Below are positions 1-64,000 of a stretch of 64,000 nt of DNA, piece after piece. Location: positions 1-64,000 of the forward strand of contig CAIWMU010000023.1 of the NCBI GenBank assembly GCA_903913865.1, read 5' to 3'. A model generated the notes under the pieces. It did no database searches. It saw nothing but the letters and a program-made list of their open reading frames with translations, and had not been told where the DNA came from. The translations under genes and the position numbers were made by a program. How positions within the stretch are numbered: the stretch's first letter is position 1; the number at the start of each line of letters is the position of its first letter. This stretch comes from an uncultured Verrucomicrobia subdivision 3 bacterium. Its GTDB lineage: Bacteria > Verrucomicrobiota > Verrucomicrobiia > Limisphaerales > UBA8199.

Positions 1-62
1 CGTTCCATGGCGGAGATGGCGGCGATTTGTTCGAGCAGGTGTGCTTTTTTGGGTTGGTTCAT
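1..62 (-). CDS. 5' end of an unrecognised gene running off the left edge
   Basis: Reading the minus strand from an ATG at 62-60, an open frame runs to the window edge and begins MNQPKKAHLLEQIAAISAME. The lysine-rich, then amphipathic, start is like a real N-terminus, but only 20 codons are visible, so no family can be assigned. A 7-bp hairpin (66-83) lies just upstream of the start. No clear Shine-Dalgarno sequence is seen. It could also be chance. Confidence 0.35.
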   Translation of the reverse strand, partial: MNQPKKAHLLEQIAAISAME

Positions 63-65
63 ATA

Positions 66-83
66 TGCCTAGAAGGCTAGGCA
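66..83. repeat. Perfect inverted repeat upstream of the edge gene
   Basis: TGCCTAG (66-72) and CTAGGCA (77-83) are perfect complements separated by AAGG. No T-run follows on either strand, so it is not an obvious terminator. It sits 4 nt upstream of the ATG of the partial minus-strand gene and could be an operator, a 5' UTR hairpin or part of a mobile-element end. Confidence 0.4.
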
Positions 84-533
84 CACATGACGCGAAAAAC
101 AAGCTGAAAAACTCAATCCGAAATTTTTTGTCTCACACCCGTCCTGAACTCTGTTCTCGTCACGGGTGTTGTCTATCTGCTCGGGGCAAAAGGCTCAAAA
201 CCAAAACAGGAACGACGTCGGGAAGATCTCCAGGCCTGAGTGCGAACAAGCGTGACTTCAATCCACTCCAGTGAGGGTTTTTGCCCGGTGCACGAAAATA
301 CTCGTGGAAACCGAGCGCACCACAGGGCTTGATAACGTTGCTTTACTTCAGCGCATTTTCCCGGAAAGCCTTCCTGAACGAAAGAAGCGAGCGCGAAACA
401 CCAGTCTTTCAGGCAAGGCCCAAAACGTCAGATCCAGAGGAAAGCCGCGTGGATTATGGACACAGGAAGATTCACCTCCGGGATTTGATGGGCAGGCGAA
501 TACCCTGCATGCTTGCGCAGACTGCGGATTCAT
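84..533. other. Gene-free stretch
   Basis: No open frame here has convincing protein-like composition; the ones present overlap each other in several frames and have no recognisable motif. One long-range inverted repeat is visible: ACACCCGT (135-142) with ACGGGTGT (162-169). It has no T-tract on its downstream side. Confidence 0.5.
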
Positions 534-1052
534 TCAGATCCCGACCAATTCATTTAACTCCCTGGCGACGATCTGCTCCACCGGGAACGGCGCACCACCC
601 TTTCCGAACAACGCTTCCAATCGGTAGGCCATCTCCTCCAGCGGGCTGTCGCGGTAGCCGAACTGCTCCAGACCCTCCGCGTAGATGGCGAGGAACCGTT
701 CCGGGCCGAGGAGGTTCCACTGGACGATGTGGACCAGTTCGTGGAAGTGAAGACTCTCGTCATCCTGGTAGTCGGCCTGGACAAAAAACGTATCGAGGTA
801 GGTAATGCCGATGGCGTCCGTGTTCTCAAAGTCAGTAAACCCGGTCAGGCCGAGGGCTGTGAGCGGGGGCAGGGGCACCGTGTCCACGGCAACCACCCTG
901 GCCGCAGAGAGCGTTGCGGGGGTGAAGTAGGAGCGCAGCCGGGGGAAGTTGAGCGATGCCACCGGTCGGGCCCGGGCAGCGTGGGCGGAGAGGGTCTGCT
1001 GAATCCAGTGGAGGATCAGCGGAAATTTGGCTCGAAGTTCTTCGGGGTTCAT
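534..1052 (-). CDS. Zincin-like protein with HEXXH motif
   Basis: The 172-aa protein has HELVH at residues 104-108, followed by Q111 and, about 30 residues later, SPLEEMAYRLE, where E139/E140 is the likely third zinc ligand. This HExxH...(P/N)LExxA layout is seen in small bacterial zincin domains, so zinc peptidase chemistry is plausible. No signal peptide is present, which suggests a cytoplasmic protein. It lies 63 bp downstream of the transglutaminase-like gene on the same strand and is probably co-transcribed with it. The substrate is unknown. The HEXXH and downstream Glu are seen in the sequence; the function is inference. Confidence 0.75.
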   Translation of the reverse strand: MNPEELRAKFPLILHWIQQTLSAHAARARPVASLNFPRLRSYFTPATLSAARVVAVDTVPLPPLTALGLTGFTDFENTDAIGITYLDTFFVQADYQDDESLHFHELVHIVQWNLLGPERFLAIYAEGLEQFGYRDSPLEEMAYRLEALFGKGGAPFPVEQIVARELNELVGI

Positions 1053-1115
1053 TGGTCGTTCTCCTTTTTGGCCGCGCCCTCAAGCCGTCCGGGCTTGCTG
1101 GCCAGGCATTGGATC

Positions 1116-2654
1116 CTAGCCGTTCCAGTTGTCCTGCCAGACTTTCCGGATGTGCGCGATGGCGGCATTCTTTCGCCAGCGGAACTGGTTCCCGTAGGCA
1201 CCGCGGTCGGCCGGGTCGGGGTTGGCTGCCCTGCTGTAAAGCTGGTGCCGATTGCCGGGGGAGTCGGCATCGACCGCGATCTCGTCGTGGTGCGGAAGCG
1301 AACCCCTTGGTTTGTAATCGGCCTTTCTGGTCAATTCCAGCGGCAGGCTGGTGAAGCCCTCCCAGAAGGTGGCCTTGGGGTCGTGAATCTGCGCATAGCG
1401 GCCTGAGATGATCTCGCCCTGCCACTGGGTGGCCTGATCCTGGCCGGTTCCCTGCCAGACGCTCCTGTTGGTCGAGAACTTGCCGGAGGTCAGATCGAAC
1501 GGGGGCAGGGACGGGTCGGCGGGGGGTGCCCCGTAAGCGGGTGCCGCAACCATGCCCTCGCCGGGTTGGTAAATCACTGCCTGCCCCCCGGCGGCCGCCG
1601 GATTCTGAAGCTGAGCGAAATGGACGTAGGAGGAGTGGGCGTAGAAATCTGCGATGGCATGACCCGCTGCGCCGAAGCTGCCCCAGTCGGAGTTGTCGGC
1701 TTTGAAGTTGGCCAGTTTCGCGTTCACCCGTGCCCAGCCATCTTTGACATACCCGTTGTCAAAATGGTCACGAGGATCGTAGGTGGCGATGTTGGCGTCC
1801 AGGATCAGGCTCTTGCGCTTGATCGCCGACAGGGCACCATCCGGAACGATGCCTTTCAGGGCCGCGTCAAAAATGGTGGAATGGACGCTGGCCGCAAAGC
1901 GCGGGTCAAACCTGTTCCAAAGGCTCAGGCGCTTCTTGCAGTAGTCGCCGAATTCCTGCCCGGCATCCAAGTCCTTTGAGCAGATCAGCCAAAGGTGATC
2001 CGAATTGAAGACGTAGTGAGGCACATATTCGGTGGGATGCGACGGCATGGAAGCAGTGTGGGCCCGGACCGCCTTACGCTGCACAATTGCGGTCGGTTCC
2101 AGGATTTCCCAGACCCCGCCTTCGTTCAAGTACATCACCCAGCAATGATCGTGGCTCTGCACCTTCCCCTGAGGCAGGCTGATGTGGAGCGTGCCAAGAG
2201 CAACACGGAGGCAATAATTGCTCACGCCCGCTGTTGCCAGGAGTGCCGCCAGCAGAAAAGCCAGGTCTTCACAATCGCCTCCCCGCTGGTGAAGCGTCTC
2301 GTCGGGAAACAGCCAGGCGTCCGGGCAGTAGCGGGTTTTGTTGGCCGACTTCATGTAGCGGAGGGTGCCGAAGAACTCCACGACCTTGTCCACGCGGAAG
2401 TCAAAGCTGCCCTGGCTATGCGAGCGAAACAGTGCCTGCTCCACGGGCGTCAGGTTGTGAATGAGTTTGGAGAGGTTCGCGCCTACCACGGCGTTATCAG
2501 TCGTGGTGAGAAACTCGCGGATGTCGATATCGTAACGACTCAGCTTTGTGCCGGGAATGGGGCGGCAGGCCGGAATAATCGGTTTGTGGACAATTTCATC
2601 GCCCGCCCAGTTCCATGATTGCCAATCACGAACGGCGGAAACCTGTAAACACAT
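1116..2654 (-). CDS. Transglutaminase-like protein with Het-C-like C-terminal region
   Basis: The start at 2654 is chosen because GGAG lies about 8 nt upstream; a longer TTG-started frame exists but lacks this. The 512-aa product has a transglutaminase-like/cysteine-peptidase core: RGGDCED with C128, then SHDHCWVMY with H170, then a WEILEPT segment that can supply the third residue. The C-terminal half contains GHAIADFYAHSSYV, with H332, D336 and H340. That pattern is typical of the zinc-dependent phospholipase C/Het-C-like family. No signal peptide is seen. The pairing of these two domains with a downstream zincin gene suggests a protein- or envelope-modifying unit, but the role is unknown. 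Confidence 0.7.
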   Translation of the reverse strand: MCLQVSAVRDWQSWNWAGDEIVHKPIIPACRPIPGTKLSRYDIDIREFLTTTDNAVVGANLSKLIHNLTPVEQALFRSHSQGSFDFRVDKVVEFFGTLRYMKSANKTRYCPDAWLFPDETLHQRGGDCEDLAFLLAALLATAGVSNYCLRVALGTLHISLPQGKVQSHDHCWVMYLNEGGVWEILEPTAIVQRKAVRAHTASMPSHPTEYVPHYVFNSDHLWLICSKDLDAGQEFGDYCKKRLSLWNRFDPRFAASVHSTIFDAALKGIVPDGALSAIKRKSLILDANIATYDPRDHFDNGYVKDGWARVNAKLANFKADNSDWGSFGAAGHAIADFYAHSSYVHFAQLQNPAAAGGQAVIYQPGEGMVAAPAYGAPPADPSLPPFDLTSGKFSTNRSVWQGTGQDQATQWQGEIISGRYAQIHDPKATFWEGFTSLPLELTRKADYKPRGSLPHHDEIAVDADSPGNRHQLYSRAANPDPADRGAYGNQFRWRKNAAIAHIRKVWQDNWNG

Positions 2655-2786
2655 GAAACACACTCCGCCAATCCGGGTGGAAGTCAAGGGCTCAAGGAGA
2701 GTTGCGGAGTGTTTGCGCCGGCCTGCTGTATTGGAAGACCGGCGCAAGTCTCAACGGAGATGGAAGGAGTGCAGTCGGTGGATCCG

Positions 2787-3452
2787 TCATTCTCGCGGAG
2801 GGTTTGATCCTTCCTTTGTTCCGGAATCTCCGTCCGGTTGCTTGTCAGGCGGACGGAATATCGCGTTGAACATCGCCTTCAACCGGTTGTCTTCGAGCTT
2901 TTCCTCAGGTGACAGTTTGGAATAGCAGAGCGCAGTCCAACGACTGGTCACCTGGAACTGTTGTTGATCGTTGGGAGTTTTGCGGCGACGAGGCTGAATA
3001 CCACCCCCCAACACGAGGAGAAGGGTAGGGGCGATCATTACCACCCAGTGGGCGGTGTTCAACCCGGGCAGCAGGAGGGATTGCCCGGGATCCCGTGGAT
3101 TGTAATAGACCGTGATGGTATCCCCTGCTCTAAATCGAGACGGGTAAGTGGCGAGCGTTGAATAGGATTGGGCATCCCCGGCAGTGATGTGCGTCCCGTG
3201 CCGGCGGTTTCCACCCGCCTCGTAGTCGTATTGGATGTCCACATGCCAATAACTGGAGTCAGGTCCACTGCCGCGTTGAATGTAGCGAACGTCTGCAATC
3301 TGGATCAGACCAGACACAGTTGGCCAGGAGGTCGAGCTGCTGGCTGTTGCCAAATCAATGGCCAGCTGCCCGCCCAAATAGAGGCCGAGGAGGGTGCATG
3401 CCAAGCCGATTCCTCCAAGCATCCGTCGCAGTATTAATCTGTTCGCGATCAT
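2787..3452 (-). CDS. DUF3592-type membrane protein
   Basis: The 221-aa protein has an N-terminal membrane helix (about residues 9-30). A beta-rich extracytoplasmic domain follows with a FRAGDTITVYYNPRDPGQSLL segment, and a second helix lies near residues 130-150. The 'Y.P..P..S.L..G' signature between two helices is the usual DUF3592 pattern. A hydrophilic cytoplasmic tail of about 70 residues follows and is unusual in length. The start at 3452 was preferred to 3479 because the product then begins directly with the positively charged flank of the helix. It is not clearly in an operon with the next minus-strand gene, which starts 133 bp downstream. The function of the family is unknown. Confidence 0.7.
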   Translation of the reverse strand: MIANRLILRRMLGGIGLACTLLGLYLGGQLAIDLATASSSTSWPTVSGLIQIADVRYIQRGSGPDSSYWHVDIQYDYEAGGNRRHGTHITAGDAQSYSTLATYPSRFRAGDTITVYYNPRDPGQSLLLPGLNTAHWVVMIAPTLLLVLGGGIQPRRRKTPNDQQQFQVTSRWTALCYSKLSPEEKLEDNRLKAMFNAIFRPPDKQPDGDSGTKEGSNPPRE

Positions 3453-3522
3453 GTGACTACCTGAAAAAAGGGGTAACATTCGGGCGCTTTTGCGTCAAGG
3501 GTGCGCCGCTCAGAACCTTGTT

Positions 3523-3551
3523 TTGACAAATGTAAAAACCGCTACTAGGGT
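3523..3551 (+). promoter_or_regulatory. Candidate sigma-70 promoter of the patatin module
   Basis: TTGACA (3523-3528) and TAGGGT (3546-3551) are separated by 17 bp. The -35 box is perfect and the -10 keeps the TA---T frame. Transcription would start near 3558 and give a leader of about 480 nt before the first convincing gene at 4044. Confidence 0.45.
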
Positions 3552-3566
3552 AAAAACAATCAGCGA

Positions 3567-3635
3567 ATGCACCACTTTAGAGTAAAGTGGCGAGGAAATT
3601 TTGTTGGGTTTGATTCCCACTCCTCGTTTCGCTGA
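3567..3635 (+). CDS. Possible 22-codon leader ORF
   Basis: An ATG 15 nt downstream of the -10 box opens a 22-codon frame beginning MHHFRVKWRGNF and ending at TGA 3633-3635. No Shine-Dalgarno sequence precedes it. The same bases form the two hairpins described separately, so this may be a structured RNA and not a gene. Support is position only. Confidence 0.2.
   Translation: MHHFRVKWRGNFVGFDSHSSFR
3572..3626 (+). promoter_or_regulatory. Two adjacent hairpins in the leader of the patatin module
   Basis: Hairpin 1 is CCACTTTA (3572-3579) with TAAAGTGG (3583-3590), loop GAG. Hairpin 2 follows at once: CGAGGA (3591-3596) pairs with TCCTCG (3621-3626), and inside it TGGG (3605-3608) pairs with CCCA (3616-3619) around a seven-base loop TTTGATT. 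The inner part looks like a tRNA T-arm. There is no T-tract. It could be an operator, a cis-acting RNA or a remnant of a tRNA end. Confidence 0.4.
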
Positions 3636-4043
3636 TAATAGAGGAGTTGCGGAAATGTGCAGTAATAGCAGGGCTAAATGCCAACCGTTCCGGTTGTTTT
3701 TGGATCAAGCGCCCTCGCTTCCTCCAAAGCAACGACTTTGTTTCCATCCATATCTGACCAAGCCACTTCCCCATACTCCTTTGATCAACCTGCCGACATT
3801 CGCAGACTCCAACGATTCCCTCATCATGTCAACGAGAGGCCTGCAGGGAGTTGGCAAACCGGACGCGGAGGACGCTGCACGGAATCAGGATGAAGCCAAC
3901 CGAGTCCGGGGGAAGGCCGGTCTGGGAGATCAGAGGTTCCAATTCTCCGGAGCGTTTCCACGCAGACCCCATGGTGGGCCTCCGCGAGAAGATTTTGGAC
4001 AAGCGCAGGATCGGACAGCCAATCCATCGAGCACCAGGACCTT
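3636..4043. other. Gene-free leader/intergenic stretch
   Basis: Several short overlapping frames occur on both strands, but none has motifs or a good ribosome-binding site. If the promoter at 3523 is used, this is the remainder of a long 5' untranslated region for the four-gene module. Confidence 0.4.
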
Positions 4044-5426
4044 ATGCTAGACAGCCTCGATACGTTGATCGCTTTTGTGCTGATATTCGCGATTGTCAGC
4101 CTGCTCATTACCATCGTGGTTCAGATGGTTACCTCGCTGTTCAATCTCCGGGGGAGGAATCTTGCATGGGGGATTGCAGAGGCCTTTGAAGCGATCGCGC
4201 CGGAACTAAAATCGGGGGTGGGAGAGAAAGGCAAGCAGCTCGCGAATCATCTGCTCAAAGACCCGCTGATCTCAGATTCCCAGGTTAAACAGTATGTTGG
4301 CATGGCAAAGGCCGTGCGTCCCGATGAGCTGTTCGATCTTTTGCACCGGATCGCGGTGAGTAGGAAGCCCGGCACACCGCATGAGATCCAGCGCGACGTC
4401 ATCCATCTTTTCAAGAGCCTTGGTGTGCCGGAGAGCGTATTTGAGCTGGTGGAAAGTGAGAGAGGAAAGCTGGAGGCCTTGAGAGAGGACATCGATGCCC
4501 AGCTCGCCAGACTTCCTGACGGGCCGGCCAAGGAACAGTTGCAGAAACTTAAAACTGAGACAGAGGCGAAGCTCGGAAATGCAGAGGCCTACGCAGGGGA
4601 TGCGGCCACGCGGTGGCTTGCCCTTGGGGAGTCCGAAACTCACAAGATCTATCAAAAGTTCAAACACTGGTTTGAAACCGGGGATGAACGTTCGAAGGAA
4701 TGGTTCACAACCGAGGCGCGGATTATCACCGGCATTCTTGGTCTGCTTGCCGCGATCGCCCTGCAGCTTGACACCATCGAAATCTACAAGTTCGTGTCCT
4801 CAAATCGTGAAGTGCGCGCCAACCTTGTCGCTCGTGTGGGACCTGTCATTGAGCATGGCGAGAAGATTCTTAAGGCAAGCCCCACGGTCATGGAACAGTC
4901 TCTAAGGAATCTTGCCGGGACGACAAATGAATCCGACCCAAGCATTGCGAAAAGCGGGCAGCTGAAGGGGATCCAAATTACGGCGAGCGATACGACTGCC
5001 ACTGTGAAGGCCAAAATCCGGACCGCGCTTGCCGATGCTAAAGCTTCGCAAGCCGAGGTGGACAAGACGCTCGAAGATTTTGACAAAGCAACGGTCAGTG
5101 AAGTGAAGGCTCAACTGGCCAGCTGCAGCGTGGATTGGAACGGCCTTGCGAAGTCTTTGGACGAGACCGGTTTTGAACTGTTTCCGAAGGATGGCTGGCG
5201 TTGGAAAAATGAAAAGTGCACGTGGCAGCAGATTTTCGGCCACACAATGGGCGTCCTATTCACCACACTCCTTCTAAGCCTTGGTGCACCGTTCTGGTTC
5301 AACACCCTGAAGAGCCTTGCCAGCCTCCGTTCCAGCGTCGTCAACAACATCTCCGAGGAAAGCAAGGCGGAGCTGAGAAGTAACAAGGTACAGCAGCCGA
5401 GCAAACCACCTCCGACCGTTCTGTGA
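4044..5426 (+). CDS. Three-helix membrane protein, first gene of the patatin module
   Basis: The 460-aa product has a strongly hydrophobic N-terminal helix (about residues 6-29), a second helix near 228-246 (ITGILGLLAAIALQ) and a third near 400-420 (GVLFTTLLLSLGAPFWFN). A charged, coiled-coil-like region of about 190 residues separates helices 1 and 2, and a soluble domain of about 150 residues separates helices 2 and 3. The C-terminal 'LSLGAPFWFNTL..L..LRS' stretch recurs in an uncharacterised family of bacterial membrane proteins known to me only as hypothetical. It lies 45 bp upstream of a lipoprotein gene and is probably co-transcribed with three more genes ending in a patatin phospholipase. 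An envelope-associated role is likely; the activity is unknown. Confidence 0.8.
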   Translation: MLDSLDTLIAFVLIFAIVSLLITIVVQMVTSLFNLRGRNLAWGIAEAFEAIAPELKSGVGEKGKQLANHLLKDPLISDSQVKQYVGMAKAVRPDELFDLLHRIAVSRKPGTPHEIQRDVIHLFKSLGVPESVFELVESERGKLEALREDIDAQLARLPDGPAKEQLQKLKTETEAKLGNAEAYAGDAATRWLALGESETHKIYQKFKHWFETGDERSKEWFTTEARIITGILGLLAAIALQLDTIEIYKFVSSNREVRANLVARVGPVIEHGEKILKASPTVMEQSLRNLAGTTNESDPSIAKSGQLKGIQITASDTTATVKAKIRTALADAKASQAEVDKTLEDFDKATVSEVKAQLASCSVDWNGLAKSLDETGFELFPKDGWRWKNEKCTWQQIFGHTMGVLFTTLLLSLGAPFWFNTLKSLASLRSSVVNNISEESKAELRSNKVQQPSKPPPTVL

Positions 5427-5471
5427 GATGATTCACAAAACCATGGCGAACCATCAACAAGCCTGACCTTT

Positions 5472-6440
5472 ATGAAGATGAACAAAGTGTATGTGCAGTT
5501 CCAGCCTGTGGTCCTGATCCTCGGGCTTTGCTCGGGGCTGCTCACCGGGTGCGGCACGATCAACGGCCCCACTATTCCCAAAGCGCTGGACAGAAACGGG
5601 CTGATCTCAACTTTCTCCACCAACGCCTTTCAGGCCAATTTGAAGGAGTACAGGGAAGCGATGGGAAGGAAGACATCCTATCCACGGGCCCAGGTTTTGC
5701 GCGACCAGATGATCGGCAGCATCCGGGTGGAGATTGAGATGAACTACCGGATATTTGAGCAGCAGCTCTATAGTGGACGAGCCACCTTCAATACCGCAGC
5801 GGACATAACCGAACTAGCTCTGGCGGGGGCTGCCACCATCACGCATGGGGAGCAGGCCAAGACGATCATCGGGGCGGTTTTGCTGGCAACCAAAGGTTCG
5901 CGACTTTCTTACGACAAGAACTTCTTCCGTGAAAAGACAACGGAGGCGATCATCGCGTCGATGCAATCAGAGCGCAGTAAGAAACTCGCCCAGATTATCG
6001 ATAGCATGAACCTGACGGTGCAAGCCTACCCCTTCGAAAAAGCCTGGGTTGATCTGGTGGATTATTTTTATGCGGGAACGATCGAGGGCGGATTGCTGGC
6101 TTTGACCAGCGAGGCCGGCAGGGGGGCGGCCGCAAGCAAGGAAAAGCTGCAAATAGTGGAAGCAAGCCGCATCCGACTCCTGAAGGCTTCCGCAGCAGAC
6201 ATCAGAGCGACCGGTGATTTGACCGACGAGCTGGGCAAACTGGTTAACGCGACCGATCAGGCTGCGGCACGGGACAAAGCCCTTGCCATTTTGGGAAGGC
6301 TCAAGAGCGATGGAGTGAACGTGACTTTTGATTCCACGGATTCAAATGAGCAGCTTTATCAAAAACTGCAGGATCAGATCGACGCAGCAACCGCCGACTC
6401 CGCCCTGAAACCCAAGTTGATAAGGGCTTTTGCAAATTAA
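5472..6440 (+). CDS. Lipoprotein, second gene of the patatin module
   Basis: The 322-aa product starts with a basic segment, a hydrophobic core and the lipobox LLTGC (cysteine 27). It should therefore be exported, cleaved by signal peptidase II and lipidated. The mature part is mostly helical, with an alanine-rich hydrophobic stretch (about residues 115-145) and a YDKNFFREKTTEAIIASMQ segment that resembles uncharacterised proteobacterial lipoproteins. No catalytic motif is visible. It follows the membrane-protein gene by 45 bp and precedes the small gene by 24 bp, which supports one operon. It may bring an envelope anchor to the module. Confidence 0.8.
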   Translation: MKMNKVYVQFQPVVLILGLCSGLLTGCGTINGPTIPKALDRNGLISTFSTNAFQANLKEYREAMGRKTSYPRAQVLRDQMIGSIRVEIEMNYRIFEQQLYSGRATFNTAADITELALAGAATITHGEQAKTIIGAVLLATKGSRLSYDKNFFREKTTEAIIASMQSERSKKLAQIIDSMNLTVQAYPFEKAWVDLVDYFYAGTIEGGLLALTSEAGRGAAASKEKLQIVEASRIRLLKASAADIRATGDLTDELGKLVNATDQAAARDKALAILGRLKSDGVNVTFDSTDSNEQLYQKLQDQIDAATADSALKPKLIRAFAN

Positions 6441-6464
6441 CCCGTCATGGAAAGGAATCCCGTT

Positions 6465-6749
6465 ATGTCAGTCGAAATTGATGGAACTTACACCTTGGAG
6501 GAATTGGAATCGGCCATTCTTGACAAGGAAGCGGCGGCCAATGAACTAACCATTCTGGATAACAATGACGATGTGAGCGATCCCAAAACCCTGGCGACTT
6601 TCAAGAAGCTTGGCCCGGGCAGAAGACCCAAGCCGATTCATTTAGTCAGTAGCACGGATCCCCAACCAGCGAACACGAAACTGGTGTGTTCAGGAACCGT
6701 TTACACCAGTGGTGCGAAAACCGTGGTGGCGGCCTATCGCGACAAATAA
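6465..6749 (+). CDS. Small acidic protein, third gene of the patatin module
   Basis: The start at 6465 is preferred over the ATG at 6447 because AAAGGA (6451-6456) lies 8 nt upstream. The 94-aa product (MSVEIDGTYTLEELESAIL...) has an acidic N-terminal half and a basic C-terminal half ending in a beta-rich segment (LVCSGTVYTSGAKTVVAAY). No signal peptide or helix in the membrane is seen. I do not recognise the family. Its place, 27 bp before the patatin gene, suggests a partner, chaperone or regulator of the phospholipase, which is inference from position alone. Confidence 0.65.
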   Translation: MSVEIDGTYTLEELESAILDKEAAANELTILDNNDDVSDPKTLATFKKLGPGRRPKPIHLVSSTDPQPANTKLVCSGTVYTSGAKTVVAAYRDK

Positions 6750-6776
6750 CTACTTAACATTCCCAATACAAGCATC

Positions 6777-8426
6777 ATGCCAAAAAAACTTGCCATCACC
6801 ATTTCCGGAGCCGTCTCGCTCGGCAGCTACGAAGCCGGCGTCCTTTACGAAGTCATCACGGCCATCGGCCAGCACAACCAGGATCCGCGCACGTCCGACG
6901 AGGAAAAGATATACATTGATGTGCTGACCGGCGCTTCAGCTGGCGGGATGACAGCGGCGATTGCCGCACAGAAACTGCTGTATGAGGCGGACGCGTTGGC
7001 CGACCCCTATGACAATGCGTTTTACCGTCCATGGGTGGCGGAGATCAGCATCGAACGACTATTGCACCTGCACGGGCATGACTCCCCGACGATGTCCATC
7101 ATGTCCTCGCAAACCGTGGTGGATATTTCGGAGAAAATGCTCACCGGACGTTACGCGAGCCATTTGACACCGCCCGTGAAACCACATCCGGCAGTGGATG
7201 GCAAGAACCTGAATCTCGGTCTGGCGCTCGCCAACCTCAACGGCGTTGATTACAAGCTCGACACGAAACCCTCCGGCTCGGTGACATACACCCGGCACAA
7301 AGATGAATTGATCCGGCGATTTCCCGCCGCCGATCGGGCCGGAGACGACAACGGCTCCCTGTGGGAGGCCTTGCGCGACGCGGCGGTTTCGTGCGGGGCA
7401 TTTCCTTTTGCGTTCCGCCCCGTGGAACTGGTCCGCCATGCCACGGAATACGAGCTGCCAGACCAGGCCAGGCCGATGCCCCAGACGCAGAACTTCGCCT
7501 ATACCGATGGTGGCGTGTTTCAAAACGAACCCATCGGCATCGCGAAGCGGCTGGTGGACGAGATTGACGAGCATTTGAATCTGGAGAAGCGATTCTTCCT
7601 GTTTGTGGCGCCGGATCTGAAAGGGTCCGCAGCCAATTCCGATTTCAATGAAGACAACGCCAGCCTGGTGGCAACGGCCGGGAGGTTGGTGGGATCCATT
7701 TTCAACCAATCCCGCTTTCCGGACCTGCTGCTCGCCGAAGAGAAAAATCGCGAGGTGGAACTTCTCAACCAGCGGGCAAAAGCACTTGGCGAGATGTTGA
7801 CGAAAGGCGATACCAGCGCGACCACCCTGGCCAGCGCACTGGAAGCCGCCGCCACACCGCTGCTTTCGGCGCTGTTCGGTGATGACCAGCAGGCAATCGC
7901 CGACGCACAGGCGCGGTTGGCGAGCCAATTTGCCACCGATTTTCCCGGCATGGGAGCCCCGACGCGTAAAGCCTGGATAGACACCATTCTGACTCTGGAG
8001 CGAGCCGCCGGGCTGGGGGAGACTGATGAAATGACCATCTACTCCGTCACAGCCTCAGACAAGGAACTGGCCAGCGCTGATTTGATGGCATTTGGAGGGT
8101 TTTTTGCCCGCAATTACCGTGAGCATGATTATGAAGTCGGGCGCGAGAAGGCGCAGGTGTTTTTGAAAACGCCCGGAATTTTTGGATTGCCTGGCAGTGT
8201 TCGCTACACTCCATTACCTAATGCAGGGAGAGACAAGTCGCTCGCTGGATTGAAGATGCGACAGATGGATCGCGACCTTCGTGTAAAAGTCCGGGACCAG
8301 ATTCTGGACCGGTTCAATGAAATTTTGATTCAACTCGGAGTGAAGGGATTCCTCTGGGGACGGGCGGTGCGCGAGATCGCCGACCTGATCATCAAGCCGA
8401 AACTCAACAAGTTTTTGGACCTGTGA
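6777..8426 (+). CDS. Patatin-like phospholipase
   Basis: The 549-aa protein has the full patatin signature. A glycine-rich oxyanion segment lies at residues 10-21 (SGAVSLGSYEAG), the nucleophile elbow GASAG carries Ser54, and the DGG motif carries Asp244, giving a Ser/Asp dyad. Patatins hydrolyse acyl chains from phospholipids or related lipids. The C-terminal 250 residues lie beyond the catalytic domain and include a 'DYEVGREKAQVFL' stretch often seen at the end of bacterial patatins. No signal peptide is present, so the enzyme is probably cytoplasmic. It ends a four-gene plus-strand run with a membrane protein and a lipoprotein. No nucleotide cyclase is adjacent, so it is not a recognisable CBASS effector. 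Confidence 0.88.
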   Translation: MPKKLAITISGAVSLGSYEAGVLYEVITAIGQHNQDPRTSDEEKIYIDVLTGASAGGMTAAIAAQKLLYEADALADPYDNAFYRPWVAEISIERLLHLHGHDSPTMSIMSSQTVVDISEKMLTGRYASHLTPPVKPHPAVDGKNLNLGLALANLNGVDYKLDTKPSGSVTYTRHKDELIRRFPAADRAGDDNGSLWEALRDAAVSCGAFPFAFRPVELVRHATEYELPDQARPMPQTQNFAYTDGGVFQNEPIGIAKRLVDEIDEHLNLEKRFFLFVAPDLKGSAANSDFNEDNASLVATAGRLVGSIFNQSRFPDLLLAEEKNREVELLNQRAKALGEMLTKGDTSATTLASALEAAATPLLSALFGDDQQAIADAQARLASQFATDFPGMGAPTRKAWIDTILTLERAAGLGETDEMTIYSVTASDKELASADLMAFGGFFARNYREHDYEVGREKAQVFLKTPGIFGLPGSVRYTPLPNAGRDKSLAGLKMRQMDRDLRVKVRDQILDRFNEILIQLGVKGFLWGRAVREIADLIIKPKLNKFLDL

Positions 8427-8644
8427 GGTGATGCTCAAATGAGGTGCGCTTTACAGGCAGGTTGAATGTCACCCGCAGCGGACTGTGCCGATCGCGGGTT
8501 TGTGCGGCTCAGAAGTGATCACGAAAGTTCCGCCATCCGCCGGCATGATCCGTCGAGCGGTGATCAACCCCGTAGTGCCCTGGAGTAGAGGGAGAGGGGA
8601 GTGGTTCCAAATCAGCAATTGTGAGCTTGGCTGCCTCTTGTTTT

Positions 8645-9370
8645 TCACACCAACACACACCGAAAGGCGAAACTGTTGCAGAAATCGCCGGGAGAGCATT
8701 TGAAGCGACGTGATGACAACAAGTTAGTCGAACCGTAGTTGCCCCACGAGGCCCCGCGCAACACACGGCATTCCTGCTGGCCATCGTACCAGTCCTCGCA
8801 CCACTGTAGGACGTTCCCACCCATGTCGTATAGACCATGCTGGTTGGCGTCGAAACTCCCCACCGGGGAAGTGTAGTCGTAGTCGTCCACGCCCAGGCTT
8901 GGAGAATAATTGCCAGCCCCTTTCGGTGGCGGGAACTGCGTTCCCCATGGATACACCCCTTGGACCCCCACATTCTTCTCGTCTGGCATTCCTGCACGCT
9001 CGCCCTGCAACCCAACGGCCACGCTCCACTCGGCATCCGTAGGCAACCGATATCTTTGACCCGCCCTGATCTTCCCCTCCCGACGCTCTTTCTTTGTCAG
9101 CCATGCGCAGAAAGCCTGAGCGTTGTCCCAACTCACGTTCACCGCAGGATGCGTTTGATCCTGCGGAAAGCCAGGTTCCTTCCAACCCGGATCCACCCCG
9201 CTGTTTGTGTTCGCGTAAGCTTGGTAGTCGCTTACCCGTGTGTCCCAAATGCTGAACATCACTTCCGTGCCGGGAATCGGAACGAACTCCATCTGCAAGC
9301 TGTTCGTCCAGCGTAGACTGTTGGTGGTAGTTGGGTCCACAGAGGTTGCCTGGTCTTTAGTGTTAATCAT
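8645..9370 (-). CDS. Formylglycine-generating-enzyme/SUMF1-type domain protein
   Basis: The 241-aa protein is one FGE-sulfatase (SUMF1) domain. Landmarks are TNSLQMEFVPIPG at the start, HPAVNVSWDNAQAFCAWL, RLPTDAEWSVAV, DMGGNVLQWCEDWYDG, RVLRGASWGN and the terminal FAFRCVLV. Family members either oxidise a sulfatase cysteine to formylglycine or, more often in this phylum, act as accessory/ligand domains next to kinases. No sulfatase is seen in the window. GAGGGG just upstream of the ATG is a good ribosome-binding site. The start codon overlaps the stop of a 38-codon upstream frame, so translation may be coupled. No export signal is seen. Confidence 0.85.
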   Translation of the reverse strand: MINTKDQATSVDPTTTNSLRWTNSLQMEFVPIPGTEVMFSIWDTRVSDYQAYANTNSGVDPGWKEPGFPQDQTHPAVNVSWDNAQAFCAWLTKKERREGKIRAGQRYRLPTDAEWSVAVGLQGERAGMPDEKNVGVQGVYPWGTQFPPPKGAGNYSPSLGVDDYDYTSPVGSFDANQHGLYDMGGNVLQWCEDWYDGQQECRVLRGASWGNYGSTNLLSSRRFKCSPGDFCNSFAFRCVLV

Positions 9371-9479
9371 TCAGGCCCCTCGGAAGTTGCCTGCATCCCG
9401 ACCGTATTCCTGGCTTTGATGAGCGTCCTTCGTCCAGTTGTTTTGTATAAAAATTCGCATAATTCAGTTGGTTTGCCAT
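9363..9479 (-). CDS. Possible 38-codon upstream ORF coupled to the FGE-like gene
   Basis: The frame starts MANQLNYANFYTKQLDEG and is preceded by GGGAAG with a 7-nt spacer. It stops at TAA 9365-9363, overlapping the ATG of the FGE-like gene (9370-9368). This start-stop overlap is typical of translational coupling. The product has no known motif. It could be a decayed N-terminal piece of the neighbouring gene. Confidence 0.35.
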   Translation of the reverse strand: MANQLNYANFYTKQLDEGRSSKPGIRSGCRQLPRGLND

Positions 9480-9668
9480 GATTTACTTCCCTTGAGATTT
9501 GAGGATTCTCACACCCGGATATTGCCCAAAATCTACCTGTGAGGTTTGGCACCGTGGAACACCACTTGCTGGGGGAGCGGGTCAATGGAAAAGCCCCTGC
9601 GGGTAGTGCAGTTTCGCCGCCCGCGTGCTGTAATGGAGGGGCTGGAGGGTTATGGTGTCTGCGGACTT

Positions 9669-12600
9669 TCATGTCAGGAGTGGGGAACATTTTCCCTGGT
9701 GCGGGGATGCGCGATCCGGGGTCGGGGTGGATGATGACGGCATCGGTATTGGGATTGAACATTCAGACCACTGACCTTTGTGGGCAACCCTGTCGAGGCA
9801 TAGGCGCACGTAGCGCAGGAGGGTGATCGCCAGATAGGGCTTTTGGATGAAATGAAACGACCCCCAGCAGGCAGTTTCTGCTCGAAGATGGTCCAGTGCC
9901 GTGCCACTGGCGATGATCACAACAAGATCCGGCCGCTCTGTGCGCAGGTCCCGTGCTATATCCATCCCGTTGAGTGGACCCGGGAGAACAAAGTCCGCGA
10001 GCAGCAAATGCAGGCTATTCTTGTGTTCGCTCCACAACTCCAAGGCTTGTGCACCGTTCACTGCCTCCCATACCACATAGCCCATTTTGCGCAGACACAT
10101 CGCTGCAGGTTTGCGCACCCAATCGGCATCCTCAACCAGCAGAATTCCCTCCGTCCCTCCCGTGATCAATTCTGAGTCAATCGTCTTGATGGGTCCTGTG
10201 GGTGATGCTGACACGGCTGGAAAATGAATGTGGAAGGAACTTCCCCGTCCAACCTCGCTCTGCACGTCCATCCAGCCGTCATGCTGCTTGACGATACCGT
10301 AAACGCTCGCCAACCCGAGACCGGTCCCCTTGCCGCGTTCCTTGGTTGTGAAGAATGGTTCGAAGATGTGTTGCAGGATGCTTGAATCCATCCCGCAGCC
10401 GGTGTCGATCACGGTGAGGCGTATGAATGATCCAGGGAGGGCTCCCGGCGTGGTGCAGGTTTCCTCAATTTCCACCCTGGACAGTTCCAGGATCAACTTT
10501 CCCCCGCGGGGCATCGCATCGCGCCCATTGAGGCACAGGTTCATCGCCACCTGCTCCACCATTCCAACGTCTGCGTTTACCCACGCCCCCCCCTTCGCGA
10601 TCCTAAATTCGATGTCCACGTTCTCTCCGATCAGGCGCCTCAACATTTTCAGCAGGTTTCCAATCACATCGTTCAGGTCAACCGAGTCCATCCGCACCTG
10701 TTCTTGCCTGCTGAAGAGAAGGAGTTGTCGCACCACCCCGGCTGCCCGCATCGTTTCCTGTTCCAGTTCGGCCAGGTTCTTTCTGACCACCCCCGAAAGC
10801 TTGGAAGTTGCCCGTACTATTCCCATCTGCAGGAGCACCGCGGCCAGAATGTTGTTGAAATCGTGGGCTACTCCTCCGGCGAGCTGGCCAACAGCCTCCA
10901 TCTTCATGGACTGTCGAAGTTGCTCCTCCATCCCCCGCCGCTCAGTGACGTCTTGAAAAAACACAAGGGAACCCTCGCTCTTCTGATACAGGAACGGCAC
11001 TGCGGTAAATTCCACAGCAAAGGATGTGCTGTTCATCCGCAGCAGAGTCGTTTCCACGTTGCCAGGCTTTTGTTCTTTCCCGGCTTCGAGCAGAATGTGT
11101 TTTCTTGCTTTGGGATGCTCCGAGGGGTGGCAGCGATCCAGAACCGGTGTGCCGACCAGTTCGGCCGGTGATCTAGCCGCAAACAGCCTTGCTGCAGCCC
11201 CGTTCAGAAACGCAAACCGGCTGTCGACCTGGACAAAAATCCCGAGGGGACCGCTCTCCACCAAAGTCCGGAACTGCTCTTCGTGTGCCCGGATTTGTTC
11301 CTCGGTCCGTTTGCGATCGGTAATATCGCGTGCCATCACAAGGGCATGCATTTCGCCTTCCACCTGAACGGCGTCCATCCACACCTCCGCAGACACCTGT
11401 GAGCCGTCCTTCCGTCGGAGGTCGAACTGTTCAAACCCGCTTCTCGTGTGCTTCGCATCCTTCTCCAGCATCGTTGCCAGTCTGGACAACTCTCCGGGTC
11501 CAAGCACCCCCAGCTGAAGAATTCCATGTCCGACCAAGGCCTCCCGGGAATGGCCCAGCAAGGCTTCTGCTGCCGAGTTGACTTCCAGAAATGTTCCCCG
11601 CTGGTTCAGCAGGCAGCAGGCTTGGGGCGCGTATTCAAAAATGTCCTTCCATCTGCGCTCTGAGCGTCGCAGAACTTCTGCCGTCTGCCGATGTTCTGTA
11701 ATGTCACGGAGCAACCCCAGAATGCGCAATGGACGCCCCTCGTGATCACAGACCACCTCCGCCGATGCCTGCACCCACCGGATCTCCCCGTCGGACAGCA
11801 CAATCCGGTGATCAAGTTCGAATGAGCCTCCACTCCCGAAGGCGGCCCGCACCTTTTGTTGATCCTCGGGATGAGCCCGCGCAAGGAACAGCTCAGGATC
11901 GCCTGTGAGTTGCCCGTTTGGAATATCGGCGATGCGATGCGCCTCCCGGGACCAACGTAGCTGCCGTCGACCGGAGCGGGCGTCCGGGTAGCTGGACCAG
12001 CTACCGATCTTGACCAAGCTCTGGGCTTGTTCCAGAACGGCTATTGCTTCCCCTTCAGATTCCTGTGCCCGGATCCGCTCCAACGCCCCCCCGTAATGAT
12101 CGGCCAGGGACTGGGCCAGATTGAGGTCTTCTCCATCATAGGCATTGGAGTTGTGGCTTTCTATTGATAACAAACCAAGAATTCCTGAGTGGTGGCGAAT
12201 GGGCACATGTAGAATGGACGCCGATGTCGGTTTGGTGTCTCCAAAAGGGGTGATCCCTTCGGCTATTTCCATCGTCGGTTTGTTGAAGACCATCAGCCCC
12301 CCCTCTGCGAACACCTTCCGGGCAAGACAGTCGGTTATCCTCAAGCGGCCTATCTCAACGTTCAACCCCAGACATCCCACCGTGTGCAGGGTCTGCACGG
12401 TTTGCAGTGTGCAGCTGCCTTCGTCGCAGAGAGCGATGGAGCAGGCATCCAGAGAAATCAACTGCTGCGCCATCACGAGGATGATCCTTGCGGCATCCGA
12501 CACCGTTCGTGCTTCCAGAAGATCATAGCCGAGTTTCAGATAGGAGGAGACCCTCTTCTCAGCCTTACTTTGGGTAGTGATTTCTGTAAGAGAGAGAAAC

Positions 12601-13010
12601 ATCCGGACCTTCGAGCCCACCTTTCCCGGTGTGCAACTACCCTGCCCGTCGAATTGATTTTTTGCTTTTGAAGCGTCGAGATCCAGATGGATTCCAAAAT
12701 TCGACTGGCTTTGGCCCGTCGACAACGTTTTGCCCAAGGCCCCACGTACCAAGCACACACTGCAGTTCGGACCATGTCCACACCCATTTGGACTGTCATT
12801 CCTGTTCCGGCACCCCATCAACTCCCCGATAGACGCTCCCACTAATTCGCTTTGGGGGCGACCGCTGAAACTTGCAGCGGCACTGTTCGCTCGCACGATT
12901 CGCAAATCCCCGTCAAGCAGCAAGATCATTGTGGGCGATCCCTCAAAGATCGTGAACAGATCCGATTCCCAGCCGGGATCGGATTCCTGAAGAGGTGTCG
13001 CGAGATGCAT
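9669..13010 (-). CDS. Hybrid sensor histidine kinase with PAS and GAF domains
   Basis: The 1113-aa protein has, in order: a PAS domain with a cysteine cluster ([11 protein letters not shown], about residue 80), a GAF domain (about 150-310), three further PAS/PAC units (about 335-700), a histidine kinase core with phospho-accepting His716 in [12 protein letters not shown], a HATPase domain ([16 protein letters not shown]) and a C-terminal receiver domain. The receiver keeps its phospho-acceptor Asp1006 (LLLADFVLP) and the FIQKPY lysine. No membrane helix is seen, so it should be a cytoplasmic sensor. The cysteine-rich first PAS may bind metal or sense redox state (inference). The ATG at 13010 lies 8 nt after a -10 box, so the message may be leaderless. 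Confidence 0.9.
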
Positions 13011-13018
13011 ATGGGACT

Positions 13019-13047
13019 AGTAAACAGAAACTTGATAAAAATGTCAA
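13019..13047 (-). promoter_or_regulatory. Promoter of the hybrid kinase, nearly leaderless
   Basis: On the minus strand, TTGACA (complement of 13042-13047) and TTTACT (complement of 13019-13024) are 17 bp apart. The kinase ATG begins only 8 nt beyond the -10 box, so the expected transcription start lies within about 2 nt of the start codon. Confidence 0.5.
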
Positions 13048-13301
13048 TGCGAGACAGGAATATAGACCGAGATGCACAAATGAACCAACGACACAAACAA
13101 CATGATAGCACTACACCAATAATCCGCAATTCACTACAGGCTGCGCACAAACGCACTACACGACCCTGCGCGCCGAACGGGATAGAAACAAACAGGGTGA
13201 AAACGTGATCGTGTAAGCATGCTACACATTCCACTGAAATTGGGATGGGGCAGCAGTAGGAATAGGCATTTGCGTGCTTTGCCGACGTGGGGCATTCGGG
13301 C

Positions 13302-14069
13302 ATGCTTGACAATCATTTACCGATGAACGTGTCCCTGAATGAGGACCCCGTTGCGGTTGCCAACGCCGGTAGCCGGAATCCGCAACTGGCTTGCCCCCCC
13401 CCTCATACGTCGTGTTTTTCTGCAAGTTCAATAATGCTTGCAGCAGAGTTTCTTGAGCTTAAGCTGGTTGCGTTGCAAAACGAAAACCTCTCCCGTGCCA
13501 TTCTGTCTTTGCGAGCTGTAAATCAGATCGAGGCCATGGTTGCTTTCTGGGACGCCAACCAGATTTGCCGGTTTGCCAATGACACGCACCAGCGATGGTT
13601 CGGCAAGGACTCATCACAAATGCTGAACATGTCGCTCAAGGAGTTTCTTGGCCCCTGGTATGTGGTTGATCTCCCACACATCACAGGCGTTTTAGCCGGA
13701 ACAACACAGATATTCGAGCGCGAGGCACCCACATCGGACGGCGTGTTCAGATCTCTTCTCGTCCGGTTCACCCCTGAGATTGTGGATGGGGTTGTTCTGG
13801 GGTTCTGGGTGCTTACCTCAGATACCACCACCCTCCGTGATCGGGAGCGGGCCCTGAAGAAAGCGCTTGAGGACAGGGATTCTGCCATCGCTGAAATCCG
13901 GACTCTGGAAGGTCTTTTCCCACTCTGTGCCTCTTGCAAGGCTGTGTTGGACAGGGAAGGCAAATGGCATCCGGTCGAGGAATATCTGACGAAGTTCGCC
14001 CACGCGCTACCCACTCACGGGCTGTGCCCAAAATGTATCCCCAGGTTTTTCCCCGGTTTTCTGGCGTAA
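13302..14069 (+). CDS. PAS-domain protein with C-terminal zinc-ribbon-like motif
   Basis: The 255-aa product has a PAS-type domain (about residues 75-180; AMVAFWDANQICRFAN... is the typical PAS start). A coiled linker leads to a C-terminal motif, LEGLFPLCASCKAVLD..GKWHPVEEYL...HGLCPKC. This 'GL.P.CxxCK.....G.W...E.Y......HG.CP.C' tail is widespread on bacterial PAS and response-regulator proteins and has two CxxC pairs suited to metal binding. No output enzyme is present. It is divergent from the hybrid kinase and may be a signalling partner. The start is uncertain: 13302 was chosen, but 13323 and 13434 are also possible. Confidence 0.75.
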   Translation: MLDNHLPMNVSLNEDPVAVANAGSRNPQLACPPPHTSCFSASSIMLAAEFLELKLVALQNENLSRAILSLRAVNQIEAMVAFWDANQICRFANDTHQRWFGKDSSQMLNMSLKEFLGPWYVVDLPHITGVLAGTTQIFEREAPTSDGVFRSLLVRFTPEIVDGVVLGFWVLTSDTTTLRDRERALKKALEDRDSAIAEIRTLEGLFPLCASCKAVLDREGKWHPVEEYLTKFAHALPTHGLCPKCIPRFFPGFLA

Positions 14070-14426
14070 ATACCAGTCAGGATGAACTGCCTGCTCTCAC
14101 GAGTCCGGGTGGCGGGCCAAAGCTTTCCCGACCGGTAGCACAGTCGTTGATTCACGCCGGGGGGATGTTGGATTCACCGATTGGATCACCCTTCTTCCGA
14201 ATCCTTTCGAGAGCTGTGCGATCAACACCGCGCCCGCCCGGATTTTGGTCCCGGATTTCAGCACCGGGATCCAACAAACACCAACCCAACCTGAGGCGTT
14301 GCCCGAGCTTGGGTTGATGGCGATCTGGGGGCGGCCCGGTTCAGGAATGGAACCTTGTGACGAACCTTGGATAATAGGGTTGGCAGCGTTTCAAGGATGG
14401 GTGTTGTTGCATGCGTTCAGTGTGTG
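14070..14426. other. Gene-free stretch between convergent genes
   Basis: The stretch lies between the stop codons of the PAS gene and the chemoreceptor gene. No convincing frame, hairpin-plus-T terminator or repeat was found. Confidence 0.5.
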
Positions 14427-16553
14427 TTAGAAATTCTTGAAATCCTCATCGCTTGGGGTGTTCTTGCGATGGCTGGCCGTTTCAAGAGCTGGCATGGGTG
14501 ATTTTGTCCGGACCGTCACTGTGGCATGAGACTTTCCGCTGCCGATGCCGGAAGATTTGCCGGGCTTGGCAAGGCTTCCCTTTGTTCCATGGCCGAGGCT
14601 TGTTAAGCGTTGGGTTTTTCCAGTGTCGCCTTGAAGGCCCTGTCCACCCACCAGACGCATCAGTTCCGTCACCGCTTCCTTCAGTGCCTCGGCCTGGGCG
14701 GTCAACTCCTCGGCTGCTGCGGCGCTTTCCTCCGCATTGGCGGCATTGCTCTGGGTGACTTTGTCCATCTCCGTCACAGCGATGTTGACCTGGGAGATGC
14801 CCTGGCTTTGCTCCTCGGAGGCAGAGGCCACTTCTCCGGCCCTTTCATCCACCTGCCGCGCCTTGCCCACGATTTCTTCCAGACTCTTTGCGACCTTGGC
14901 ACTGATATCTGCACCCCTGGCGCTCTTCTGGACGGCGTCCTCAATTTTCCCGGCTGTCTCCTTGGCTGCCTGGGCACAACGTTGCGCCAGACTCCGCACC
15001 TCGTCTGCCACCACGGCAAAACCTGCCCCGGCCTCCCCTGCACGTGCGGCTTCGACCGCGGCATTCAACGCCAGAATATTCGTTTGGAAGGCGATTTCAT
15101 CGATGGTTTTGATGATTTTGGCAATGTCGCTGCTTGAGCGTTTGATGTCATCCATGGCCGAAACCAGGGCCGACATGTCCTGCACACCCAGATCGCCCGC
15201 TTTGCGTGCATCGCTCCCGAGGGTCTTGACCAGACCGGCCGTCTCCGCGTTGCGTTTGGTCATGCTCGACATTTCCTCGAGCGAGGAACTGGTTTCCTCG
15301 AGCGAGGCGGCCTGCTGACTGGCCCCTTCTGCGAGGGACTGGCTGGCGGATGCAACCTGGGCGGCCGCGCTCGCGGTCTGCTCTGCTCCGGCACTCAAAC
15401 TGTCGGAAATCCGTTTCAACACCTTGTTGATCCCCCGGGTGATAAGGATGCCCATCGCCATGGCGACGACCACACCAACGATCATTGCGACAAGGCTCAG
15501 GAGCTTGAGGAGGGCAGCTTCACTGCTGGATGTGCGGGTGGTTTCGGTGGCAGCCTGCTCATTGATCTCGACAAGTTTGTTCAAGAGCGATTCCGCCGAT
15601 CCAAAGGCCACCGCCTCAACCACCAGAGTTTGTTCGGTCATCTTTTTGTAAAGTTCGTTACCCCGATGGTAGCCTTCCACAGTCGCATCGTAGGACCTGG
15701 AGAGGGCGACGAAGGTTTCATGATCGGCCTTCCACTTGTCCCACACTGGGACGAATTCCTTCCAGAGCTTTGCCTCTGCCGGGGTCTGCTCGAGCGGTTC
15801 ATAGACTTTGCGTGCTGCAGCGATCCGCTGCCAGGCGGCGGCGATGCGGTCGTAGCTGGACTTCCGGTCCACCATGAATCCGCTGCGATCGAGCAGGGCG
15901 TTCTCGGAACTGTCAATGACTGTCTGCGCCTCCTTCATGGTCAGCAGTGAGTGAATCGTCAGGAGATCAACCTTCGAGAATGTGGCCTGGGCATTATCTG
16001 TTTTTGCCCGGTAAACTTCCACAATCTGGTCCAGCAGGACCTTGGCTTTGGCGAAAGACTCCATGTTGAGGACGAGGCCCTGATTCGCCATTTTTCCGTA
16101 GAGTTCGGTCCCTTTGCGTTGGGCATCCACTGTTTTGTCGTAATCCTGAAGGATGGCAACGTAAGCCTGATGATCCTTTTTCCACGCTTCCCAGGCTGGA
16201 ACAAATTTCTTCCAGACGACCTCCTCCTCGGCGGTTTGGGGGAGTGGTTCATAGACTTTCCAGGCATCCTCAGCCCGCTTCCAGGCGGCTGCAATGGTGG
16301 CATACTTTTCCTGGCGTGCCTTCATGTCGATTTCCCGGCTTAGCAGCGCGTTTTCGGCACCATCGACGGCGGTTTGGGCCTCGCTGATGATGAGCAGAGA
16401 TTCTACGCTTGGTAGTCGCACCTTGCCCACCTCCAAGATCGATTTGGTGCTTTTGATGGCACCGTAATAGCCGACGAGACCGAGCATCAGGGTGATGGCT
16501 GCGACGGCCATGAAGGACGTGATGAGCTTCTTACCTATGGTCCATTGATTCAT
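14427..16553 (-). CDS. Methyl-accepting chemotaxis protein
   Basis: The 708-aa receptor has a membrane helix near residues 11-31 and a second near 350-372. Between them lies a periplasmic sensor built from two similar four-helix-bundle-like halves: '[31 protein letters not shown]' is echoed by '[31 protein letters not shown]'. The cytoplasmic part has the conserved hairpin tip ([37 protein letters not shown]) and Gln/Glu-rich methylation helices. A tail of about 70 residues is rich in Gly/Lys/Ser. It probably signals to CheA through the CheW encoded 41 bp upstream on the same strand. No CheA is in the window. Confidence 0.92.
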
Positions 16554-16594
16554 AATTTTTTGTGGGGTTTGTTGGGGGGTGGGGTAACGGGATT

Positions 16595-17113
16595 CTAGTG
16601 TGCAGAAATGGCAGGTTCAAGGGAGGCCGCGGTCAGACCCGAGGGGTCGCCGCTGCTGATGATTTTATCAATGTCCAGCAGGGCTTTGACGACTCCTTTG
16701 ATTGTGGCCATGCCGAGGATGTAATCAGTGTCCAGCTTTGCACCGAAGTCCGGAGTCGCCTCCACATCGACCGTTGCGAGTTGGGCCACTTCCTCGACGG
16801 CATCCACGACCATGCCCATTGAAGTGTGCTGGGTGTCGGAGGTTTTGATCTGGACCACGACGATGCAGTTTTGTTCCGTGGTGGTGGCGGCGAAGCCGAA
16901 GCGGAGGCGCAGATCCATGACGGGAATGATCTTGCCGCGCAGATTGATGACACCGCGGATGTAATCGGGCATGTGCGGGACAAGTGTGATGTGGGACACC
17001 CGGATGATCTCGCGCACCTTTAACACCGGGATGGCGTAGGACTCGGAGCCGAGGGCGAATGTGAGGTATTTGCCGGACAGCACCGAGTCGGGCATATTCA
17101 GTTCAGAGCTCAT
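16595..17113 (-). CDS. cheW: CheW-type chemotaxis coupling protein
   Basis: The 172-aa protein is a single CheW domain. Landmarks are [44 protein letters not shown] and the late GLATIKG-type turn (here [18 protein letters not shown]). CheW links chemoreceptors to the kinase CheA. The gene lies immediately upstream of the receptor gene on the same strand, so the two are probably expressed together and form one array. Confidence 0.92.
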
Positions 17114-17497
17114 AATTCTTAGTCCGTCTCACGACGGTTCCGTGGTCGGATCAACCGCTCTTGAACTGAACCGGTCGACCCGCAGATGAAACTTTGAACC
17201 GCTGGCTGACCTGGTTCTCTCCCGGCGTTGAAGCGATGGCTCTTATGATATCGGCTTAAGGGCAACAGGACTTGAGCTTTTTTTCAGGATTACGGTTCCG
17301 GTTGAAGTGTGAGGGCATTGCGGAGTTTCCAGGTCTTGATTTTGTTCTGGAGTCTTTTTTTTGTGGTGAACAGGACGACCTCTGATTCGGTTCGATCTGG
17401 AGCGGAGGGACGAGTGGGATCCAATCGATCCTGCGAAAAAAAGATCACAGTTTGGAGCAGGGTTCAGCTCCCGCTTCATTTAGACACGTGCCGTAAC

Positions 17498-17583
17498 GTT
17501 CTGCGCATCGAAACGATGGGAGGCCTGCGAAAGTGGCATGTCAGGAACTTGCCATGCACAACTGTTTATGACGCAGTGTATAG
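17498..17583. repeat. 86-bp direct repeat, copy 1
   Basis: It begins GTTCTGCGCATCGAAACGAT and ends with GTGTATAG. By eye about 73 of 86 positions match copy 2 (17913-17998) with no gap. The core GGCATGTC..GAACTTGCCATGC contains short inverted repeats (GCATG/CATGC). Both copies are open in the same plus-strand frame. Confidence 0.75.
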
Positions 17584-17912
17584 CAAAAGTCCACCAACAA
17601 CACCCCCCTGTCCCGGCCGGAAATCCCGACCGGGATTCTGGCACAAAGCCCATGGTTGCAACGCCGAGGTGCTTTCCATGGGTGAATGGTGGACAATCAA
17701 ACAGCTCTGGAAGGGGTTGCGCCGCCGTAAAACCCGGGGAGGCTGGCGGGATGTGCCTCGATGCGGCCAGACGGGCACAGCGCCCAATAGATTTGCGTTA
17801 CCACGCCATAGCTCCTGCGGGCCAAGGCACCTGTTCGATTCCCCGGCACAACCACCTTCAGGGTTCCCGGAAGGGGGACCATTGGACCATCAGTTATAAA
17901 CGGAGCCGTGGC

Positions 17913-17998
17913 GTTCTGCGCATCGAAACCAAGGGAGACCCACGAGAGCGGCATGTCGGGAACTTGCCATGCGCAACTTTTTTTGACGTGGTGTATAG
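17913..17998. repeat. 86-bp direct repeat, copy 2
   Basis: It begins GTTCTGCGCATCGAAACCAA and ends with GTGTATAG, in the same orientation as copy 1 and 415 bp away. It aligns to copy 1 without gaps. The conserved length in non-coding DNA suggests a dispersed intergenic repeat family and not a local accident. Confidence 0.75.
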
Positions 17999-18388
17999 GA
18001 GCCACTCCTTCAGAAAGTCAGACGAAGGGTCTGGATGATCTCATTTGTAAAACAATCGCCCGCGAATGGCCGGACCCGGAGGTTGTGAAGGCGGTTTTGT
18101 CGCACAAGGAGCGCATCAAATCAGGGGCGAGGGAATCGAGTAGATTGCCCCTACGGTCAGCGAGTCTGAAATTATTTAACCGCACTTTCGCCGCTGGGTG
18201 GCCTTTTTGAATATTTTTTGGGTCGCCCATGCAAAGCCAACAATAAAGTTGGCCGTGATCTGTTGGACACAAACGGGTGGATTGGCTTTAGAGAAGACGT
18301 TTGACCTGCCACCCCTCAAAAGCCCGGTAAATCCATTGGAAATCCAAAAATCGTCCTACTTCTGTACGTCAGGTTAAATTGTGTTTCT

Positions 18389-19063
18389 TTATGCGGGATC
18401 GGTTTCCCGAAGGGCCTTGCGTTGGTCGGGCGTTGCCGCCCGGCGGGCGATCGCGAGCAACTTCACCCTGTCGTAGGCGCAATGGCGGGAAATCAGGGAG
18501 GTGATCCGTTCGGCATATTCCTTCGGTCCGGCTGTGGCGGAGAGCACCTTGAACCAGGCCGGCAATATCCTGAGCCAGTCCACGCCCACTTGCCAGGAGC
18601 CTCCCTCGTCAGCGAAGAAGATTATGTCGTCGTTACCCTTGTCGATGTGGTCCAGAAGCCCGAACAGGGTATCCATGGCCTGACGCACCTCCGCCGGATT
18701 GCCGTCCTTTGACTCAACCACGCAACGTTCCAACAGCCGTTGGTATTCGGCGATCCATGCGCGGGTTCCGGGAGACGTTTCCCGATAATTCCTGGAATTG
18801 ACGTGGAATGACTCGAAAAAGTCGCCTGCCAGGCTCGATTTCTCGAAGCGTTTCACCTCTTGAAGCACGCCAGGTTTGTCGGTTTGGTTCGTGTCCGGGC
18901 GCAGCCGTTCGAGGTCGATGTGTTGCTTGATGAGTTTGTGGAGTTTGGCCGGGGGCAGCAGTGCGATGGCATCGTGCAACATGAGGAAAACTTGCTCGTT
19001 CCCAAGTTTGCGAAGTGTGGCATGGAGCTTCCCGGGGTCGATTTGGGGGCGTTTGGATGCCAT
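18389..19063 (-). CDS. Unrecognised helical protein
   Basis: The start at 19063 (MASKRPQIDPGKL) is preferred to an upstream frame with low-complexity Ser/Thr/Arg composition. The 224-aa product is soluble and mostly helical. Notable segments are LRKLGNEQVFLMLHDAIALLPPAKLHKLIKQHI near the N-terminus and FGLLDHIDKGNDDIIFFADEGGSWQVGVDW in the middle. I do not recognise a catalytic motif. It begins 7 nt after the stop of the larger upstream gene, so the two form an operon and probably act together. Confidence 0.65.
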   Translation of the reverse strand: MASKRPQIDPGKLHATLRKLGNEQVFLMLHDAIALLPPAKLHKLIKQHIDLERLRPDTNQTDKPGVLQEVKRFEKSSLAGDFFESFHVNSRNYRETSPGTRAWIAEYQRLLERCVVESKDGNPAEVRQAMDTLFGLLDHIDKGNDDIIFFADEGGSWQVGVDWLRILPAWFKVLSATAGPKEYAERITSLISRHCAYDRVKLLAIARRAATPDQRKALRETDPA

Positions 19064-19070
19064 AGCCGTG

Positions 19071-20198
19071 TTAGAGTTTATCGATCCGGCGGAGCATGGC
19101 CGGGCGGTTTGCGTAACGATCCCGGAATGCGTCGAGCTGCTGCTGAAAGCTGGCCGAGTCACCGGCCTGCGCATGGGCGTCGCTGAGGTCCCTCAGATGG
19201 GTGGCCACCTGGTCGTAGGTCGAGGCGGTCTTCTCCGCCATGAGAGGTTCAAGGCCCGACCAGATTGTGGCTGCCTGCTGCATTATGGAGGCAAGATGCT
19301 GTTTCCGGCGACCGGCTTTGCGTTCCCGCGCTTCTCTGGCTGCTGCGGCCTCCTTTTTCTTCCGAATCGTCCTCCCCTGGATCGCTTTTTCAGCAAGTTC
19401 CCTGCAGGTCATCGCCTGGCCAGCCGGGGGCAGGGCCGGTGGATGAGTGAGCCGGTTCAATTCGCCCATCACACCCGCTCCGCCGCCTTCCGCCACCCGT
19501 GCGAGCAGGGCGCGCATTTCTGATATTGAAAGTGTCTCAAGGACTGCGGCCATGGGGATGCGCCCCTGTGTGGCAGCCTCCGAAAGCCCAGCCGCCACGG
19601 CAAGCGCATCAGGGTCCACGGGAAAGTGTTCGATGAGGGCCTTCAGCGCGGGCCCAAGCTGAGCGAGTCCGGCTGGAATCGGCGGGATGCTACCCGATTT
19701 ACCGTCAGATTCCAGCACCTCATCCGGGTGGAAATCTGCAAGCCATCCGAGAAAGAGGGCCCGGTAGTCGCCACGCAGTAATTCCTCGCGGATCCCAGTG
19801 AGTCTGTCGATTAGCCCTTCGCCTTCAGTATCCCAATATGACTCCTCTTCACTTCGTTCCCAATAAAGAATACACCTGTCGCCGGTTTCCTTGACCGTCA
19901 AGGTGTTCTCATACCGTTTGCCCCGCCTCAGGTATGGCTCGATCGACTTAAGCGCTATCGCGCCTTTTGGAACGGCCAGGCCGAGCCGAACCGTCCCCCA
20001 GTTGGCGATATAAAAATGGGCGTCGTAATGTTTGAGCAGGGTGTCAACGCTTCCGCCAAAATCGCCGAAGTGGTAGGTGTTCTGCCAGCGCACGCGAGAC
20101 ACGATGGCACGGCTGGAACAGCGCCGGGCATAATGCAGGCCCTCGTCAGAAATCGGCCGGTCTATGGCCGCGAACTCGTAATATTGATATTCACTCAT
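19071..20198 (-). CDS. Unrecognised protein, family beginning MSEYQYYEF..AIDRP
   Basis: The start at 20198 is supported by GAGAGG 5 nt upstream; the longer frame ahead of it is low-quality sequence. The 375-aa product opens MSEYQYYEFAAIDRPISDE and continues with HFGDFGGSVDTLLKHYDAHFYIANWGTVRLGLAVP. I have seen this opening in proteins annotated only as hypothetical. The C-terminal third is a charged coiled coil (IRKKKEAAAAREARERKAGRRKQ) ending in helical repeats. No signal peptide or catalytic motif is seen. It is paired with the downstream 224-aa gene, with a 7-nt gap. Confidence 0.7.
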   Translation of the reverse strand: MSEYQYYEFAAIDRPISDEGLHYARRCSSRAIVSRVRWQNTYHFGDFGGSVDTLLKHYDAHFYIANWGTVRLGLAVPKGAIALKSIEPYLRRGKRYENTLTVKETGDRCILYWERSEEESYWDTEGEGLIDRLTGIREELLRGDYRALFLGWLADFHPDEVLESDGKSGSIPPIPAGLAQLGPALKALIEHFPVDPDALAVAAGLSEAATQGRIPMAAVLETLSISEMRALLARVAEGGGAGVMGELNRLTHPPALPPAGQAMTCRELAEKAIQGRTIRKKKEAAAAREARERKAGRRKQHLASIMQQAATIWSGLEPLMAEKTASTYDQVATHLRDLSDAHAQAGDSASFQQQLDAFRDRYANRPAMLRRIDKL

Positions 20199-20942
20199 GT
20201 TGCCTCTCAGTTCGCAGGCGATACACCGTGCGAAGTGCATCAAATTTGCTTGAATTCCTGGTTTGGGGAAAGCGGGTTTTTTGGAGGGACGAAGCGAGCC
20301 ATGGGCCGTACGAGTTGAACGTGAAAAGGCAGGTGCCGGGGGGCTCCCGACCGCCACGGTCGATTGTCCACTGCCAGCCGGTCCGGAGATTTGGCCCCAT
20401 GAGCGGCCCCCGCTTTGCCGCGCGGTCCTCTGGCTGGTGGTTGCAGCCAAAGTCCGGAAGTGCCTGTGTCCGCACACGTTTCACTGCATCACCCTGAGCA
20501 GTTACCGGTGTGCGACCTTGCGCACTTCACGTCCCCAGGACTGCCGAACGCAGACCGGAGAATGTGGAATTTAGCCGGTTTTCGCTGTGGTTCCGGCCCT
20601 TTTTCCGGCGCGTAACAGGCTGGACCGAAATCAGTTGGCGGCCTTCCTTGAGGTTCTAAATGGCATGGTTCAATGTTCAAGGAGGGCGGTGGAAAACTGA
20701 ATCGATCGAACAAGTGTGGGAGGGGCACGCCGGGTCGCGGAGATCGCGGAGGGGGGCTTGGTGGTTTGGCCATATTTTCTCACCGGCAAACTCGAACCCA
20801 TGCAACCCCAACCGGAGCGTGTCGACACCGGGCGCACGCCGCTTAAAACCCACATCCCCCCCTCCGCACGTGCCCCCGTCCTGTTCCGGTCAAAAATCCT
20901 GAATTGACGGTTTATCCCTTTGCGGGGAACTTTACGGTTCTG
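20199..20942. other. Gene-free stretch upstream of the trans-sulfuration genes
   Basis: About 740 bp between divergent genes. Short frames on both strands have no motif. A SAM-type riboswitch was considered because sulfur amino-acid genes follow, but I could not see its conserved elements. No clear promoter was found. Confidence 0.45.
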
Positions 20943-22109
20943 ATGTCTGACAATAAATCAAAGCGTAAAGCAGGGTTCAGCACCCGTTCGGTGCATGAGG
21001 GACGCGGTTTCTCAGGAACCACCGGGGCCGTGATGCCGCCGGTGTTCATGACCTCCACATTTGAGTCCGGCAATCCGGATGGGTTCGACTACACCCGCTC
21101 CGGGAATCCGAACTTCCGGCTGGTGGAGGGGGCGGTGGCCGCGCTGGAGGGGACCCGGCATGCGACCTGTTTTGCCAGCGGGGTTTCGGCCATCACAGCG
21201 GTCATCTCAACGCTTTCCAGCGGGGATCTCATTTTGGCGGAGGAGAATGTTTACGGATGCACCTACCGGCTGATTGACAAGGTGTTCGGGAAGTTCGGAC
21301 TGCGGGTGAAATATCTGGACCTGTCCAAGCCGGAGAACTGGGAGCAGATCCGGGCGCTGAAGCCGGCGCTGGTGTGGCTGGAGAGTCCGACCAATCCGCT
21401 TTTGAAGGTGATCGACATTGCGGGGATCAGCAGCGTGGCAGCGGAGCAGGGGATCCCGGTGCTGGTGGACAACACGTTCGCCTCCCCCTATTTGCAGAGG
21501 CCGGTGGAGCTGGGGGCAACGCTCTCGCTTTCCTCCACCACGAAATATGTGAACGGCCACAGTGATTGCCTGGGTGGGATTGTGGCGACGAACGATCCGG
21601 CCTGGCGGGACCGGATGATTTTTGCGCAGAAGGCGCTGGGCCTGCAGCCTTCGCCGTTCGATGCCTGGCTGACCACCCGGGGCCAGCGGACGCTGGCGCT
21701 GCGGATGGAGAGGCATTGCGCGAACGCGCTGGCCCTTTCGAGCTGGCTGGAAAGCCGCAAGGGGGTGCGGATGGTGCGCTATCCCTACCTGCCGAGCCAT
21801 CCGCAATATGAGCTGGCCCGGCGGCAGATGTCCGGCGGTTCCGGGATTGTGATCGCCGAGCTGGATTGCCCGGCGGATGTGGCCCTGACCTTCTGCCGGA
21901 AGTTGAAGTATTTCACGCTGGCGGAAAGCCTTGGGGGTGTGGAGAGCCTCATCTGCCATCCCCCCACGATGACGCATGCCTCGGTGCCTGCAGAGGTGCG
22001 GCGGCAGGTGGGGATTGGCGATGGGTTGATCCGGTTTTCCGTCGGGATCGAGGACGTGGAGGATCTGGTGGAGGATGTGGATTCCACCTTGAAAGAGGTG
22101 CTCGCTTGA
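20943..22109 (+). CDS. PLP-dependent trans-sulfuration enzyme (cystathionine gamma-synthase/lyase type)
   Basis: The 388-aa protein is a full-length Cys/Met metabolism PLP enzyme. It has the STRSVHEG opening, YTRSGNPNFRLVE, the ribose-phosphate-like PLP loop (CFASGVSAITAV), DNTFASPYLQRP with the PLP aspartate and STTKYVNGHSD with the Schiff-base lysine. The family joins activated homoserine to cysteine or sulfide, or cleaves cystathionine or methionine; these cannot be told apart by eye. ATG 20943 was chosen because homology begins soon after. Its TGA stop overlaps the TTG start of a second, different member of the same superfamily. Confidence 0.9.
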   Translation: MSDNKSKRKAGFSTRSVHEGRGFSGTTGAVMPPVFMTSTFESGNPDGFDYTRSGNPNFRLVEGAVAALEGTRHATCFASGVSAITAVISTLSSGDLILAEENVYGCTYRLIDKVFGKFGLRVKYLDLSKPENWEQIRALKPALVWLESPTNPLLKVIDIAGISSVAAEQGIPVLVDNTFASPYLQRPVELGATLSLSSTTKYVNGHSDCLGGIVATNDPAWRDRMIFAQKALGLQPSPFDAWLTTRGQRTLALRMERHCANALALSSWLESRKGVRMVRYPYLPSHPQYELARRQMSGGSGIVIAELDCPADVALTFCRKLKYFTLAESLGGVESLICHPPTMTHASVPAEVRRQVGIGDGLIRFSVGIEDVEDLVEDVDSTLKEVLA

Positions 22110-23572
22110 GCTTGAGCATCCGGGATTTGCTGCAGGATCCGGTGTGGGAAGGGACTGAACTGGGGCATTCAATCCCGCCTGGGAACCATGCCATTTCGGT
22201 GGCGCTTCCGCGCTGGCGGGATGTGGTGGGCTATGAGGAGAACGATCCGGCGGTGGTTTCAAAGTTGTGTGGTGGCTACCCGCGATTTGTGATCCACAAA
22301 GCGGTTCAGGAACTGGCCCGAAGCATCTGCGCAGAGGGGTCGTGCCTGCCGTTTCCATCCTGCAGGGTTGCGCGCCAATGCGTGGAGTTTATTCAAAAAT
22401 CCACGGGGCAGGGGGCAACGGTCCACCCGTGGAACGGGGTTTTCGGGGTGGCCACAACCGAGGCTGGAAAGGGGGCCTTGAAGGCATTCTGGCAGCACAC
22501 GGGAATGATCGTCTCCACCCGGCAGGCGGAGGCTGCCCTTTCCGGCCGGGGTATTGAGGCCGATCCCACCGCGGCCCGTGCCCTGACCGAGGAGCTGGCC
22601 AGCTTTTATGATTGTGATCCCGGGGACGTTTTTTTAACCCCCACCGGCATGGCGGCGCAATACGAGGCGCTGCAGGCGCTGCTGGTGCGGGCGCCGGGGC
22701 TTCCAACCGTTCAGCTTGGGTTTCCCTACGTGGACACCCTGAAATTGCAGCAGAAGCTCGGTGCGGGCGGGGTGCTTCTGCACAATCTGGATACGATTGT
22801 CCCGGATCTGGAGCGGCTCCTCTCGCAAAAGCGGCTGGCTGGCTGTTTCGGGGAGATTCCCGGGAACCCGCTTCTGGGTTCGGCGGACCTGGGTTTGATC
22901 ACTCCAATTCTGCGCAGGCATGGAGTGCCACTGGTTGCGGATGATGTGGTGGCCACGCCGTTCAATGTGGATTTGAGCGCCCATGCAGACCTCATTGCAA
23001 CGAGTCTGACCAAGTTCATCGCCGGGACGGGGGATGTGATGGGTGGGGCGCTGATCTGCAATCCGCGGTCCCCGTTTTATGAGGAGTTGAAGGCTGCTGT
23101 GGTTTCCCTGCACGAGGACCTGCTCTGGGGTGGGGATGCGTGGGTGTTGAAGGAGCGTGTGGCCGGTTTTCCAGAGCGCATGGAGCGCCACAACGCGGGG
23201 GGGCTTTGGATCGCGGAACAGTTGCGCCAGCATCCCGGGGTGGAGCGGGTCTGGTACCCCAAGTGGGAGTTTGCACAGGCTTATGAGCGGGTGCGGAAGC
23301 CCGGCGGGGGATGGGGCGCCCTGATCACCTTTCTCCCGCGGGATGCGACCCGGCGGTCTGAGTTGATCTTCGACCGCCTGGAGATCTGCAAAGGGCCGAG
23401 CCTCGGGACCGTCTTCAGCCTGGCCTGCCCCTTCACACTGCTGGCCCATTACACGGAGCTGGATTGGGCCGAGTCCTGCGGGGTGTCCCGCCACCTGATC
23501 CGTGTTTCGATCGGGCTGGAGGATCCTGTGGAGCTCTGGCAGCGGTTTGAACGGGCCTTGGCGGTGGAGTAG
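22106..23572 (+). CDS. Cystathionine gamma-synthase-like enzyme with N-terminal extension (fungal Str2 type)
   Basis: A TTG start at 22106 is proposed. AGAGG (22094-22098) lies 7 nt upstream, and the TTGA overlaps the previous gene's stop, giving translational coupling. The 488-aa product has about 100 residues before the PLP fold. That extension (GHSIPPGNHAISVALPRWRDVVGYEENDP..., GYPRFVIHKAVQEL) resembles the N-terminus of fungal cystathionine gamma-synthases of the Str2/MET-7 type. The PLP core has TPTGMAAQYEALQA, ADDVVATPFN and TSLTKFIAGTGDVMGG with the Schiff-base lysine. The likely reaction is synthesis of cystathionine from cysteine and activated homoserine. The tandem partner suggests a two-step trans-sulfuration route. 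Confidence 0.82.
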   Translation: MSLSIRDLLQDPVWEGTELGHSIPPGNHAISVALPRWRDVVGYEENDPAVVSKLCGGYPRFVIHKAVQELARSICAEGSCLPFPSCRVARQCVEFIQKSTGQGATVHPWNGVFGVATTEAGKGALKAFWQHTGMIVSTRQAEAALSGRGIEADPTAARALTEELASFYDCDPGDVFLTPTGMAAQYEALQALLVRAPGLPTVQLGFPYVDTLKLQQKLGAGGVLLHNLDTIVPDLERLLSQKRLAGCFGEIPGNPLLGSADLGLITPILRRHGVPLVADDVVATPFNVDLSAHADLIATSLTKFIAGTGDVMGGALICNPRSPFYEELKAAVVSLHEDLLWGGDAWVLKERVAGFPERMERHNAGGLWIAEQLRQHPGVERVWYPKWEFAQAYERVRKPGGGWGALITFLPRDATRRSELIFDRLEICKGPSLGTVFSLACPFTLLAHYTELDWAESCGVSRHLIRVSIGLEDPVELWQRFERALAVE

Positions 23573-23653
23573 CCTCCGCAGGAGTGCGGAATTCGGAAAT
23601 GGTTCGTCTGTTGGCGGGGGCCGATTTCGTTTTTGTTTTCGGGCGGCTTCATT

Positions 23654-25039
23654 ATGCTCTGGAGTATGGAACGAGCCGAAACCAATCCAACGGCGGCGGA
23701 AGCTATTGCGGGGCGATGTCCCCGGTTTCCGGGGCCCCGGAGTGCGGCCATGATTGAGGAGTTGGGCCGTTACGTGATTGCCGATCTCCAGCCGTTCGTG
23801 GTGGATGTGGAGCGATGCGAGGGGATGCATCTGGCGACGGTGGACGGGGAGCGGGTTTTTGACTGGGCCGGGTATTATGCATCCAAGTTGATTGGCCACA
23901 ACCATCCCGGGTTGTCCGAGACCGGCTATCTGCGCCGGTTGGCCACTGCCGCCAACAACAAGGTGCCCAACCCCGATTTTCTGACCCCCGAGTGCCTCGA
24001 TTACTACCGCACCATCCACAGGCTGGCCCCCCGGTGCATGCAAAACAGGCTCCTGGAGGTTTACTCGGTGAACTCCGGTGCGGAGGCGATCGAGAACATG
24101 ATGAAGTATTTCATCAACCTGTTCCATCTGCGGTCCCATGATCAGATGCATCCGGGTGTGCCGCGACGGTTCATCTACTTCCAGCAGGCGTTTCATGGAC
24201 GCACCATTTTTGCGCTGAACGTGACCCAGACCCTGGATCCCGTGGCGACCAAGGATTTTCACGGGTTCCTGCCCGGGACGATCCAGCTACCGTTTCCGGC
24301 AGTGGATGTGGATGAATCGGCGGTGGAGAAGCGTGCGCGGACGATGGCATCCCTCCAGGCGGTGGAGGAAACGCTCAGGCGGTTTGCGGGAGAGGTGGTG
24401 GGGATTATCGTGGAGCCGATCCAGGGGGCGGGTGGGCATCGTGTGGCGGAGCCGGAGTTTTTCCAGGGGCTCAGTCGGCTGGCGCATGAGCACCAGGTTT
24501 TTCTGGGGTTTGACGAGGTTCAAACAGCCGGGGGACCCACTGGCGAGTGGTTCATGGTGGATCAGCTGGACCTGCCCCATCCCCCACAGGCGGTGGCTAC
24601 GGCCAAGAAATTTGGAGCAGGGGTCATTTACATGCTCCATCCGATGGAGGACAAGGGGGTGCTGGACTCAACGTGGGGCGGGTGCCTTGCCGACATGGTG
24701 CGCTTTGTGCAGGAGGTGGGTATTGTTGAGGGGGAGCAACTCATCCCCGCTGCCCGGGTGAAGGGGCTCAGGTTGAGGGAAGGCCTGGAGCGGCTTGCGT
24801 CCAGCCATCCCGCGCTTGTCCGGAACGTGCGCGGACTGGGCCTGTATCAGGGCTTCTCCCTCCCGACAGCGGAGGTGACAGGGCGGTTGGTGGACATGGC
24901 ACTGGAGGAGGAGAACATGCTCCTGCTTCCCGCCGGCGGGAACAGCATCCGGGCCCGGCCCAACCTGAGCGTGACGGAAGCCGAAGTGGACCTGTTTGTT
25001 GAGAAGCTGGGCCGATGTCTCAAACGCCTGAAGGAATGA
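23654..25039 (+). CDS. Class III PLP-dependent aminotransferase (L-lysine 6-transaminase type)
   Basis: The 461-aa enzyme has class III landmarks. These are DWAGYYASKLIGHNHPG near the N-terminus, YSVNSGAEAIENMMK (PLP-phosphate site), FHGRTIFALNVT, VVGIIVEPIQGAGG, FLGFDEVQTAGGPTG (PLP aspartate) and ATAKKFGAG with the Schiff-base lysine. The AIENMMK, NMTQTLDP- and GGPTGEW-like wording fits lysine epsilon-aminotransferases, which turn lysine into an adipate semialdehyde. The start is uncertain: ATGs at 23654 and 23666 are both plausible, and GGGCGG upstream favours 23654. It follows the synthase gene by 81 bp and may share its operon. Confidence 0.82.
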   Translation: MLWSMERAETNPTAAEAIAGRCPRFPGPRSAAMIEELGRYVIADLQPFVVDVERCEGMHLATVDGERVFDWAGYYASKLIGHNHPGLSETGYLRRLATAANNKVPNPDFLTPECLDYYRTIHRLAPRCMQNRLLEVYSVNSGAEAIENMMKYFINLFHLRSHDQMHPGVPRRFIYFQQAFHGRTIFALNVTQTLDPVATKDFHGFLPGTIQLPFPAVDVDESAVEKRARTMASLQAVEETLRRFAGEVVGIIVEPIQGAGGHRVAEPEFFQGLSRLAHEHQVFLGFDEVQTAGGPTGEWFMVDQLDLPHPPQAVATAKKFGAGVIYMLHPMEDKGVLDSTWGGCLADMVRFVQEVGIVEGEQLIPAARVKGLRLREGLERLASSHPALVRNVRGLGLYQGFSLPTAEVTGRLVDMALEEENMLLLPAGGNSIRARPNLSVTEAEVDLFVEKLGRCLKRLKE

Positions 25040-25046
25040 TTTACAG

Positions 25047-25832
25047 ATGAACACGAACATGAAAACAGCGATGCGAGCGGTTGGGTTGATCCTGCTTACT
25101 CTTTCGCCCCTTATCGTCGTGCCACGCACGGTTGCTGCGGATTCACCAGCAACCAGGGTGCGGGTGTTGATTTTCAGCGGGCAAAATAATCACGAGTGGA
25201 AGCTGACCACCCCCAGACTCAAAGAGGTCCTGGAGACTGTCGGCCGGTTCGAGGTCACAGTGACCGATCATCCCGAGCAGTGTGATGGAGGGGTGCTGAA
25301 AAAATACGATGTGCTGCTGAGCAATTGGAACACGTTCGGCAGCCCGCCGGTGACCAACTGGCCGGTGGCAGTGCGGGAGGCCTACCTGGATTTTGTCCGG
25401 CAGGGCGGGGGCGTGGTGACGGTGCATGCGGGTAGTTCCTCGTTCTATGACTGGCCGGAATATCAGCAACTGGCCGGAGGTTCATGGAATCTTGGGGAGA
25501 CGGGCCACGGGCCGGTGCACAGCTTTCCAGTCAAACTGACCGGGCCGCAGCATCCCATAGCGCTGGGGTTGACGAACTTTTTGACCACCGATGAACTCTG
25601 GCACAAGGCCGGATTCCAGCCCGGGAACGAGGTGCTGGCGACTGCCTTCTCGGCATTGGACAAAAAGGGTTCCGGCAGGGATGAGCCTGTTGCCTGGGTC
25701 CGGAAGTCGGGTCGGGGTCGGTCCTTCACACTGCTGCTAGGGCACGATGTTCGTGCCATGGAATCGTTCGGATTTCAAACCTTGCTGCGGCGCGGAACGG
25801 AATGGGCGGCCACTGGAAAAGTGGCCGAGTAG
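25047..25832 (+). CDS. Secreted ThuA-domain protein
   Basis: The 261-aa protein has a signal peptide (basic start, hydrophobic core to about residue 31, AADS cleavage region). A ThuA-like glutamine-amidotransferase fold follows: VRVLIFSGQNNHEWKLTTPRLKEVLE, LLSNWNTFG, GGGVVTVHAGSSSFYDWPEY and the late FTLLLGHDVRAM. ThuA-like proteins are abundant and secreted in this phylum, where they are linked to carbohydrate use; the reaction is not established. AAGGA lies 11 nt upstream. The gap to the aminotransferase gene is 7 nt, so the two are probably co-transcribed. Confidence 0.85.
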   Translation: MNTNMKTAMRAVGLILLTLSPLIVVPRTVAADSPATRVRVLIFSGQNNHEWKLTTPRLKEVLETVGRFEVTVTDHPEQCDGGVLKKYDVLLSNWNTFGSPPVTNWPVAVREAYLDFVRQGGGVVTVHAGSSSFYDWPEYQQLAGGSWNLGETGHGPVHSFPVKLTGPQHPIALGLTNFLTTDELWHKAGFQPGNEVLATAFSALDKKGSGRDEPVAWVRKSGRGRSFTLLLGHDVRAMESFGFQTLLRRGTEWAATGKVAE

Positions 25833-25883
25833 GACTCACAGCACGAGCCGTCCACAGAGTCGGGATCTGGATTTTGTGGCGGA

Positions 25884-26390
25884 TCAGCCTGGATAGAATT
25901 TGTTCTGGAGCACCGTGTTCATCTGGTGTGCGGCCAGGGTCAAAGTGCTGTAGGCATCGGCCAGAATGGGATCATCCCCCTGCCGCTCCATGCGCCTGGC
26001 CGTGCGTTGGAGACGCCGTGAGAGGGGCAGGTGGTCGTCCTGATCCCCAAGGGTGGCGAGCAGCTTGTGGATGCGAAGCAGAAGCTTCCGGGAGGAGGCC
26101 ACGGTGCGCTGGGCGGAGGGCAGTTTGGAGGCGTCTGCGAGCACCTTCTGAAAGAGGAGGCACTCGAAGTTCCGGCAATGCCCGGGCCTGCGGGCGTAGA
26201 TCGTGCAGAGTAATCCCTGAAGGGCCGGGCAGGGCTGCGGCAGCCGCGCCGGGCCGCTTCGGGCCTGCTTCAAACCGGGCAATCCTGCAGGGTTGTCCCC
26301 ATCCTGGAGACGCACATCTGCGAAGATGACGCCGTTGCAACAGAAGCCGCATTCGGCACAAAGTTTGGAGCTGATTTCTTGAGATGTCAT
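25884..26390 (-). CDS. YkgJ-type cysteine-cluster protein
   Basis: The 168-aa product starts near its cysteine motif CAECGFCCNG, followed by CPALQGLLCTIYARRPGHCRNFEC. This CxxCxxCC...C...C..Y..RP..CR.F.C arrangement defines the YkgJ/FliB-like family, expected to bind zinc or an iron-sulfur centre. The rest is a helical region of about 90 residues with many Arg/Lys/Leu. The start at 26390 gives the compact form; upstream ATGs at 26405 and 26432 would add a short unconserved tail. The gene converges on the ThuA gene. Confidence 0.78.
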   Translation of the reverse strand: MTSQEISSKLCAECGFCCNGVIFADVRLQDGDNPAGLPGLKQARSGPARLPQPCPALQGLLCTIYARRPGHCRNFECLLFQKVLADASKLPSAQRTVASSRKLLLRIHKLLATLGDQDDHLPLSRRLQRTARRMERQGDDPILADAYSTLTLAAHQMNTVLQNKFYPG

Positions 26391-26530
26391 CGATACGCAG
26401 TGCATTATAAGCGTTTCACAGGGCGGGGACAACGGGCCTGTGAAAAAATGTGAATTATTTGCGAATAACTATTTGCAATCGCTGGAGGGTGTCTGTTAGT
26501 TTCGCACCATCCCAAATATAATTGGCTACT

Positions 26531-27586
26531 ATGAAGGTGCAAAATTCGGACAGTAAATTTCCAAAGCTTCACAATGCCATGTGGCCCGGGTTGGTAGGCA
26601 AAGGCAGCCCCGGAGCGGAGCCTGTGATTGATCTGGACACCATGCTCGGCCTGACTGCTGCGGCTGAGGTGGATGGCACAAGATTTGATGGTGTTGATCT
26701 TTTCCTCTTCGATCCGCACGTCAGTATCGATTCCAAGTCGGACGATCTGGAGAGGCTGGCCGCGAAGGTTACCTCACACGGGCTGGAGATTGGATCACTT
26801 GTCGCGCCGGTGTGGCCGCCGACGGGTGGCGGTTCTGCGATGGGTTCTGATGAGGACCGGAAGAACTTTGTGGGCCAGGTGGAGAAGGCCTGCAGAATAG
26901 GGCAGACGCTGCGGAAACTCGGTGTGCGTCCCCATGGCATTATCCGGATCGATTCCGCCTGCGGGGTGGGGGACTGGAGCAAGGATCCCGAGGGGAGCCA
27001 GGCGAGGATCGCCGCGACGTTCAGCGAGGCCTGCAAAGTGGCCGAGGGATTTGGGGAACGCCTTGCGGCAGAGGGGGAGATCTGCTGGGGTGGAATGCAC
27101 AGCTGGAAGCACATGGTCGATCTGTTGGAGAGAGTCAATCGGCCTGACGTTCTGGGTTTTCAGGCGGACATGGCCCACACCCTTCTTTATGTGATGGGTT
27201 ACAATGCCCCTGAGGATGCGATCCTGCCCCAGAATCATGATTGGTCCGATGCCGGAATGCTGGATGAGGCCCTGAAGAAGCTGACTGCGGCCCTCGGGCC
27301 GTGGACGATTGATTTTCACGTTGCCCAGAACGATGCCACCGTGTTTGGCTCGGGCACGCACGACAAGACAGGCCACCACTGCCTGCCGAAGGATCCGAAC
27401 GGGAAGCTCGACATACCACGGCACGCCGGTTTCTGGTTGAGGACGGCGGGGGAGGTTACACGCAAGATACCTCATATCTGCTGGGACGGTTGCATGTTCC
27501 CCAATGAGGTGATGTTGCAGCAACAAACCTGGAACGATGTTCTTCAGGCAATGATTTCTGTCAGGCAGGCTCACGGCTGGTCATAA
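26531..27586 (+). CDS. Xylose-isomerase-like TIM-barrel protein
   Basis: The 351-aa protein looks like an AP-endonuclease-2/xylose-isomerase-like TIM barrel. It has successive barrel strands ([77 protein letters not shown]). It also has acid/His residues suited to a metal site ([24 protein letters not shown]-like HDKTGHHCL). Such enzymes are typically ketose/aldose isomerases or epimerases. The start is the ATG at 26531; a TTG nine bases upstream is less likely. No signal peptide is present. No operon partner is certain. Confidence 0.75.
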
Positions 27587-27710
27587 GCCGGGACCGGGTC
27601 TGGCACCGGGGAGGGAGGTTTCCCGAACCAGAACAATTTCCGAACGGGTCCCAATAACTGGACAGGAGGCATCACGCCTCAGGATCCGGACGGAATAACC
27701 AAAAAAACCT

Positions 27711-27863
27711 ATGGCAACAAAAGCACCCGCTAAGGCGGCAGCAAAAGCACCCGCAAAAGCAGCAGTCAAAGCCCCTGCGAAAGCAGCAGCGAAAGCTCCT
27801 GCAAAGGCCCCTGCGAAAGCAGCTCCGGCAGCCAAGAAGCCGGCGGCCAAGGGTAAGAAGTAA
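27711..27863 (+). CDS. Histone H1-like Ala/Lys/Pro-rich small protein
   Basis: A 50-codon frame starts MATKAPAKAAAKAPAKAA and ends PAAKGKK before TAA 27861-27863. Apart from the first residues it is built almost only of Ala, Lys and Pro in repeated KAPAKAA units, like the C-terminal tails of histone H1, HctB/AlgP-type and HupB-type nucleoid proteins. Synonymous codons vary between repeats (GCA/GCG/GCC, CCC/CCT/CCG), which argues for selection on the peptide and against simple DNA slippage. It is likely a DNA- or RNA-binding nucleoid protein. A strong hairpin follows 30 bp downstream. No good ribosome-binding site is visible. Confidence 0.7.
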   Translation: MATKAPAKAAAKAPAKAAVKAPAKAAAKAPAKAPAKAAPAAKKPAAKGKK

Positions 27864-27893
27864 GCTCTGCTTCAACAGCAGATTATTGAGCGC

Positions 27894-27918
27894 GCAGCCT
27901 GCGCATGGCGCAGGCTGC
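27894..27918 (+). terminator. Strong hairpin after the histone-like gene
   Basis: GCAGCCTGCGC (27894-27904) and GCGCAGGCTGC (27908-27918) form a perfect 11-bp stem with a 3-base loop. There is no T-run, so it may be a factor-dependent stop or a 3'-end stabiliser and not a classical intrinsic terminator. Confidence 0.5.
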
Positions 27919-28231
27919 CGCTTCAGGCAAGAGACGGGGGGCTCAGGATTAGTCCAAACGCCCCTTGTAAGTTAACTTCTGCCGAAAGCAGTCACCATCC
28001 GGCTTCAGCGCGTATGCATGAAGGGGCTGGGCAGTGGAAAAAACCGGATTCGGGTAGAACCCGGGCCTGCAATTCAGGTCTTAACATGGCAGATGACACT
28101 CCTCCTGAAGGGGGAGATCTGACATGGCCGGGTGAAGCCCGGGAAAGGCAACACCCCAAAAACAGTTCTCAACAGCCTGTGGAGGCGAACGGATTCCCCC
28201 CGGTGTGGTCAGTTTATCACCTGCCGGATGA
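27919..28231. other. Gene-free stretch between convergent genes
   Basis: No convincing frame. Small hairpins are visible, for example CCGGG..CCCGG near 28130-28145, but without T-tracts. Confidence 0.45.
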
Positions 28232-29344
28232 TCAATCGGCGAGTTGCAACAGCTCGGGATCTTCCATCAGCTGACGCAGTTTTTTGAAGGCGTCATTCTG
28301 CAGCTGGCGGATTCTTTCACGAGTCACGCCAAACCGGTGGCCGATCTCCTCGAGGGTCAGTTCATTCTCTCCGTCCAGTCCGAACCGGGATTTCAGAATC
28401 TGGGATTCCCGTTCAGGGAGCTGGTGCATCAATTCCCGAAGCATGCCGTGATCCGCCTTGTTCTGGTATTCCTCAAAGGGCGTGGTGGCACGTTCATCGC
28501 GAACCAGGTCTCCCACAGCACCGTCGTGATCCTCGCCCATCGGGGCGTCGAGTGAGCTTGGGCGGATGGCAGCGTCTTTGAGCCGGGTGATCCTCTTGGT
28601 GGTCATTCCCAATTCATCAGCCAATTCCTCATCGGTGGCCTCGCGTCCGAAAATGTCCCGGAGTTTTGCCTCAGCCCGACCCAACTGGTAAAGTTTCCCT
28701 TCAACATGGACGGGCAGCCGGATGGTGCGGCTTTGGTTGGCCAACGCCCTGCGAATCTGCTGTTTGATCCACCAGGAGCCATAGGTCGAAAGTTTGCCCC
28801 CCTTTGCCGGGTCGAACTTTTCCACGGCCTTCATCAGGCCGATGGTTCCCTCACTGATGAGATCCAACAGTGGAAGCCCCAGATTTTCATAATCCCGCGC
28901 GATTTTGACGACCAACCTCAGATTTGCCCGGATCATCCGCTCCCGGGCAGCATCATCCCCCCGTTTAATCTTGGCGGCCAATTCAATCTCCTCTTCGCGG
29001 CTGAGGAGGGGCACCCCTCCGACATCGCGAAAGTAGGCGGTCAGGGCTGTGCTGACCTGTCCTGCGGCCCCGATCTCCTCGCTCGCTGCCGGGGCGGGTC
29101 TGATCGGAGGAATCACTTCCTGTTTCTGGACTGGTTCAGCCTGGGGCGGCCTGGAGACCTTGTCTGTCTTCTGCTTTCGCACCGATTTGATGGGAGTCTC
29201 CACTGCTGGCTTTTGGGCGCGGACTGCAATCCCTTTTGGAGTGGCGGCTGTCTTTCTGGTGGAGGAACGCTCCACCGGGCCACCTTTGGATGTGGTCTTT
29301 TTCATTCTGCTGCCGGATGCTGAGATGTTGTGATCGTCGAACAT
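28232..29344 (-). CDS. RNA polymerase sigma-70 family factor (RpoD/RpoS-like)
   Basis: The 370-aa protein has about 90 residues of Lys/Pro/Thr-rich disordered N-terminus. The core follows: region 1.2/2.1 (LTAYFRDVGGVPLLSREEEIELAAKI), 2.2-2.4 (ANLRLVVKIARDYENLGLPLLDLISEGTIGLMKAVEKFDP, STYGSWWIKQQIRRALANQSRTIRLPVH), region 3 (GREATDEELADELGMTTKRI) and 4.2 (LTLEEIGHRFGVTRERIRQLQNDAFKKLR). It lacks the large 1.1 and non-conserved segments of a primary RpoD and is a group 2-like factor. ATG 29344 was used; 29305 is an alternative. It is divergent from a CarH/LitR-type regulator, so light or B12 control is possible. Confidence 0.92.
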   Translation of the reverse strand: MFDDHNISASGSRMKKTTSKGGPVERSSTRKTAATPKGIAVRAQKPAVETPIKSVRKQKTDKVSRPPQAEPVQKQEVIPPIRPAPAASEEIGAAGQVSTALTAYFRDVGGVPLLSREEEIELAAKIKRGDDAARERMIRANLRLVVKIARDYENLGLPLLDLISEGTIGLMKAVEKFDPAKGGKLSTYGSWWIKQQIRRALANQSRTIRLPVHVEGKLYQLGRAEAKLRDIFGREATDEELADELGMTTKRITRLKDAAIRPSSLDAPMGEDHDGAVGDLVRDERATTPFEEYQNKADHGMLRELMHQLPERESQILKSRFGLDGENELTLEEIGHRFGVTRERIRQLQNDAFKKLRQLMEDPELLQLAD

Positions 29345-29373
29345 GTTTATCAATCGTCTATGAGGGGGGCACT

Positions 29374-29379
29374 TGTCAA
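29374..29379 (-). promoter_or_regulatory. Candidate -35 box of the sigma-factor gene
   Basis: On the minus strand this reads TTGACA, 29 nt ahead of the ATG at 29344 and directly next to the 29383-29405 palindrome. No good -10 box was found at 16-18 bp, so a non-housekeeping promoter is possible. Confidence 0.3.
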
Positions 29380-29382
29380 GCG

Positions 29383-29405
29383 ATCACAAATATTTTATTT
29401 GTGAT
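29383..29405. promoter_or_regulatory. Palindromic operator candidate between the sigma factor and CarH-like gene
   Basis: ATCACAAAT (29383-29391) and ATTTGTGAT (29397-29405) are perfect complements around ATTTT. A perfect 9+9 palindrome in the shared promoter region of a MerR-type regulator and a divergent gene is the usual form of an operator. It lies 3 bp from a TTGACA box reading toward the sigma-factor gene, so binding there would block RNA polymerase. Confidence 0.6.
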
Positions 29406-29523
29406 ATACAAAAGACTGGTCATCAACGATTTAACGAAAGAATTTGCGCTCATTGCCCACATTTAAGAAAATATTTCACCCAAGCCGTTTGGCACTTGTC
29501 TACTTTTCGTCTAAAGATTCCTC

Positions 29524-30480
29524 ATGACTCAGGCAAGCTATTCGATCAAGGTTGTTGTTCAGCAGACGGGATTGAGCAGCCATGTGATCAGGATTTGGGA
29601 GAAGCGGTATGGCGCGGTGGTTCCGCTCCGGACGAATAGCAATCGCCGGGCCTACAGCGATGCTGAGATTGAGCGGCTGCTGCTTCTCAGGGATGCGACG
29701 CATGCGGGGCATGCGATCGGAAGCATCGCATCGCTCCCCAATGACTGTTTGTTGCGTTTGATCAAGGGGGGATCGAGTTCGACGCTCGGGGATGCTTGTC
29801 CGGAGGAGGTTCAAAATCGATGCATGGTGGCGATTCGTGCCTTGAACACCCGGGAGTTGGAGGATGTTTTGCAATTGGGGCTGCTCCACCTTGGGCAGCA
29901 CGGTATTCTTGAGCGGGTGATCGGGCCTCTGGCGAAGACGATCGGGGATTTGTGGAGGGAGGGGATCATCACTGCCGCCCATGAGCATTTTGCCAGCGCG
30001 ATCATTCGGAACTTCCTGGTCCGGAATTACAAGCCGTTCTCGCAGAGTGCTGATATGCCGACGCTGGTGGTGGGCACCCCTGCGGGTCAGCTGCATGAGC
30101 TGGGGGCGGTGATGGTGGCCGCTGCGGCGAATGATCTGGGTTGGAGGGTCATCTACCTGGGGGCGGGACTTCCGGCGGCGGAGATCGCGGGGGCGGCGTT
30201 GCAAAACAAGGCTCGTGCAGTCGCCCTGAGCATTGTCTATCCCACCGATGATCCCGGCCTGCCTGAGGAGTTGCGCCGCCTTCGCAGTCATTTGGGCTCA
30301 ATTCCGGTCATTGTGGGGGGGCGCGCCGCCGTTGCCTATGCCGGGGTGATTGAGGAGATCAAGGCCGACCATCCCGCCACACTCAGTGCCCTCTCCAAGC
30401 GGTTGGATGCCATCCGGGAGGCTGCCGAGCGTGCCCCAATCAGGGCTCAGGGCAATTCCCGCACAGATCCTCAGTCATAA
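29524..30480 (+). CDS. CarH/LitR-type MerR regulator with B12-binding domain
   Basis: The 318-aa protein has a MerR helix-turn-helix (YSIKVVVQQTGLSSHVIRIWEKRYGAVVPLRTNSNRRAYSD, residues 6-50). Next comes a B12 cap four-helix bundle with the Wx9EH motif (W144...E154-H155), then a Rossmann-like cobalamin-binding domain with H191 in AGQLHELGA as the likely lower cobalt ligand. In CarH proteins this Trp and Glu-His pair sit over adenosylcobalamin, and light breaks the Co-C bond, dissolving the DNA-bound tetramer. All key residues are present; the D/E two before the His is Gln here. The likely operator is the 23-bp palindrome upstream, and two genes typical of light-induced clusters follow. Confidence 0.88.
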   Translation: MTQASYSIKVVVQQTGLSSHVIRIWEKRYGAVVPLRTNSNRRAYSDAEIERLLLLRDATHAGHAIGSIASLPNDCLLRLIKGGSSSTLGDACPEEVQNRCMVAIRALNTRELEDVLQLGLLHLGQHGILERVIGPLAKTIGDLWREGIITAAHEHFASAIIRNFLVRNYKPFSQSADMPTLVVGTPAGQLHELGAVMVAAAANDLGWRVIYLGAGLPAAEIAGAALQNKARAVALSIVYPTDDPGLPEELRRLRSHLGSIPVIVGGRAAVAYAGVIEEIKADHPATLSALSKRLDAIREAAERAPIRAQGNSRTDPQS

Positions 30481-30491
30481 CTCTCTTACCG

Positions 30492-30701
30492 ATGAAGAAC
30501 TTCATGTCTCCAAACATTGGCACCCGGGGGCGCTTGATCCGCGCCCTCATAGGTCTCGCGTTGATGGGATCCGGCCTCTGGCTGCATGAGACGGGCAGAT
30601 GGCTATGCTTCAGTCTGGTTGCGGCGGGCGGATTCTGCCTGTGGGAGGCGGTTCGGGGTTGGTGCATCGCCCGGGCCTGTGGCATTAAAACAAGGATCTG
30701 A
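30492..30701 (+). CDS. DUF2892-type small membrane protein
   Basis: The 69-aa product has a short basic start (NIGTRGRLIRALIGLALMGSGLWL) and two hydrophobic segments (about residues 16-32 and 38-55). This is the DUF2892/YgaP C-terminal type. The role in the family is unknown. It begins 11 bp after the CarH-like gene and abuts the next start codon (TGA-ATG), so it is in the same operon. Such small proteins are common in LitR/CarH light-response clusters. Confidence 0.72.
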   Translation: MKNFMSPNIGTRGRLIRALIGLALMGSGLWLHETGRWLCFSLVAAGGFCLWEAVRGWCIARACGIKTRI

Positions 30702-31193
30702 ATGACCAAACCGGAGAACTGTTTTGTTTTCACCTCCCAACTTTGGCTCCCGGCCCCGGTCGAGGTTGTGTTTCAATTTTTTGGGGATGCCGCCAATCTA
30801 CAGGCCATCACCCCGGAGTGGTTGAACTTTTGCATCATCACCCCGGGCAGGATCGAGATGCGGCCGGGTGCCTTGATTGATTACAAACTGCGGGTGCATG
30901 GCATTCCGATCCGGTGGCAGACGGAAATCACCGAGTGGTGCCCCTATACACGATTTGTGGACGAGCAGCGGCGGGGGCCCTATCGGACCTGGATTCACGA
31001 GCACCGATTTACTCCCCAAAATGGGGGGACGCTTGCCGAGGACCTCGTGCACTACCGGCCCCCGATGGGTTGGTTGATGGACCGGTTGTTTGTTCGTGGG
31101 GACATCGAACGGATCTTCAAGCACCGTTGCCGGAAGTTGCTGGAGCACTTTTCAGTTCCTGTGACTGCTCCCGCCGGGACGAACGGATGCTGA
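30702..31193 (+). CDS. SRPBCC-superfamily protein
   Basis: The 163-aa protein has the START/SRPBCC layout: SQLWLPAPVEVVFQFFGDAANLQAITPEWLNFCI, then GALIDYKLRVHGIPIRWQTEITEWCPYTRFVDEQRRGPY..W.HEH.F and the C-terminal helix. The 'P...V(F/W).F..d...L..iTP..L.F.i' pattern is the subfamily found beside photolyase and carotenoid genes in light-induced clusters. It binds hydrophobic ligands in the general family; the ligand here is unknown. It starts directly after the stop of the DUF2892 gene. A terminator hairpin lies at 31216. Confidence 0.82.
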   Translation: MTKPENCFVFTSQLWLPAPVEVVFQFFGDAANLQAITPEWLNFCIITPGRIEMRPGALIDYKLRVHGIPIRWQTEITEWCPYTRFVDEQRRGPYRTWIHEHRFTPQNGGTLAEDLVHYRPPMGWLMDRLFVRGDIERIFKHRCRKLLEHFSVPVTAPAGTNGC

Positions 31194-31215
31194 TGTCGCG
31201 AATTTGAGAAAGCAA

Positions 31216-31245
31216 AAACGCCGACGTTGAACAACGCCGGCGTTT
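31216..31245 (-). terminator. Intrinsic terminator of enolase (possibly bidirectional)
   Basis: A 13-bp stem with one mismatch joins 31216-31228 to 31233-31245 (loop GAAC). On the minus strand the stem is followed by a T-tract (TTTTT at its end), so it fits termination of eno, whose stop is at 31272. It may also stop plus-strand transcription from the SRPBCC gene, though the plus-strand T-run is only three bases. Confidence 0.8.
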
Positions 31246-31271
31246 GCGAGATCAGAATTGAAGAAGGAGGC

Positions 31272-32591
<1,320 letters not shown>

Positions 32592-32601
32592 TCAGCGCTC
32601 T

Positions 32602-32629
32602 ATCATAAGTCAAACCGCTCAGGAGTCAA
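32602..32629 (-). promoter_or_regulatory. Promoter of enolase
   Basis: On the minus strand, TTGACT (complement of 32624-32629) and TATGAT (complement of 32602-32607) are 16 bp apart. The -10 ends 40 nt before the eno ATG at 32561, leaving a 5' UTR of roughly 33 nt. Confidence 0.55.
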
Positions 32630-32914
32630 TCAAATCCGGACCTCTGCAATGCCTTCAAAACCGTTAAATGGGGTGGCGCGGAGCCGCGGAGGGGGACGGG
32701 ATGAGGGGTGGCGGGAGGGGCGGGGCAGGCTACCCGGGTCGCCCGCAGCTTGCTTATCGGGCGGGATATCGGGTGACTTTGAGGGGCAAGGTGCCCCCTC
32801 CGGATCTGCACCCGTGCGTCTGATCCGGGCCTGTGTCACTGGAACCGCAACGGCACCCGGGCCTGTCCAAAGTTCGTCATCGCGTCTGCATCGGCTACCG
32901 GGTAGCATCCTGCC
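32630..32914. other. Gene-free, G-rich stretch before comEC
   Basis: No convincing frame. The segment 32675-32730 is very G-rich on the plus strand and includes the palindrome-like GCGGAGCCGCGGAGG. Confidence 0.4.
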
Positions 32915-35422
32915 ATGCTGCAGCGGCCCCTTGCCTCTGTGACCGTGGCCTATGTTGTCGGGCTCCTGCTCGGCGACATTCTGCAGCCATCCCCGGGTCT
33001 GTGGATGCTGCTGCTGCCCATTGCCGTTGTGGGCGTGTTCCTGGCGGGTCGCTACAGGCTGGCGCTGGTGCTTGCGGCTGCGGTCATTGCTGGTGGGGTT
33101 AACATCGTTTGGCGCACCGCTGTGATGTCGCCCCACGACCTTCGTGCACTGGTCGGGACGGAGCCTGAGCTTGTGACCGTCCGGGCCACCCTGCTTGAGA
33201 CTCCCGTCGTGCGCAGCAGCCAGTCCTACAGCCGCAAGCCGGGCGCAGATGTGCACCGGTCGGTGGTTCGCGCGCGGGTTACCGGGCTTGTCCGCAAGGA
33301 TTCACCATGGCAGGCAGCGCTCGGGGATGTGCTCGTGTCATCCGTTGGTGACCTGCCGCCGGACTACGGCCCCGGGAGGTGCGTTCAGATCCACGGGAAG
33401 CTGGCCCCTCCCCCCGGTTCAGTGGCGAAGGGGTTGTTCGATTACGCCACATGGCTGCGCCGCAACTATATCTATTATCAACTGCAGGCGGCCGGGCCGG
33501 GGGATTGGGCTGAAGGCGGGAGTGTGGTTGTCCCCGGGGAGGGGCCGAATCGTGCGAAAGGAAGTTCCACCACCTTTCTGGCACGCGAGTGTGAGCGGTT
33601 TCTTGTCTGGGCGCGCCACACTCTTTCTCTGGGCCTGCCCGAGGTGGATGAGCCGCTCGAACTGCTCTGGAGCATGACCCTTGGGGAGAAGGGGGTGGTG
33701 CCGATGGAGACCTACGAGCCATTCATCATCAGCGGGACGATGCATATTTTTGCAATTTCCGGCCTTCATGTTGCTCTGATCTGCGCGATCCTGCTCAACC
33801 TGTTGCGCGTGCTGCGGTTTTCGCGGCAGAGTTGCGGAAGCGTGGTGATCCCCCTCCTGTGGTTCTACACGGTGGCCACGGGCATGCAGGCCTCCGCCGT
33901 CCGCTCCACCATCATGATGAGCATCATCGTCTTCGGGTGGATGCTCCTGCGCCCGTCCGACCTCATCAATTCCCTCTGCGCGGCGGCGCTCATCATCCTC
34001 GTGTGGGACCCCTCGCAGTTATTCTTGTCCGGGTTTCAACTCTCCTTTCTCGTGGTTTTGAGCCTGGCCCTGTTCATGCCGGTTTTCACGGGGTGGATAG
34101 ATCTCTGGCTTGCCATCGACCCTCTTCTACCCGCCATTCTTGAGCCTCGGTGGAAGGCGACACTGCGAGAGGCGTGCCGGTGGCTCCTCCTGAGCCTCGC
34201 CACCTCCTTCGCATCGTGGCTTGGATCCATCCCCCTCACGGTGCTCTACTTCAACGTCTTCAGCCCGGTCACACTGCTGGCCAATCTTGCCGTCGTTCCG
34301 ATGAGTTCCGCCGCGCTGGCGTCGAACATGGGGGCGCTTGCCTGCGGGGATTGGTTCCCGTCTCTCACCGCCACCTTCAACCACGGGGCCTGGTTCTGGA
34401 TGTGTGCCATGATGTCCTTCAGCCAGTGGTGCATCCGGATTCCCGGGGCCTGGTTTTATGTGGGCGCCCCATCACTCCTTGAATGCTTCCTCGCCTATGC
34501 CCTCTTTCTCACCATCCTCGCCGGGGGCATCACCCGAGCCAGTTTGAGGCCTTGGACCCTCCCGGCGATCCTTGTCGCCCTGCTTTGTGTTGGGGCGGGC
34601 AGATATCTCGAAGGCAGGCTGTCGCGACTGACGGTCCTCCCATCCGAGTCCGGGGCGGCGATATACTTCCGATCCGGCTCTGGTGGCGGGAATTGGGTGA
34701 TGGATCCGGGCACGAGCAACGCCGTGCGGTTCGTGACAAAGCCATTCCTGCAGGCGCAGGGGGTCAACCGACTCTCAGCGATGGTCCTCTCCCACGGGAA
34801 CCAGAATTGCATCGGCGGGGCAGGGTGGGTTCAGGAGCAGTTCGCCCCGCGCCACGTCGTCGTAAGCCCCATGCGCTTCCGCTCCCCCACCTACCGGCGC
34901 TTGATGGCCCAATTCGAACCCATCCCAGGCCTGCTCCAGCGGGTCCACCGGCACGACACCCTTGGCGAATGGCGCATCCTGCATCCTTCGGAGGGGGACA
35001 AGTTCGCCCGGGCGGATGATGCGTCCCTGGTTCTGCGAGGCGAACTCAACCGCATCCCGGTTCTGATTCTGGGGGACCTCGGCCCCCTCGGGCAGCGGAC
35101 CCTCCTTGAAAACCCGGGCGATCTGAGCGCTGCGATTGTGGTGGCTGGAATCCCGACCGAAGGGGAACCGCTTGGTGAAGCGTTGCTGGATGCAATCCGT
35201 CCTGAAGCCATCATCCTCTGCGAGGCCAACCGCTCCGCCTTTCAGCAGGCCCGCCAGCCACTCATCACCCGGCTGGCAATGAGAAAAATCCCCGTCTTCT
35301 ACACCTCTTCCGACGGCGCTGCCACGCTGAGCATCCGCGCCAACACCTGGCAAATCACCACCATGAACGGCAGATCCGCACAGGGCATCGCCGATCCACT
35401 GCGCCCGGTAGCGGGGGATTGA
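32915..35422 (+). CDS. comEC: ComEC/Rec2-family DNA uptake channel protein
   Basis: The 835-aa membrane protein has three N-terminal helices and an OB-like soluble region (DUF4131-type, about 70-210). The competence domain with many helices follows (SGTMHIFAISGLHVALICAILL is the hallmark 'ISG.H' segment), then a C-terminal metallo-beta-lactamase-like domain. ComEC moves single-stranded DNA through the inner membrane in natural transformation. Here the C-terminal metal motif is LSHGNQNCIGG in place of the usual HxDxDH, so the nuclease-like site is probably inactive. There is no other com gene in the window. The preceding region is G-rich and gives no clear promoter. Confidence 0.85.
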   Translation: MLQRPLASVTVAYVVGLLLGDILQPSPGLWMLLLPIAVVGVFLAGRYRLALVLAAAVIAGGVNIVWRTAVMSPHDLRALVGTEPELVTVRATLLETPVVRSSQSYSRKPGADVHRSVVRARVTGLVRKDSPWQAALGDVLVSSVGDLPPDYGPGRCVQIHGKLAPPPGSVAKGLFDYATWLRRNYIYYQLQAAGPGDWAEGGSVVVPGEGPNRAKGSSTTFLARECERFLVWARHTLSLGLPEVDEPLELLWSMTLGEKGVVPMETYEPFIISGTMHIFAISGLHVALICAILLNLLRVLRFSRQSCGSVVIPLLWFYTVATGMQASAVRSTIMMSIIVFGWMLLRPSDLINSLCAAALIILVWDPSQLFLSGFQLSFLVVLSLALFMPVFTGWIDLWLAIDPLLPAILEPRWKATLREACRWLLLSLATSFASWLGSIPLTVLYFNVFSPVTLLANLAVVPMSSAALASNMGALACGDWFPSLTATFNHGAWFWMCAMMSFSQWCIRIPGAWFYVGAPSLLECFLAYALFLTILAGGITRASLRPWTLPAILVALLCVGAGRYLEGRLSRLTVLPSESGAAIYFRSGSGGGNWVMDPGTSNAVRFVTKPFLQAQGVNRLSAMVLSHGNQNCIGGAGWVQEQFAPRHVVVSPMRFRSPTYRRLMAQFEPIPGLLQRVHRHDTLGEWRILHPSEGDKFARADDASLVLRGELNRIPVLILGDLGPLGQRTLLENPGDLSAAIVVAGIPTEGEPLGEALLDAIRPEAIILCEANRSAFQQARQPLITRLAMRKIPVFYTSSDGAATLSIRANTWQITTMNGRSAQGIADPLRPVAGD

Positions 35423-35560
35423 GCAATCCAGCAGTGGAGGCCAGCGATGAGAACCCGTGGTGTTGGGGTGTGGTGTGGGTGATGAAATCATAGAGTGCAC
35501 CTTGGATCGGTGAGTTGGCGGAAGAAGGTGCAATTTCTCTGTAATGGCATTCACAGGGAG

Positions 35561-35640
35561 ATCATCCGCAGATGGCGCAGATTCCCGGGGGGCGGAATGT
35601 CCCCCATCTGCGGAGATCTGTGGAATCTGCGGATCCATCG
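35561..35640. repeat. Palindromic ATCCGCAGAT-type intergenic repeat, copy 1
   Basis: The left arm reads ATCCGCAGATGGCGCAGATT and the right arm AATCTGCGGATCC; the arms are complementary over ATCCGCAGAT/ATCTGCGGAT. An inner inverted pair GGGGG/CCCCC closes the hairpin. The ATCCGCAGAT..CGCAGATT motif is recognisable as a dispersed intergenic repeat in many environmental bacterial genomes. Confidence 0.75.
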
Positions 35641-35990
35641 CAGCCCGTTGGGCTTTTGCATGGGGATGGGAACTGGAGAGGTTGCTGAACTGCTGAGCTT
35701 GGGGTCTGGCCAATTGCGATACCGACTTTACAATTGGCCATGAACATAGCAGGTCGGGTATCAGGGTTGGTCACAGTTTGCTTTTCGATACTGTCCCCCA
35801 GTCCGCCTTGCCTGCTGGAGTTTTACCGGGTGGGGGGGCCGCAGTGGGGAATTGAGCCTTTCGGCGGAAGATTCCAGTGGTATAAGCCAGTGATCACGGT
35901 GTGTGGAGAGTAGTGCGGTCCCTCGGTGCTCCCTGAATCGGTTGCGTTCTGAAAGCCCCTCCAATTCCTCCGCTACGGTCTTCCCCTGAA

Positions 35991-36070
35991 GATCATCCGC
36001 AGATGACGCAGATGAACGCAGATTCCGGATGGCACCGTTCCCGTATCTGCGGAAATCTGTGGATGCCTCC
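35991..36070. repeat. Palindromic ATCCGCAGAT-type intergenic repeat, copy 2
   Basis: It starts GATCATCCGCAGATGACGCA, followed by GATGAACGCAGATTCC, and ends ATCTGCGGAAATCTGTGGAT. It has the same order as copy 1 but a different central loop, so the arms are conserved and the centre is not. It lies about 45 bp upstream of the leu leader promoter. Confidence 0.75.
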
Positions 36071-36114
36071 CGGGTTCAACCAAACCCGGTCGGTCGCGAT
36101 TGGGAAATTGGGGG

Positions 36115-36144
36115 TTGACCGGGGGGAGGGGGTGTGGGTAGGTT
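36115..36144 (+). promoter_or_regulatory. Promoter of the leuA leader
   Basis: TTGACC (36115-36120) and TAGGTT (36139-36144) are 18 bp apart. Only 6 nt separate the -10 box from the leader-peptide ATG at 36151, so the transcript should begin at or within a base or two of that ATG. Confidence 0.55.
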
Positions 36145-36150
36145 GGCATC

Positions 36151-36222
36151 ATGCAAGTAAATGGGTTTTTGCTGCTGTTATCGAGCGCGCTTCCGGGTGG
36201 TTGCGTGGCGGTTGGGTTTTGA
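36151..36222 (+). CDS. leuL: Leucine leader peptide (leuL-type) of the leuA attenuator
   Basis: A 23-codon frame begins MQVNGFLLLLSSALPGG and ends with TGA 36220-36222. It contains four consecutive Leu codons (TTG CTG CTG TTA, 36069+ offset: 36169-36180) and a fifth Leu (CTT) five codons later. Two of the four are the rarer-type TTG and TTA. The E. coli leu leader also uses a run of four Leu codons. The frame is followed 20 nt later by a strong terminator hairpin and then by leuA, so ribosome stalling at low leucyl-tRNA would favour read-through. No strong Shine-Dalgarno sequence is seen; the start sits next to the -10 box, which suits a leaderless message. Confidence 0.8.
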   Translation: MQVNGFLLLLSSALPGGCVAVGF

Positions 36223-36242
36223 TTTTTCAAGGATAACGTTGG

Positions 36243-36278
36243 ACCCCACTGCTGGTATGGCGGTGGGGTTTTTGTTTT
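36243..36278 (+). terminator. Attenuator terminator of leuA
   Basis: ACCCCACTG (36243-36251) pairs with CGGTGGGGT (36261-36269), one G-T pair, around a 9-base loop, and is followed by TTTTGTTTT. It lies 20 nt after the leader-peptide stop and 38 nt before the leuA ATG, so transcription must pass it to reach the gene. The alternative antiterminator pairing was not resolved by eye; GTTGGG (36111-36116 region) and the GGTGGTTGCGTGGCGG stretch inside the leader frame are candidates. Confidence 0.85.
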
Positions 36279-36316
36279 AATAGAAGTGAAGTGCGGCAAA
36301 TCGAGAGGCTAAAGCG

Positions 36317-37975
36317 ATGTTAAAGAATCCGTCAGAGAAATATCGGGCGTTTCCACCTGTGAGCCTGCCTGACCGGCAGTGGCCGAACCGGGTGCTAACG
36401 AAGGCCCCGGCATGGTGCAGTGTGGATTTGCGGGACGGGAACCAGGCTCTGGCGGTGCCGATGAACGTGGGGCAGAAGCTGGAGTTGTTCCAGACTCTGG
36501 TGCGGACGGGGTTCAAGGAGATTGAGGTGGGGTTCCCCTCGGCCTCGAACACGGAGTTTACTTTCAACAGGCGACTCATCGAGGAGGGGCGTGCCCCGGC
36601 GGACGTGTGGCTGCAGGTGCTGGTGCAGGCCCGGGAGGATTTGATTGAGCGGACGGTGGAATCGCTGGTTGGGGCGAAGCGGGCAATCATCCACATGTAC
36701 AACTCCACATCCCCGGCACAGAGGCGTGTGGTATTCGGGATGACCAAGGACCAGATCGTGAAGGTCGCGGTCAAGGGGGCGAAGATGATCAAGGACCGGC
36801 TGGGACGGCTGGAGGGCACGGAGGTGCGGTTGCAGTATTCGCCGGAGAGTTTTAGCGCTACGGAGGTGGAGTTCGCAAAGGAGATCACCGAGGCGGTGAT
36901 GGAGGTGTGGCAGCCGACTCCCGAACGGAAGATGATCCTGAATCTGCCGGACACCGTGGAGGTGGCGATGCCGAATGTGTATGCCGACCAGGTGGAGTGG
37001 ATGTGCCGGAACGTGAAGAATCGGGAGAGCCTGATCGTGAGCATGCACACGCACAATGACCGATCCACGGGGACAGCGGCGACGGAGCTTGGCCTGCTGG
37101 CCGGGGGCGATCGTGTGGAGGGGACACTCTTCGGGAACGGGGAGCGGACGGGCAATCTGGATCTGGTGACGGTGGCGATGAACCTCTACATGCACGGGAT
37201 CAGCCCGGGGCTGGATTTTTCGGATCTGAACGGGATCCGCGAGGTTTATGAGCGGTGCACCGGAATGACGGTTCCACCGAGGCACCCCTACGCGGGGGAA
37301 CTGGTTTTCACGGCCTTCAGCGGATCGCACCAGGATGCCATCAAGAAGGGACTGGCTGAATGGAGCACAGGGAGCCAGAAATATTGGGATGTGCCCTATT
37401 TGACGATTGATCCGAACGACATCGGGCGGGAATACCACGAGGTGATCCGTGTGAACGGGCAGTCGGGCAAGGGGGGGGTGGCTTTCTTGCTCGAGAGCGA
37501 GTTTGGCATCCTGCTGCCGAAGGAGATGCAGCGGGAGTTCGGCCCGATCGCAAACAATGAGGTGGACCGCCTGGGGCGGGAGGTGAGCGGTGCCGAATTG
37601 AAGGGGATGTTCTGGCGGGAATACATCGAGCGGCCCGGGCTGTGGGCACTCGAGGATTTCCGGACCGAGAGTGGCGGGGGCGCGGTGCGCTGCGAGGCGC
37701 GGTTGCTGCGCAATGGAGATGCTGTGGTGGTGGCCGGGGAGGGGAACGGCCCGCTTGCCGCGCTGGTCCATGGTTTCGGCAAGCTTGGCGTGCCGCGCTT
37801 CGAGATCGCCCACTACAGCCAGCACGCGCTGGGGGAGGGGGAAGAGGCGGCTGCGATCACTTACATTCAGGTGAAGGATGGCGAGGGTCGTGTGCGTTGG
37901 GGCGCGGGCGTGGACACAAACATTGAGATGGCCTCCGTGCGCGCCGTGCTCAGCGCTCTGAACCGGCTGGCGTAA
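36317..37975 (+). CDS. leuA: 2-isopropylmalate synthase
   Basis: The 552-aa enzyme condenses acetyl-CoA with 2-oxoisovalerate in the first committed step of leucine synthesis. It is the long LeuA type. Landmarks are CSVDLRDGNQAL (catalytic Asp/Arg), FKEIEVGFPSASNTEF, LQYSPESFSATEVEFAKE, SMHTHNDRSTGTAATE (HxH metal ligands), VEGTLFGNGERTGNLD and a C-terminal regulatory domain (about 430-552). That C-terminal domain is the usual site of leucine feedback inhibition. Upstream sequence gives a promoter, leader peptide with four Leu codons and terminator, so expression is probably controlled by leucine attenuation as well. No other leu gene follows; the next gene is on the opposite strand. Confidence 0.97.
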   Translation: MLKNPSEKYRAFPPVSLPDRQWPNRVLTKAPAWCSVDLRDGNQALAVPMNVGQKLELFQTLVRTGFKEIEVGFPSASNTEFTFNRRLIEEGRAPADVWLQVLVQAREDLIERTVESLVGAKRAIIHMYNSTSPAQRRVVFGMTKDQIVKVAVKGAKMIKDRLGRLEGTEVRLQYSPESFSATEVEFAKEITEAVMEVWQPTPERKMILNLPDTVEVAMPNVYADQVEWMCRNVKNRESLIVSMHTHNDRSTGTAATELGLLAGGDRVEGTLFGNGERTGNLDLVTVAMNLYMHGISPGLDFSDLNGIREVYERCTGMTVPPRHPYAGELVFTAFSGSHQDAIKKGLAEWSTGSQKYWDVPYLTIDPNDIGREYHEVIRVNGQSGKGGVAFLLESEFGILLPKEMQREFGPIANNEVDRLGREVSGAELKGMFWREYIERPGLWALEDFRTESGGGAVRCEARLLRNGDAVVVAGEGNGPLAALVHGFGKLGVPRFEIAHYSQHALGEGEEAAAITYIQVKDGEGRVRWGAGVDTNIEMASVRAVLSALNRLA

Positions 37976-38024
37976 GCCCGGCGGGGCTGGAATTCCCGTT
38001 CTGCCCGGGCGGTAAAGGGAGGTC

Positions 38025-40187
38025 TCAGGCGCAGAGCTTCTGCAGTTCGCGGTGGTTGATCTTCCCGGTGCCAAGCCGGGGGATTTCGTGCACCACCCGG
38101 AGCTCCCGGGGGACAGCCAGATTGGCGAGACCCTTCTGGCGGATCGCCTCGCGGACCTGTTCGGTGGTCAGCCGGGGTTCGTTGGTGATGGCGATCAGGC
38201 GTTCCCCCCGGTCCTCATCCGGTTTTGCAATCACGGCCACGAGGCATCTCATACCGAATTGGGGGAAGGCCCCGGCCAGGGCATCCTCGACGGCGGTGAG
38301 GCTGACCATCTCGCCACTGACCTTTGCGAACCGTTTCAGTCTCCCGAGGATCTGCAGGTATCCATCCGGATCGATGCGGGCGATGTCACCGGTGTCGTAC
38401 CACCCGTTGAGCGCCTTGAAGGCGGCGTTGGGCCCCGGATTGAGATATCCCCGCATGATGTTCGGTCCCCGCACGAACAGTCTTCCCCCCTCGGGCACCC
38501 CCTCGACGGGCTCGAACCGGTATTCGATGCCGGGCAGGAAGCGACCTGCGGTGCCATGCCGTGGATTGGCCGGGGGATTGACGGTGACGCACGGGCAGCA
38601 TTCCGTGGCACCGTATCCCTCGAGGATGCGGATGCCAAACTTGCGCATCCAGACTTCCGCCGTTGCATCCTGCAATTTTTCAGCGCCGCAGAACAGGTAG
38701 CGGAGGGAGCGGAAATCGTAGGGGTTTGCGGTGCGGGCGTAGCCGTTCAGGAATGTGTTGGTGGCAAAGAACAGGGTGCAATCCATGTTGTAGAAGGCGG
38801 AGGGGATCACCCGGTAATGAAGCGGCGAAGGATAAAGAAAGATGAACGACCCATGGACCATGGGGAGCAATAGAGCCACAGAAAGGCCGAAGCTGTGAAA
38901 GAGAGGCAGGGAGTTGAAGAAACGATCCTCGGGACTGACGTCGATCATTGAGAGCATCTGCCGGACATTCGCCAGGAGGTTCTGGTGGGTGAGTTCGACA
39001 GCTTTGGGTTCCCCCTCTGATCCACTGGTGAAAAGGATTACTGCCGGGGATTGATCCACAGGGGCCTGGTTGCTCATGCCGTGCGCGAAGGTGCGGGGAG
39101 CGATGATCTGCCTGAGCATGGCGCAGAGTTTCGTCAGGGGGGTGATTGCGGGCCGGACATCCTCGAGGTGAATCAACTCGATGCCTGCCGCCACAAACGG
39201 GGATCCGTCAATGCCAGCCTTCGCAAGGAACGTGCGGCTTGTGATGATCTGGCGGATCCCAGCCACCCGGGCGCAGGTGAGCATCGTGGTGCTGCCGGAG
39301 GTGTAGTTGAGAATGGCGGGGACTTTTCCACCCACCCAGAGGCTCAAAAGAGTGACCGGCATGGCGTTCACATTTGGCAGGAGGACGCCGATTCTCGTAT
39401 TTGCGGGTTGCCCGGGGGACTGTGCTGCGGAGAGAAGGCGCTTCCACTGACCTGCCAGGAGATGAGCCCCGACGATCAGCTTGCGGTAGGTGAGTTCCTG
39501 CAGGGTGATGTCCTGAAGGATCACCTTGCGGGGTTGATCCGTGGCGGTGGTCAGGATGGCATCCGTGAGGGTGGCAGGGCCGAATTGCATTTCGGCTTTG
39601 AAGGACTGCTCAATCATGCGGGAGCGGAGCCAGATGGAGATCCGGGTGCGGGCCTGCATGGAACTGAGGTTCTGGCAATCGGGCGGTGTCTGGAGATCGC
39701 TGAAGTGGGTGGAGAGTCGCGGGAACCAGCGTTTGGGGAACTTGTTTTTTGAGAAGGGAAGCCGGTGTGCGCCCCGCAGGCAGGCGGTGATGACTTTGGC
39801 ATGGGTTCGGTGGATGAGGAATCCGGTGCCATCAAACACCTTCATCATCGAGCCGGTGGCGGAGATGCGCCCCTCGGGAAACAGGACCAGGCGCCCGCCC
39901 TTTTGCAGGTATTCGGCCATGCGCTTGACCGCGTAGGGAGAACTGATATCCACAAGGAAGGTGCGGTGGTTGTTCATGATCTTCTGGTGGAACCAGGATT
40001 TCTCCGCTGTGGTGCTGGAGGTCACGAAGCGCCAGTCATCATCCAGACAAACCGCCACCAGCAACCAATCCCACCAGGAGAGATGGTTCGGCAGAAGGAG
40101 GACCGGGCCGGGAGTTTTGAGCACCTGTTCGTTGTAGGCGCGGAAGCCGTAAAGCAGTTCCAGAAGCCATCGAAGAATTTTAGCCAT
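38025..40187 (-). CDS. aas: Aas-like bifunctional 2-acylglycerophosphoethanolamine acyltransferase/acyl-ACP synthetase
   Basis: The 720-aa protein fuses two enzymes. The N-terminal PlsC-type acyltransferase has the catalytic NHLSWWD (H35, D40) and FPEGRIS. From about residue 230 an AMP-forming acyl-activating domain follows: ILFTSGSEGEPKAVELTHQN (P-loop), EGYGATECCP, YDTGDIARID and a terminal GTGKINHREL lysine segment. This is the E. coli Aas layout, which re-acylates 2-acyl-lysophosphatidylethanolamine at the inner membrane. It lies 27 bp after the Lnt-like gene; Lnt produces exactly that lysophospholipid. MarR, Lnt and Aas form one minus-strand operon. Confidence 0.9.
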   Translation of the reverse strand: MAKILRWLLELLYGFRAYNEQVLKTPGPVLLLPNHLSWWDWLLVAVCLDDDWRFVTSSTTAEKSWFHQKIMNNHRTFLVDISSPYAVKRMAEYLQKGGRLVLFPEGRISATGSMMKVFDGTGFLIHRTHAKVITACLRGAHRLPFSKNKFPKRWFPRLSTHFSDLQTPPDCQNLSSMQARTRISIWLRSRMIEQSFKAEMQFGPATLTDAILTTATDQPRKVILQDITLQELTYRKLIVGAHLLAGQWKRLLSAAQSPGQPANTRIGVLLPNVNAMPVTLLSLWVGGKVPAILNYTSGSTTMLTCARVAGIRQIITSRTFLAKAGIDGSPFVAAGIELIHLEDVRPAITPLTKLCAMLRQIIAPRTFAHGMSNQAPVDQSPAVILFTSGSEGEPKAVELTHQNLLANVRQMLSMIDVSPEDRFFNSLPLFHSFGLSVALLLPMVHGSFIFLYPSPLHYRVIPSAFYNMDCTLFFATNTFLNGYARTANPYDFRSLRYLFCGAEKLQDATAEVWMRKFGIRILEGYGATECCPCVTVNPPANPRHGTAGRFLPGIEYRFEPVEGVPEGGRLFVRGPNIMRGYLNPGPNAAFKALNGWYDTGDIARIDPDGYLQILGRLKRFAKVSGEMVSLTAVEDALAGAFPQFGMRCLVAVIAKPDEDRGERLIAITNEPRLTTEQVREAIRQKGLANLAVPRELRVVHEIPRLGTGKINHRELQKLCA

Positions 40188-40214
40188 GGGAAAAAGAGTG
40201 TCAGAGGTTGAACA

Positions 40215-41693
40215 TCAGGGCAGGGGAGATGGGGCGGGGGAATCCTGTGGGGTGGGCGGCTTTCGCGAGCGTCCAAGGAAGCCCTTCAAAATGGCCCATC
40301 CCACAACCACCCCGAGCCACGGGGTGAAGCCCACCAGAAAACGGTCGAGGGGCAGCCGGGCCTTTTGCCCGAGCACCAATTCTCCCAGGAGGATGGAGCC
40401 CTGCCCGGGAAAAGGCGCGGAGCCGATCTGTTTCCCGAGAGAATTGATGTTCTGGGAGATGCCCGAGCTGGCAATTCGAAAGACCGGTATGCCGTATTCC
40501 CGGGCGCGGGCGGGTGCGATTCGTGCGTGGAGTTCGTGCTGGCGCTGGCCCCAATCGGTGACATCCATGGTCGGAACGATCAAGGCCTGCGCTCCCATTT
40601 GCGCCAGCCTGTCCGTCACCCGGGTATAGCTGAGGTCGTAGCAGATGCAGATGCCGATATCCCCCCACGGGGAGGCCCATAGCCGCTGTTCCGTGGCGGG
40701 AAGACCGTCCTTGAAAAACTGGATCGGCACACTCTTGACCTGCCCGAAGATGACATCCCCATCCGGGGAGATGACATAGGCCGTGTTCAGGAAATTGTTC
40801 CCGGGGGCAGGTTGTTTCCCGCCGACGATGAGATGGACACGGTTGGTTCTGCACCACGACTTCAAGGCCGCCGAAGGCTCCTCACCAAGCGTGTATTCCG
40901 GCAGGACGACCAGCTCGGTTTCCGGGTGGTGCCGCATGAGCCCGCCCAGTTGGGCGATCACCTCCCGTTCGGTTGGAAATTCGAGTTGGAGACCCGCCAC
41001 CCGCACCGTCATCCCCTTCGGGACCTCAGGGCCGGCCATCGGAATGAAGCCTGGAAGTCCAAGAAGAACCATGCCGGACATGAGCACCGACGCGCTGATG
41101 CCCTTGCGCGATGTTGGGAGTGCGGCTGCCACTGTGGCGAGGGCGGCGGTTACGAGGCCGATCCCGTAAACCCCGAACCAGCCGACCCATGCCTGTGCGT
41201 CACCGCCTGAGAAGGTGTAACCGGGGGAAAGCCAGGCAAATTTGAGCGGGTAGAGTTCGCTGCGAAAATACTCAAAACCCATCCACAGGAAGGGAACCAG
41301 AAACCAGCCCCTGCTTCCGAATGTCCGCAGGCAGACCTGACTCGCCGCAGCAAACAGGCCGAGCCAGACAGCGAACACGAGCCATAGTGCGGCGGCCCCC
41401 CCGGAGAAGATCGTCCAAAAAAAGGTGAGATGGACGGCACCAATCGCCACCCCGACACAAAGGCCCGGATAAAACGCGCGGCGCCAGGTTTTGCCACGGG
41501 CGAGCTGGATGAGGGCAAAGACATAGACCACCACAAGCGGGGCGCAGGACGGGGCCAGTTGTGCCACGAGAAAGGCCCCCAACGCGATGAGACTCCAGAG
41601 ACATTCCCGCACCGGAAGTGCACCCCTGCCGATGGGTGGCGATGGTATCATGGTATCCTCCCTGGTTGTTGGGGTTGTCATTTCAGTGCTCAC
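40215..41693 (-). CDS. lnt: Apolipoprotein N-acyltransferase-like protein
   Basis: The 492-aa protein has an N-terminal membrane half with about six hydrophobic segments (residues 30-225) and a C-terminal nitrilase domain. The catalytic triad is visible: Glu in LPEYTLG, Lys in GQVKSVPIQFF and Cys in ICICYDLSY. A final membrane helix lies near residue 460 (GFTPWLGVVVGWAILKGFL). This is the Lnt topology; Lnt transfers an acyl chain from phosphatidylethanolamine to the N-terminal cysteine of lipoproteins. Its ATG overlaps the MarR stop by 4 nt, so they are translationally coupled. Sequence around some conserved loops differs from E. coli Lnt, so a related N-acyltransferase is possible. Confidence 0.85.
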   Translation of the reverse strand: MSTEMTTPTTREDTMIPSPPIGRGALPVRECLWSLIALGAFLVAQLAPSCAPLVVVYVFALIQLARGKTWRRAFYPGLCVGVAIGAVHLTFFWTIFSGGAAALWLVFAVWLGLFAAASQVCLRTFGSRGWFLVPFLWMGFEYFRSELYPLKFAWLSPGYTFSGGDAQAWVGWFGVYGIGLVTAALATVAAALPTSRKGISASVLMSGMVLLGLPGFIPMAGPEVPKGMTVRVAGLQLEFPTEREVIAQLGGLMRHHPETELVVLPEYTLGEEPSAALKSWCRTNRVHLIVGGKQPAPGNNFLNTAYVISPDGDVIFGQVKSVPIQFFKDGLPATEQRLWASPWGDIGICICYDLSYTRVTDRLAQMGAQALIVPTMDVTDWGQRQHELHARIAPARAREYGIPVFRIASSGISQNINSLGKQIGSAPFPGQGSILLGELVLGQKARLPLDRFLVGFTPWLGVVVGWAILKGFLGRSRKPPTPQDSPAPSPLP

Positions 41694-42187
41694 TTTCCCT
41701 TCCTTTGGGCGGTCGCGGAAGATTCGGACAGTTCCCGGGCGATGGTCTGGGACTGTTGGATGACCGATTCCAGATCTGAGAGCAGCGCTTGGATCCGGTC
41801 ATCCGTCACCCCCTCCCACAAACGAACTGCACTTTCGTGATACAGAGGGAGAATCTCCTCCATGATCGTGGAGCCTTGTGGTGTCAGGGCGACGTTGTAG
41901 AGCCTGCGGTCCCCCGGCACGGCGGTGCGCTTCACAAGGTTCCTTTTCTCGAGGCGGTCCACGAGGCCGGTGATGTTGGAACGATGCACCACCAACTGGC
42001 GGCTGAGATCGGATTGGGAAAGTCCCTCCGAATTATTGTGAAGGAGGTTCATCACGTTGAACTGGCTCGGGCTGAGATCCCAGCGCTCGAACAGGGCGTG
42101 GCTGGCATTCCAGAGGGTATCGGAACTGCGGAGGAGCTGGAGCATGGCCTCGTAGCGCTGCTGTTGGGACCGAGAGTTCAACGACAT
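41690..42187 (-). CDS. MarR-family transcriptional regulator
   Basis: The 165-aa protein is a winged helix-turn-helix MarR dimer type: LSPSQFNVMNLLHNNSEGLSQSDLSRQLVVHRSNITGLVDRLEKRNLVKR (recognition helix) and the wing with the conserved DRR (VPGDRRLYNVALTPQG). The N- and C-terminal helices fit dimerisation. It overlaps the Lnt gene by 4 nt and heads the operon MarR-Lnt-Aas. A perfect palindrome 20 bp upstream overlaps its promoter, so it probably represses its own operon. The inducing signal may be an envelope lipid or phenolic compound (inference). Confidence 0.92.
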   Translation of the reverse strand: MSLNSRSQQQRYEAMLQLLRSSDTLWNASHALFERWDLSPSQFNVMNLLHNNSEGLSQSDLSRQLVVHRSNITGLVDRLEKRNLVKRTAVPGDRRLYNVALTPQGSTIMEEILPLYHESAVRLWEGVTDDRIQALLSDLESVIQQSQTIARELSESSATAQRKGK

Positions 42188-42193
42188 GAAGAC

Positions 42194-42226
42194 TGTTTAC
42201 CACAAGACTGTTGATGTGTCAACAGT
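42194..42226 (-). promoter_or_regulatory. MarR operon promoter with overlapping palindromic operator
   Basis: ACTGTTGA (42207-42214) and TCAACAGT (42219-42226) are perfect complements around TGTG. Within this, on the minus strand, lies TTGACA (complement of 42217-42222) and, 17 bp on, TAAACA (complement of 42194-42199). The MarR ATG starts 6 nt after the -10, so the message may be leaderless. Binding at the palindrome would cover the -35 box. Confidence 0.65.
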
Positions 42227-42278
42227 TGATGCGCCTCATGCCTTCGGCGCGCGGCATGATGGGTGTCGGGACCGGGAT

Positions 42279-43430
42279 CTACCTGCCAAATTTCTCCCAG
42301 ACCACTTTGCCGAGGTCGATGGAGGGTTGTTCAATGCGGCGGTAGATGAATCTGGAAAAGCCGATTATGACTGGATACCAGGCAAGGCAGATGGCGAGTT
42401 TCAGGATTGGATTAAACGGTTTGTCCGGGGAGAGGTTGCCAATGACCAGTTTTGTGATGTTGATGATCGGCTGATGAAACAGATAAAAGCTGTAGCTGAT
42501 AAGGCCAAGGGAGGTCAGATGCTGCCAGAGGAGATCAAATAACCTGTTTTTCGGGAGGGACCATTTCTCAGAAATGAGGCGGTCGATGGCCATGCCGGTG
42601 AGCAAAGCCCAGGCCAGGAATCCGAACGGTTCCGTCGGCTTGAACAGGGCGACTGTAAGAGTCACCACAGCAACCAGATCAAACCGTAACCTGGAAAGCC
42701 AGCTGGTCCGCCCCTCAAGGAAGCATTGGGCAAGATAGGCGCCGATCGACCAACTCAGCCAATAGCCGAAGGGGGAGTGCTTGATGATGAAGGGGATCGA
42801 TTCGTTGTAAAATGTGACGCTGATGGACTCCGCGATTCGAATGAGCACCTCCAGTGTTCCCGTGAAGATCAGGGCAGTCTTCCAACCCTTTTTGCCAACG
42901 ATATACAAAAGGAGCGGATAAATGGCGTAGAGCTGAATCTCAACAGCGACACTCCATAACGAGCCGTTGATGCCGAAGAAGGTTTCCGGGTCCAGGTTAT
43001 GGACCGCGAGCAAATGTGATCCCAGCTGCACGAGCCGTTCAGGAGAGCCTATCGAAAAAGAGCCCCACGGCCAGATGAAGAAGAACGCGAACGTGGCCAG
43101 CAAATAGGGAGGATAAATACGAAAAAAACGCCGGTTGCAAAAAACCAACCATCCCTTCTCCCGGCATTTTTGATGGCTCAGATGAATGCAAAATCCGCTC
43201 ACCACAAAAAAGACCGCCACGCCCGCCCACCCAAAGGTGAGCGGGGAGAGGATGAGGAAGGACCGGGAAGCTGAAAAATCCCGAACGAGGCCATTCCACT
43301 TCAGCTGATCCGCGCCGAAACCTATGCCGAGCGAATGGTAAAGAAAGACGGCGAGAATCGCCGTGCCGCGGATTCCATCAAGAAATGGGAGATGGTTTTT
43401 TTGCTGTTCAACTTTAGCCGGGGCTGCCAT
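42279..43430 (-). CDS. Membrane acyltransferase of the acyltransferase 3 (OafA-like) family
   Basis: The 383-aa protein has about ten hydrophobic segments and the hallmark opening LPFLDGIRGTAILAVFLYHS (catalytic His in the first helix) and WAGVAVFFVVSGFCIHLS. An RIYPPYLL loop follows. Family members O-acetylate surface polysaccharides or other exported sugars. It starts only 10 nt after the stop of rhaB on the same strand, so it may be the last gene of the rhamnose operon. If so it could modify a rhamnose-containing glycan, but read-through may also be incidental. Confidence 0.88.
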   Translation of the reverse strand: MAAPAKVEQQKNHLPFLDGIRGTAILAVFLYHSLGIGFGADQLKWNGLVRDFSASRSFLILSPLTFGWAGVAVFFVVSGFCIHLSHQKCREKGWLVFCNRRFFRIYPPYLLATFAFFFIWPWGSFSIGSPERLVQLGSHLLAVHNLDPETFFGINGSLWSVAVEIQLYAIYPLLLYIVGKKGWKTALIFTGTLEVLIRIAESISVTFYNESIPFIIKHSPFGYWLSWSIGAYLAQCFLEGRTSWLSRLRFDLVAVVTLTVALFKPTEPFGFLAWALLTGMAIDRLISEKWSLPKNRLFDLLWQHLTSLGLISYSFYLFHQPIINITKLVIGNLSPDKPFNPILKLAICLAWYPVIIGFSRFIYRRIEQPSIDLGKVVWEKFGR

Positions 43431-43440
43431 ACAAAGGCGT

Positions 43441-44931
43441 CTAGCTCCCCTGACTCAGGGAACAGAAACGTTCGTAGGCCGCATCCCAAGCCTTGCCGGA
43501 CTTTGGCTCGAACGTCTCAACCTGCGTTGAGGCCCGGACCACTTCCCTCATCTGTGCCAGGGTGGATATTTCACCACTGGAGCGGACTTGGACAAGGAGG
43601 TTGCCCAGGGCGGTGGCTTCGACGGGACCTGCCATCACGGGGCGCTGGCAGGCATCTGCGGTGAACTGGTTCAGGAGCCTGTTTTGGGAGCCACCTCCGA
43701 CGATATGGATCACATCAATGCGGCTGCCTCCGAGTTCCTCAAGCCAGCCGAGCACCTGACGGTATTTCAGCGCCAGGCTCTCATAGGCGGTGCGGGCAAG
43801 GGCCCCATCAGACTCCGGCACCGGTTGATTGGTTTCCCGGCAGAAGTTCTGGATCTCCGTGGGCATGTCAACGGGACTGAGAAAACGGGGATCGTTCGGG
43901 CTGACGATCGAGCGGAGTGCGGGTGCCTTTTGTGCGAGCCTAGCGAGGGCACCGTAATCGATCTTCCGGCCTGCCGCCTCGAACGATTTCCGGCACTGCT
44001 GCACGAGCCACAGTCCCATGATGTTCTTCAGGAGGCGATAGGTTCCATCGATGCCGCCCTCGTTCGTGATGTTCAGTTCGCTGGTCCGCTTCGAGAGGAC
44101 GGCCTTTGAGACTTCAATCCCCATCAGGGACCATGTTCCCGAGCTGAGATAAGCCCAATTGGTTTTTCCGGTGTGGGCCGTGGGGACGGCCGCAACGGCT
44201 GAAGCGGTGTCGTGGGTCGGCGGGGCGACGACGTTGATTTTGCCCAGACCCGTTTGGGTTGCCACAGAGTCCCGGAGTTGGCCGAGGGTTGTGCCCGGGG
44301 GAACGATTTTTGGAAAGATGCCGGTCGGGAGGCCAAGTTTACGCAGCATGGGTGCGGCCCAGTTTCGCCGGGTCGCGTTCATGCACTGGGTGGTCGTGCC
44401 ATTGGTAAACTCGACCACTTTGCTGCCGCAGAGGCACCAGTGGAGAAAATCGGGCATCAGCAGAAGGCAATCGGCTTGGGCGAGCAAATTCGGCGAGCGG
44501 TTGTTGAGTGCCAGCAACTGGTACAGGGTGTTCAATTGCATGAACTGAAGACCTGTCTGGGCGAAAATCTCGGAGCGGGGGACCTTGCGGAAGGCCTTTT
44601 CCATCCACCCGTTCGTGCGAGCATCCCGGTAGTGATAGGGCTGCCCCAGCAGTTCACCCTTCCGGTCCAGAAGCACATAATCGACACCCCAGGTGTCCGC
44701 GCCCACTGAGACGATGCTGTTTCCATATTTTCTGGCCGCCAGGCCCAAGCCGTGCTGGATCTCCGCCCAGAGGCGGAGGACATCCCAGCGCATGCTGTCG
44801 GCCAGTTGAACCGGCCCGTTGGCAAACCGGTGGATCTCCTCAAGGCCCAGCGTGTTCCCATCCCAAATGCCAGCCATCACCCGGCCGCTTTCGGCACCCA
44901 GATCAATGGCGAGATAAACCTTCTTTGTCAT
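43441..44931 (-). CDS. rhaB: Rhamnulokinase
   Basis: The 496-aa product is a FGGY-family sugar kinase that phosphorylates L-rhamnulose. Landmarks are YLAIDLGAESGRVM (ATP loop), SVGADTWGVDYVLLDRKGELLGQPYHYRDART, THDTASAVAAVPT and IHIVGGGSQNRLLNQFTADA. The D(T)WGVD segment and the 'YHYRDART' tail are typical of RhaB. The start at 44931 (MTKKVYLAIDLG) was used; an upstream in-frame start only adds Pro/Arg residues. A strong hairpin lies between rhaT and rhaB. Its context next to rhaA and rhaT fixes the substrate. Confidence 0.95.
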   Translation of the reverse strand: MTKKVYLAIDLGAESGRVMAGIWDGNTLGLEEIHRFANGPVQLADSMRWDVLRLWAEIQHGLGLAARKYGNSIVSVGADTWGVDYVLLDRKGELLGQPYHYRDARTNGWMEKAFRKVPRSEIFAQTGLQFMQLNTLYQLLALNNRSPNLLAQADCLLLMPDFLHWCLCGSKVVEFTNGTTTQCMNATRRNWAAPMLRKLGLPTGIFPKIVPPGTTLGQLRDSVATQTGLGKINVVAPPTHDTASAVAAVPTAHTGKTNWAYLSSGTWSLMGIEVSKAVLSKRTSELNITNEGGIDGTYRLLKNIMGLWLVQQCRKSFEAAGRKIDYGALARLAQKAPALRSIVSPNDPRFLSPVDMPTEIQNFCRETNQPVPESDGALARTAYESLALKYRQVLGWLEELGGSRIDVIHIVGGGSQNRLLNQFTADACQRPVMAGPVEATALGNLLVQVRSSGEISTLAQMREVVRASTQVETFEPKSGKAWDAAYERFCSLSQGS

Positions 44932-44953
44932 AGCGTCCGCGTGGTTTTCAACT

Positions 44954-44975
44954 GCCCGCCGCCGGGGCGGCGGGC
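44954..44975 (-). promoter_or_regulatory. Intercistronic hairpin between rhaT and rhaB
   Basis: GCCCGCCGCC and GGCGGCGGGC form a stem of at least 9 bp with a 4-base effective loop. There is no T-tract on the minus strand, so it is not a typical terminator. It is more likely an mRNA stability or processing element that sets the relative amounts of RhaT and RhaB (inference). Confidence 0.5.
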
Positions 44976-45009
44976 TCTTCACAGCGTAGATTGTGTGTGA
45001 GGTTACTTC

Positions 45010-46182
45010 TTAGTGCCCCTCGCCCATGGCGCTCTTCAGCCAGGTGCCGAAACCGATGACGATTGTGGAAACGATGAGGGTGGCGATGCCGGCGGCGATG
45101 AGCCCGTGGGCCTTCTTGCTGGAGCCCTTCCACTCATGGAATATCCAGCCCCACATGGTGCTGAAGATGATGATGCTGGCCATGTGGAGGGTCCAACTGG
45201 CGAACCCGTATTTGCCCATCTGGGTTTCACCCATTGTATAGAAGAAGAACTGCAGATACCACGTCGTGCCCGCGAGGGCCGAGAGCAGGTAATTGCGGAG
45301 CATGGGGGCATTCTGGTCGGTATCGGGCCGGGTGGCCTTGGCCGGGGCCGATGCTCCCTCACCCACGGGGGCGGTGAGATTCAAGTGCTCCGGCTTGATT
45401 TTGGAAACGAAATACTGGTAGCCAGTTCCATTCTTGATGTTCAGGAACACGCACCAAATGAAATTGGTGGTGAACCCGCCCAGCAGCACCACCACGAGTT
45501 TGGGGAGGCCAGTCCATAAGGTTGATGTTCCGGCCGCCTTGGAAGCTTCGCCGATGGGGTTGCCAGCGGTAAGGGCAAAGGCGAAACAGGCACTCATAAT
45601 GCCGGAGAAGGTCGCCACGAGGATCCCCTTCCTGAAATTGAACTCTGCGATCGACTGCTTTTTCTGGGCCTCAGGCATTTCACGTTCCTTTGTGAGACCG
45701 GCCATTGCCGCGATCAGGATGCCCACCAGACAGACGAACACGCCCGCGAGCGTGACCAAACCGGCTGTGGAGCCCACAATGTCACCGAGGCTGGATTCCA
45801 CGGGAATGCTGCTGTTGAGGCTCTTGGCGATCGGCGGCACGAGCGTGCCGAAAGCGGCGCAGTAGCCGAGGGCGACGCCCATCCCGAGAGACATCCCGAG
45901 GTAGCGCATCGTCAGGCCGAAGGTCAACCCGCCAAGTCCCCACATGGCACCAAAGAAGTAGGTCCACCAGAGGGTTCCCCACTGCTGCTGGCGCAGGACG
46001 CCCACCAGGTCGTTGGAAAGGATGGAGGCCATGAGCCACGGGGCGATGATCCAGGAGAAAAAGCCGCCCACGAGCCAGTAAACCTCCCAGGACCACTTGC
46101 GCACCCCCTTGTAGGGGACGTAGAAACTCCCGGAGGCAAGACCGCCGAGCCAGTGAAAAAAGACGCCAAGGAATGGATTCAT
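45010..46182 (-). CDS. rhaT: L-rhamnose-proton symporter
   Basis: The 390-aa protein has ten hydrophobic segments and aligns well with E. coli RhaT. Examples are FHWLGGLASGSFYVPYKGVRKWSWE against [26 protein letters not shown], and FGAMWGLGGLTFGLTMRYLGMSLGMGVA. RhaT imports rhamnose or lyxose with a proton across the inner membrane. It lies 26 bp after rhaA. A charged cytoplasmic loop with 'GEGASAPAKATRPDTDQNAP' between helices 8 and 9 is longer than in E. coli. Confidence 0.95.
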   Translation of the reverse strand: MNPFLGVFFHWLGGLASGSFYVPYKGVRKWSWEVYWLVGGFFSWIIAPWLMASILSNDLVGVLRQQQWGTLWWTYFFGAMWGLGGLTFGLTMRYLGMSLGMGVALGYCAAFGTLVPPIAKSLNSSIPVESSLGDIVGSTAGLVTLAGVFVCLVGILIAAMAGLTKEREMPEAQKKQSIAEFNFRKGILVATFSGIMSACFAFALTAGNPIGEASKAAGTSTLWTGLPKLVVVLLGGFTTNFIWCVFLNIKNGTGYQYFVSKIKPEHLNLTAPVGEGASAPAKATRPDTDQNAPMLRNYLLSALAGTTWYLQFFFYTMGETQMGKYGFASWTLHMASIIIFSTMWGWIFHEWKGSSKKAHGLIAAGIATLIVSTIVIGFGTWLKSAMGEGH

Positions 46183-46208
46183 ATCAGTTTGTTGTTAAAG
46201 ACCAGTCT

Positions 46209-47477
46209 TCAAGCCCGTTTGGAGAGGACGGCGGCTTCGTATTGTTTGATTGTTGCCAGCCAGGTTTCGGCCGCAGGGACGTTTTGGGTGAGACAGTAAT
46301 AATCCCAAACCGCGCCGAACGGCAGCATTTTGGAATCCTCAAGGAGGGCCAGCCTGGAGGTGTAATCCCCCGCCCCCTCGGCCTCCTGTAGCTTTTCAAT
46401 CGGCGACGCCAGTGCCAGCAGGAGAGCCTTCACCATGTTGCGGGCTCCGATCACCCAGGCAGCAACGCGGTTGATGCTGGCATCAAAGTAGTCCAAGCCG
46501 ATCCTGACACGGTCGGTGTAGCCGCCCCAAACAATTTCCTGGGCAATGGCCTGCAAATCATCTGTAAGGGTCACAACGTGGTCACTATCCCAGCGGACAC
46601 CGCGGCTCACGTGGAGGGCGATTTCCGGGAGGACGCAAAGAACGGAGGAGATTTTGTCGGCGATACCCTCGGTCGGGTGATAATGGCCGGCGTCCAGCGT
46701 GAGGAGTGTCCCGCGGTCCACAGCATAGCCGAGGTAGAATTCGTGGGAGCCGGGAGTGTAGCTTTCCGCGCCGATGCCGAAGAGTTTCGGCTCCACGGAA
46801 TCGACGTTGTGTTTGCGGTCGATTTTCTTGCGGAAGATCTGGTCCAGGGAATCGGCCAGACGCAGACGGGGCCCTTTCCGGTCTGCGGGCGTGTCCTTCA
46901 TGCCGTCCGGGATCCAGAGATTGGTTAGGCAGGTGCTACCGAGAGCTTTTCCAATGCCAGCGCCGATTTCGCGGCAGCGAATGCCGTGTTCGATCCAGAA
47001 CTTGCGCACCGACTCGTCCTGATGAGTCAGGGTGAGGCCGCCCTTGACCATCGGATGGGAGAAGTAGGTCGGGTTGAAGTCCAGACCGATCTTCAGGGTT
47101 TTGGCCCAGTCGATCCAGTTCTGGAATTGGCGCACGGTGAGGGCATTCCGATCCACCCGCTTGCCATCCATTTCCGCGTAATTCGCATGGAGGTTGAAAC
47201 GGTGTTTGCCCGGGATGACAGAGAGAGCCTTCTCGAAATCAGCGCGCAGTTCCTGAGGGGTCCGGGCCTTGCCCGGGTAGTTGCCCGTGACAGCGAGGCC
47301 ATCCCCGAGTTGCGCCCCGGCTGTTTCAAAACCGCCGACGTCATCACCCTGCCAGCAGTGGATGGAGATGGGGATTTTGGCGAGCTTCGCGAGGGCGGTT
47401 TCGGTGTCAACACCGAGTTCCGCAAAGCGTTCGCGGGCCAGGTCGTAGGTCTTTTGGATGGTCTTGTTTGAGCTCAC
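46209..47477 (-). CDS. rhaA: L-rhamnose isomerase
   Basis: The 422-aa protein matches E. coli RhaA along its length (419 aa there). Landmarks are IPISIHCWQGDDVGGFE, TGNYPGKA, LGLDFNPTYFSHP, WIPDGMKD, KLFGIGAESYTPGSHEFYLGYA, LDAGHYHPTE and HVSRGVRWDSDHVV. These hold the metal-binding Glu, Asp and His residues. It turns L-rhamnose into L-rhamnulose. It follows pduT by 72 bp and precedes rhaT by 26 bp in the same operon. Confidence 0.97.
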   Translation of the reverse strand: MSSNKTIQKTYDLARERFAELGVDTETALAKLAKIPISIHCWQGDDVGGFETAGAQLGDGLAVTGNYPGKARTPQELRADFEKALSVIPGKHRFNLHANYAEMDGKRVDRNALTVRQFQNWIDWAKTLKIGLDFNPTYFSHPMVKGGLTLTHQDESVRKFWIEHGIRCREIGAGIGKALGSTCLTNLWIPDGMKDTPADRKGPRLRLADSLDQIFRKKIDRKHNVDSVEPKLFGIGAESYTPGSHEFYLGYAVDRGTLLTLDAGHYHPTEGIADKISSVLCVLPEIALHVSRGVRWDSDHVVTLTDDLQAIAQEIVWGGYTDRVRIGLDYFDASINRVAAWVIGARNMVKALLLALASPIEKLQEAEGAGDYTSRLALLEDSKMLPFGAVWDYYCLTQNVPAAETWLATIKQYEAAVLSKRA

Positions 47478-47549
47478 GGGAGTATGGGGTTGGATGTCGT
47501 GTTGATGTTGAAATGGACGATTTGCTGGTTTGGAGGGGCTGTGGCGTCC

Positions 47550-48101
47550 TTAGATCACTTCGCGGTAAACATCGGGGTGGGGCCGGGAAATGACGACGGC
47601 ATTCACCAGCACTCCGGCGTCCGCTATGACCTTGCGACCGGCAGCAACGGCGGCTTGGACGGAGCCGACATCGCCGGTCATGGTGCAAAACGCCTTGCCA
47701 CCGAGGGCCATGGCGAGGCGGATCTCCAGGATGGTGACATTGGCCGACTTGGCTGCGGCATCGGCAGCCTGGATCATGGTGGTCACGTTGAACGACTCAA
47801 GAATCCCCAAGGCGCCTGTGGGTTCATCCGCTGTGTTGCGGCCCAGCGCAGTGAGTACATCCCGGTGCACGTTGGGGCAGACAAAGCTGTCTATCAGGCA
47901 ACCGTTCGCAGCTTCGGCTCCCGCCTCCACGGCGGCTTCGACCGCAGCGGCATCCCCGCCGATCAGGACCATGTATTTTCCGGAGCAGATGGAGCGGGAA
48001 AGCAGGAGCCGGACATTCCCTGCTTTTAGCATGGTGTCAGCCACCTGAAAGCCGGCGGCGATGCTGGAAAGTTCGATCAGGCCAACGGATTTTTCTATCA
48101 T
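47550..48101 (-). CDS. pduT: PduT-like tandem-BMC shell protein with Fe-S cysteine
   Basis: The 183-aa protein has two tandem bacterial-microcompartment domains (about residues 1-90 and 95-183) and fits the trimeric PduT type. The segment around residue 36, SRSICSGKY, matches the PduT SKTICPGKF region whose cysteine binds a central [4Fe-4S] cluster; here the cysteine is C39. PduT lets electrons cross the shell and partners with PduS. Its start overlaps the pduS stop by 4 nt, which supports that partnership. No BMC-H hexamer or BMC-P pentamer gene is in the window, so the shell must be encoded elsewhere, if there is one. Confidence 0.9.
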   Translation of the reverse strand: MIEKSVGLIELSSIAAGFQVADTMLKAGNVRLLLSRSICSGKYMVLIGGDAAAVEAAVEAGAEAANGCLIDSFVCPNVHRDVLTALGRNTADEPTGALGILESFNVTTMIQAADAAAKSANVTILEIRLAMALGGKAFCTMTGDVGSVQAAVAAGRKVIADAGVLVNAVVISRPHPDVYREVI

Positions 48102-49432
48102 GGTCGGGTTTCGAGGGTGATTTGTTGTGGATTGATATCAAGGACAACCGCGCGGGCGGGGCTGTGGATCGGGGCACCGAGGGCGTTGGGAGCAGGCTCG
48201 GCCAGTAGCTGCCCAGGCTGGACCTGTTGGCCCTTCTGGACGCAGGGGACCGTGGGTGCGCCTGCGCTCTGCTTCAAGGGAAGCACCAGTCTGGACGGCA
48301 TGGGGACATCCTTCAAATAGTCCGTGTGCACATCGTAGTCCTGCACGTGGAGCTTTCGAGCCAGTGCCTTGATGGGCACCCTGCGCCCATCGGCCATGGG
48401 GTGCGGTTTGGGGTTCGTGGGGCCGGTCCACTTGATGTTTTCGGCCCGCAGGGCGACCTTTGCAGAATCACACGCTTCCTTGGGGAACAGTTCCTCGGGG
48501 CATGCGTAAAGCGTGCAGAGCCCGCAGGAGCAGCACATGGCGGCCCATTGGTTCCAGGTGGTCTGGCCTGTGGCTGTGAATGCGAGGCTGCGCATGACCT
48601 GATGCGGTTCCACGGCATAGCCGAGGAGGAACCGGGGACAGAACTCTGTGCAGAAGCGGCATTGATCGCAGGCCGATTTCCCGATTTTGGCCTGTGCAAC
48701 GGGCGGCTTGAGCTTGCGCTGAATGACATGATGCTCGCGCGGCAGGATCACGACACCGGTTGAGGTCTTTGTCACCGGGGTGTCCAGATCATCGGACGTC
48801 TGGCCCATCATCAACCCGCCGAGGCAGAGCACGGGGTCATCCGTGGTCAATCCGCCTGCGAGGGCGATGCAATCGCGGTAGCTGATCCCAACGGGGACGC
48901 GCATTGTCACCGGGTGCTTCACGGCACCGGCAATGGTGACCATCTTCAGGGTGACCGGGCGGCCCTCAGCGGCTTCCGCGATGTTTACAAAGGTTTCTAC
49001 GTTGTTGACGATGACGCCCACCTGGATGGGGATTCCTCCCGGCGGGATCAAACGACCGGTGACGGAAAACACCAGATCATATTCATCCCCGGCAGGGTAG
49101 TAGTCCCCGAGGAGGTGGACCCGGACCGGGGTGCCCTTGCAGGCCTCCCGGACGGCAGCGACAGCGTGGGTTTTCTTTTCCTTGATGCCGACGATGGCAT
49201 CCCGTGCGCCTGTGGCCTCCATGGCGAGGACCATGCCTTTGACCAGGCGATGGGCATCCTCCTCCATGATGGCAGCATCCTTGTGGAGTAGGGGTTCGCA
49301 TTCCGCGCCGTTGGCGATCAGGGTGTCCGCCTTTGAGGCGAGCTTCACGTGGGTAGGGAATCCCCCCCCCCCGGCTCCGACCACTCCGGCTTGTTTTACT
49401 TGTTCGACCAGATTCATTAGGTTTTCGTCCAA
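48098..49432 (-). CDS. pduS: PduS/RnfC-like Fe-S flavoprotein
   Basis: The 444-aa protein is about the length of Salmonella PduS. Near the start is the glycine-rich AGVVGAGGGGFPTHVKLA, the NADH/FMN-binding segment of the RnfC/NuoF-like family. Two cysteine sets suited to [4Fe-4S] clusters follow: C255-x2-C258-x2-C261-x3-C265 (CDQCRFCTEFCP), and a second near C300/C301, C303, C306 and C311 (CCSCGLCTLYACP). PduS uses NAD(P)H to reduce a partner, such as a corrinoid, and interacts with PduT. Here it overlaps pduT and lies 25 bp after a URO-D-like gene. The lumenal acceptor is unknown. Confidence 0.9.
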   Translation of the reverse strand: MDENLMNLVEQVKQAGVVGAGGGGFPTHVKLASKADTLIANGAECEPLLHKDAAIMEEDAHRLVKGMVLAMEATGARDAIVGIKEKKTHAVAAVREACKGTPVRVHLLGDYYPAGDEYDLVFSVTGRLIPPGGIPIQVGVIVNNVETFVNIAEAAEGRPVTLKMVTIAGAVKHPVTMRVPVGISYRDCIALAGGLTTDDPVLCLGGLMMGQTSDDLDTPVTKTSTGVVILPREHHVIQRKLKPPVAQAKIGKSACDQCRFCTEFCPRFLLGYAVEPHQVMRSLAFTATGQTTWNQWAAMCCSCGLCTLYACPEELFPKEACDSAKVALRAENIKWTGPTNPKPHPMADGRRVPIKALARKLHVQDYDVHTDYLKDVPMPSRLVLPLKQSAGAPTVPCVQKGQQVQPGQLLAEPAPNALGAPIHSPARAVVLDINPQQITLETRP

Positions 49433-49457
49433 AAATCGCGGGTGTGTGTGGAACAGT

Positions 49458-50690
49458 TCAGCCTGCCTCGGCTGCGGCGTTGAGCATTGCGACTACGTTC
49501 TGGGGCGGGACATCGGCCATGATGTTGTGCACCTGCTGGAAGATGAAGCCACCGCCCGGCCGCCAGATGGAGACCAGTTCCCGGACGTGGTCGCGGATCT
49601 GTTCCGGGGTGCCATTGCTCAGCATGTGGCGCGTGTCGCACGCGCCACCCCAGAAGGAGAGGCGTTGACCAAAGTCACGTTTCAGTTCGGCTGGACCCAT
49701 GCCGCGGCAGGTTATCTGCACGGGGTTGATCATGTCCAGCCCGGCTTCGATCAATCCCGGCAGCAGCTCGCGCACCCCGCCACAGCAGTGAAGCATGATC
49801 TTGAGGTTGGGAGCCTTCTCCTTGACATAGCGCCACATGCGGGCCTGACGTGGCTGGAAGAATTCGCGATAGGTTGAGGGGCTGATTTGTGGGCCGGATT
49901 GCATCCCGAGATCATCCCCGAACAGGATGATGTCGATATGCGGCCCGGCGGCCCGCAGGAAGCGATCAAGATTCCTGATATGATGCTCAACCAGACGGTC
50001 CAGGAAGATGTGGGCCCGTTCCGGTTCACCCGCCAGGAGCATGAGGAAGTTGTCGTTCCGGTAAAACATCTGCCCCGTTTCAAGAAGATTGCCCCCGAAC
50101 AGGCCGATGATTGCCCGGTCTGTGCTGGCCCTAAACTTGCGGGCACCCTCCGCAAGAAGCGCTTCCCCGTCCGTCCCCCCGACGATGGGTCCCGGGGGGG
50201 AGGCAGCCACGGCCCACATGCAGTGGTCGAAGGCATCCTGCAGGGGTGCCTCGTCGCTTTCCGCATAGGGAAAGTGGTTTTGCTCGAAATACCATACCCC
50301 CTGGGGCATGCAGCCGAGGACGCGATCAGTGGCCGTTGCGTGGAAGGTCCACTCCTCTCCGGAACGCCTTGGGAGTGCCCAGACCGGCATCAGGCAGTCG
50401 GTTCCATCCGGGAGTTGCCATTCCGCCCAATACTTGTCATCCAGTGCGAACGCCCGACCCAATTCCACCGTGTCCACCTTGAAAATCTGGAGCACATCCT
50501 CATCGACGATGGCGAGTTGCTGGATGGGATCATAGACCCTCAAAGTCCGCTTCGGGAGGCCCAGGTAGTCGCGCAGCCGGGCGTAGGCCATGGCGGCGAT
50601 CCCGGAAGATCGATGCCCCGAAAGATCAATGGGCACCCGATCCGGTTCCTTGTGATCGAGGGCCGTTAGGACACGTTCACGTGAGGTCAT
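49458..50690 (-). CDS. Uroporphyrinogen decarboxylase-fold (MtaA/CmuA-like) protein
   Basis: The 410-aa protein has the URO-D superfamily signature. It starts SRERVLTALDHKEPDRVPIDL, continues with GDDLGMQSGPQISPSTYREFFQPRQARMWRYVKEK and has the Zn-type motif MLHCCGGVRELLPGLIEAGLDMINPVQ and FWGGACDTRHML. Members related to MtaA/CmuA move methyl groups to or from cobalamin-linked thiols; others are uncharacterised sugar-pathway partners. It is the first gene of the operon with pduS, pduT and the rha genes. The true haem enzyme HemE differs at the N-terminus, so a non-haem role is more likely. Confidence 0.82.
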   Translation of the reverse strand: MTSRERVLTALDHKEPDRVPIDLSGHRSSGIAAMAYARLRDYLGLPKRTLRVYDPIQQLAIVDEDVLQIFKVDTVELGRAFALDDKYWAEWQLPDGTDCLMPVWALPRRSGEEWTFHATATDRVLGCMPQGVWYFEQNHFPYAESDEAPLQDAFDHCMWAVAASPPGPIVGGTDGEALLAEGARKFRASTDRAIIGLFGGNLLETGQMFYRNDNFLMLLAGEPERAHIFLDRLVEHHIRNLDRFLRAAGPHIDIILFGDDLGMQSGPQISPSTYREFFQPRQARMWRYVKEKAPNLKIMLHCCGGVRELLPGLIEAGLDMINPVQITCRGMGPAELKRDFGQRLSFWGGACDTRHMLSNGTPEQIRDHVRELVSIWRPGGGFIFQQVHNIMADVPPQNVVAMLNAAAEAG

Positions 50691-50917
50691 GATTGCTTAC
50701 CTGTAATTTCCTATCAGGCTGCACTTTGCTGATGCCAAGGTCAAAAGAAAAGGCAGGCAATTTCCCGACGTTCCGCGTGCCAGTGAGGAATGTTCAGGCG
50801 AATCGCGGGGGCAAACCGAATGCGGCAAACGCCAGATCTGCCTGGCTGCGCTCGTGCTTCCTCTCGACTTTGGGGCCATCTCTGGCAGAGTGGGGGGACA
50901 ACAAAACCACCTGCAAA

Positions 50918-52417
50918 ATGAACCCTTTGAAATCATCGTTCCATGCGGTTGCCGCCGTTCTGGCGGTCCATGTCCTGATTGCCACACCCCATCCCGTCAT
51001 GGCCGGAGGTCTGCTGGACAAGCAGCAGATGCTTCTGGTGGACGGAAAACCACGTTTCATTCTTGGGTTGTATGAAAACCCGAAGGATGACGCTCTTCTG
51101 AAGGAGGCGGTTGCGGCGGGGTTCAATCTGTTTCAATGTGCCCCAAAGGCTTCGGAGTTGAATCGTGTGCAGCAGTTCGGTGCGAAGGGGTGGGTGAATG
51201 TGGGCAATGATATTGATCTCAGCAGCGATTCGAGTGCAAGGAAGCATCGATTGCAGGAGCAGGTTAGCCTTCTGGCGAACCATCCAGCCCTTCTGGTTTG
51301 GGAGGGGCCCGATGAGATTCTCTGGAACACCTGGTATGGGACAATCCAGGAACTCGAAAAGGAATTTCAGGCCATGAGCACTGCAGCTGGCGGAGCGGCC
51401 AATCTGAATACCCTTTACCACCGGGCGACGGACTTCTACCACCGGGGTCTTTATCAAGAGTTTCAAAAAGTGCGCTGCGAGTTTTGGGCGGCGGTCGGGA
51501 GCGTTGATCCGTTGGCCCAGGTGCGGATTGATGATGCTCCCGAGCGTGTGGTTAAAAGCGGGAAGGGGGTTGCCGGGGGAATTCGGGCGATTCATGAAGT
51601 GGATCGTGAGCATGTCGTTTGGATGAACCACGCTCCCCGCAATTCTCTGAGTGATCTGGCCCTTTATAACACCCTGGCAGACATGGCCGGGTGCGACATC
51701 TACCCTGCGCCAGCCAATCGGGCGGTGGGGCATAGCGACCTTGTGGATATGGGGCTTACCTCGGTCGGGGCCTATACGGAACGGATGAGGCTGGCCGCGC
51801 CTGGCAAGGCTTGTGCCATGGTGTTGCAGGGGTTTGGATGGGGGGATTTGAAGCAGGGAGAAGTGACGGACCACGAGCGAGCGGTTGGCATCGGCCGCCG
51901 ACCCTCCCGGCCTGAGACTCGATTCATGGCCTACGACGCCATCCTTCACGGTGCCAACGCCATCCTGTATTGGGGAACCGCCTACATGAAACCGATGGAG
52001 GATGATGGATCACCCGTCACGGGGCGGCCACGGCTCTGGAGGGACCTCCTGCAGGTGGCGAGAGAGATACGCGCCCTGGAACCGGCCCTGGTTGCCGCGC
52101 CCCTCAAACAACCCCGGATCCGGCAGTCGGAAACATGCGGGTCGATCGATGGAACCGGCTTGATCTGCACGCTGCGCCGGGTGGATGATGACTTTGTCCT
52201 GATCGTGTTGAACGAAAAGCAGGCTGGCATCCGGTTCACGGTGGAGGGCCTTCCGGGTAAGCTCAACGACCGGGTGTTGCATCGCCTCTACACCGCTGAG
52301 GATCGGGTCGTGGCGGGCGGACGGATCGTGGATGGCATCGCATCTCAGGGGGTGCATGTCTATGCGACATCCAAACGCTTTGAAGATCCAGTCGTAAAGG
52401 CTGATTCGAGCAGGTAA
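50918..52417 (+). CDS. Secreted glycosidase-like TIM-barrel protein
   Basis: The 499-aa product has a signal peptide (residues 1-29, ending VMAGG). Barrel-like segments follow: DGKPRFILGLYENPKDDALLKEAVAAGFNLFQ, NHPALLVWEGPDEILWNTW (acid pair E/D typical of a glycoside-hydrolase clan A strand), VVWMNHAPRN, AGCDIYPAP and NAILYWGTAYM. The C-terminus is a small beta-sandwich (FVLIVLNEKQAGIRFTVEGLPG). The pattern is like agarase/GH42-type proteins, but no family can be fixed. The gene is divergent from the rhamnose operon, so it may release sugars from rhamnose- or fucose-bearing glycans (inference). The start at 50918 was chosen for the signal peptide; the upstream frame is poor. Confidence 0.75.
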   Translation: MNPLKSSFHAVAAVLAVHVLIATPHPVMAGGLLDKQQMLLVDGKPRFILGLYENPKDDALLKEAVAAGFNLFQCAPKASELNRVQQFGAKGWVNVGNDIDLSSDSSARKHRLQEQVSLLANHPALLVWEGPDEILWNTWYGTIQELEKEFQAMSTAAGGAANLNTLYHRATDFYHRGLYQEFQKVRCEFWAAVGSVDPLAQVRIDDAPERVVKSGKGVAGGIRAIHEVDREHVVWMNHAPRNSLSDLALYNTLADMAGCDIYPAPANRAVGHSDLVDMGLTSVGAYTERMRLAAPGKACAMVLQGFGWGDLKQGEVTDHERAVGIGRRPSRPETRFMAYDAILHGANAILYWGTAYMKPMEDDGSPVTGRPRLWRDLLQVAREIRALEPALVAAPLKQPRIRQSETCGSIDGTGLICTLRRVDDDFVLIVLNEKQAGIRFTVEGLPGKLNDRVLHRLYTAEDRVVAGGRIVDGIASQGVHVYATSKRFEDPVVKADSSR

Positions 52418-52531
52418 ACAAGACCTATGCTGGTGGAGCATTGAGGGAGTCTCTTTGGGTCGGTCCTGGTTGGGGATAAGGGATGTCCGACCCGGATCCC
52501 CCAACGGTGCACCCCTTGCGGACACTTTCTT

Positions 52532-54088
52532 ATGATAAAAGGTATTATTCCGGTTCTAACCGTTTTCTCCGCCTTGAGCTGCGCCTGTCTGGGCGCGGTG
52601 GATACGAACAATCCGGCCGGCGGGGGCACGGCGAAGGAAGGGCAGCCGAGTGGTGCGGTTGCTGGTGCTGCAAACGGTAAAGAGATTGGGGAATCGGCTC
52701 TGGCGGGATGGCCGGAATCGATTCAAATTGTCCTGAGCAATACAGCTCCTCTAAAGCATTCACGGGGTTCCCGGCTGCCACTCTTTTTGTGGCCCGCCAT
52801 GAATCCCGGCAGGCTTTCGGAGGCGAGGGCACTCACGTTGGTCAGGGAACTGGACCGGCGCGGGATCGGGTTGATTTGCCGATGGGACTCGGCTCACTAT
52901 GAAGATTCCCTGGCCGATGCCCTCCCGGTGGCCCGCGCCCAGAAGAGCCTTGGGCTTCCCGTGGCCATTGACGCCACCTCCCTGCTGTATTCCTTTTTCA
53001 ATGGGGACAAATCGACTGCGCACATCGATATGAAGGGGGAGCCATTCTGGGACACATCCTTTCCCGGGAAGGGGGACATGGGTTGTCCCTTTGCGCTGGA
53101 TGGCCGAAAGGGGGAGATCCGGGGGCGGGTTGAGAAGTTTGTGGCGGCCTATTCGAATGCCGGATTGACTCCCGGTTTTGTCTGGGCGGATTGGGAATTG
53201 GATGGGCCTGTGGAATGGAACGGTGCCTGGGAGGCCTCGAAGCGGTGCCGCCGCTGCGTGGAGCATTCCGGTCAGATCACCAATTTCCTCCAGTTTCAGC
53301 ACGAGCTGCGCGGGATCCGATCCGAGCTGCAACGTTCCTGCTATGTGGAGCCGTTGCTGCGGCGATTTCCATCCTGTCTGGTGGGGAACTACGGCACCTA
53401 TCCCCACGATGGCTTCCGCTACTGGTATGACTACTTTGAGACGGATCAGGATTGGTATCCCGGTCTGAGGGATGGCAGGGCACTTCATCGCCATTGGGCC
53501 AACGAGTTCGATCCCGCGGGCTACACCTTCGCGATGCCGGTCATTTACACATGGTCGCGCATGTGGCACTGGTCGGGGTTTGAGAACCCGGATTACCACT
53601 GGTTTTACCCGATGCTACAGGAGGCCACAAGCTGTGCCCGGAGTGTGCGGCCCGGGCTGCCGATCGTGTCGTTTGTCCATTGGAACACGACCGTTCCACC
53701 AACGCCTCCGGATGCCTCCATCAAACAGTTTAGTGTTGAGGGTTACCAGGAATTGCTGTGGCACATGTTGCTGCGGGGTGTCAGCACCTTTTACCTGTGG
53801 TGCCCGGCACCGGAATATACTTCGGAGGTTCAGGCCCTTCATCCTGTTTGGGCTGCGGCCCAGGAGTATGGGGAATTCCTGGAGAAGGGCAGGCCGATCT
53901 CGTTCGATGTGCCCGCCAAGCCGGGAGTCGTTATTTCCGGCCTTGAGTTGAACGGGCGGGTGCTCGTGCGCCGGACGGATTTTGCTGGTTCGACGGCGAC
54001 GGTGGTCCTGAAATTGGGCAGACGCGAGTTGAGCGTGCCGCCCTCCAAAGGGAAATGCCAGGTCCTTGACCTGCGGGAATCGCGTTGA
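52532..54088 (+). CDS. Secreted glycosidase-like protein
   Basis: The 518-aa product has an N-terminal signal (MIKGIIPVLTVFSALSCACLGA), then a Gly/Ala-rich linker and a barrel-like body. Notable parts are FLWPAMNPGRLSEARALTLVRELDRRGIGLICRWD, VWADWELDGPVEWN, GNYGTYPHDGFRYWYDYFE and MPVIYTWSRMW. The C-terminal part (VISGLELNGRVLVRRTDFAGSTATVVLKLG) is a beta-sandwich like that in the preceding protein. SCAC offers a possible lipobox (LSCAC), so a lipoprotein is an alternative. It follows the first glycosidase-like gene by 114 bp in the same direction. Substrate unknown. Confidence 0.72.
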   Translation: MIKGIIPVLTVFSALSCACLGAVDTNNPAGGGTAKEGQPSGAVAGAANGKEIGESALAGWPESIQIVLSNTAPLKHSRGSRLPLFLWPAMNPGRLSEARALTLVRELDRRGIGLICRWDSAHYEDSLADALPVARAQKSLGLPVAIDATSLLYSFFNGDKSTAHIDMKGEPFWDTSFPGKGDMGCPFALDGRKGEIRGRVEKFVAAYSNAGLTPGFVWADWELDGPVEWNGAWEASKRCRRCVEHSGQITNFLQFQHELRGIRSELQRSCYVEPLLRRFPSCLVGNYGTYPHDGFRYWYDYFETDQDWYPGLRDGRALHRHWANEFDPAGYTFAMPVIYTWSRMWHWSGFENPDYHWFYPMLQEATSCARSVRPGLPIVSFVHWNTTVPPTPPDASIKQFSVEGYQELLWHMLLRGVSTFYLWCPAPEYTSEVQALHPVWAAAQEYGEFLEKGRPISFDVPAKPGVVISGLELNGRVLVRRTDFAGSTATVVLKLGRRELSVPPSKGKCQVLDLRESR

Positions 54089-54106
54089 TCCTGCAGGGGG
54101 CGCTCG

Positions 54107-55018
54107 TCATGGGCTTGCGGGCTTCGCGGCTTCGTGAAGGGCTGTTGCCAGATCGGCCGGGGACCATGTGTTGCCGTCGAACTGGCGGGCGATTCGGCCC
54201 CGGGGATCGATGACGACCGTTCGGAGGTTATGGGAGATGCTCCCTCCCTCCTCTTTTGTCATGATCAGATCGAGTTGCGGAGCCAGCTGTGCCAAGGTGG
54301 GGGTTGAAGCGACAGCAAAAATCCAGCGGTCAGGGTTCCCGTCACGATAGAGGTTGGCATAACTGGCGAGGATCGGAGGGTTGTCAAAATCGGGGTCAAA
54401 TGAAACCGATAGAAATTGCCAGTTCCGCCGGGAATCGGGGGCAACGAGCAGCAGATGGCGGGCTTTGGCAAAGTTCGTGGCCATCCGGGGGCAAAAGTCG
54501 GGCAGGGGACAGCGGGTGAAGAAGAATGTGAGAGCAACAGCCTTGCCCCGGTAATAAGAGAGTTGGATTTGCTTCCCGGTTTCATCTGTCACGGTGAAGT
54601 CCGGCATGAGGTCGCCGGGCTTGAGTTCTGTCACCAAATGCACGGATGGGGGAAGATTGGTGGCTGGCGGGGCTGTCACTAATGCCGGGATGGGGGTGGA
54701 TGGCTTGCCTACCCGCCGGATCTGGCTGATCCAATGGGTTTCAGCGTTTGCCGTGAGCTGGAAGGTTACCGTATCCCCTACGGTGATACCGGCCAGTTCA
54801 TTCGTATCCTTCACGTTGAACTCCATCGTCATGGCCGGCATATAGTCCGGGATGGGTTCATGGCGGATGACAGCCTTGGTGTGGTCGGGGGAAAGTTCAC
54901 GGACAAGTCCCCGGGTGTTGTGGGTCTGGGTGCCCGGGGATGCGGCGAAAGTCGATGGCACCCGGACGGCCCATAGGAGCAGAAGCAGAAGAAGCAGGGT
55001 TTGGTTTTTAACGGTCAT
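54107..55018 (-). CDS. CusF-SCO1 fusion copper protein
   Basis: The 303-aa exported protein has a signal peptide (residues 1-25). Next is a CusF-like copper-binding domain (about 35-110) with H53 (AVIRHEPIPDYMPAMTMEF), where the His and Met residues fit the CusF site. The second half is a SCO1/SenC thioredoxin-like domain with CPLPDFC (CxxxC) and ISHNLRT with the copper-binding His. SCO proteins deliver copper to cytochrome oxidase CuA or act as thiol reductases. The fusion suggests capture and delivery in one protein. Its start overlaps the previous SCO gene's stop by 4 nt. Confidence 0.88.
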   Translation of the reverse strand: MTVKNQTLLLLLLLLWAVRVPSTFAASPGTQTHNTRGLVRELSPDHTKAVIRHEPIPDYMPAMTMEFNVKDTNELAGITVGDTVTFQLTANAETHWISQIRRVGKPSTPIPALVTAPPATNLPPSVHLVTELKPGDLMPDFTVTDETGKQIQLSYYRGKAVALTFFFTRCPLPDFCPRMATNFAKARHLLLVAPDSRRNWQFLSVSFDPDFDNPPILASYANLYRDGNPDRWIFAVASTPTLAQLAPQLDLIMTKEEGGSISHNLRTVVIDPRGRIARQFDGNTWSPADLATALHEAAKPASP

Positions 55019-55728
55019 GATCTTCGGGGGTGGTTGCGGAGGCTTTTGATCTCGGTGGTAACGGCGGTGGCTATGTTTCGATTCATGCCGTCGAATGATC
55101 CGGCCACACCCCCGGATGGATCCACGAGCATGATGAGGTGTGTCCCGTCGAACCCACCCGGTATGGGGCTTGATGTCAGGGTGGATCGGGTAAGAAAACT
55201 GCTTTCAATCAGTTCATGCACCCTGGCCTTTTCACCCGTCAGGAAGAGCCATCGGTTCGTGTCTGCATGAAGGCCCTCCGCGAAGGTTCTGAGAACAGAA
55301 GGTGAGTCGGTTCGGGGATCGACCGTGAGGGAGAGGAGCAGCACGTCAGGGGACTGTGCCACCATTGATTGAATTTCCTGCATCCGGTCGTTGACCGTGC
55401 GGCAACTCAGGGAGCAACTGGTGAACATGAAATTGACCACCACAAACTTACCCTGCAGATCTGTCCGGGTGACGGGGCGTCCCGTGCGATCGGTCAGGGC
55501 AAAGTCGATGAGATGCCGGGGGTGATCCAGAGTCGGTGCGGGACCGGGTCCTGGCGGGGTGGGGGTGTTTCCAGTAACCAGAACCAGAAATGCACCCAGG
55601 CTGGACGCGAACAACCCAAGCCCGAAGCCGAGGATTTTCTCGTTCCGGGTCAGCCGGGTGGGATGTTCCGTGTGGCTTTCAGCCTTAATTGGGCCGGGAT
55701 TTGGCAGGTTTGACGAGTTTTGATTCAT
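55015..55728 (-). CDS. SCO1/SenC-family membrane-anchored protein
   Basis: The 237-aa product has a single membrane anchor near residues 34-54 (KILGFGLGLFASSLGAFLVLVTG). A SCO1 domain follows with NFMFTSCSLSCRTVN (CxxxC copper/thiol motif) and DGTHLIMLVDP with the third ligand His. The start at 55728 (MNQNSSN) was chosen because the upstream in-frame extension is Pro/Ser/Trp-rich shadow sequence. It overlaps the HMA gene by 44 nt and the next SCO gene by 4 nt, so the three are translated in a coupled block. Confidence 0.88.
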   Translation of the reverse strand: MNQNSSNLPNPGPIKAESHTEHPTRLTRNEKILGFGLGLFASSLGAFLVLVTGNTPTPPGPGPAPTLDHPRHLIDFALTDRTGRPVTRTDLQGKFVVVNFMFTSCSLSCRTVNDRMQEIQSMVAQSPDVLLLSLTVDPRTDSPSVLRTFAEGLHADTNRWLFLTGEKARVHELIESSFLTRSTLTSSPIPGGFDGTHLIMLVDPSGGVAGSFDGMNRNIATAVTTEIKSLRNHPRRS

Positions 55729-56053
55729 AACCGGCTTCGGAGATGGCTTTTGTGATGGCTGTGGTGGAGGCCAGATTGGTGTTGCAGATAACGATCGCCA
55801 GCTTGTTGCTGAACGACACGTCCACTGAGACCACACCGGTGACCCGCCTGAGTTCGCTGGCGATTCCCTTCGCGCAACCGTCACAACTCATTCCAGTGAT
55901 GCTGAATCGGTTGGTTTTGTTCCCGGAGGTCGGGGATTCCGAGGCGACACCCCACTCCGGCAGGGTGGTGCAAGCGAGAATGGATGTGAGGATCAGCTGC
56001 AAGGTTGTGCGTTTGATCGGGGAAGGTTTTTTTGTCTGTGTTATTGTATTCAT
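55685..56053 (-). CDS. Exported heavy-metal-associated (HMA) domain protein
   Basis: The 122-aa protein has an N-terminal signal-like segment ([17 protein letters not shown]) and one HMA domain with [22 protein letters not shown]; the CDGC is the copper-binding pair. The C-terminal helix-strand pattern ([15 protein letters not shown]) completes the fold. Unlike CopZ it is exported, so it should bind copper outside the cytoplasm. It starts at 56053, overlapping the prepilin gene's stop by 4 nt, and runs 44 nt into the SCO gene. Confidence 0.85.
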
Positions 56054-56862
56054 TGTGCGAGGGATGGATTCCATAGGTCGTTTTGGGGCGGGAAGTAGAT
56101 ATTTTTCAATAGTTGAAGGGATGCGTGACCATCGGCAAAGGTGTAGTTTGCGCGATTCTTGTGGCGGCGCGATGCCAGATCCTGTGCGTCCTCCTGGCTG
56201 ATCCAGAAATGGGGCATGATATGGTCGGCGCTGCTGTTGTTTTCTGCGAACAGGATTGTGGATGTGGACCGGGGCAGCTGTGCGGCGTGTCTCCAGGTCT
56301 GTGGCTTGCCGGTGTAATCGTCATCGGCACCCAGTTCGAAATAGACGTTGAACCCGTAGCTCCACGGGTTGGTCCGGATGTCGCTCGGGCAATGGTAGAT
56401 ACCCTTCAGCAGGTTCGTCCAGCTGGCGATGCCAGAGCCCAGTTGCGGGGCGATGCTGCGTTCCCAAGGGAGTTCCTCATTCGCGAAGGCTGAATGCTGG
56501 CTTCGGGGGAAGGTGTCTGCGTTGTCATCGACATAGAGGCGGACACCCAAACCGAGCTGGCGCATCTGGCTGAGGCACTGGGTGGAACGGGCCGATTCCC
56601 TGGCCCGCGAGAGGGCTGGCAGGAGCATGGATGCCAGAACGGCGATGATTGCGATCACCACCAGAAGCTCAATCAGGGTGAATCCATGCTCCGATTTCGA
56701 GGAAATGGAGCCAGTCCCCACCGTTGCGTGCTGCCGAAACAGGGTGGGGACTGGTTCATGCGATTCGACTCCTCCACGCCGCTGATAGGGGACCCCGTTT
56801 TCAGGGTTCCCTGCCGGGGCAGCGTGGCGAAGGTCGTGGTTCACTCGTCGGTTCATTGGCAT
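56050..56862 (-). CDS. Type II secretion/type IV pilin-like prepilin
   Basis: The product is up to 270 aa. Its prepilin site is EHG^[25 protein letters not shown], cut by prepilin peptidase with methylation of Phe. The remainder has the 'CPSD', 'FAENN' and '[15 protein letters not shown]' segments of the H-x9-DG family common in Verrucomicrobiota and Lentisphaerota. The true start is uncertain: 56862 gives a long 60-residue leader, and a later start nearer the cut site is likely. Its place inside a copper cluster is unusual for a pilin. The stop overlaps the HMA gene start (ATGA). Confidence 0.85.
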
Positions 56863-56881
56863 CTGGTTTGCTCAGATTGGA

Positions 56882-57706
56882 TCAGGGCTGGCGGCGCATC
56901 CGGAAGTATTTTTGCGCCGGGTTGCTGTCCAAGATCACAGCGGATTGACCATCCACCGTTGTGGGGGGGGTGGTGATGGCTGTCCATTGGGCTGCATCGC
57001 TTGAGCCAGCCGTTTCCAGAACCCAGTTTGTGGCGGTGCCGGAAGGCCATCCGATGACGATCTTGCGGGCCAGACTCAACGCCGGGCGCCCATCCGGAAC
57101 GTTGCTCCAGAGAAACCCCACAGCGCCGCTGCTGGAACCCGGGACCTCTTTTCCGGTCGATTTGTTAACGAGGTAAACCTCGAAGGATGCAGAGAGGCTG
57201 TTGGTTCCGGGCGGGGCTGCAAAGACCGGGTGGAACATCATCGCATTCCAGAACATCGCATTGGTGCTTCCGTCCGTCCCGAAGATCGGTGCCAGCGTCT
57301 TGGGGGCAGAACTGGAGTAGCGGTAGGCCTTCAACTCAGGGGAGCCGGAGAGCTTGCGAATCCACATTTGCGTGTTTGCCGGGAGTGATTCACTCATGGC
57401 ATCCATGACCCAGCCATAGCGGCGGCTGAAGGAGGCACCCTGGCGGCTTGGGTCGAGTGCGTCGAACCACGGATCAGCGGCGTCGAAGTCGTCACTGGGG
57501 TTGCTCACCATGAGCGGGGTGAGTTGCGGAATCTCACCGGGCATCATCACGTGTATGGCCCCATCCCCCGATTGATAGGAAACCATAGGCATTGCCATGG
57601 CCCCCTGCATGGGAACGGTTGTCAGGGTGGCGGAACTTGCCATCGAAAGTCCGAACGTCATAACGGCGGCGGTGGCGCTAAGAAAATGGAACTGCGAATT
57701 CTGCAT
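56882..57706 (-). CDS. Secreted methionine-rich protein
   Basis: The 274-aa product has a signal peptide (to about residue 27, MASSATLTT). It then has a Met-rich stretch (MQGAMAMPMVSY, HVMMPGEIPQLTPLMV) and an IHV..M segment suited to copper binding. The middle part is beta-rich. The C-terminus (WTAITTPPTTV...YFRMRRQP) resembles the verrucomicrobial end module of secreted proteins that usually finish in a 'FYRLR'-type sequence. I do not recognise a catalytic family. It sits 20 bp before the prepilin gene and may bind copper extracellularly (inference). Confidence 0.75.
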   Translation of the reverse strand: MQNSQFHFLSATAAVMTFGLSMASSATLTTVPMQGAMAMPMVSYQSGDGAIHVMMPGEIPQLTPLMVSNPSDDFDAADPWFDALDPSRQGASFSRRYGWVMDAMSESLPANTQMWIRKLSGSPELKAYRYSSSAPKTLAPIFGTDGSTNAMFWNAMMFHPVFAAPPGTNSLSASFEVYLVNKSTGKEVPGSSSGAVGFLWSNVPDGRPALSLARKIVIGWPSGTATNWVLETAGSSDAAQWTAITTPPTTVDGQSAVILDSNPAQKYFRMRRQP

Positions 57707-57924
57707 GGGAACGATTCTCCTTAAAATATTACTGGTTTATTGGTCATGAAACCTCCTCCTTGGAGTTCCCGGCCCGCATGTGGAATCCAGAGGATCCCTC
57801 TGCGTCATGGTCTGCCAGGAAATTGGGAATGGACGGGTGGAGATGACAGCGATCCGCTGTCGGGGAGGCCGATCCGCTTTACAGGAGGGATGACGATTGG
57901 TCATCCCAAGCTCAAAACGGGGGC

Positions 57925-58362
57925 TTAAGCCCCTGCGAACGTGCTGTCAGTCCCGCAACGGGGGCGGGGTTTCGGAGGTTGATCTGAGCGGGTTGGACCC
58001 CGGTCGTCGGAGGTCGTGAATCGATGGTCGTTGGGAAGGAAACTGAACGTTATGGAACTCCACGGCAAACCGGCATCCAGCTTGGAAATGGGATTCGATT
58101 GCGCCTGATCCTGCTTCTGCTGTTCTGCCCTGGTGCTGGAGATCGCCTTGCAGAGGTTGCAGGGGTGTTGTCCATCGAAGGTCTTGCCCACGGCCTCCTG
58201 AAATGTCCCGTTGTGGGAATACCGAACGAACATGCCAGCCCAGGCTACCGTTTGTAGCACAGCCCAGTGCAGGCCCAGAGAAAGGACCAGCAAGCCGACT
58301 GTTACTGCTTTGGCAAACGGACGCACTAATCGGGAGGGTATACCAGCGTGGTCCAAAGTCAA
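57925..58362 (-). CDS. Small anchored protein with HPCNLCKAI motif
   Basis: The 145-aa product has one membrane helix or uncleaved signal near residues 19-42 (AVTVGLLVLSLGLHWAVLQTVAWAGM). The short motif TFDGQHPCNLCKAI follows, with a CxxC pair preceded by His, then a Pro/Arg-rich tail. I have seen this motif only in small verrucomicrobial-type proteins near copper genes. It is the first gene of the copper cluster, 218 bp from the Met-rich gene. Metal binding is plausible. The ATG at 58362 has no strong ribosome-binding site; a later start is possible. Confidence 0.65.
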   Translation of the reverse strand: MTLDHAGIPSRLVRPFAKAVTVGLLVLSLGLHWAVLQTVAWAGMFVRYSHNGTFQEAVGKTFDGQHPCNLCKAISSTRAEQQKQDQAQSNPISKLDAGLPWSSITFSFLPNDHRFTTSDDRGPTRSDQPPKPRPRCGTDSTFAGA

Positions 58363-58580
58363 ATTTTGGGTGAGGGGCCTGGTGAAAAAAACGGGGAGGA
58401 CTTCAAAGTTCCGCGGGGCAAGGGTTGGGGATCGGACTGGATCCTCCGGTCCTCATCAGCCCCGGGGTGCCGGGCCTGCCGCTGGACAGAACCCGGTTTG
58501 GATTCCCGGGGAGGATTTGATTTTTTTTGGGCTTCCCCAGTGCACACAAGTGACTCGCCAAGGGATTCGACGGTGGCAGT

Positions 58581-59585
58581 ATGTGGCGTGTGACACCATT
58601 GAATTTGATTTTGTTGGCCCTGCTGTTTCCGGTCGCCGGGGGGTGGGCGCAGTCGCCGGAGGTCGCGCCATCCCGTTCCGAGCTGGTGCGCCGTTTGGAG
58701 AAGGTGATGGGGGAGTTTCCGGGTGAGACGAAAAAGTGCCCGCTTGATATTCAGGTGGTTGAGGAGGTGGATTGTGGCGACCATATCCGGAAGTTTCTCA
58801 CCTATCAATCAGAACCCGGCGGGCGGGTGCCTGCTTATCTGCTGATCCCCAAACCTGCGCCAAAGCGGGGGCTCGGGGTCGGCATTCTTGCGCTTCATCA
58901 GACTCACCCCGAAGGTCACAAGGTGGTGGTCGGTTTGGGCGGAAGTCCGAACGATGAATACGGGCTTGAACTGGTTCGGCGCGGTTTTTTCTGTCTGGCT
59001 CCCGCCTATCCCCGGCTCGCGGATTATGCGCCGGATCTTTCCCGTTACAAAAGCGGGACCATGAAAGCCATCTGGGACAACGTGCGGGGTTTGGATCTTC
59101 TTGCCACTTATGCCGGGACGGATCCCGCGCGGTTTGGGGCCATCGGCCATTCACTGGGTGGTCACAATTCCCTCTTTACGGCTGCTTTCGACAGGCGCAT
59201 CAAGATTGTGGTCACCAGCTGCGGGTTTGACTCCTTCCGTGACTATATGAACGGTGATATCAAGGGTTGGACCAGCTCCCGTTACATGCCGAAACTCCTC
59301 GAATTTGCCCCTGACCATTACCCTTTTGATTTCGACACCGTGCTCGCACTGATTGCACCCCGGACGGTCGTTGTCAACGCCCCCAAGGGGGATACGAATT
59401 TCAAATGGCAGAGTGTCGATCGTGTCGTAAACAGTGCAGGGGAGATTGCCAAAGCCATGGGAGGGAATGCGGCTATCCGCGTTGAGCATCCTGATTGCGG
59501 GCACTCCTTCTCCAGGGAGGCCAGGGAGATTGGCTATGGCGGGATTGAAAAGGTCTTTGGACGTCAAAAAGGCGATGGATACTGA
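58581..59585 (+). CDS. Secreted alpha/beta-hydrolase
   Basis: The 334-aa enzyme has a signal peptide (NLILLALLFPVAGGWAQS). An alpha/beta-hydrolase fold follows with the nucleophile elbow GHSLGGHN (the Ser), the acid in VVNAPKGDTN and the HPDCGHSF histidine. The region GPAYLLIPKP...GILALHQTHPEGHKVV resembles acetyl-xylan-esterase/dienelactone-hydrolase-like proteins common beside polysaccharide-degrading genes. The substrate is unknown. It is divergent from the copper cluster. Confidence 0.85.
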   Translation: MWRVTPLNLILLALLFPVAGGWAQSPEVAPSRSELVRRLEKVMGEFPGETKKCPLDIQVVEEVDCGDHIRKFLTYQSEPGGRVPAYLLIPKPAPKRGLGVGILALHQTHPEGHKVVVGLGGSPNDEYGLELVRRGFFCLAPAYPRLADYAPDLSRYKSGTMKAIWDNVRGLDLLATYAGTDPARFGAIGHSLGGHNSLFTAAFDRRIKIVVTSCGFDSFRDYMNGDIKGWTSSRYMPKLLEFAPDHYPFDFDTVLALIAPRTVVVNAPKGDTNFKWQSVDRVVNSAGEIAKAMGGNAAIRVEHPDCGHSFSREAREIGYGGIEKVFGRQKGDGY

Positions 59586-59870
59586 TGACTGGATGGGGTT
59601 ACCCGGTTCGGTTTGCCATTGTGCCGTTCGCTCAGCGTCCGTGCCTGGTGTGGTTTGATATCCATGGCAAGGTCCGTCTTCAAAATTAGACCTGGTTGGC
59701 GTAATCCGGCAGGGACCACCCCGCCCCGATCGCCCAAGAATTTTACCTATTTTGTTTGCTTGACACATCGTGGTCCGGGGTGATGAAATGAGCGCATCAC
59801 AACGAGGGTGTTCCTGCAATCCATGCAGGGGCTCTCTCTTTCAATAAACCAAGAAACGATGAAAGGTTCT

Positions 59871-62102
59871 ATGAACTCGAAACAGTTCGGGATGGGGTCT
59901 GTTGCATTAACCGCAGGGTTACTGCTGGTTGGGGTTGTCGGGGGTGTTGCAGCCTCCTATAAAGACACGGTGCTGGCTGACAAGCCAGTGGGATATTGGC
60001 GACTGGAGGATCTGCCCGGATCGGGCGTTGCCGAGGATCTCGGGCCGTATGGATTGAGCGGCACATATATCACGGACAACACCGGAAGCTATCCCAAGGC
60101 AGGGGTTCCGGGTATCGATACCAACGCGGTTAATTTTCATCTCTACACAGATGAATTTGGAGTGTCACAACGCTCGTTTATCCAGATACCGTATTCTGCG
60201 GACTTGAATCCTCAGGATGGTGCCAAGAAGCAGCTTCCGTTTTCCGTGGAATGTTGGGCCAGACCCATGTCGACGGATGCCTCCGGGTATCGGAGTCCGG
60301 TGGGAAATTTCGGTGGATGGGGAGATTCTTCAGGATGGTTGTTCTACCAAACCCCCGAAGTCGCAGGCAAATCGGATTGGATCTGGGTTCAAAAAGGTGG
60401 CGGCATCTGGCTCGGTGGTGGAAATATTGGCAAGGGACGGTGGGACCATCTTTGTGCTGTTTATGACGGGGCGAAGGTGAGTTTCTATGTCAACGGTGTC
60501 TTCCGTGATTCTGCGAACGACTCCACGGCCCTGGCCAACAGCAGCCAGGCCCTTTGCATCGCGGCCCGGGACACCGGTTACGGATATTTCGACGGCAGTG
60601 TGGACGAGGTGGCGGTCTACTCGAATGCCTTATCTGCGGCGCAGATCACACTGCATTACCAGGTGGGTTCGACCAACTTCCGGGTTGGGGCACTACCGCC
60701 GACCATTGTGAGCGATCCATCACCGGCGACGAACTACGCGGGCAGGGTGACCGTTTTCATTGCGACTGCGGACGGCACGGCCCCTTTGTCCTACCAGTGG
60801 TATAAGGGATCAACAGCCATAGCGGGAGCCACCGCAGACCGGTTGGAATATACGCCGGTTGCGGCGGACAATAACGCCATGTTCAAGGTGGTTGTCACCA
60901 ATCCCTATGGCCAGTCCCAGAGTTCTGCCGTGAAGCTGACGGTGCTGACAGACCTGATCCTGGTTTCGAATCCAGAAACCACAAGCCGGTATGAGGGGAG
61001 TTTCGCCGCGTTCCGGGCTGGTGCGGATGGTGCGCTGCCGATCAGCTACCAATGGTACAAGGGCGCGACTGCGATTCCCGGAGCCACCGGGGCCACACTG
61101 TGGTTGAAGAACATCAGTCTGACAGATGACTCCACCACTTATTACGCCCGGATCAGCAATCCCTACATGACCACGAACAGTGACCCTGCCACGCTCAGTG
61201 TCACAACTCGGCCTGTCACCGTCGCAAAGACCGGCCATGCCCGGTTTGTGATGGCAGATGAGCCTGTGGCTTATTGGAGGCTGGATGAAGCGGCTGGAAG
61301 CGGATCCGTGACGGATGCCGCCGGAAGTTTTGACGGAAATCTCGACGACAACTCCGGAAATGGCACATTTACATTCGCCCAGGGTGGTGGTGTTCCCAAT
61401 GATCCGGACAAGTCCCTCGGTGTGACCGGCGGCGCGCGTGCTGTCATTCCCTACGCCATGGAATTGAACCCGGTTGGCCCGTTCACGGCGGAGGCATGGT
61501 TCAAGCCTTCGACACTCGGTGCGGATGGATCTGATTATCGCAGCGCTTTCGCCTCGATGGGCAATGGTGTTGGCGGGCCGATTGGATGGAATCTCTATCA
61601 GACACCCAACCACCAATGGGGATGGTTCATCTGGGGCGACAATTGGATCAACACAGGCTTGTACGGCCGGGCGGGTGCCATTGTCGCCAACCAGTGGCAC
61701 CATGTCGTGCTGACCTATGATGGAAGTCTCTTCCATATCTATAACAACGGGGTTGAGGAAGCCTCCGGGGCATGGGGTGGCTATGTGCCGAACCGCAACG
61801 GGGCGACTGTGCTTGGTTGGCGGACTGACCGGGATTGGAAGCCGTTTCAGGGTTTGATCGATGACGTCGCCTTTTACAACAAGGCACTCACCCCGACCCA
61901 GGTCGAAAACCATTATGCGGGATCGATCCGCCTGACCATCGAGAAGGTGGGGGACAAGGTTGTTCTTTCCTGGCCGTTTGGCACCCTGCAGCAGAGTGCG
62001 ACTGTTAATGGCACCTACGCCGATGTCGCGGGAGCCACGTCCCCGATGACGAACTCCCTGGGGTCGATCACCAAATACCACCGGGTCAAGATCGGTAACT
62101 AA
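59871..62102 (+). CDS. Secreted LamG/Ig-like multidomain protein
   Basis: The start at 59871 is favoured by AAAGG about 5 nt upstream. The 743-aa product has a signal peptide, then two LamG-type (concanavalin-like) domains, about residues 30-260 and 460-700, both opening with DKPVGYWRL- or DEPVAYWRL-type sequence and containing WxxxxxYDG (WDHLCAVYDG, WHHVVLTYDG). Between them are two similar Ig-like repeats with PLSYQWYKGSTAIAGAT and PISYQWYKGATAIPGAT. The C-terminal part (LTIEKVGDKVVLSWPFGTLQ) is a short beta module. This is a carbohydrate- or surface-binding protein. No catalytic site is seen. Confidence 0.85.
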   Translation: MNSKQFGMGSVALTAGLLLVGVVGGVAASYKDTVLADKPVGYWRLEDLPGSGVAEDLGPYGLSGTYITDNTGSYPKAGVPGIDTNAVNFHLYTDEFGVSQRSFIQIPYSADLNPQDGAKKQLPFSVECWARPMSTDASGYRSPVGNFGGWGDSSGWLFYQTPEVAGKSDWIWVQKGGGIWLGGGNIGKGRWDHLCAVYDGAKVSFYVNGVFRDSANDSTALANSSQALCIAARDTGYGYFDGSVDEVAVYSNALSAAQITLHYQVGSTNFRVGALPPTIVSDPSPATNYAGRVTVFIATADGTAPLSYQWYKGSTAIAGATADRLEYTPVAADNNAMFKVVVTNPYGQSQSSAVKLTVLTDLILVSNPETTSRYEGSFAAFRAGADGALPISYQWYKGATAIPGATGATLWLKNISLTDDSTTYYARISNPYMTTNSDPATLSVTTRPVTVAKTGHARFVMADEPVAYWRLDEAAGSGSVTDAAGSFDGNLDDNSGNGTFTFAQGGGVPNDPDKSLGVTGGARAVIPYAMELNPVGPFTAEAWFKPSTLGADGSDYRSAFASMGNGVGGPIGWNLYQTPNHQWGWFIWGDNWINTGLYGRAGAIVANQWHHVVLTYDGSLFHIYNNGVEEASGAWGGYVPNRNGATVLGWRTDRDWKPFQGLIDDVAFYNKALTPTQVENHYAGSIRLTIEKVGDKVVLSWPFGTLQQSATVNGTYADVAGATSPMTNSLGSITKYHRVKIGN

Positions 62103-62132
62103 GTCATCGAAGGCTTGGAAGCAGTCTTATCA

Positions 62133-62171
62133 CCCCTTCCCGCGCCAAGTGCGTGGGAAGGGGCTTTTTTT
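62133..62171 (+). terminator. Intrinsic terminator after the LamG gene
   Basis: CCCCTTCCCGCG (62133-62144) pairs with CGTGGGAAGGGG (62152-62163), one G-T pair, around a 7-base loop. It is followed by CTTTTTTT. It lies 30 bp after the LamG stop codon. Confidence 0.9.
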
Positions 62172-62259
62172 GCAGCACCGATCCGGTGCCAAAGGGACGG
62201 AAATTTCGCACTTTCAGGGGGCGGTTGGGGCGCTGTTTGCCTGTTCAGCCGTTGGCAGG

Positions 62260-64000
62260 TCAGGACTTCTGTTGGAGCCAGACGCGGAGCCTGTAAAGGC
62301 GCGCAGCGCCCGATGTGGGGGCAAGGGTGCATTTTTGGATCTGCATGCCGCTGGTGGCTGTTAGATCTGCAAAGCCGGCCACTGGTTCCCAGGAAGGTGC
62401 TTGTGACAGGGTTGTGGAGGTCTCGAGGCGGTAGTGGCGTGAGGCATTTTGATAACCAGCCCCCTCGACGGTTCTTGCAGGGAATGAAATTTCTATCTGC
62501 CCCTCCAGAAAACGGATTTGAAGGGATAGTCCCGGGGTGAATTGTGTGGGGTCGGTTCCAGCGGTGTATTCAGAGCGGTCGATCAAACCATCCCCATCCT
62601 TATCAGAATTCAAGCCGGCCACGGTGATGTTGCCAAACCAGCGAAGCTCCCAACTATCCGGCAGGAGGTCGTTGTCAGTGTCCGGTTCATCCGGGGCGGT
62701 GGCTCCCAGGCCTAGTGCCGGCAATAAGCCGGATGCGCTGCCCGGGCTGAGTTCGAAGAGTGTGAACCCTCCAGTTTTCAGGCTTCTTGTGGCCTGAACC
62801 TGCGAGAGGGTGGCATCCGTCTCCTGAACAAATGCGCCGATACCCGGGTAGATGGGCACACGGCCATTCACAAACCCCAGCTGTTGAGTCACCAGGTTGG
62901 TGAATCCGGACAGATCTGTGGTGTAGTCCATGGGACACAGGAAATCGACAATGCCGTTTGTGACCCAGCGGCGCCAATCCTGCCCGACATCATCATAGGC
63001 ACTGGCAGCATCCGGAAAAACGGCGGCAGAGATTTTTACCCCTGGCTTGATCGCCTTGGATCCCGCATACACCGCGGAAACGAGGCGGGTGATCTGATCA
63101 CGCCGCCAGTCAAGGAAAGCGGTGCGCAGCGTTCCTGATGCGAGGACATCCGCAGGCCAGTTTGTGAGGCTGCGGCCGGACTGGGCCTGAAACCGCGTGC
63201 GGCAGCCGGAGCAGTAGCAGGAGCTGCTGTCGGGATAGCGGATGTAATCAAAGTGGATTCCATCGACATCATAATTACGAACCACCTCCAGCATGGAATT
63301 GGTTTCGAGGGCGAAGTTGTCCGGATGGGAAGGGCACAGCCAATTGATGTTGGTGCCACTGCTGGAGACTTGCGTCCGGTTGGCGGCCCGCATGGAATTG
63401 ATGAAGGATTGTGGCGCCCCTTCAAGGTTCCAGTTGACCTTCCACACGTGGACCTGGATTCCTCGTGCATGGGCGGCGTTCACACAGGCGGTGATCTGAT
63501 CCCCGTATTGGGTGAAATCGCCCGAGTGTGGGAGGAATGCGCTGTTGTAATGGGCAAGTCCGCCCCACAGCATGTTCGGGAATATGGCGGTGATCTGGTT
63601 TGTTGCGAGGGCAGAGATTCCGGCCGTCCAGTTGCCGGGGAACGGGCCGGTGGCGTGGTGTTCCCAAATGGCTCGGAATTCGGGGGTTACAGGTTTCAGA
63701 CAAAGGGAGTAGGCCTGCCGGAGGTGGGAGCGGGCCTCCTGGGCGGAAAAGATGGCCTGGGAATAATTTGAGGCAACCAGTGCACTTGCAGAGGCGATTT
63801 GCGCGTTCCGGGCGGCTGTCAATTCTCCCTCAACCAGCGGGGCCCGCAGAGTGGGGGCAGCCAGTTGCCGGATTGAGTCCACCGCCTGTCCGTAAGTCTG
63901 GTAAGGGCCGACCTTCCCAATCTGGCCGATTTCTCCGGTGGCGGCCATCGGCCAGACTTCGGGCAGGATGGTCCCAACGAGGCACAGGAGTGCATAGGAC
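62260..64000 (-). CDS. Secreted GH10-like (YddW/GHL10-type) glycosidase, 5' end missing
   Basis: The frame stays open past the internal ATG at 63948 to the window edge, and the visible upstream codons read SYALLCLVGTILPEVWPMAA, the core of a signal peptide. The gene therefore starts beyond 64000. The body is the GHL10/YddW-type TIM barrel: FRAIWEHHATGPFPGNW, ANLW-like NMLWGGLAHY, GIQVHVWKVNW, LCPSHPDNFALE, YDVDGIHFDYIRYPD (catalytic acids), CYCSGCRTRF and DFLCPMDYTTD. A C-terminal DTDNDLLPD...DKDGDGLIDRSEY segment is a thrombospondin-3/EF-hand-like calcium region, followed by a beta module. It is convergent with the LamG gene. Confidence 0.85.
   Translation of the reverse strand, partial: SYALLCLVGTILPEVWPMAATGEIGQIGKVGPYQTYGQAVDSIRQLAAPTLRAPLVEGELTAARNAQIASASALVASNYSQAIFSAQEARSHLRQAYSLCLKPVTPEFRAIWEHHATGPFPGNWTAGISALATNQITAIFPNMLWGGLAHYNSAFLPHSGDFTQYGDQITACVNAAHARGIQVHVWKVNWNLEGAPQSFINSMRAANRTQVSSSGTNINWLCPSHPDNFALETNSMLEVVRNYDVDGIHFDYIRYPDSSSCYCSGCRTRFQAQSGRSLTNWPADVLASGTLRTAFLDWRRDQITRLVSAVYAGSKAIKPGVKISAAVFPDAASAYDDVGQDWRRWVTNGIVDFLCPMDYTTDLSGFTNLVTQQLGFVNGRVPIYPGIGAFVQETDATLSQVQATRSLKTGGFTLFELSPGSASGLLPALGLGATAPDEPDTDNDLLPDSWELRWFGNITVAGLNSDKDGDGLIDRSEYTAGTDPTQFTPGLSLQIRFLEGQIEISFPARTVEGAGYQNASRHYRLETSTTLSQAPSWEPVAGFADLTATSGMQIQKCTLAPTSGAARLYRLRVWLQQKS

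Follow-up and report, generated by a model that had tools for sequence, protein, structure and literature searches.

Why does an L-rhamnose operon encode PduS and PduT, a microcompartment electron-transfer pair, with no other shell gene beside them? The question is raised by a 64,000-nucleotide stretch of DNA from an uncultured Verrucomicrobia subdivision 3 bacterium (the window), which lies on contig C23 of a draft genome of 267 contigs (95.09% complete, 2.08% contamination). The answer favoured here, with a probability of about two in three, is that pduS-pduT is a satellite of a Planctomycetes/Verrucomicrobia-type (PVM) L-rhamnose/L-fucose compartment encoded on another contig, C133, and that it would export electrons from lumenal NADH through a shell into which PduT is predicted to be built. 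This reading starts from the observed gene content, from invariant cluster ligands and from linkage of the pair to PVM loci across genomes. The operon comprises the following genes.

49458..50690, minus strand: uroD-like gene of the URO-D / MtaA-CmuA-like methyltransferase family (Pfam PF01208, E 3e-23), which opens the operon.
48098..49432 as listed, minus strand: pduS, predicted FMN / two-[4Fe-4S] NADH oxidoreductase of the RnfC superfamily (Pfam domains, cluster cysteines).
47550..48101, minus strand: pduT, predicted tandem BMC-domain (BMC-T) shell protein with pore cysteine C39 (two BMC domains; PduT structures).
46209..47477, minus strand: rhaA, L-rhamnose isomerase (PF06134, E 5.5e-193; NCBIfam equivalog cut-off passed).
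45010..46182, minus strand: rhaT, L-rhamnose/proton symporter (PF06379, E 6e-71; NF010024 above cut-off).
43441..44982, minus strand: rhaB, rhamnulokinase (TIGR02627, 535.3 bits against a cut-off of 527.95).

The first-pass annotation had described these six genes as co-directional, with gaps of 25, -4, 72, 26 and 27 bp from the uroD-like gene to rhaB. All six lie on the minus strand, the gaps agree exactly, and the gene identities are upheld by Pfam and NCBIfam throughout. The uroD-like product also matches NCBIfam TIGR01463 (E 1e-17), with a score far under the cut-off. The listed start of pduS is a TTG at 49432, with an in-frame ATG five codons downstream at 49417. The ATG is probably the true start, as the orthologues fit it better, and the gap between uroD and pduS would then become 40 bp. 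Scans for promoters and terminators gave matches at chance level. Directly upstream of the operon, at 50693-54088 on the plus strand, are two divergent genes with listed lengths of 574 and 518 aa, both without a Pfam match.

PduS has the domain order Complex1_51K, SLBB, Fer4_17 (4Fe-4S dicluster) and, at the C-terminus, RnfC_N, which is the PduS order; among solved structures, RnfC subunits are closest to it. It had been claimed that both cysteine clusters are kept, and they are: C255xxC258xxC261xxxC265 and C300xxC303xxC306xxxxC311 provide the CxxCxxCxxxC and CxxCxxCxxxxC motifs and are invariant in 28 of 28 aligned proteins. The same spacing is found in PduS of Citrobacter freundii, which oxidises NADH, carries FMN and two [4Fe-4S] centres, and binds PduT and co-purifies with it (PMC2982820). 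PduT likewise retains the Fe-S cysteine ascribed to it, C39 in the motif ICSGK, which is invariant in 27 of 27 aligned sequences (the window and its orthologues). Over its full length the protein aligns with three chains of solved structure, 3nwg, 3pac and 3n79, the latter two being PduT. Against the TIGR02526 equivalog the protein scores 128.7 bits, under the cut-off of 250.3 bits, and is thus a relative of that equivalog and not a member. The ligand cysteines are invariant at overall identities of 54-89%, and pduT travels with pduS in nearly all PduS-bearing genomes of the samples.

Where is the rest of the shell? The window holds no BMC domain other than those of PduT, in agreement with the first-pass annotation, which had suggested a rhamnose compartment with its main locus elsewhere. 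BMC domains were found only in pduT and on contig C133, and BMC-P on C133 alone. Here one strand encodes, in order, PduL, BMC-H, BMC-H, acetate kinase, BMC-H, BMC-P, an acylating aldehyde dehydrogenase (AldDH), BMC-P, BMC-P, a class II aldolase and a 429-aa protein, giving three BMC-H and three BMC-P genes, together with a divergent DeoR gene and a GH78 alpha-L-rhamnosidase. The aldolase (4936-5997; PF00596, E 4e-43) is the signature enzyme of PVM loci, and the core set of AldDH, PduL, acetate kinase, DeoR, BMC-H and BMC-P is all present; by its gene set, C133 is a complete PVM locus. The genome has a second class II aldolase, on contig C105. C133 is assigned to this genome by binning alone; its GC content is 0.57-0.60, against 0.56-0.60 for C23, and in an AldDH tree its enzyme adjoins that of a same-family genome.

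With a complete PVM locus on C133, pduS-pduT can be regarded as its satellite. The window has PF00936 as its sole type of shell gene, with another BMC-related gene beside it, and the genome has a separate complete BMC locus, in keeping with the definition of a satellite-like BMC locus in the text of Axen 2014 (PMC4207490). The alternative offered by the first-pass annotation, a propanediol-dehydratase branch, found no support: PF02901 (glycyl-radical enzymes, PFL-like) has no match in the genome, with a positive control in three genomes. The large subunit of B12 diol dehydratase (PF02286) has no match in this genome, nor in any control genome, which makes this absence a weak one.

The 429-aa protein adjoining the PVM aldolase (L009:3650-4939, minus strand, on C133) is kept in most PVM loci of the order, with orthologues 66-77% identical to the C133 copy, and has no Pfam family. 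A weak NCBIfam match (E 0.003) and the top, non-significant folds point to ADH synthase/LsrF-type class I aldolases; the AlphaFold model is of low confidence and its fold search returned no significant match. In the model, a linker of low confidence leads to a C-terminal helix that resembles an encapsulation peptide.

Is the pair linked to PVM loci beyond this genome? Among 146 genomes of the order PduS occurs in 29, of which 28 have BMC-P, against 97 of 146 overall (Fisher p 4e-5). In the phylum sample (289 genomes) all seven genomes with PduS are BMC-P positive, against 48 of 289 (Fisher p 2e-6). Four relatives of the order carry the pair beside or inside the PVM locus (L041, L042, L043, L045), so that pduS-pduT is not confined to an unrelated pathway in its relatives. 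In L042 the aldolase precedes it with a gap of 37 bp, and L043 has PVM genes, a lactate/malate dehydrogenase (Ldh), pduS, pduT, rhaA and rhaT in one stretch, which is the arrangement of the window joined to the main PVM locus. The class contains a further family, with named relatives labelled Opitutae, in which three of six genomes have the pair within the PVM locus, and L129 and L130 encode a co-directional DeoR-pduS-pduT-pduL-shell (BMC)-aldolase series without Ldh. PVM core genes stand beside pduS-pduT in 24 of 80 named genomes, some of which also belong to the order and class samples, and in 12 of the 35 with full flanks. These named relatives were found by an alignment query; a single-protein contig scan confirmed none. 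Most relatives have the pair away from the PVM locus, surrounded by unrelated genes. PduS and AldDH show weak co-inheritance, as judged by their distances (Mantel r 0.24, 53 of 2000 permutations).

The co-occurrence of uroD-pduS-pduT with rha genes, which the first-pass annotation suggested looking for in other genomes, is seen in L218 (UBA693, Verrucomicrobia subdivision 3), where all six genes are in identical order at 80-89% identity. The uroD part of this association does not hold generally. A uroD-like gene is directly upstream of pduS only in the window and L218; in L044/L159 and L157 it lies upstream at a distance of a few kb. With uroD near pduS-pduT in so few loci, it was rejected as a general part of the electron port.

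How might the two loci work together? RhaT would import rhamnose, and RhaA and RhaB would convert it to rhamnulose-1-phosphate. Inside the shell, the C133 class II aldolase would cleave this to DHAP and lactaldehyde, and the acylating AldDH would oxidise lactaldehyde to lactyl-CoA, producing NADH in the lumen; PduL and AckA would then yield lactate with ATP. PduS docked on PduT would oxidise the lumenal NADH via FMN and its two [4Fe-4S] clusters, and the [4Fe-4S] cluster in the PduT pore would deliver the electrons outward to a putative cytosolic acceptor. NAD+ would thereby be regenerated within a PVM shell whose locus has no lactate/malate dehydrogenase. Outward flow would be downhill on the potentials reported for the Citrobacter proteins, -150 and -262 mV for the PduS flavin and +99 mV for the PduT cluster (PMC2982820). 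As relatives join pduS-pduT to the PVM locus, some such shells probably export electrons via an iron-sulphur shell protein. The broader proposal has about as much for it as against it: that a redox-wired PVM variant recurs across Verrucomicrobiota, in which PduS-PduT reoxidises lumenal NADH and exports the electrons through the shell to an acceptor that is cytosolic or respiratory, replacing an encapsulated dehydrogenase. If so, all lactaldehyde could go to lactate with a gain of ATP, whereas an encapsulated dehydrogenase would divert half of it to 1,2-propanediol.

Lactate/malate dehydrogenase is the NAD+ regenerator predicted for PVM compartments in the text of Axen 2014 (PMC4207490); in the Erbilgin scheme, as related by Ravcheev 2019 (PMC6620236), one lactaldehyde is reduced to propanediol while another is oxidised. 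The C133 locus has none. The sole Ldh_1_N match of the genome is on contig C209, and no protein of the genome resembles the PVM-type Ldh at E 1e-40. Many other PVM loci also do without Ldh, which is therefore not treated as a strict PVM requirement. Among the 93 PVM-type genomes of the order, three have both PduST and PVM-type Ldh, 25 PduST only, 32 Ldh only and 33 neither; neither is thus essential. Co-occurrence is lower than expected by chance when kinship is ignored (Fisher p 0.0004, 93 genomes). Each of the two traits clusters on the tree, and p is 0.08 in a likelihood test of dependent evolution, so that substitution of Ldh by PduST is suggestive at most. Strict replacement was rejected; the exclusion is borderline on the tree, and three genomes have both. 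G074, a PduST genome scored as lacking PVM-type Ldh, carries an Ldh of another kind in its locus. Where named PVM loci have PduST alongside and at least 2 kb visible beyond the aldolase, Ldh is present in 3 of 19.

Electrons might instead run inward, PduS-PduT supplying the PVM lumen with reducing power from the cytosol, for instance for cofactor repair or for the reduction of lactaldehyde to 1,2-propanediol. Either direction has been discussed for PduS-PduT in glycyl-radical compartments, in the text of PMC6325248, and the genome has Fe-type alcohol dehydrogenases (four PF00465 matches). Yet the PVM locus encodes no lumenal reductase or radical enzyme, the genome is without a glycyl-radical enzyme, and at the reported +99 mV PduT would be a poor low-potential donor; inward flow appears unlikely. 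That PduS serves as a corrinoid reductase for the URO-D/MtaA-like methyltransferase or another B12 enzyme, its link to rhamnose being a coincidence of the operon, is very improbable. C. freundii PduS does reduce cobalamin (PMC2982820), and an MtaA/CmuA-like uroD gene is directly upstream in the window and in L218, but uroD is missing near pduS-pduT in nearly all other loci while PVM genes recur, and it is hard to see what the shell protein PduT would do in a methyltransferase system of the cytosol.

Could the pair simply be a mobile remnant of PDU or GRM type, tolerated or occasionally used, with PduT at most changing shell permeability? Its dispersal as isolated pairs in most genomes, the occurrence of some orthologues outside the phylum, among them L194 in an apparent PDU locus, and the weak co-divergence with AldDH would be expected of such a module. 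Against this, the pair stays intact with its ligand cysteines invariant despite the spread in overall identity, is nearly confined to genomes with BMC-P and has joined PVM loci in several arrangements, which makes a remnant unlikely. The satellite of the C133 compartment, exporting electrons, remains the preferred reading.

How does this system compare with those described? Published PVM loci (PMC4207490, PMC8217296, PMC8857213, PMC5615132) have BMC-H, BMC-P, an aldolase and core enzymes. C133 resembles the fucose/rhamnose PVM compartment in its aldolase, AldDH, PduL, acetate kinase, DeoR, BMC-H and three BMC-P. It differs in having no lactate/malate dehydrogenase of the kind reported by Axen 2014 (PMC4207490). 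The genome further adds, as a satellite within the rha operon, PduS and the BMC-T protein PduT; the latter is a putative shell member, whereas PVM shells in published descriptions are made up of BMC-H and BMC-P alone. PDU compartments of Citrobacter and Salmonella share the domain order, pore cysteine and cluster spacings of the pair; unlike there, it sits with rhamnose isomerase, symporter and kinase and not with pdu genes, and no diol dehydratase was matched, in a PF02286 search without a positive control. The GRM5 fucose/rhamnose compartment (Clostridium phytofermentans type) likewise has a fuculose/rhamnulose-phosphate aldolase, PduS and PduT, the latter two in 57 of 57 surveyed loci (PMC6325248), but uses a glycyl-radical propanediol dehydratase, for which this genome has no PF02901 match.

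The main-text passages on PVM loci in the four PVM studies make no mention of PduS or PduT; within those passages, no published description of the pair with a PVM compartment was found. The pair is known from GRM5 and PDU. In the text of PMC6325248, what PduS, PduT and GrpU homologues do in GRM compartments is described as an open question. Since the PVM locus lacks both B12 and radical enzymes, and frequently also a dehydrogenase to recycle NAD+, the role of PduS-PduT should be cleanly testable in it. The questions addressed are cofactor recycling in sugar compartments and electron conduction by shells. The described parts list of PVM compartments is extended, in an organelle that serves Verrucomicrobiota on fucose- and rhamnose-rich polysaccharides.

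Several further gene neighbourhoods were seen in relatives. LutABC-like genes for iron-sulphur lactate oxidation, noticed by eye and then by BLAST, adjoin PVM and pduS-pduT genes, or lie between them, in L045 (6153-9200) and also in L153, L163, L165, L138, L147 and L148 (Verrucomicrobiota), which suggests that the lactate product may be oxidised by a linked LutABC-like system. In L052:6102-7556 and L054:10122-11582, a co-directional gene judged by eye to be aldehyde-dehydrogenase-like comes some 8-14 bp after pduS-pduT. A different BMC type occurs in two genomes of the same family, G067 and G138 (L092:9203-12507, L093:6868-10113). It combines a BMC-H gene, BMC-P genes and AldDH with a tandem-BMC-like protein that shares only 31-32% identity with PduT of the window; no PduS orthologue was found in either genome. 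In a Syntrophobacterales-labelled contig (L194:148-11868, GWC2_56_13), orthologous pduS-pduT genes end what appears by eye to be a PDU-type locus, hinting that the module may move between BMC types.
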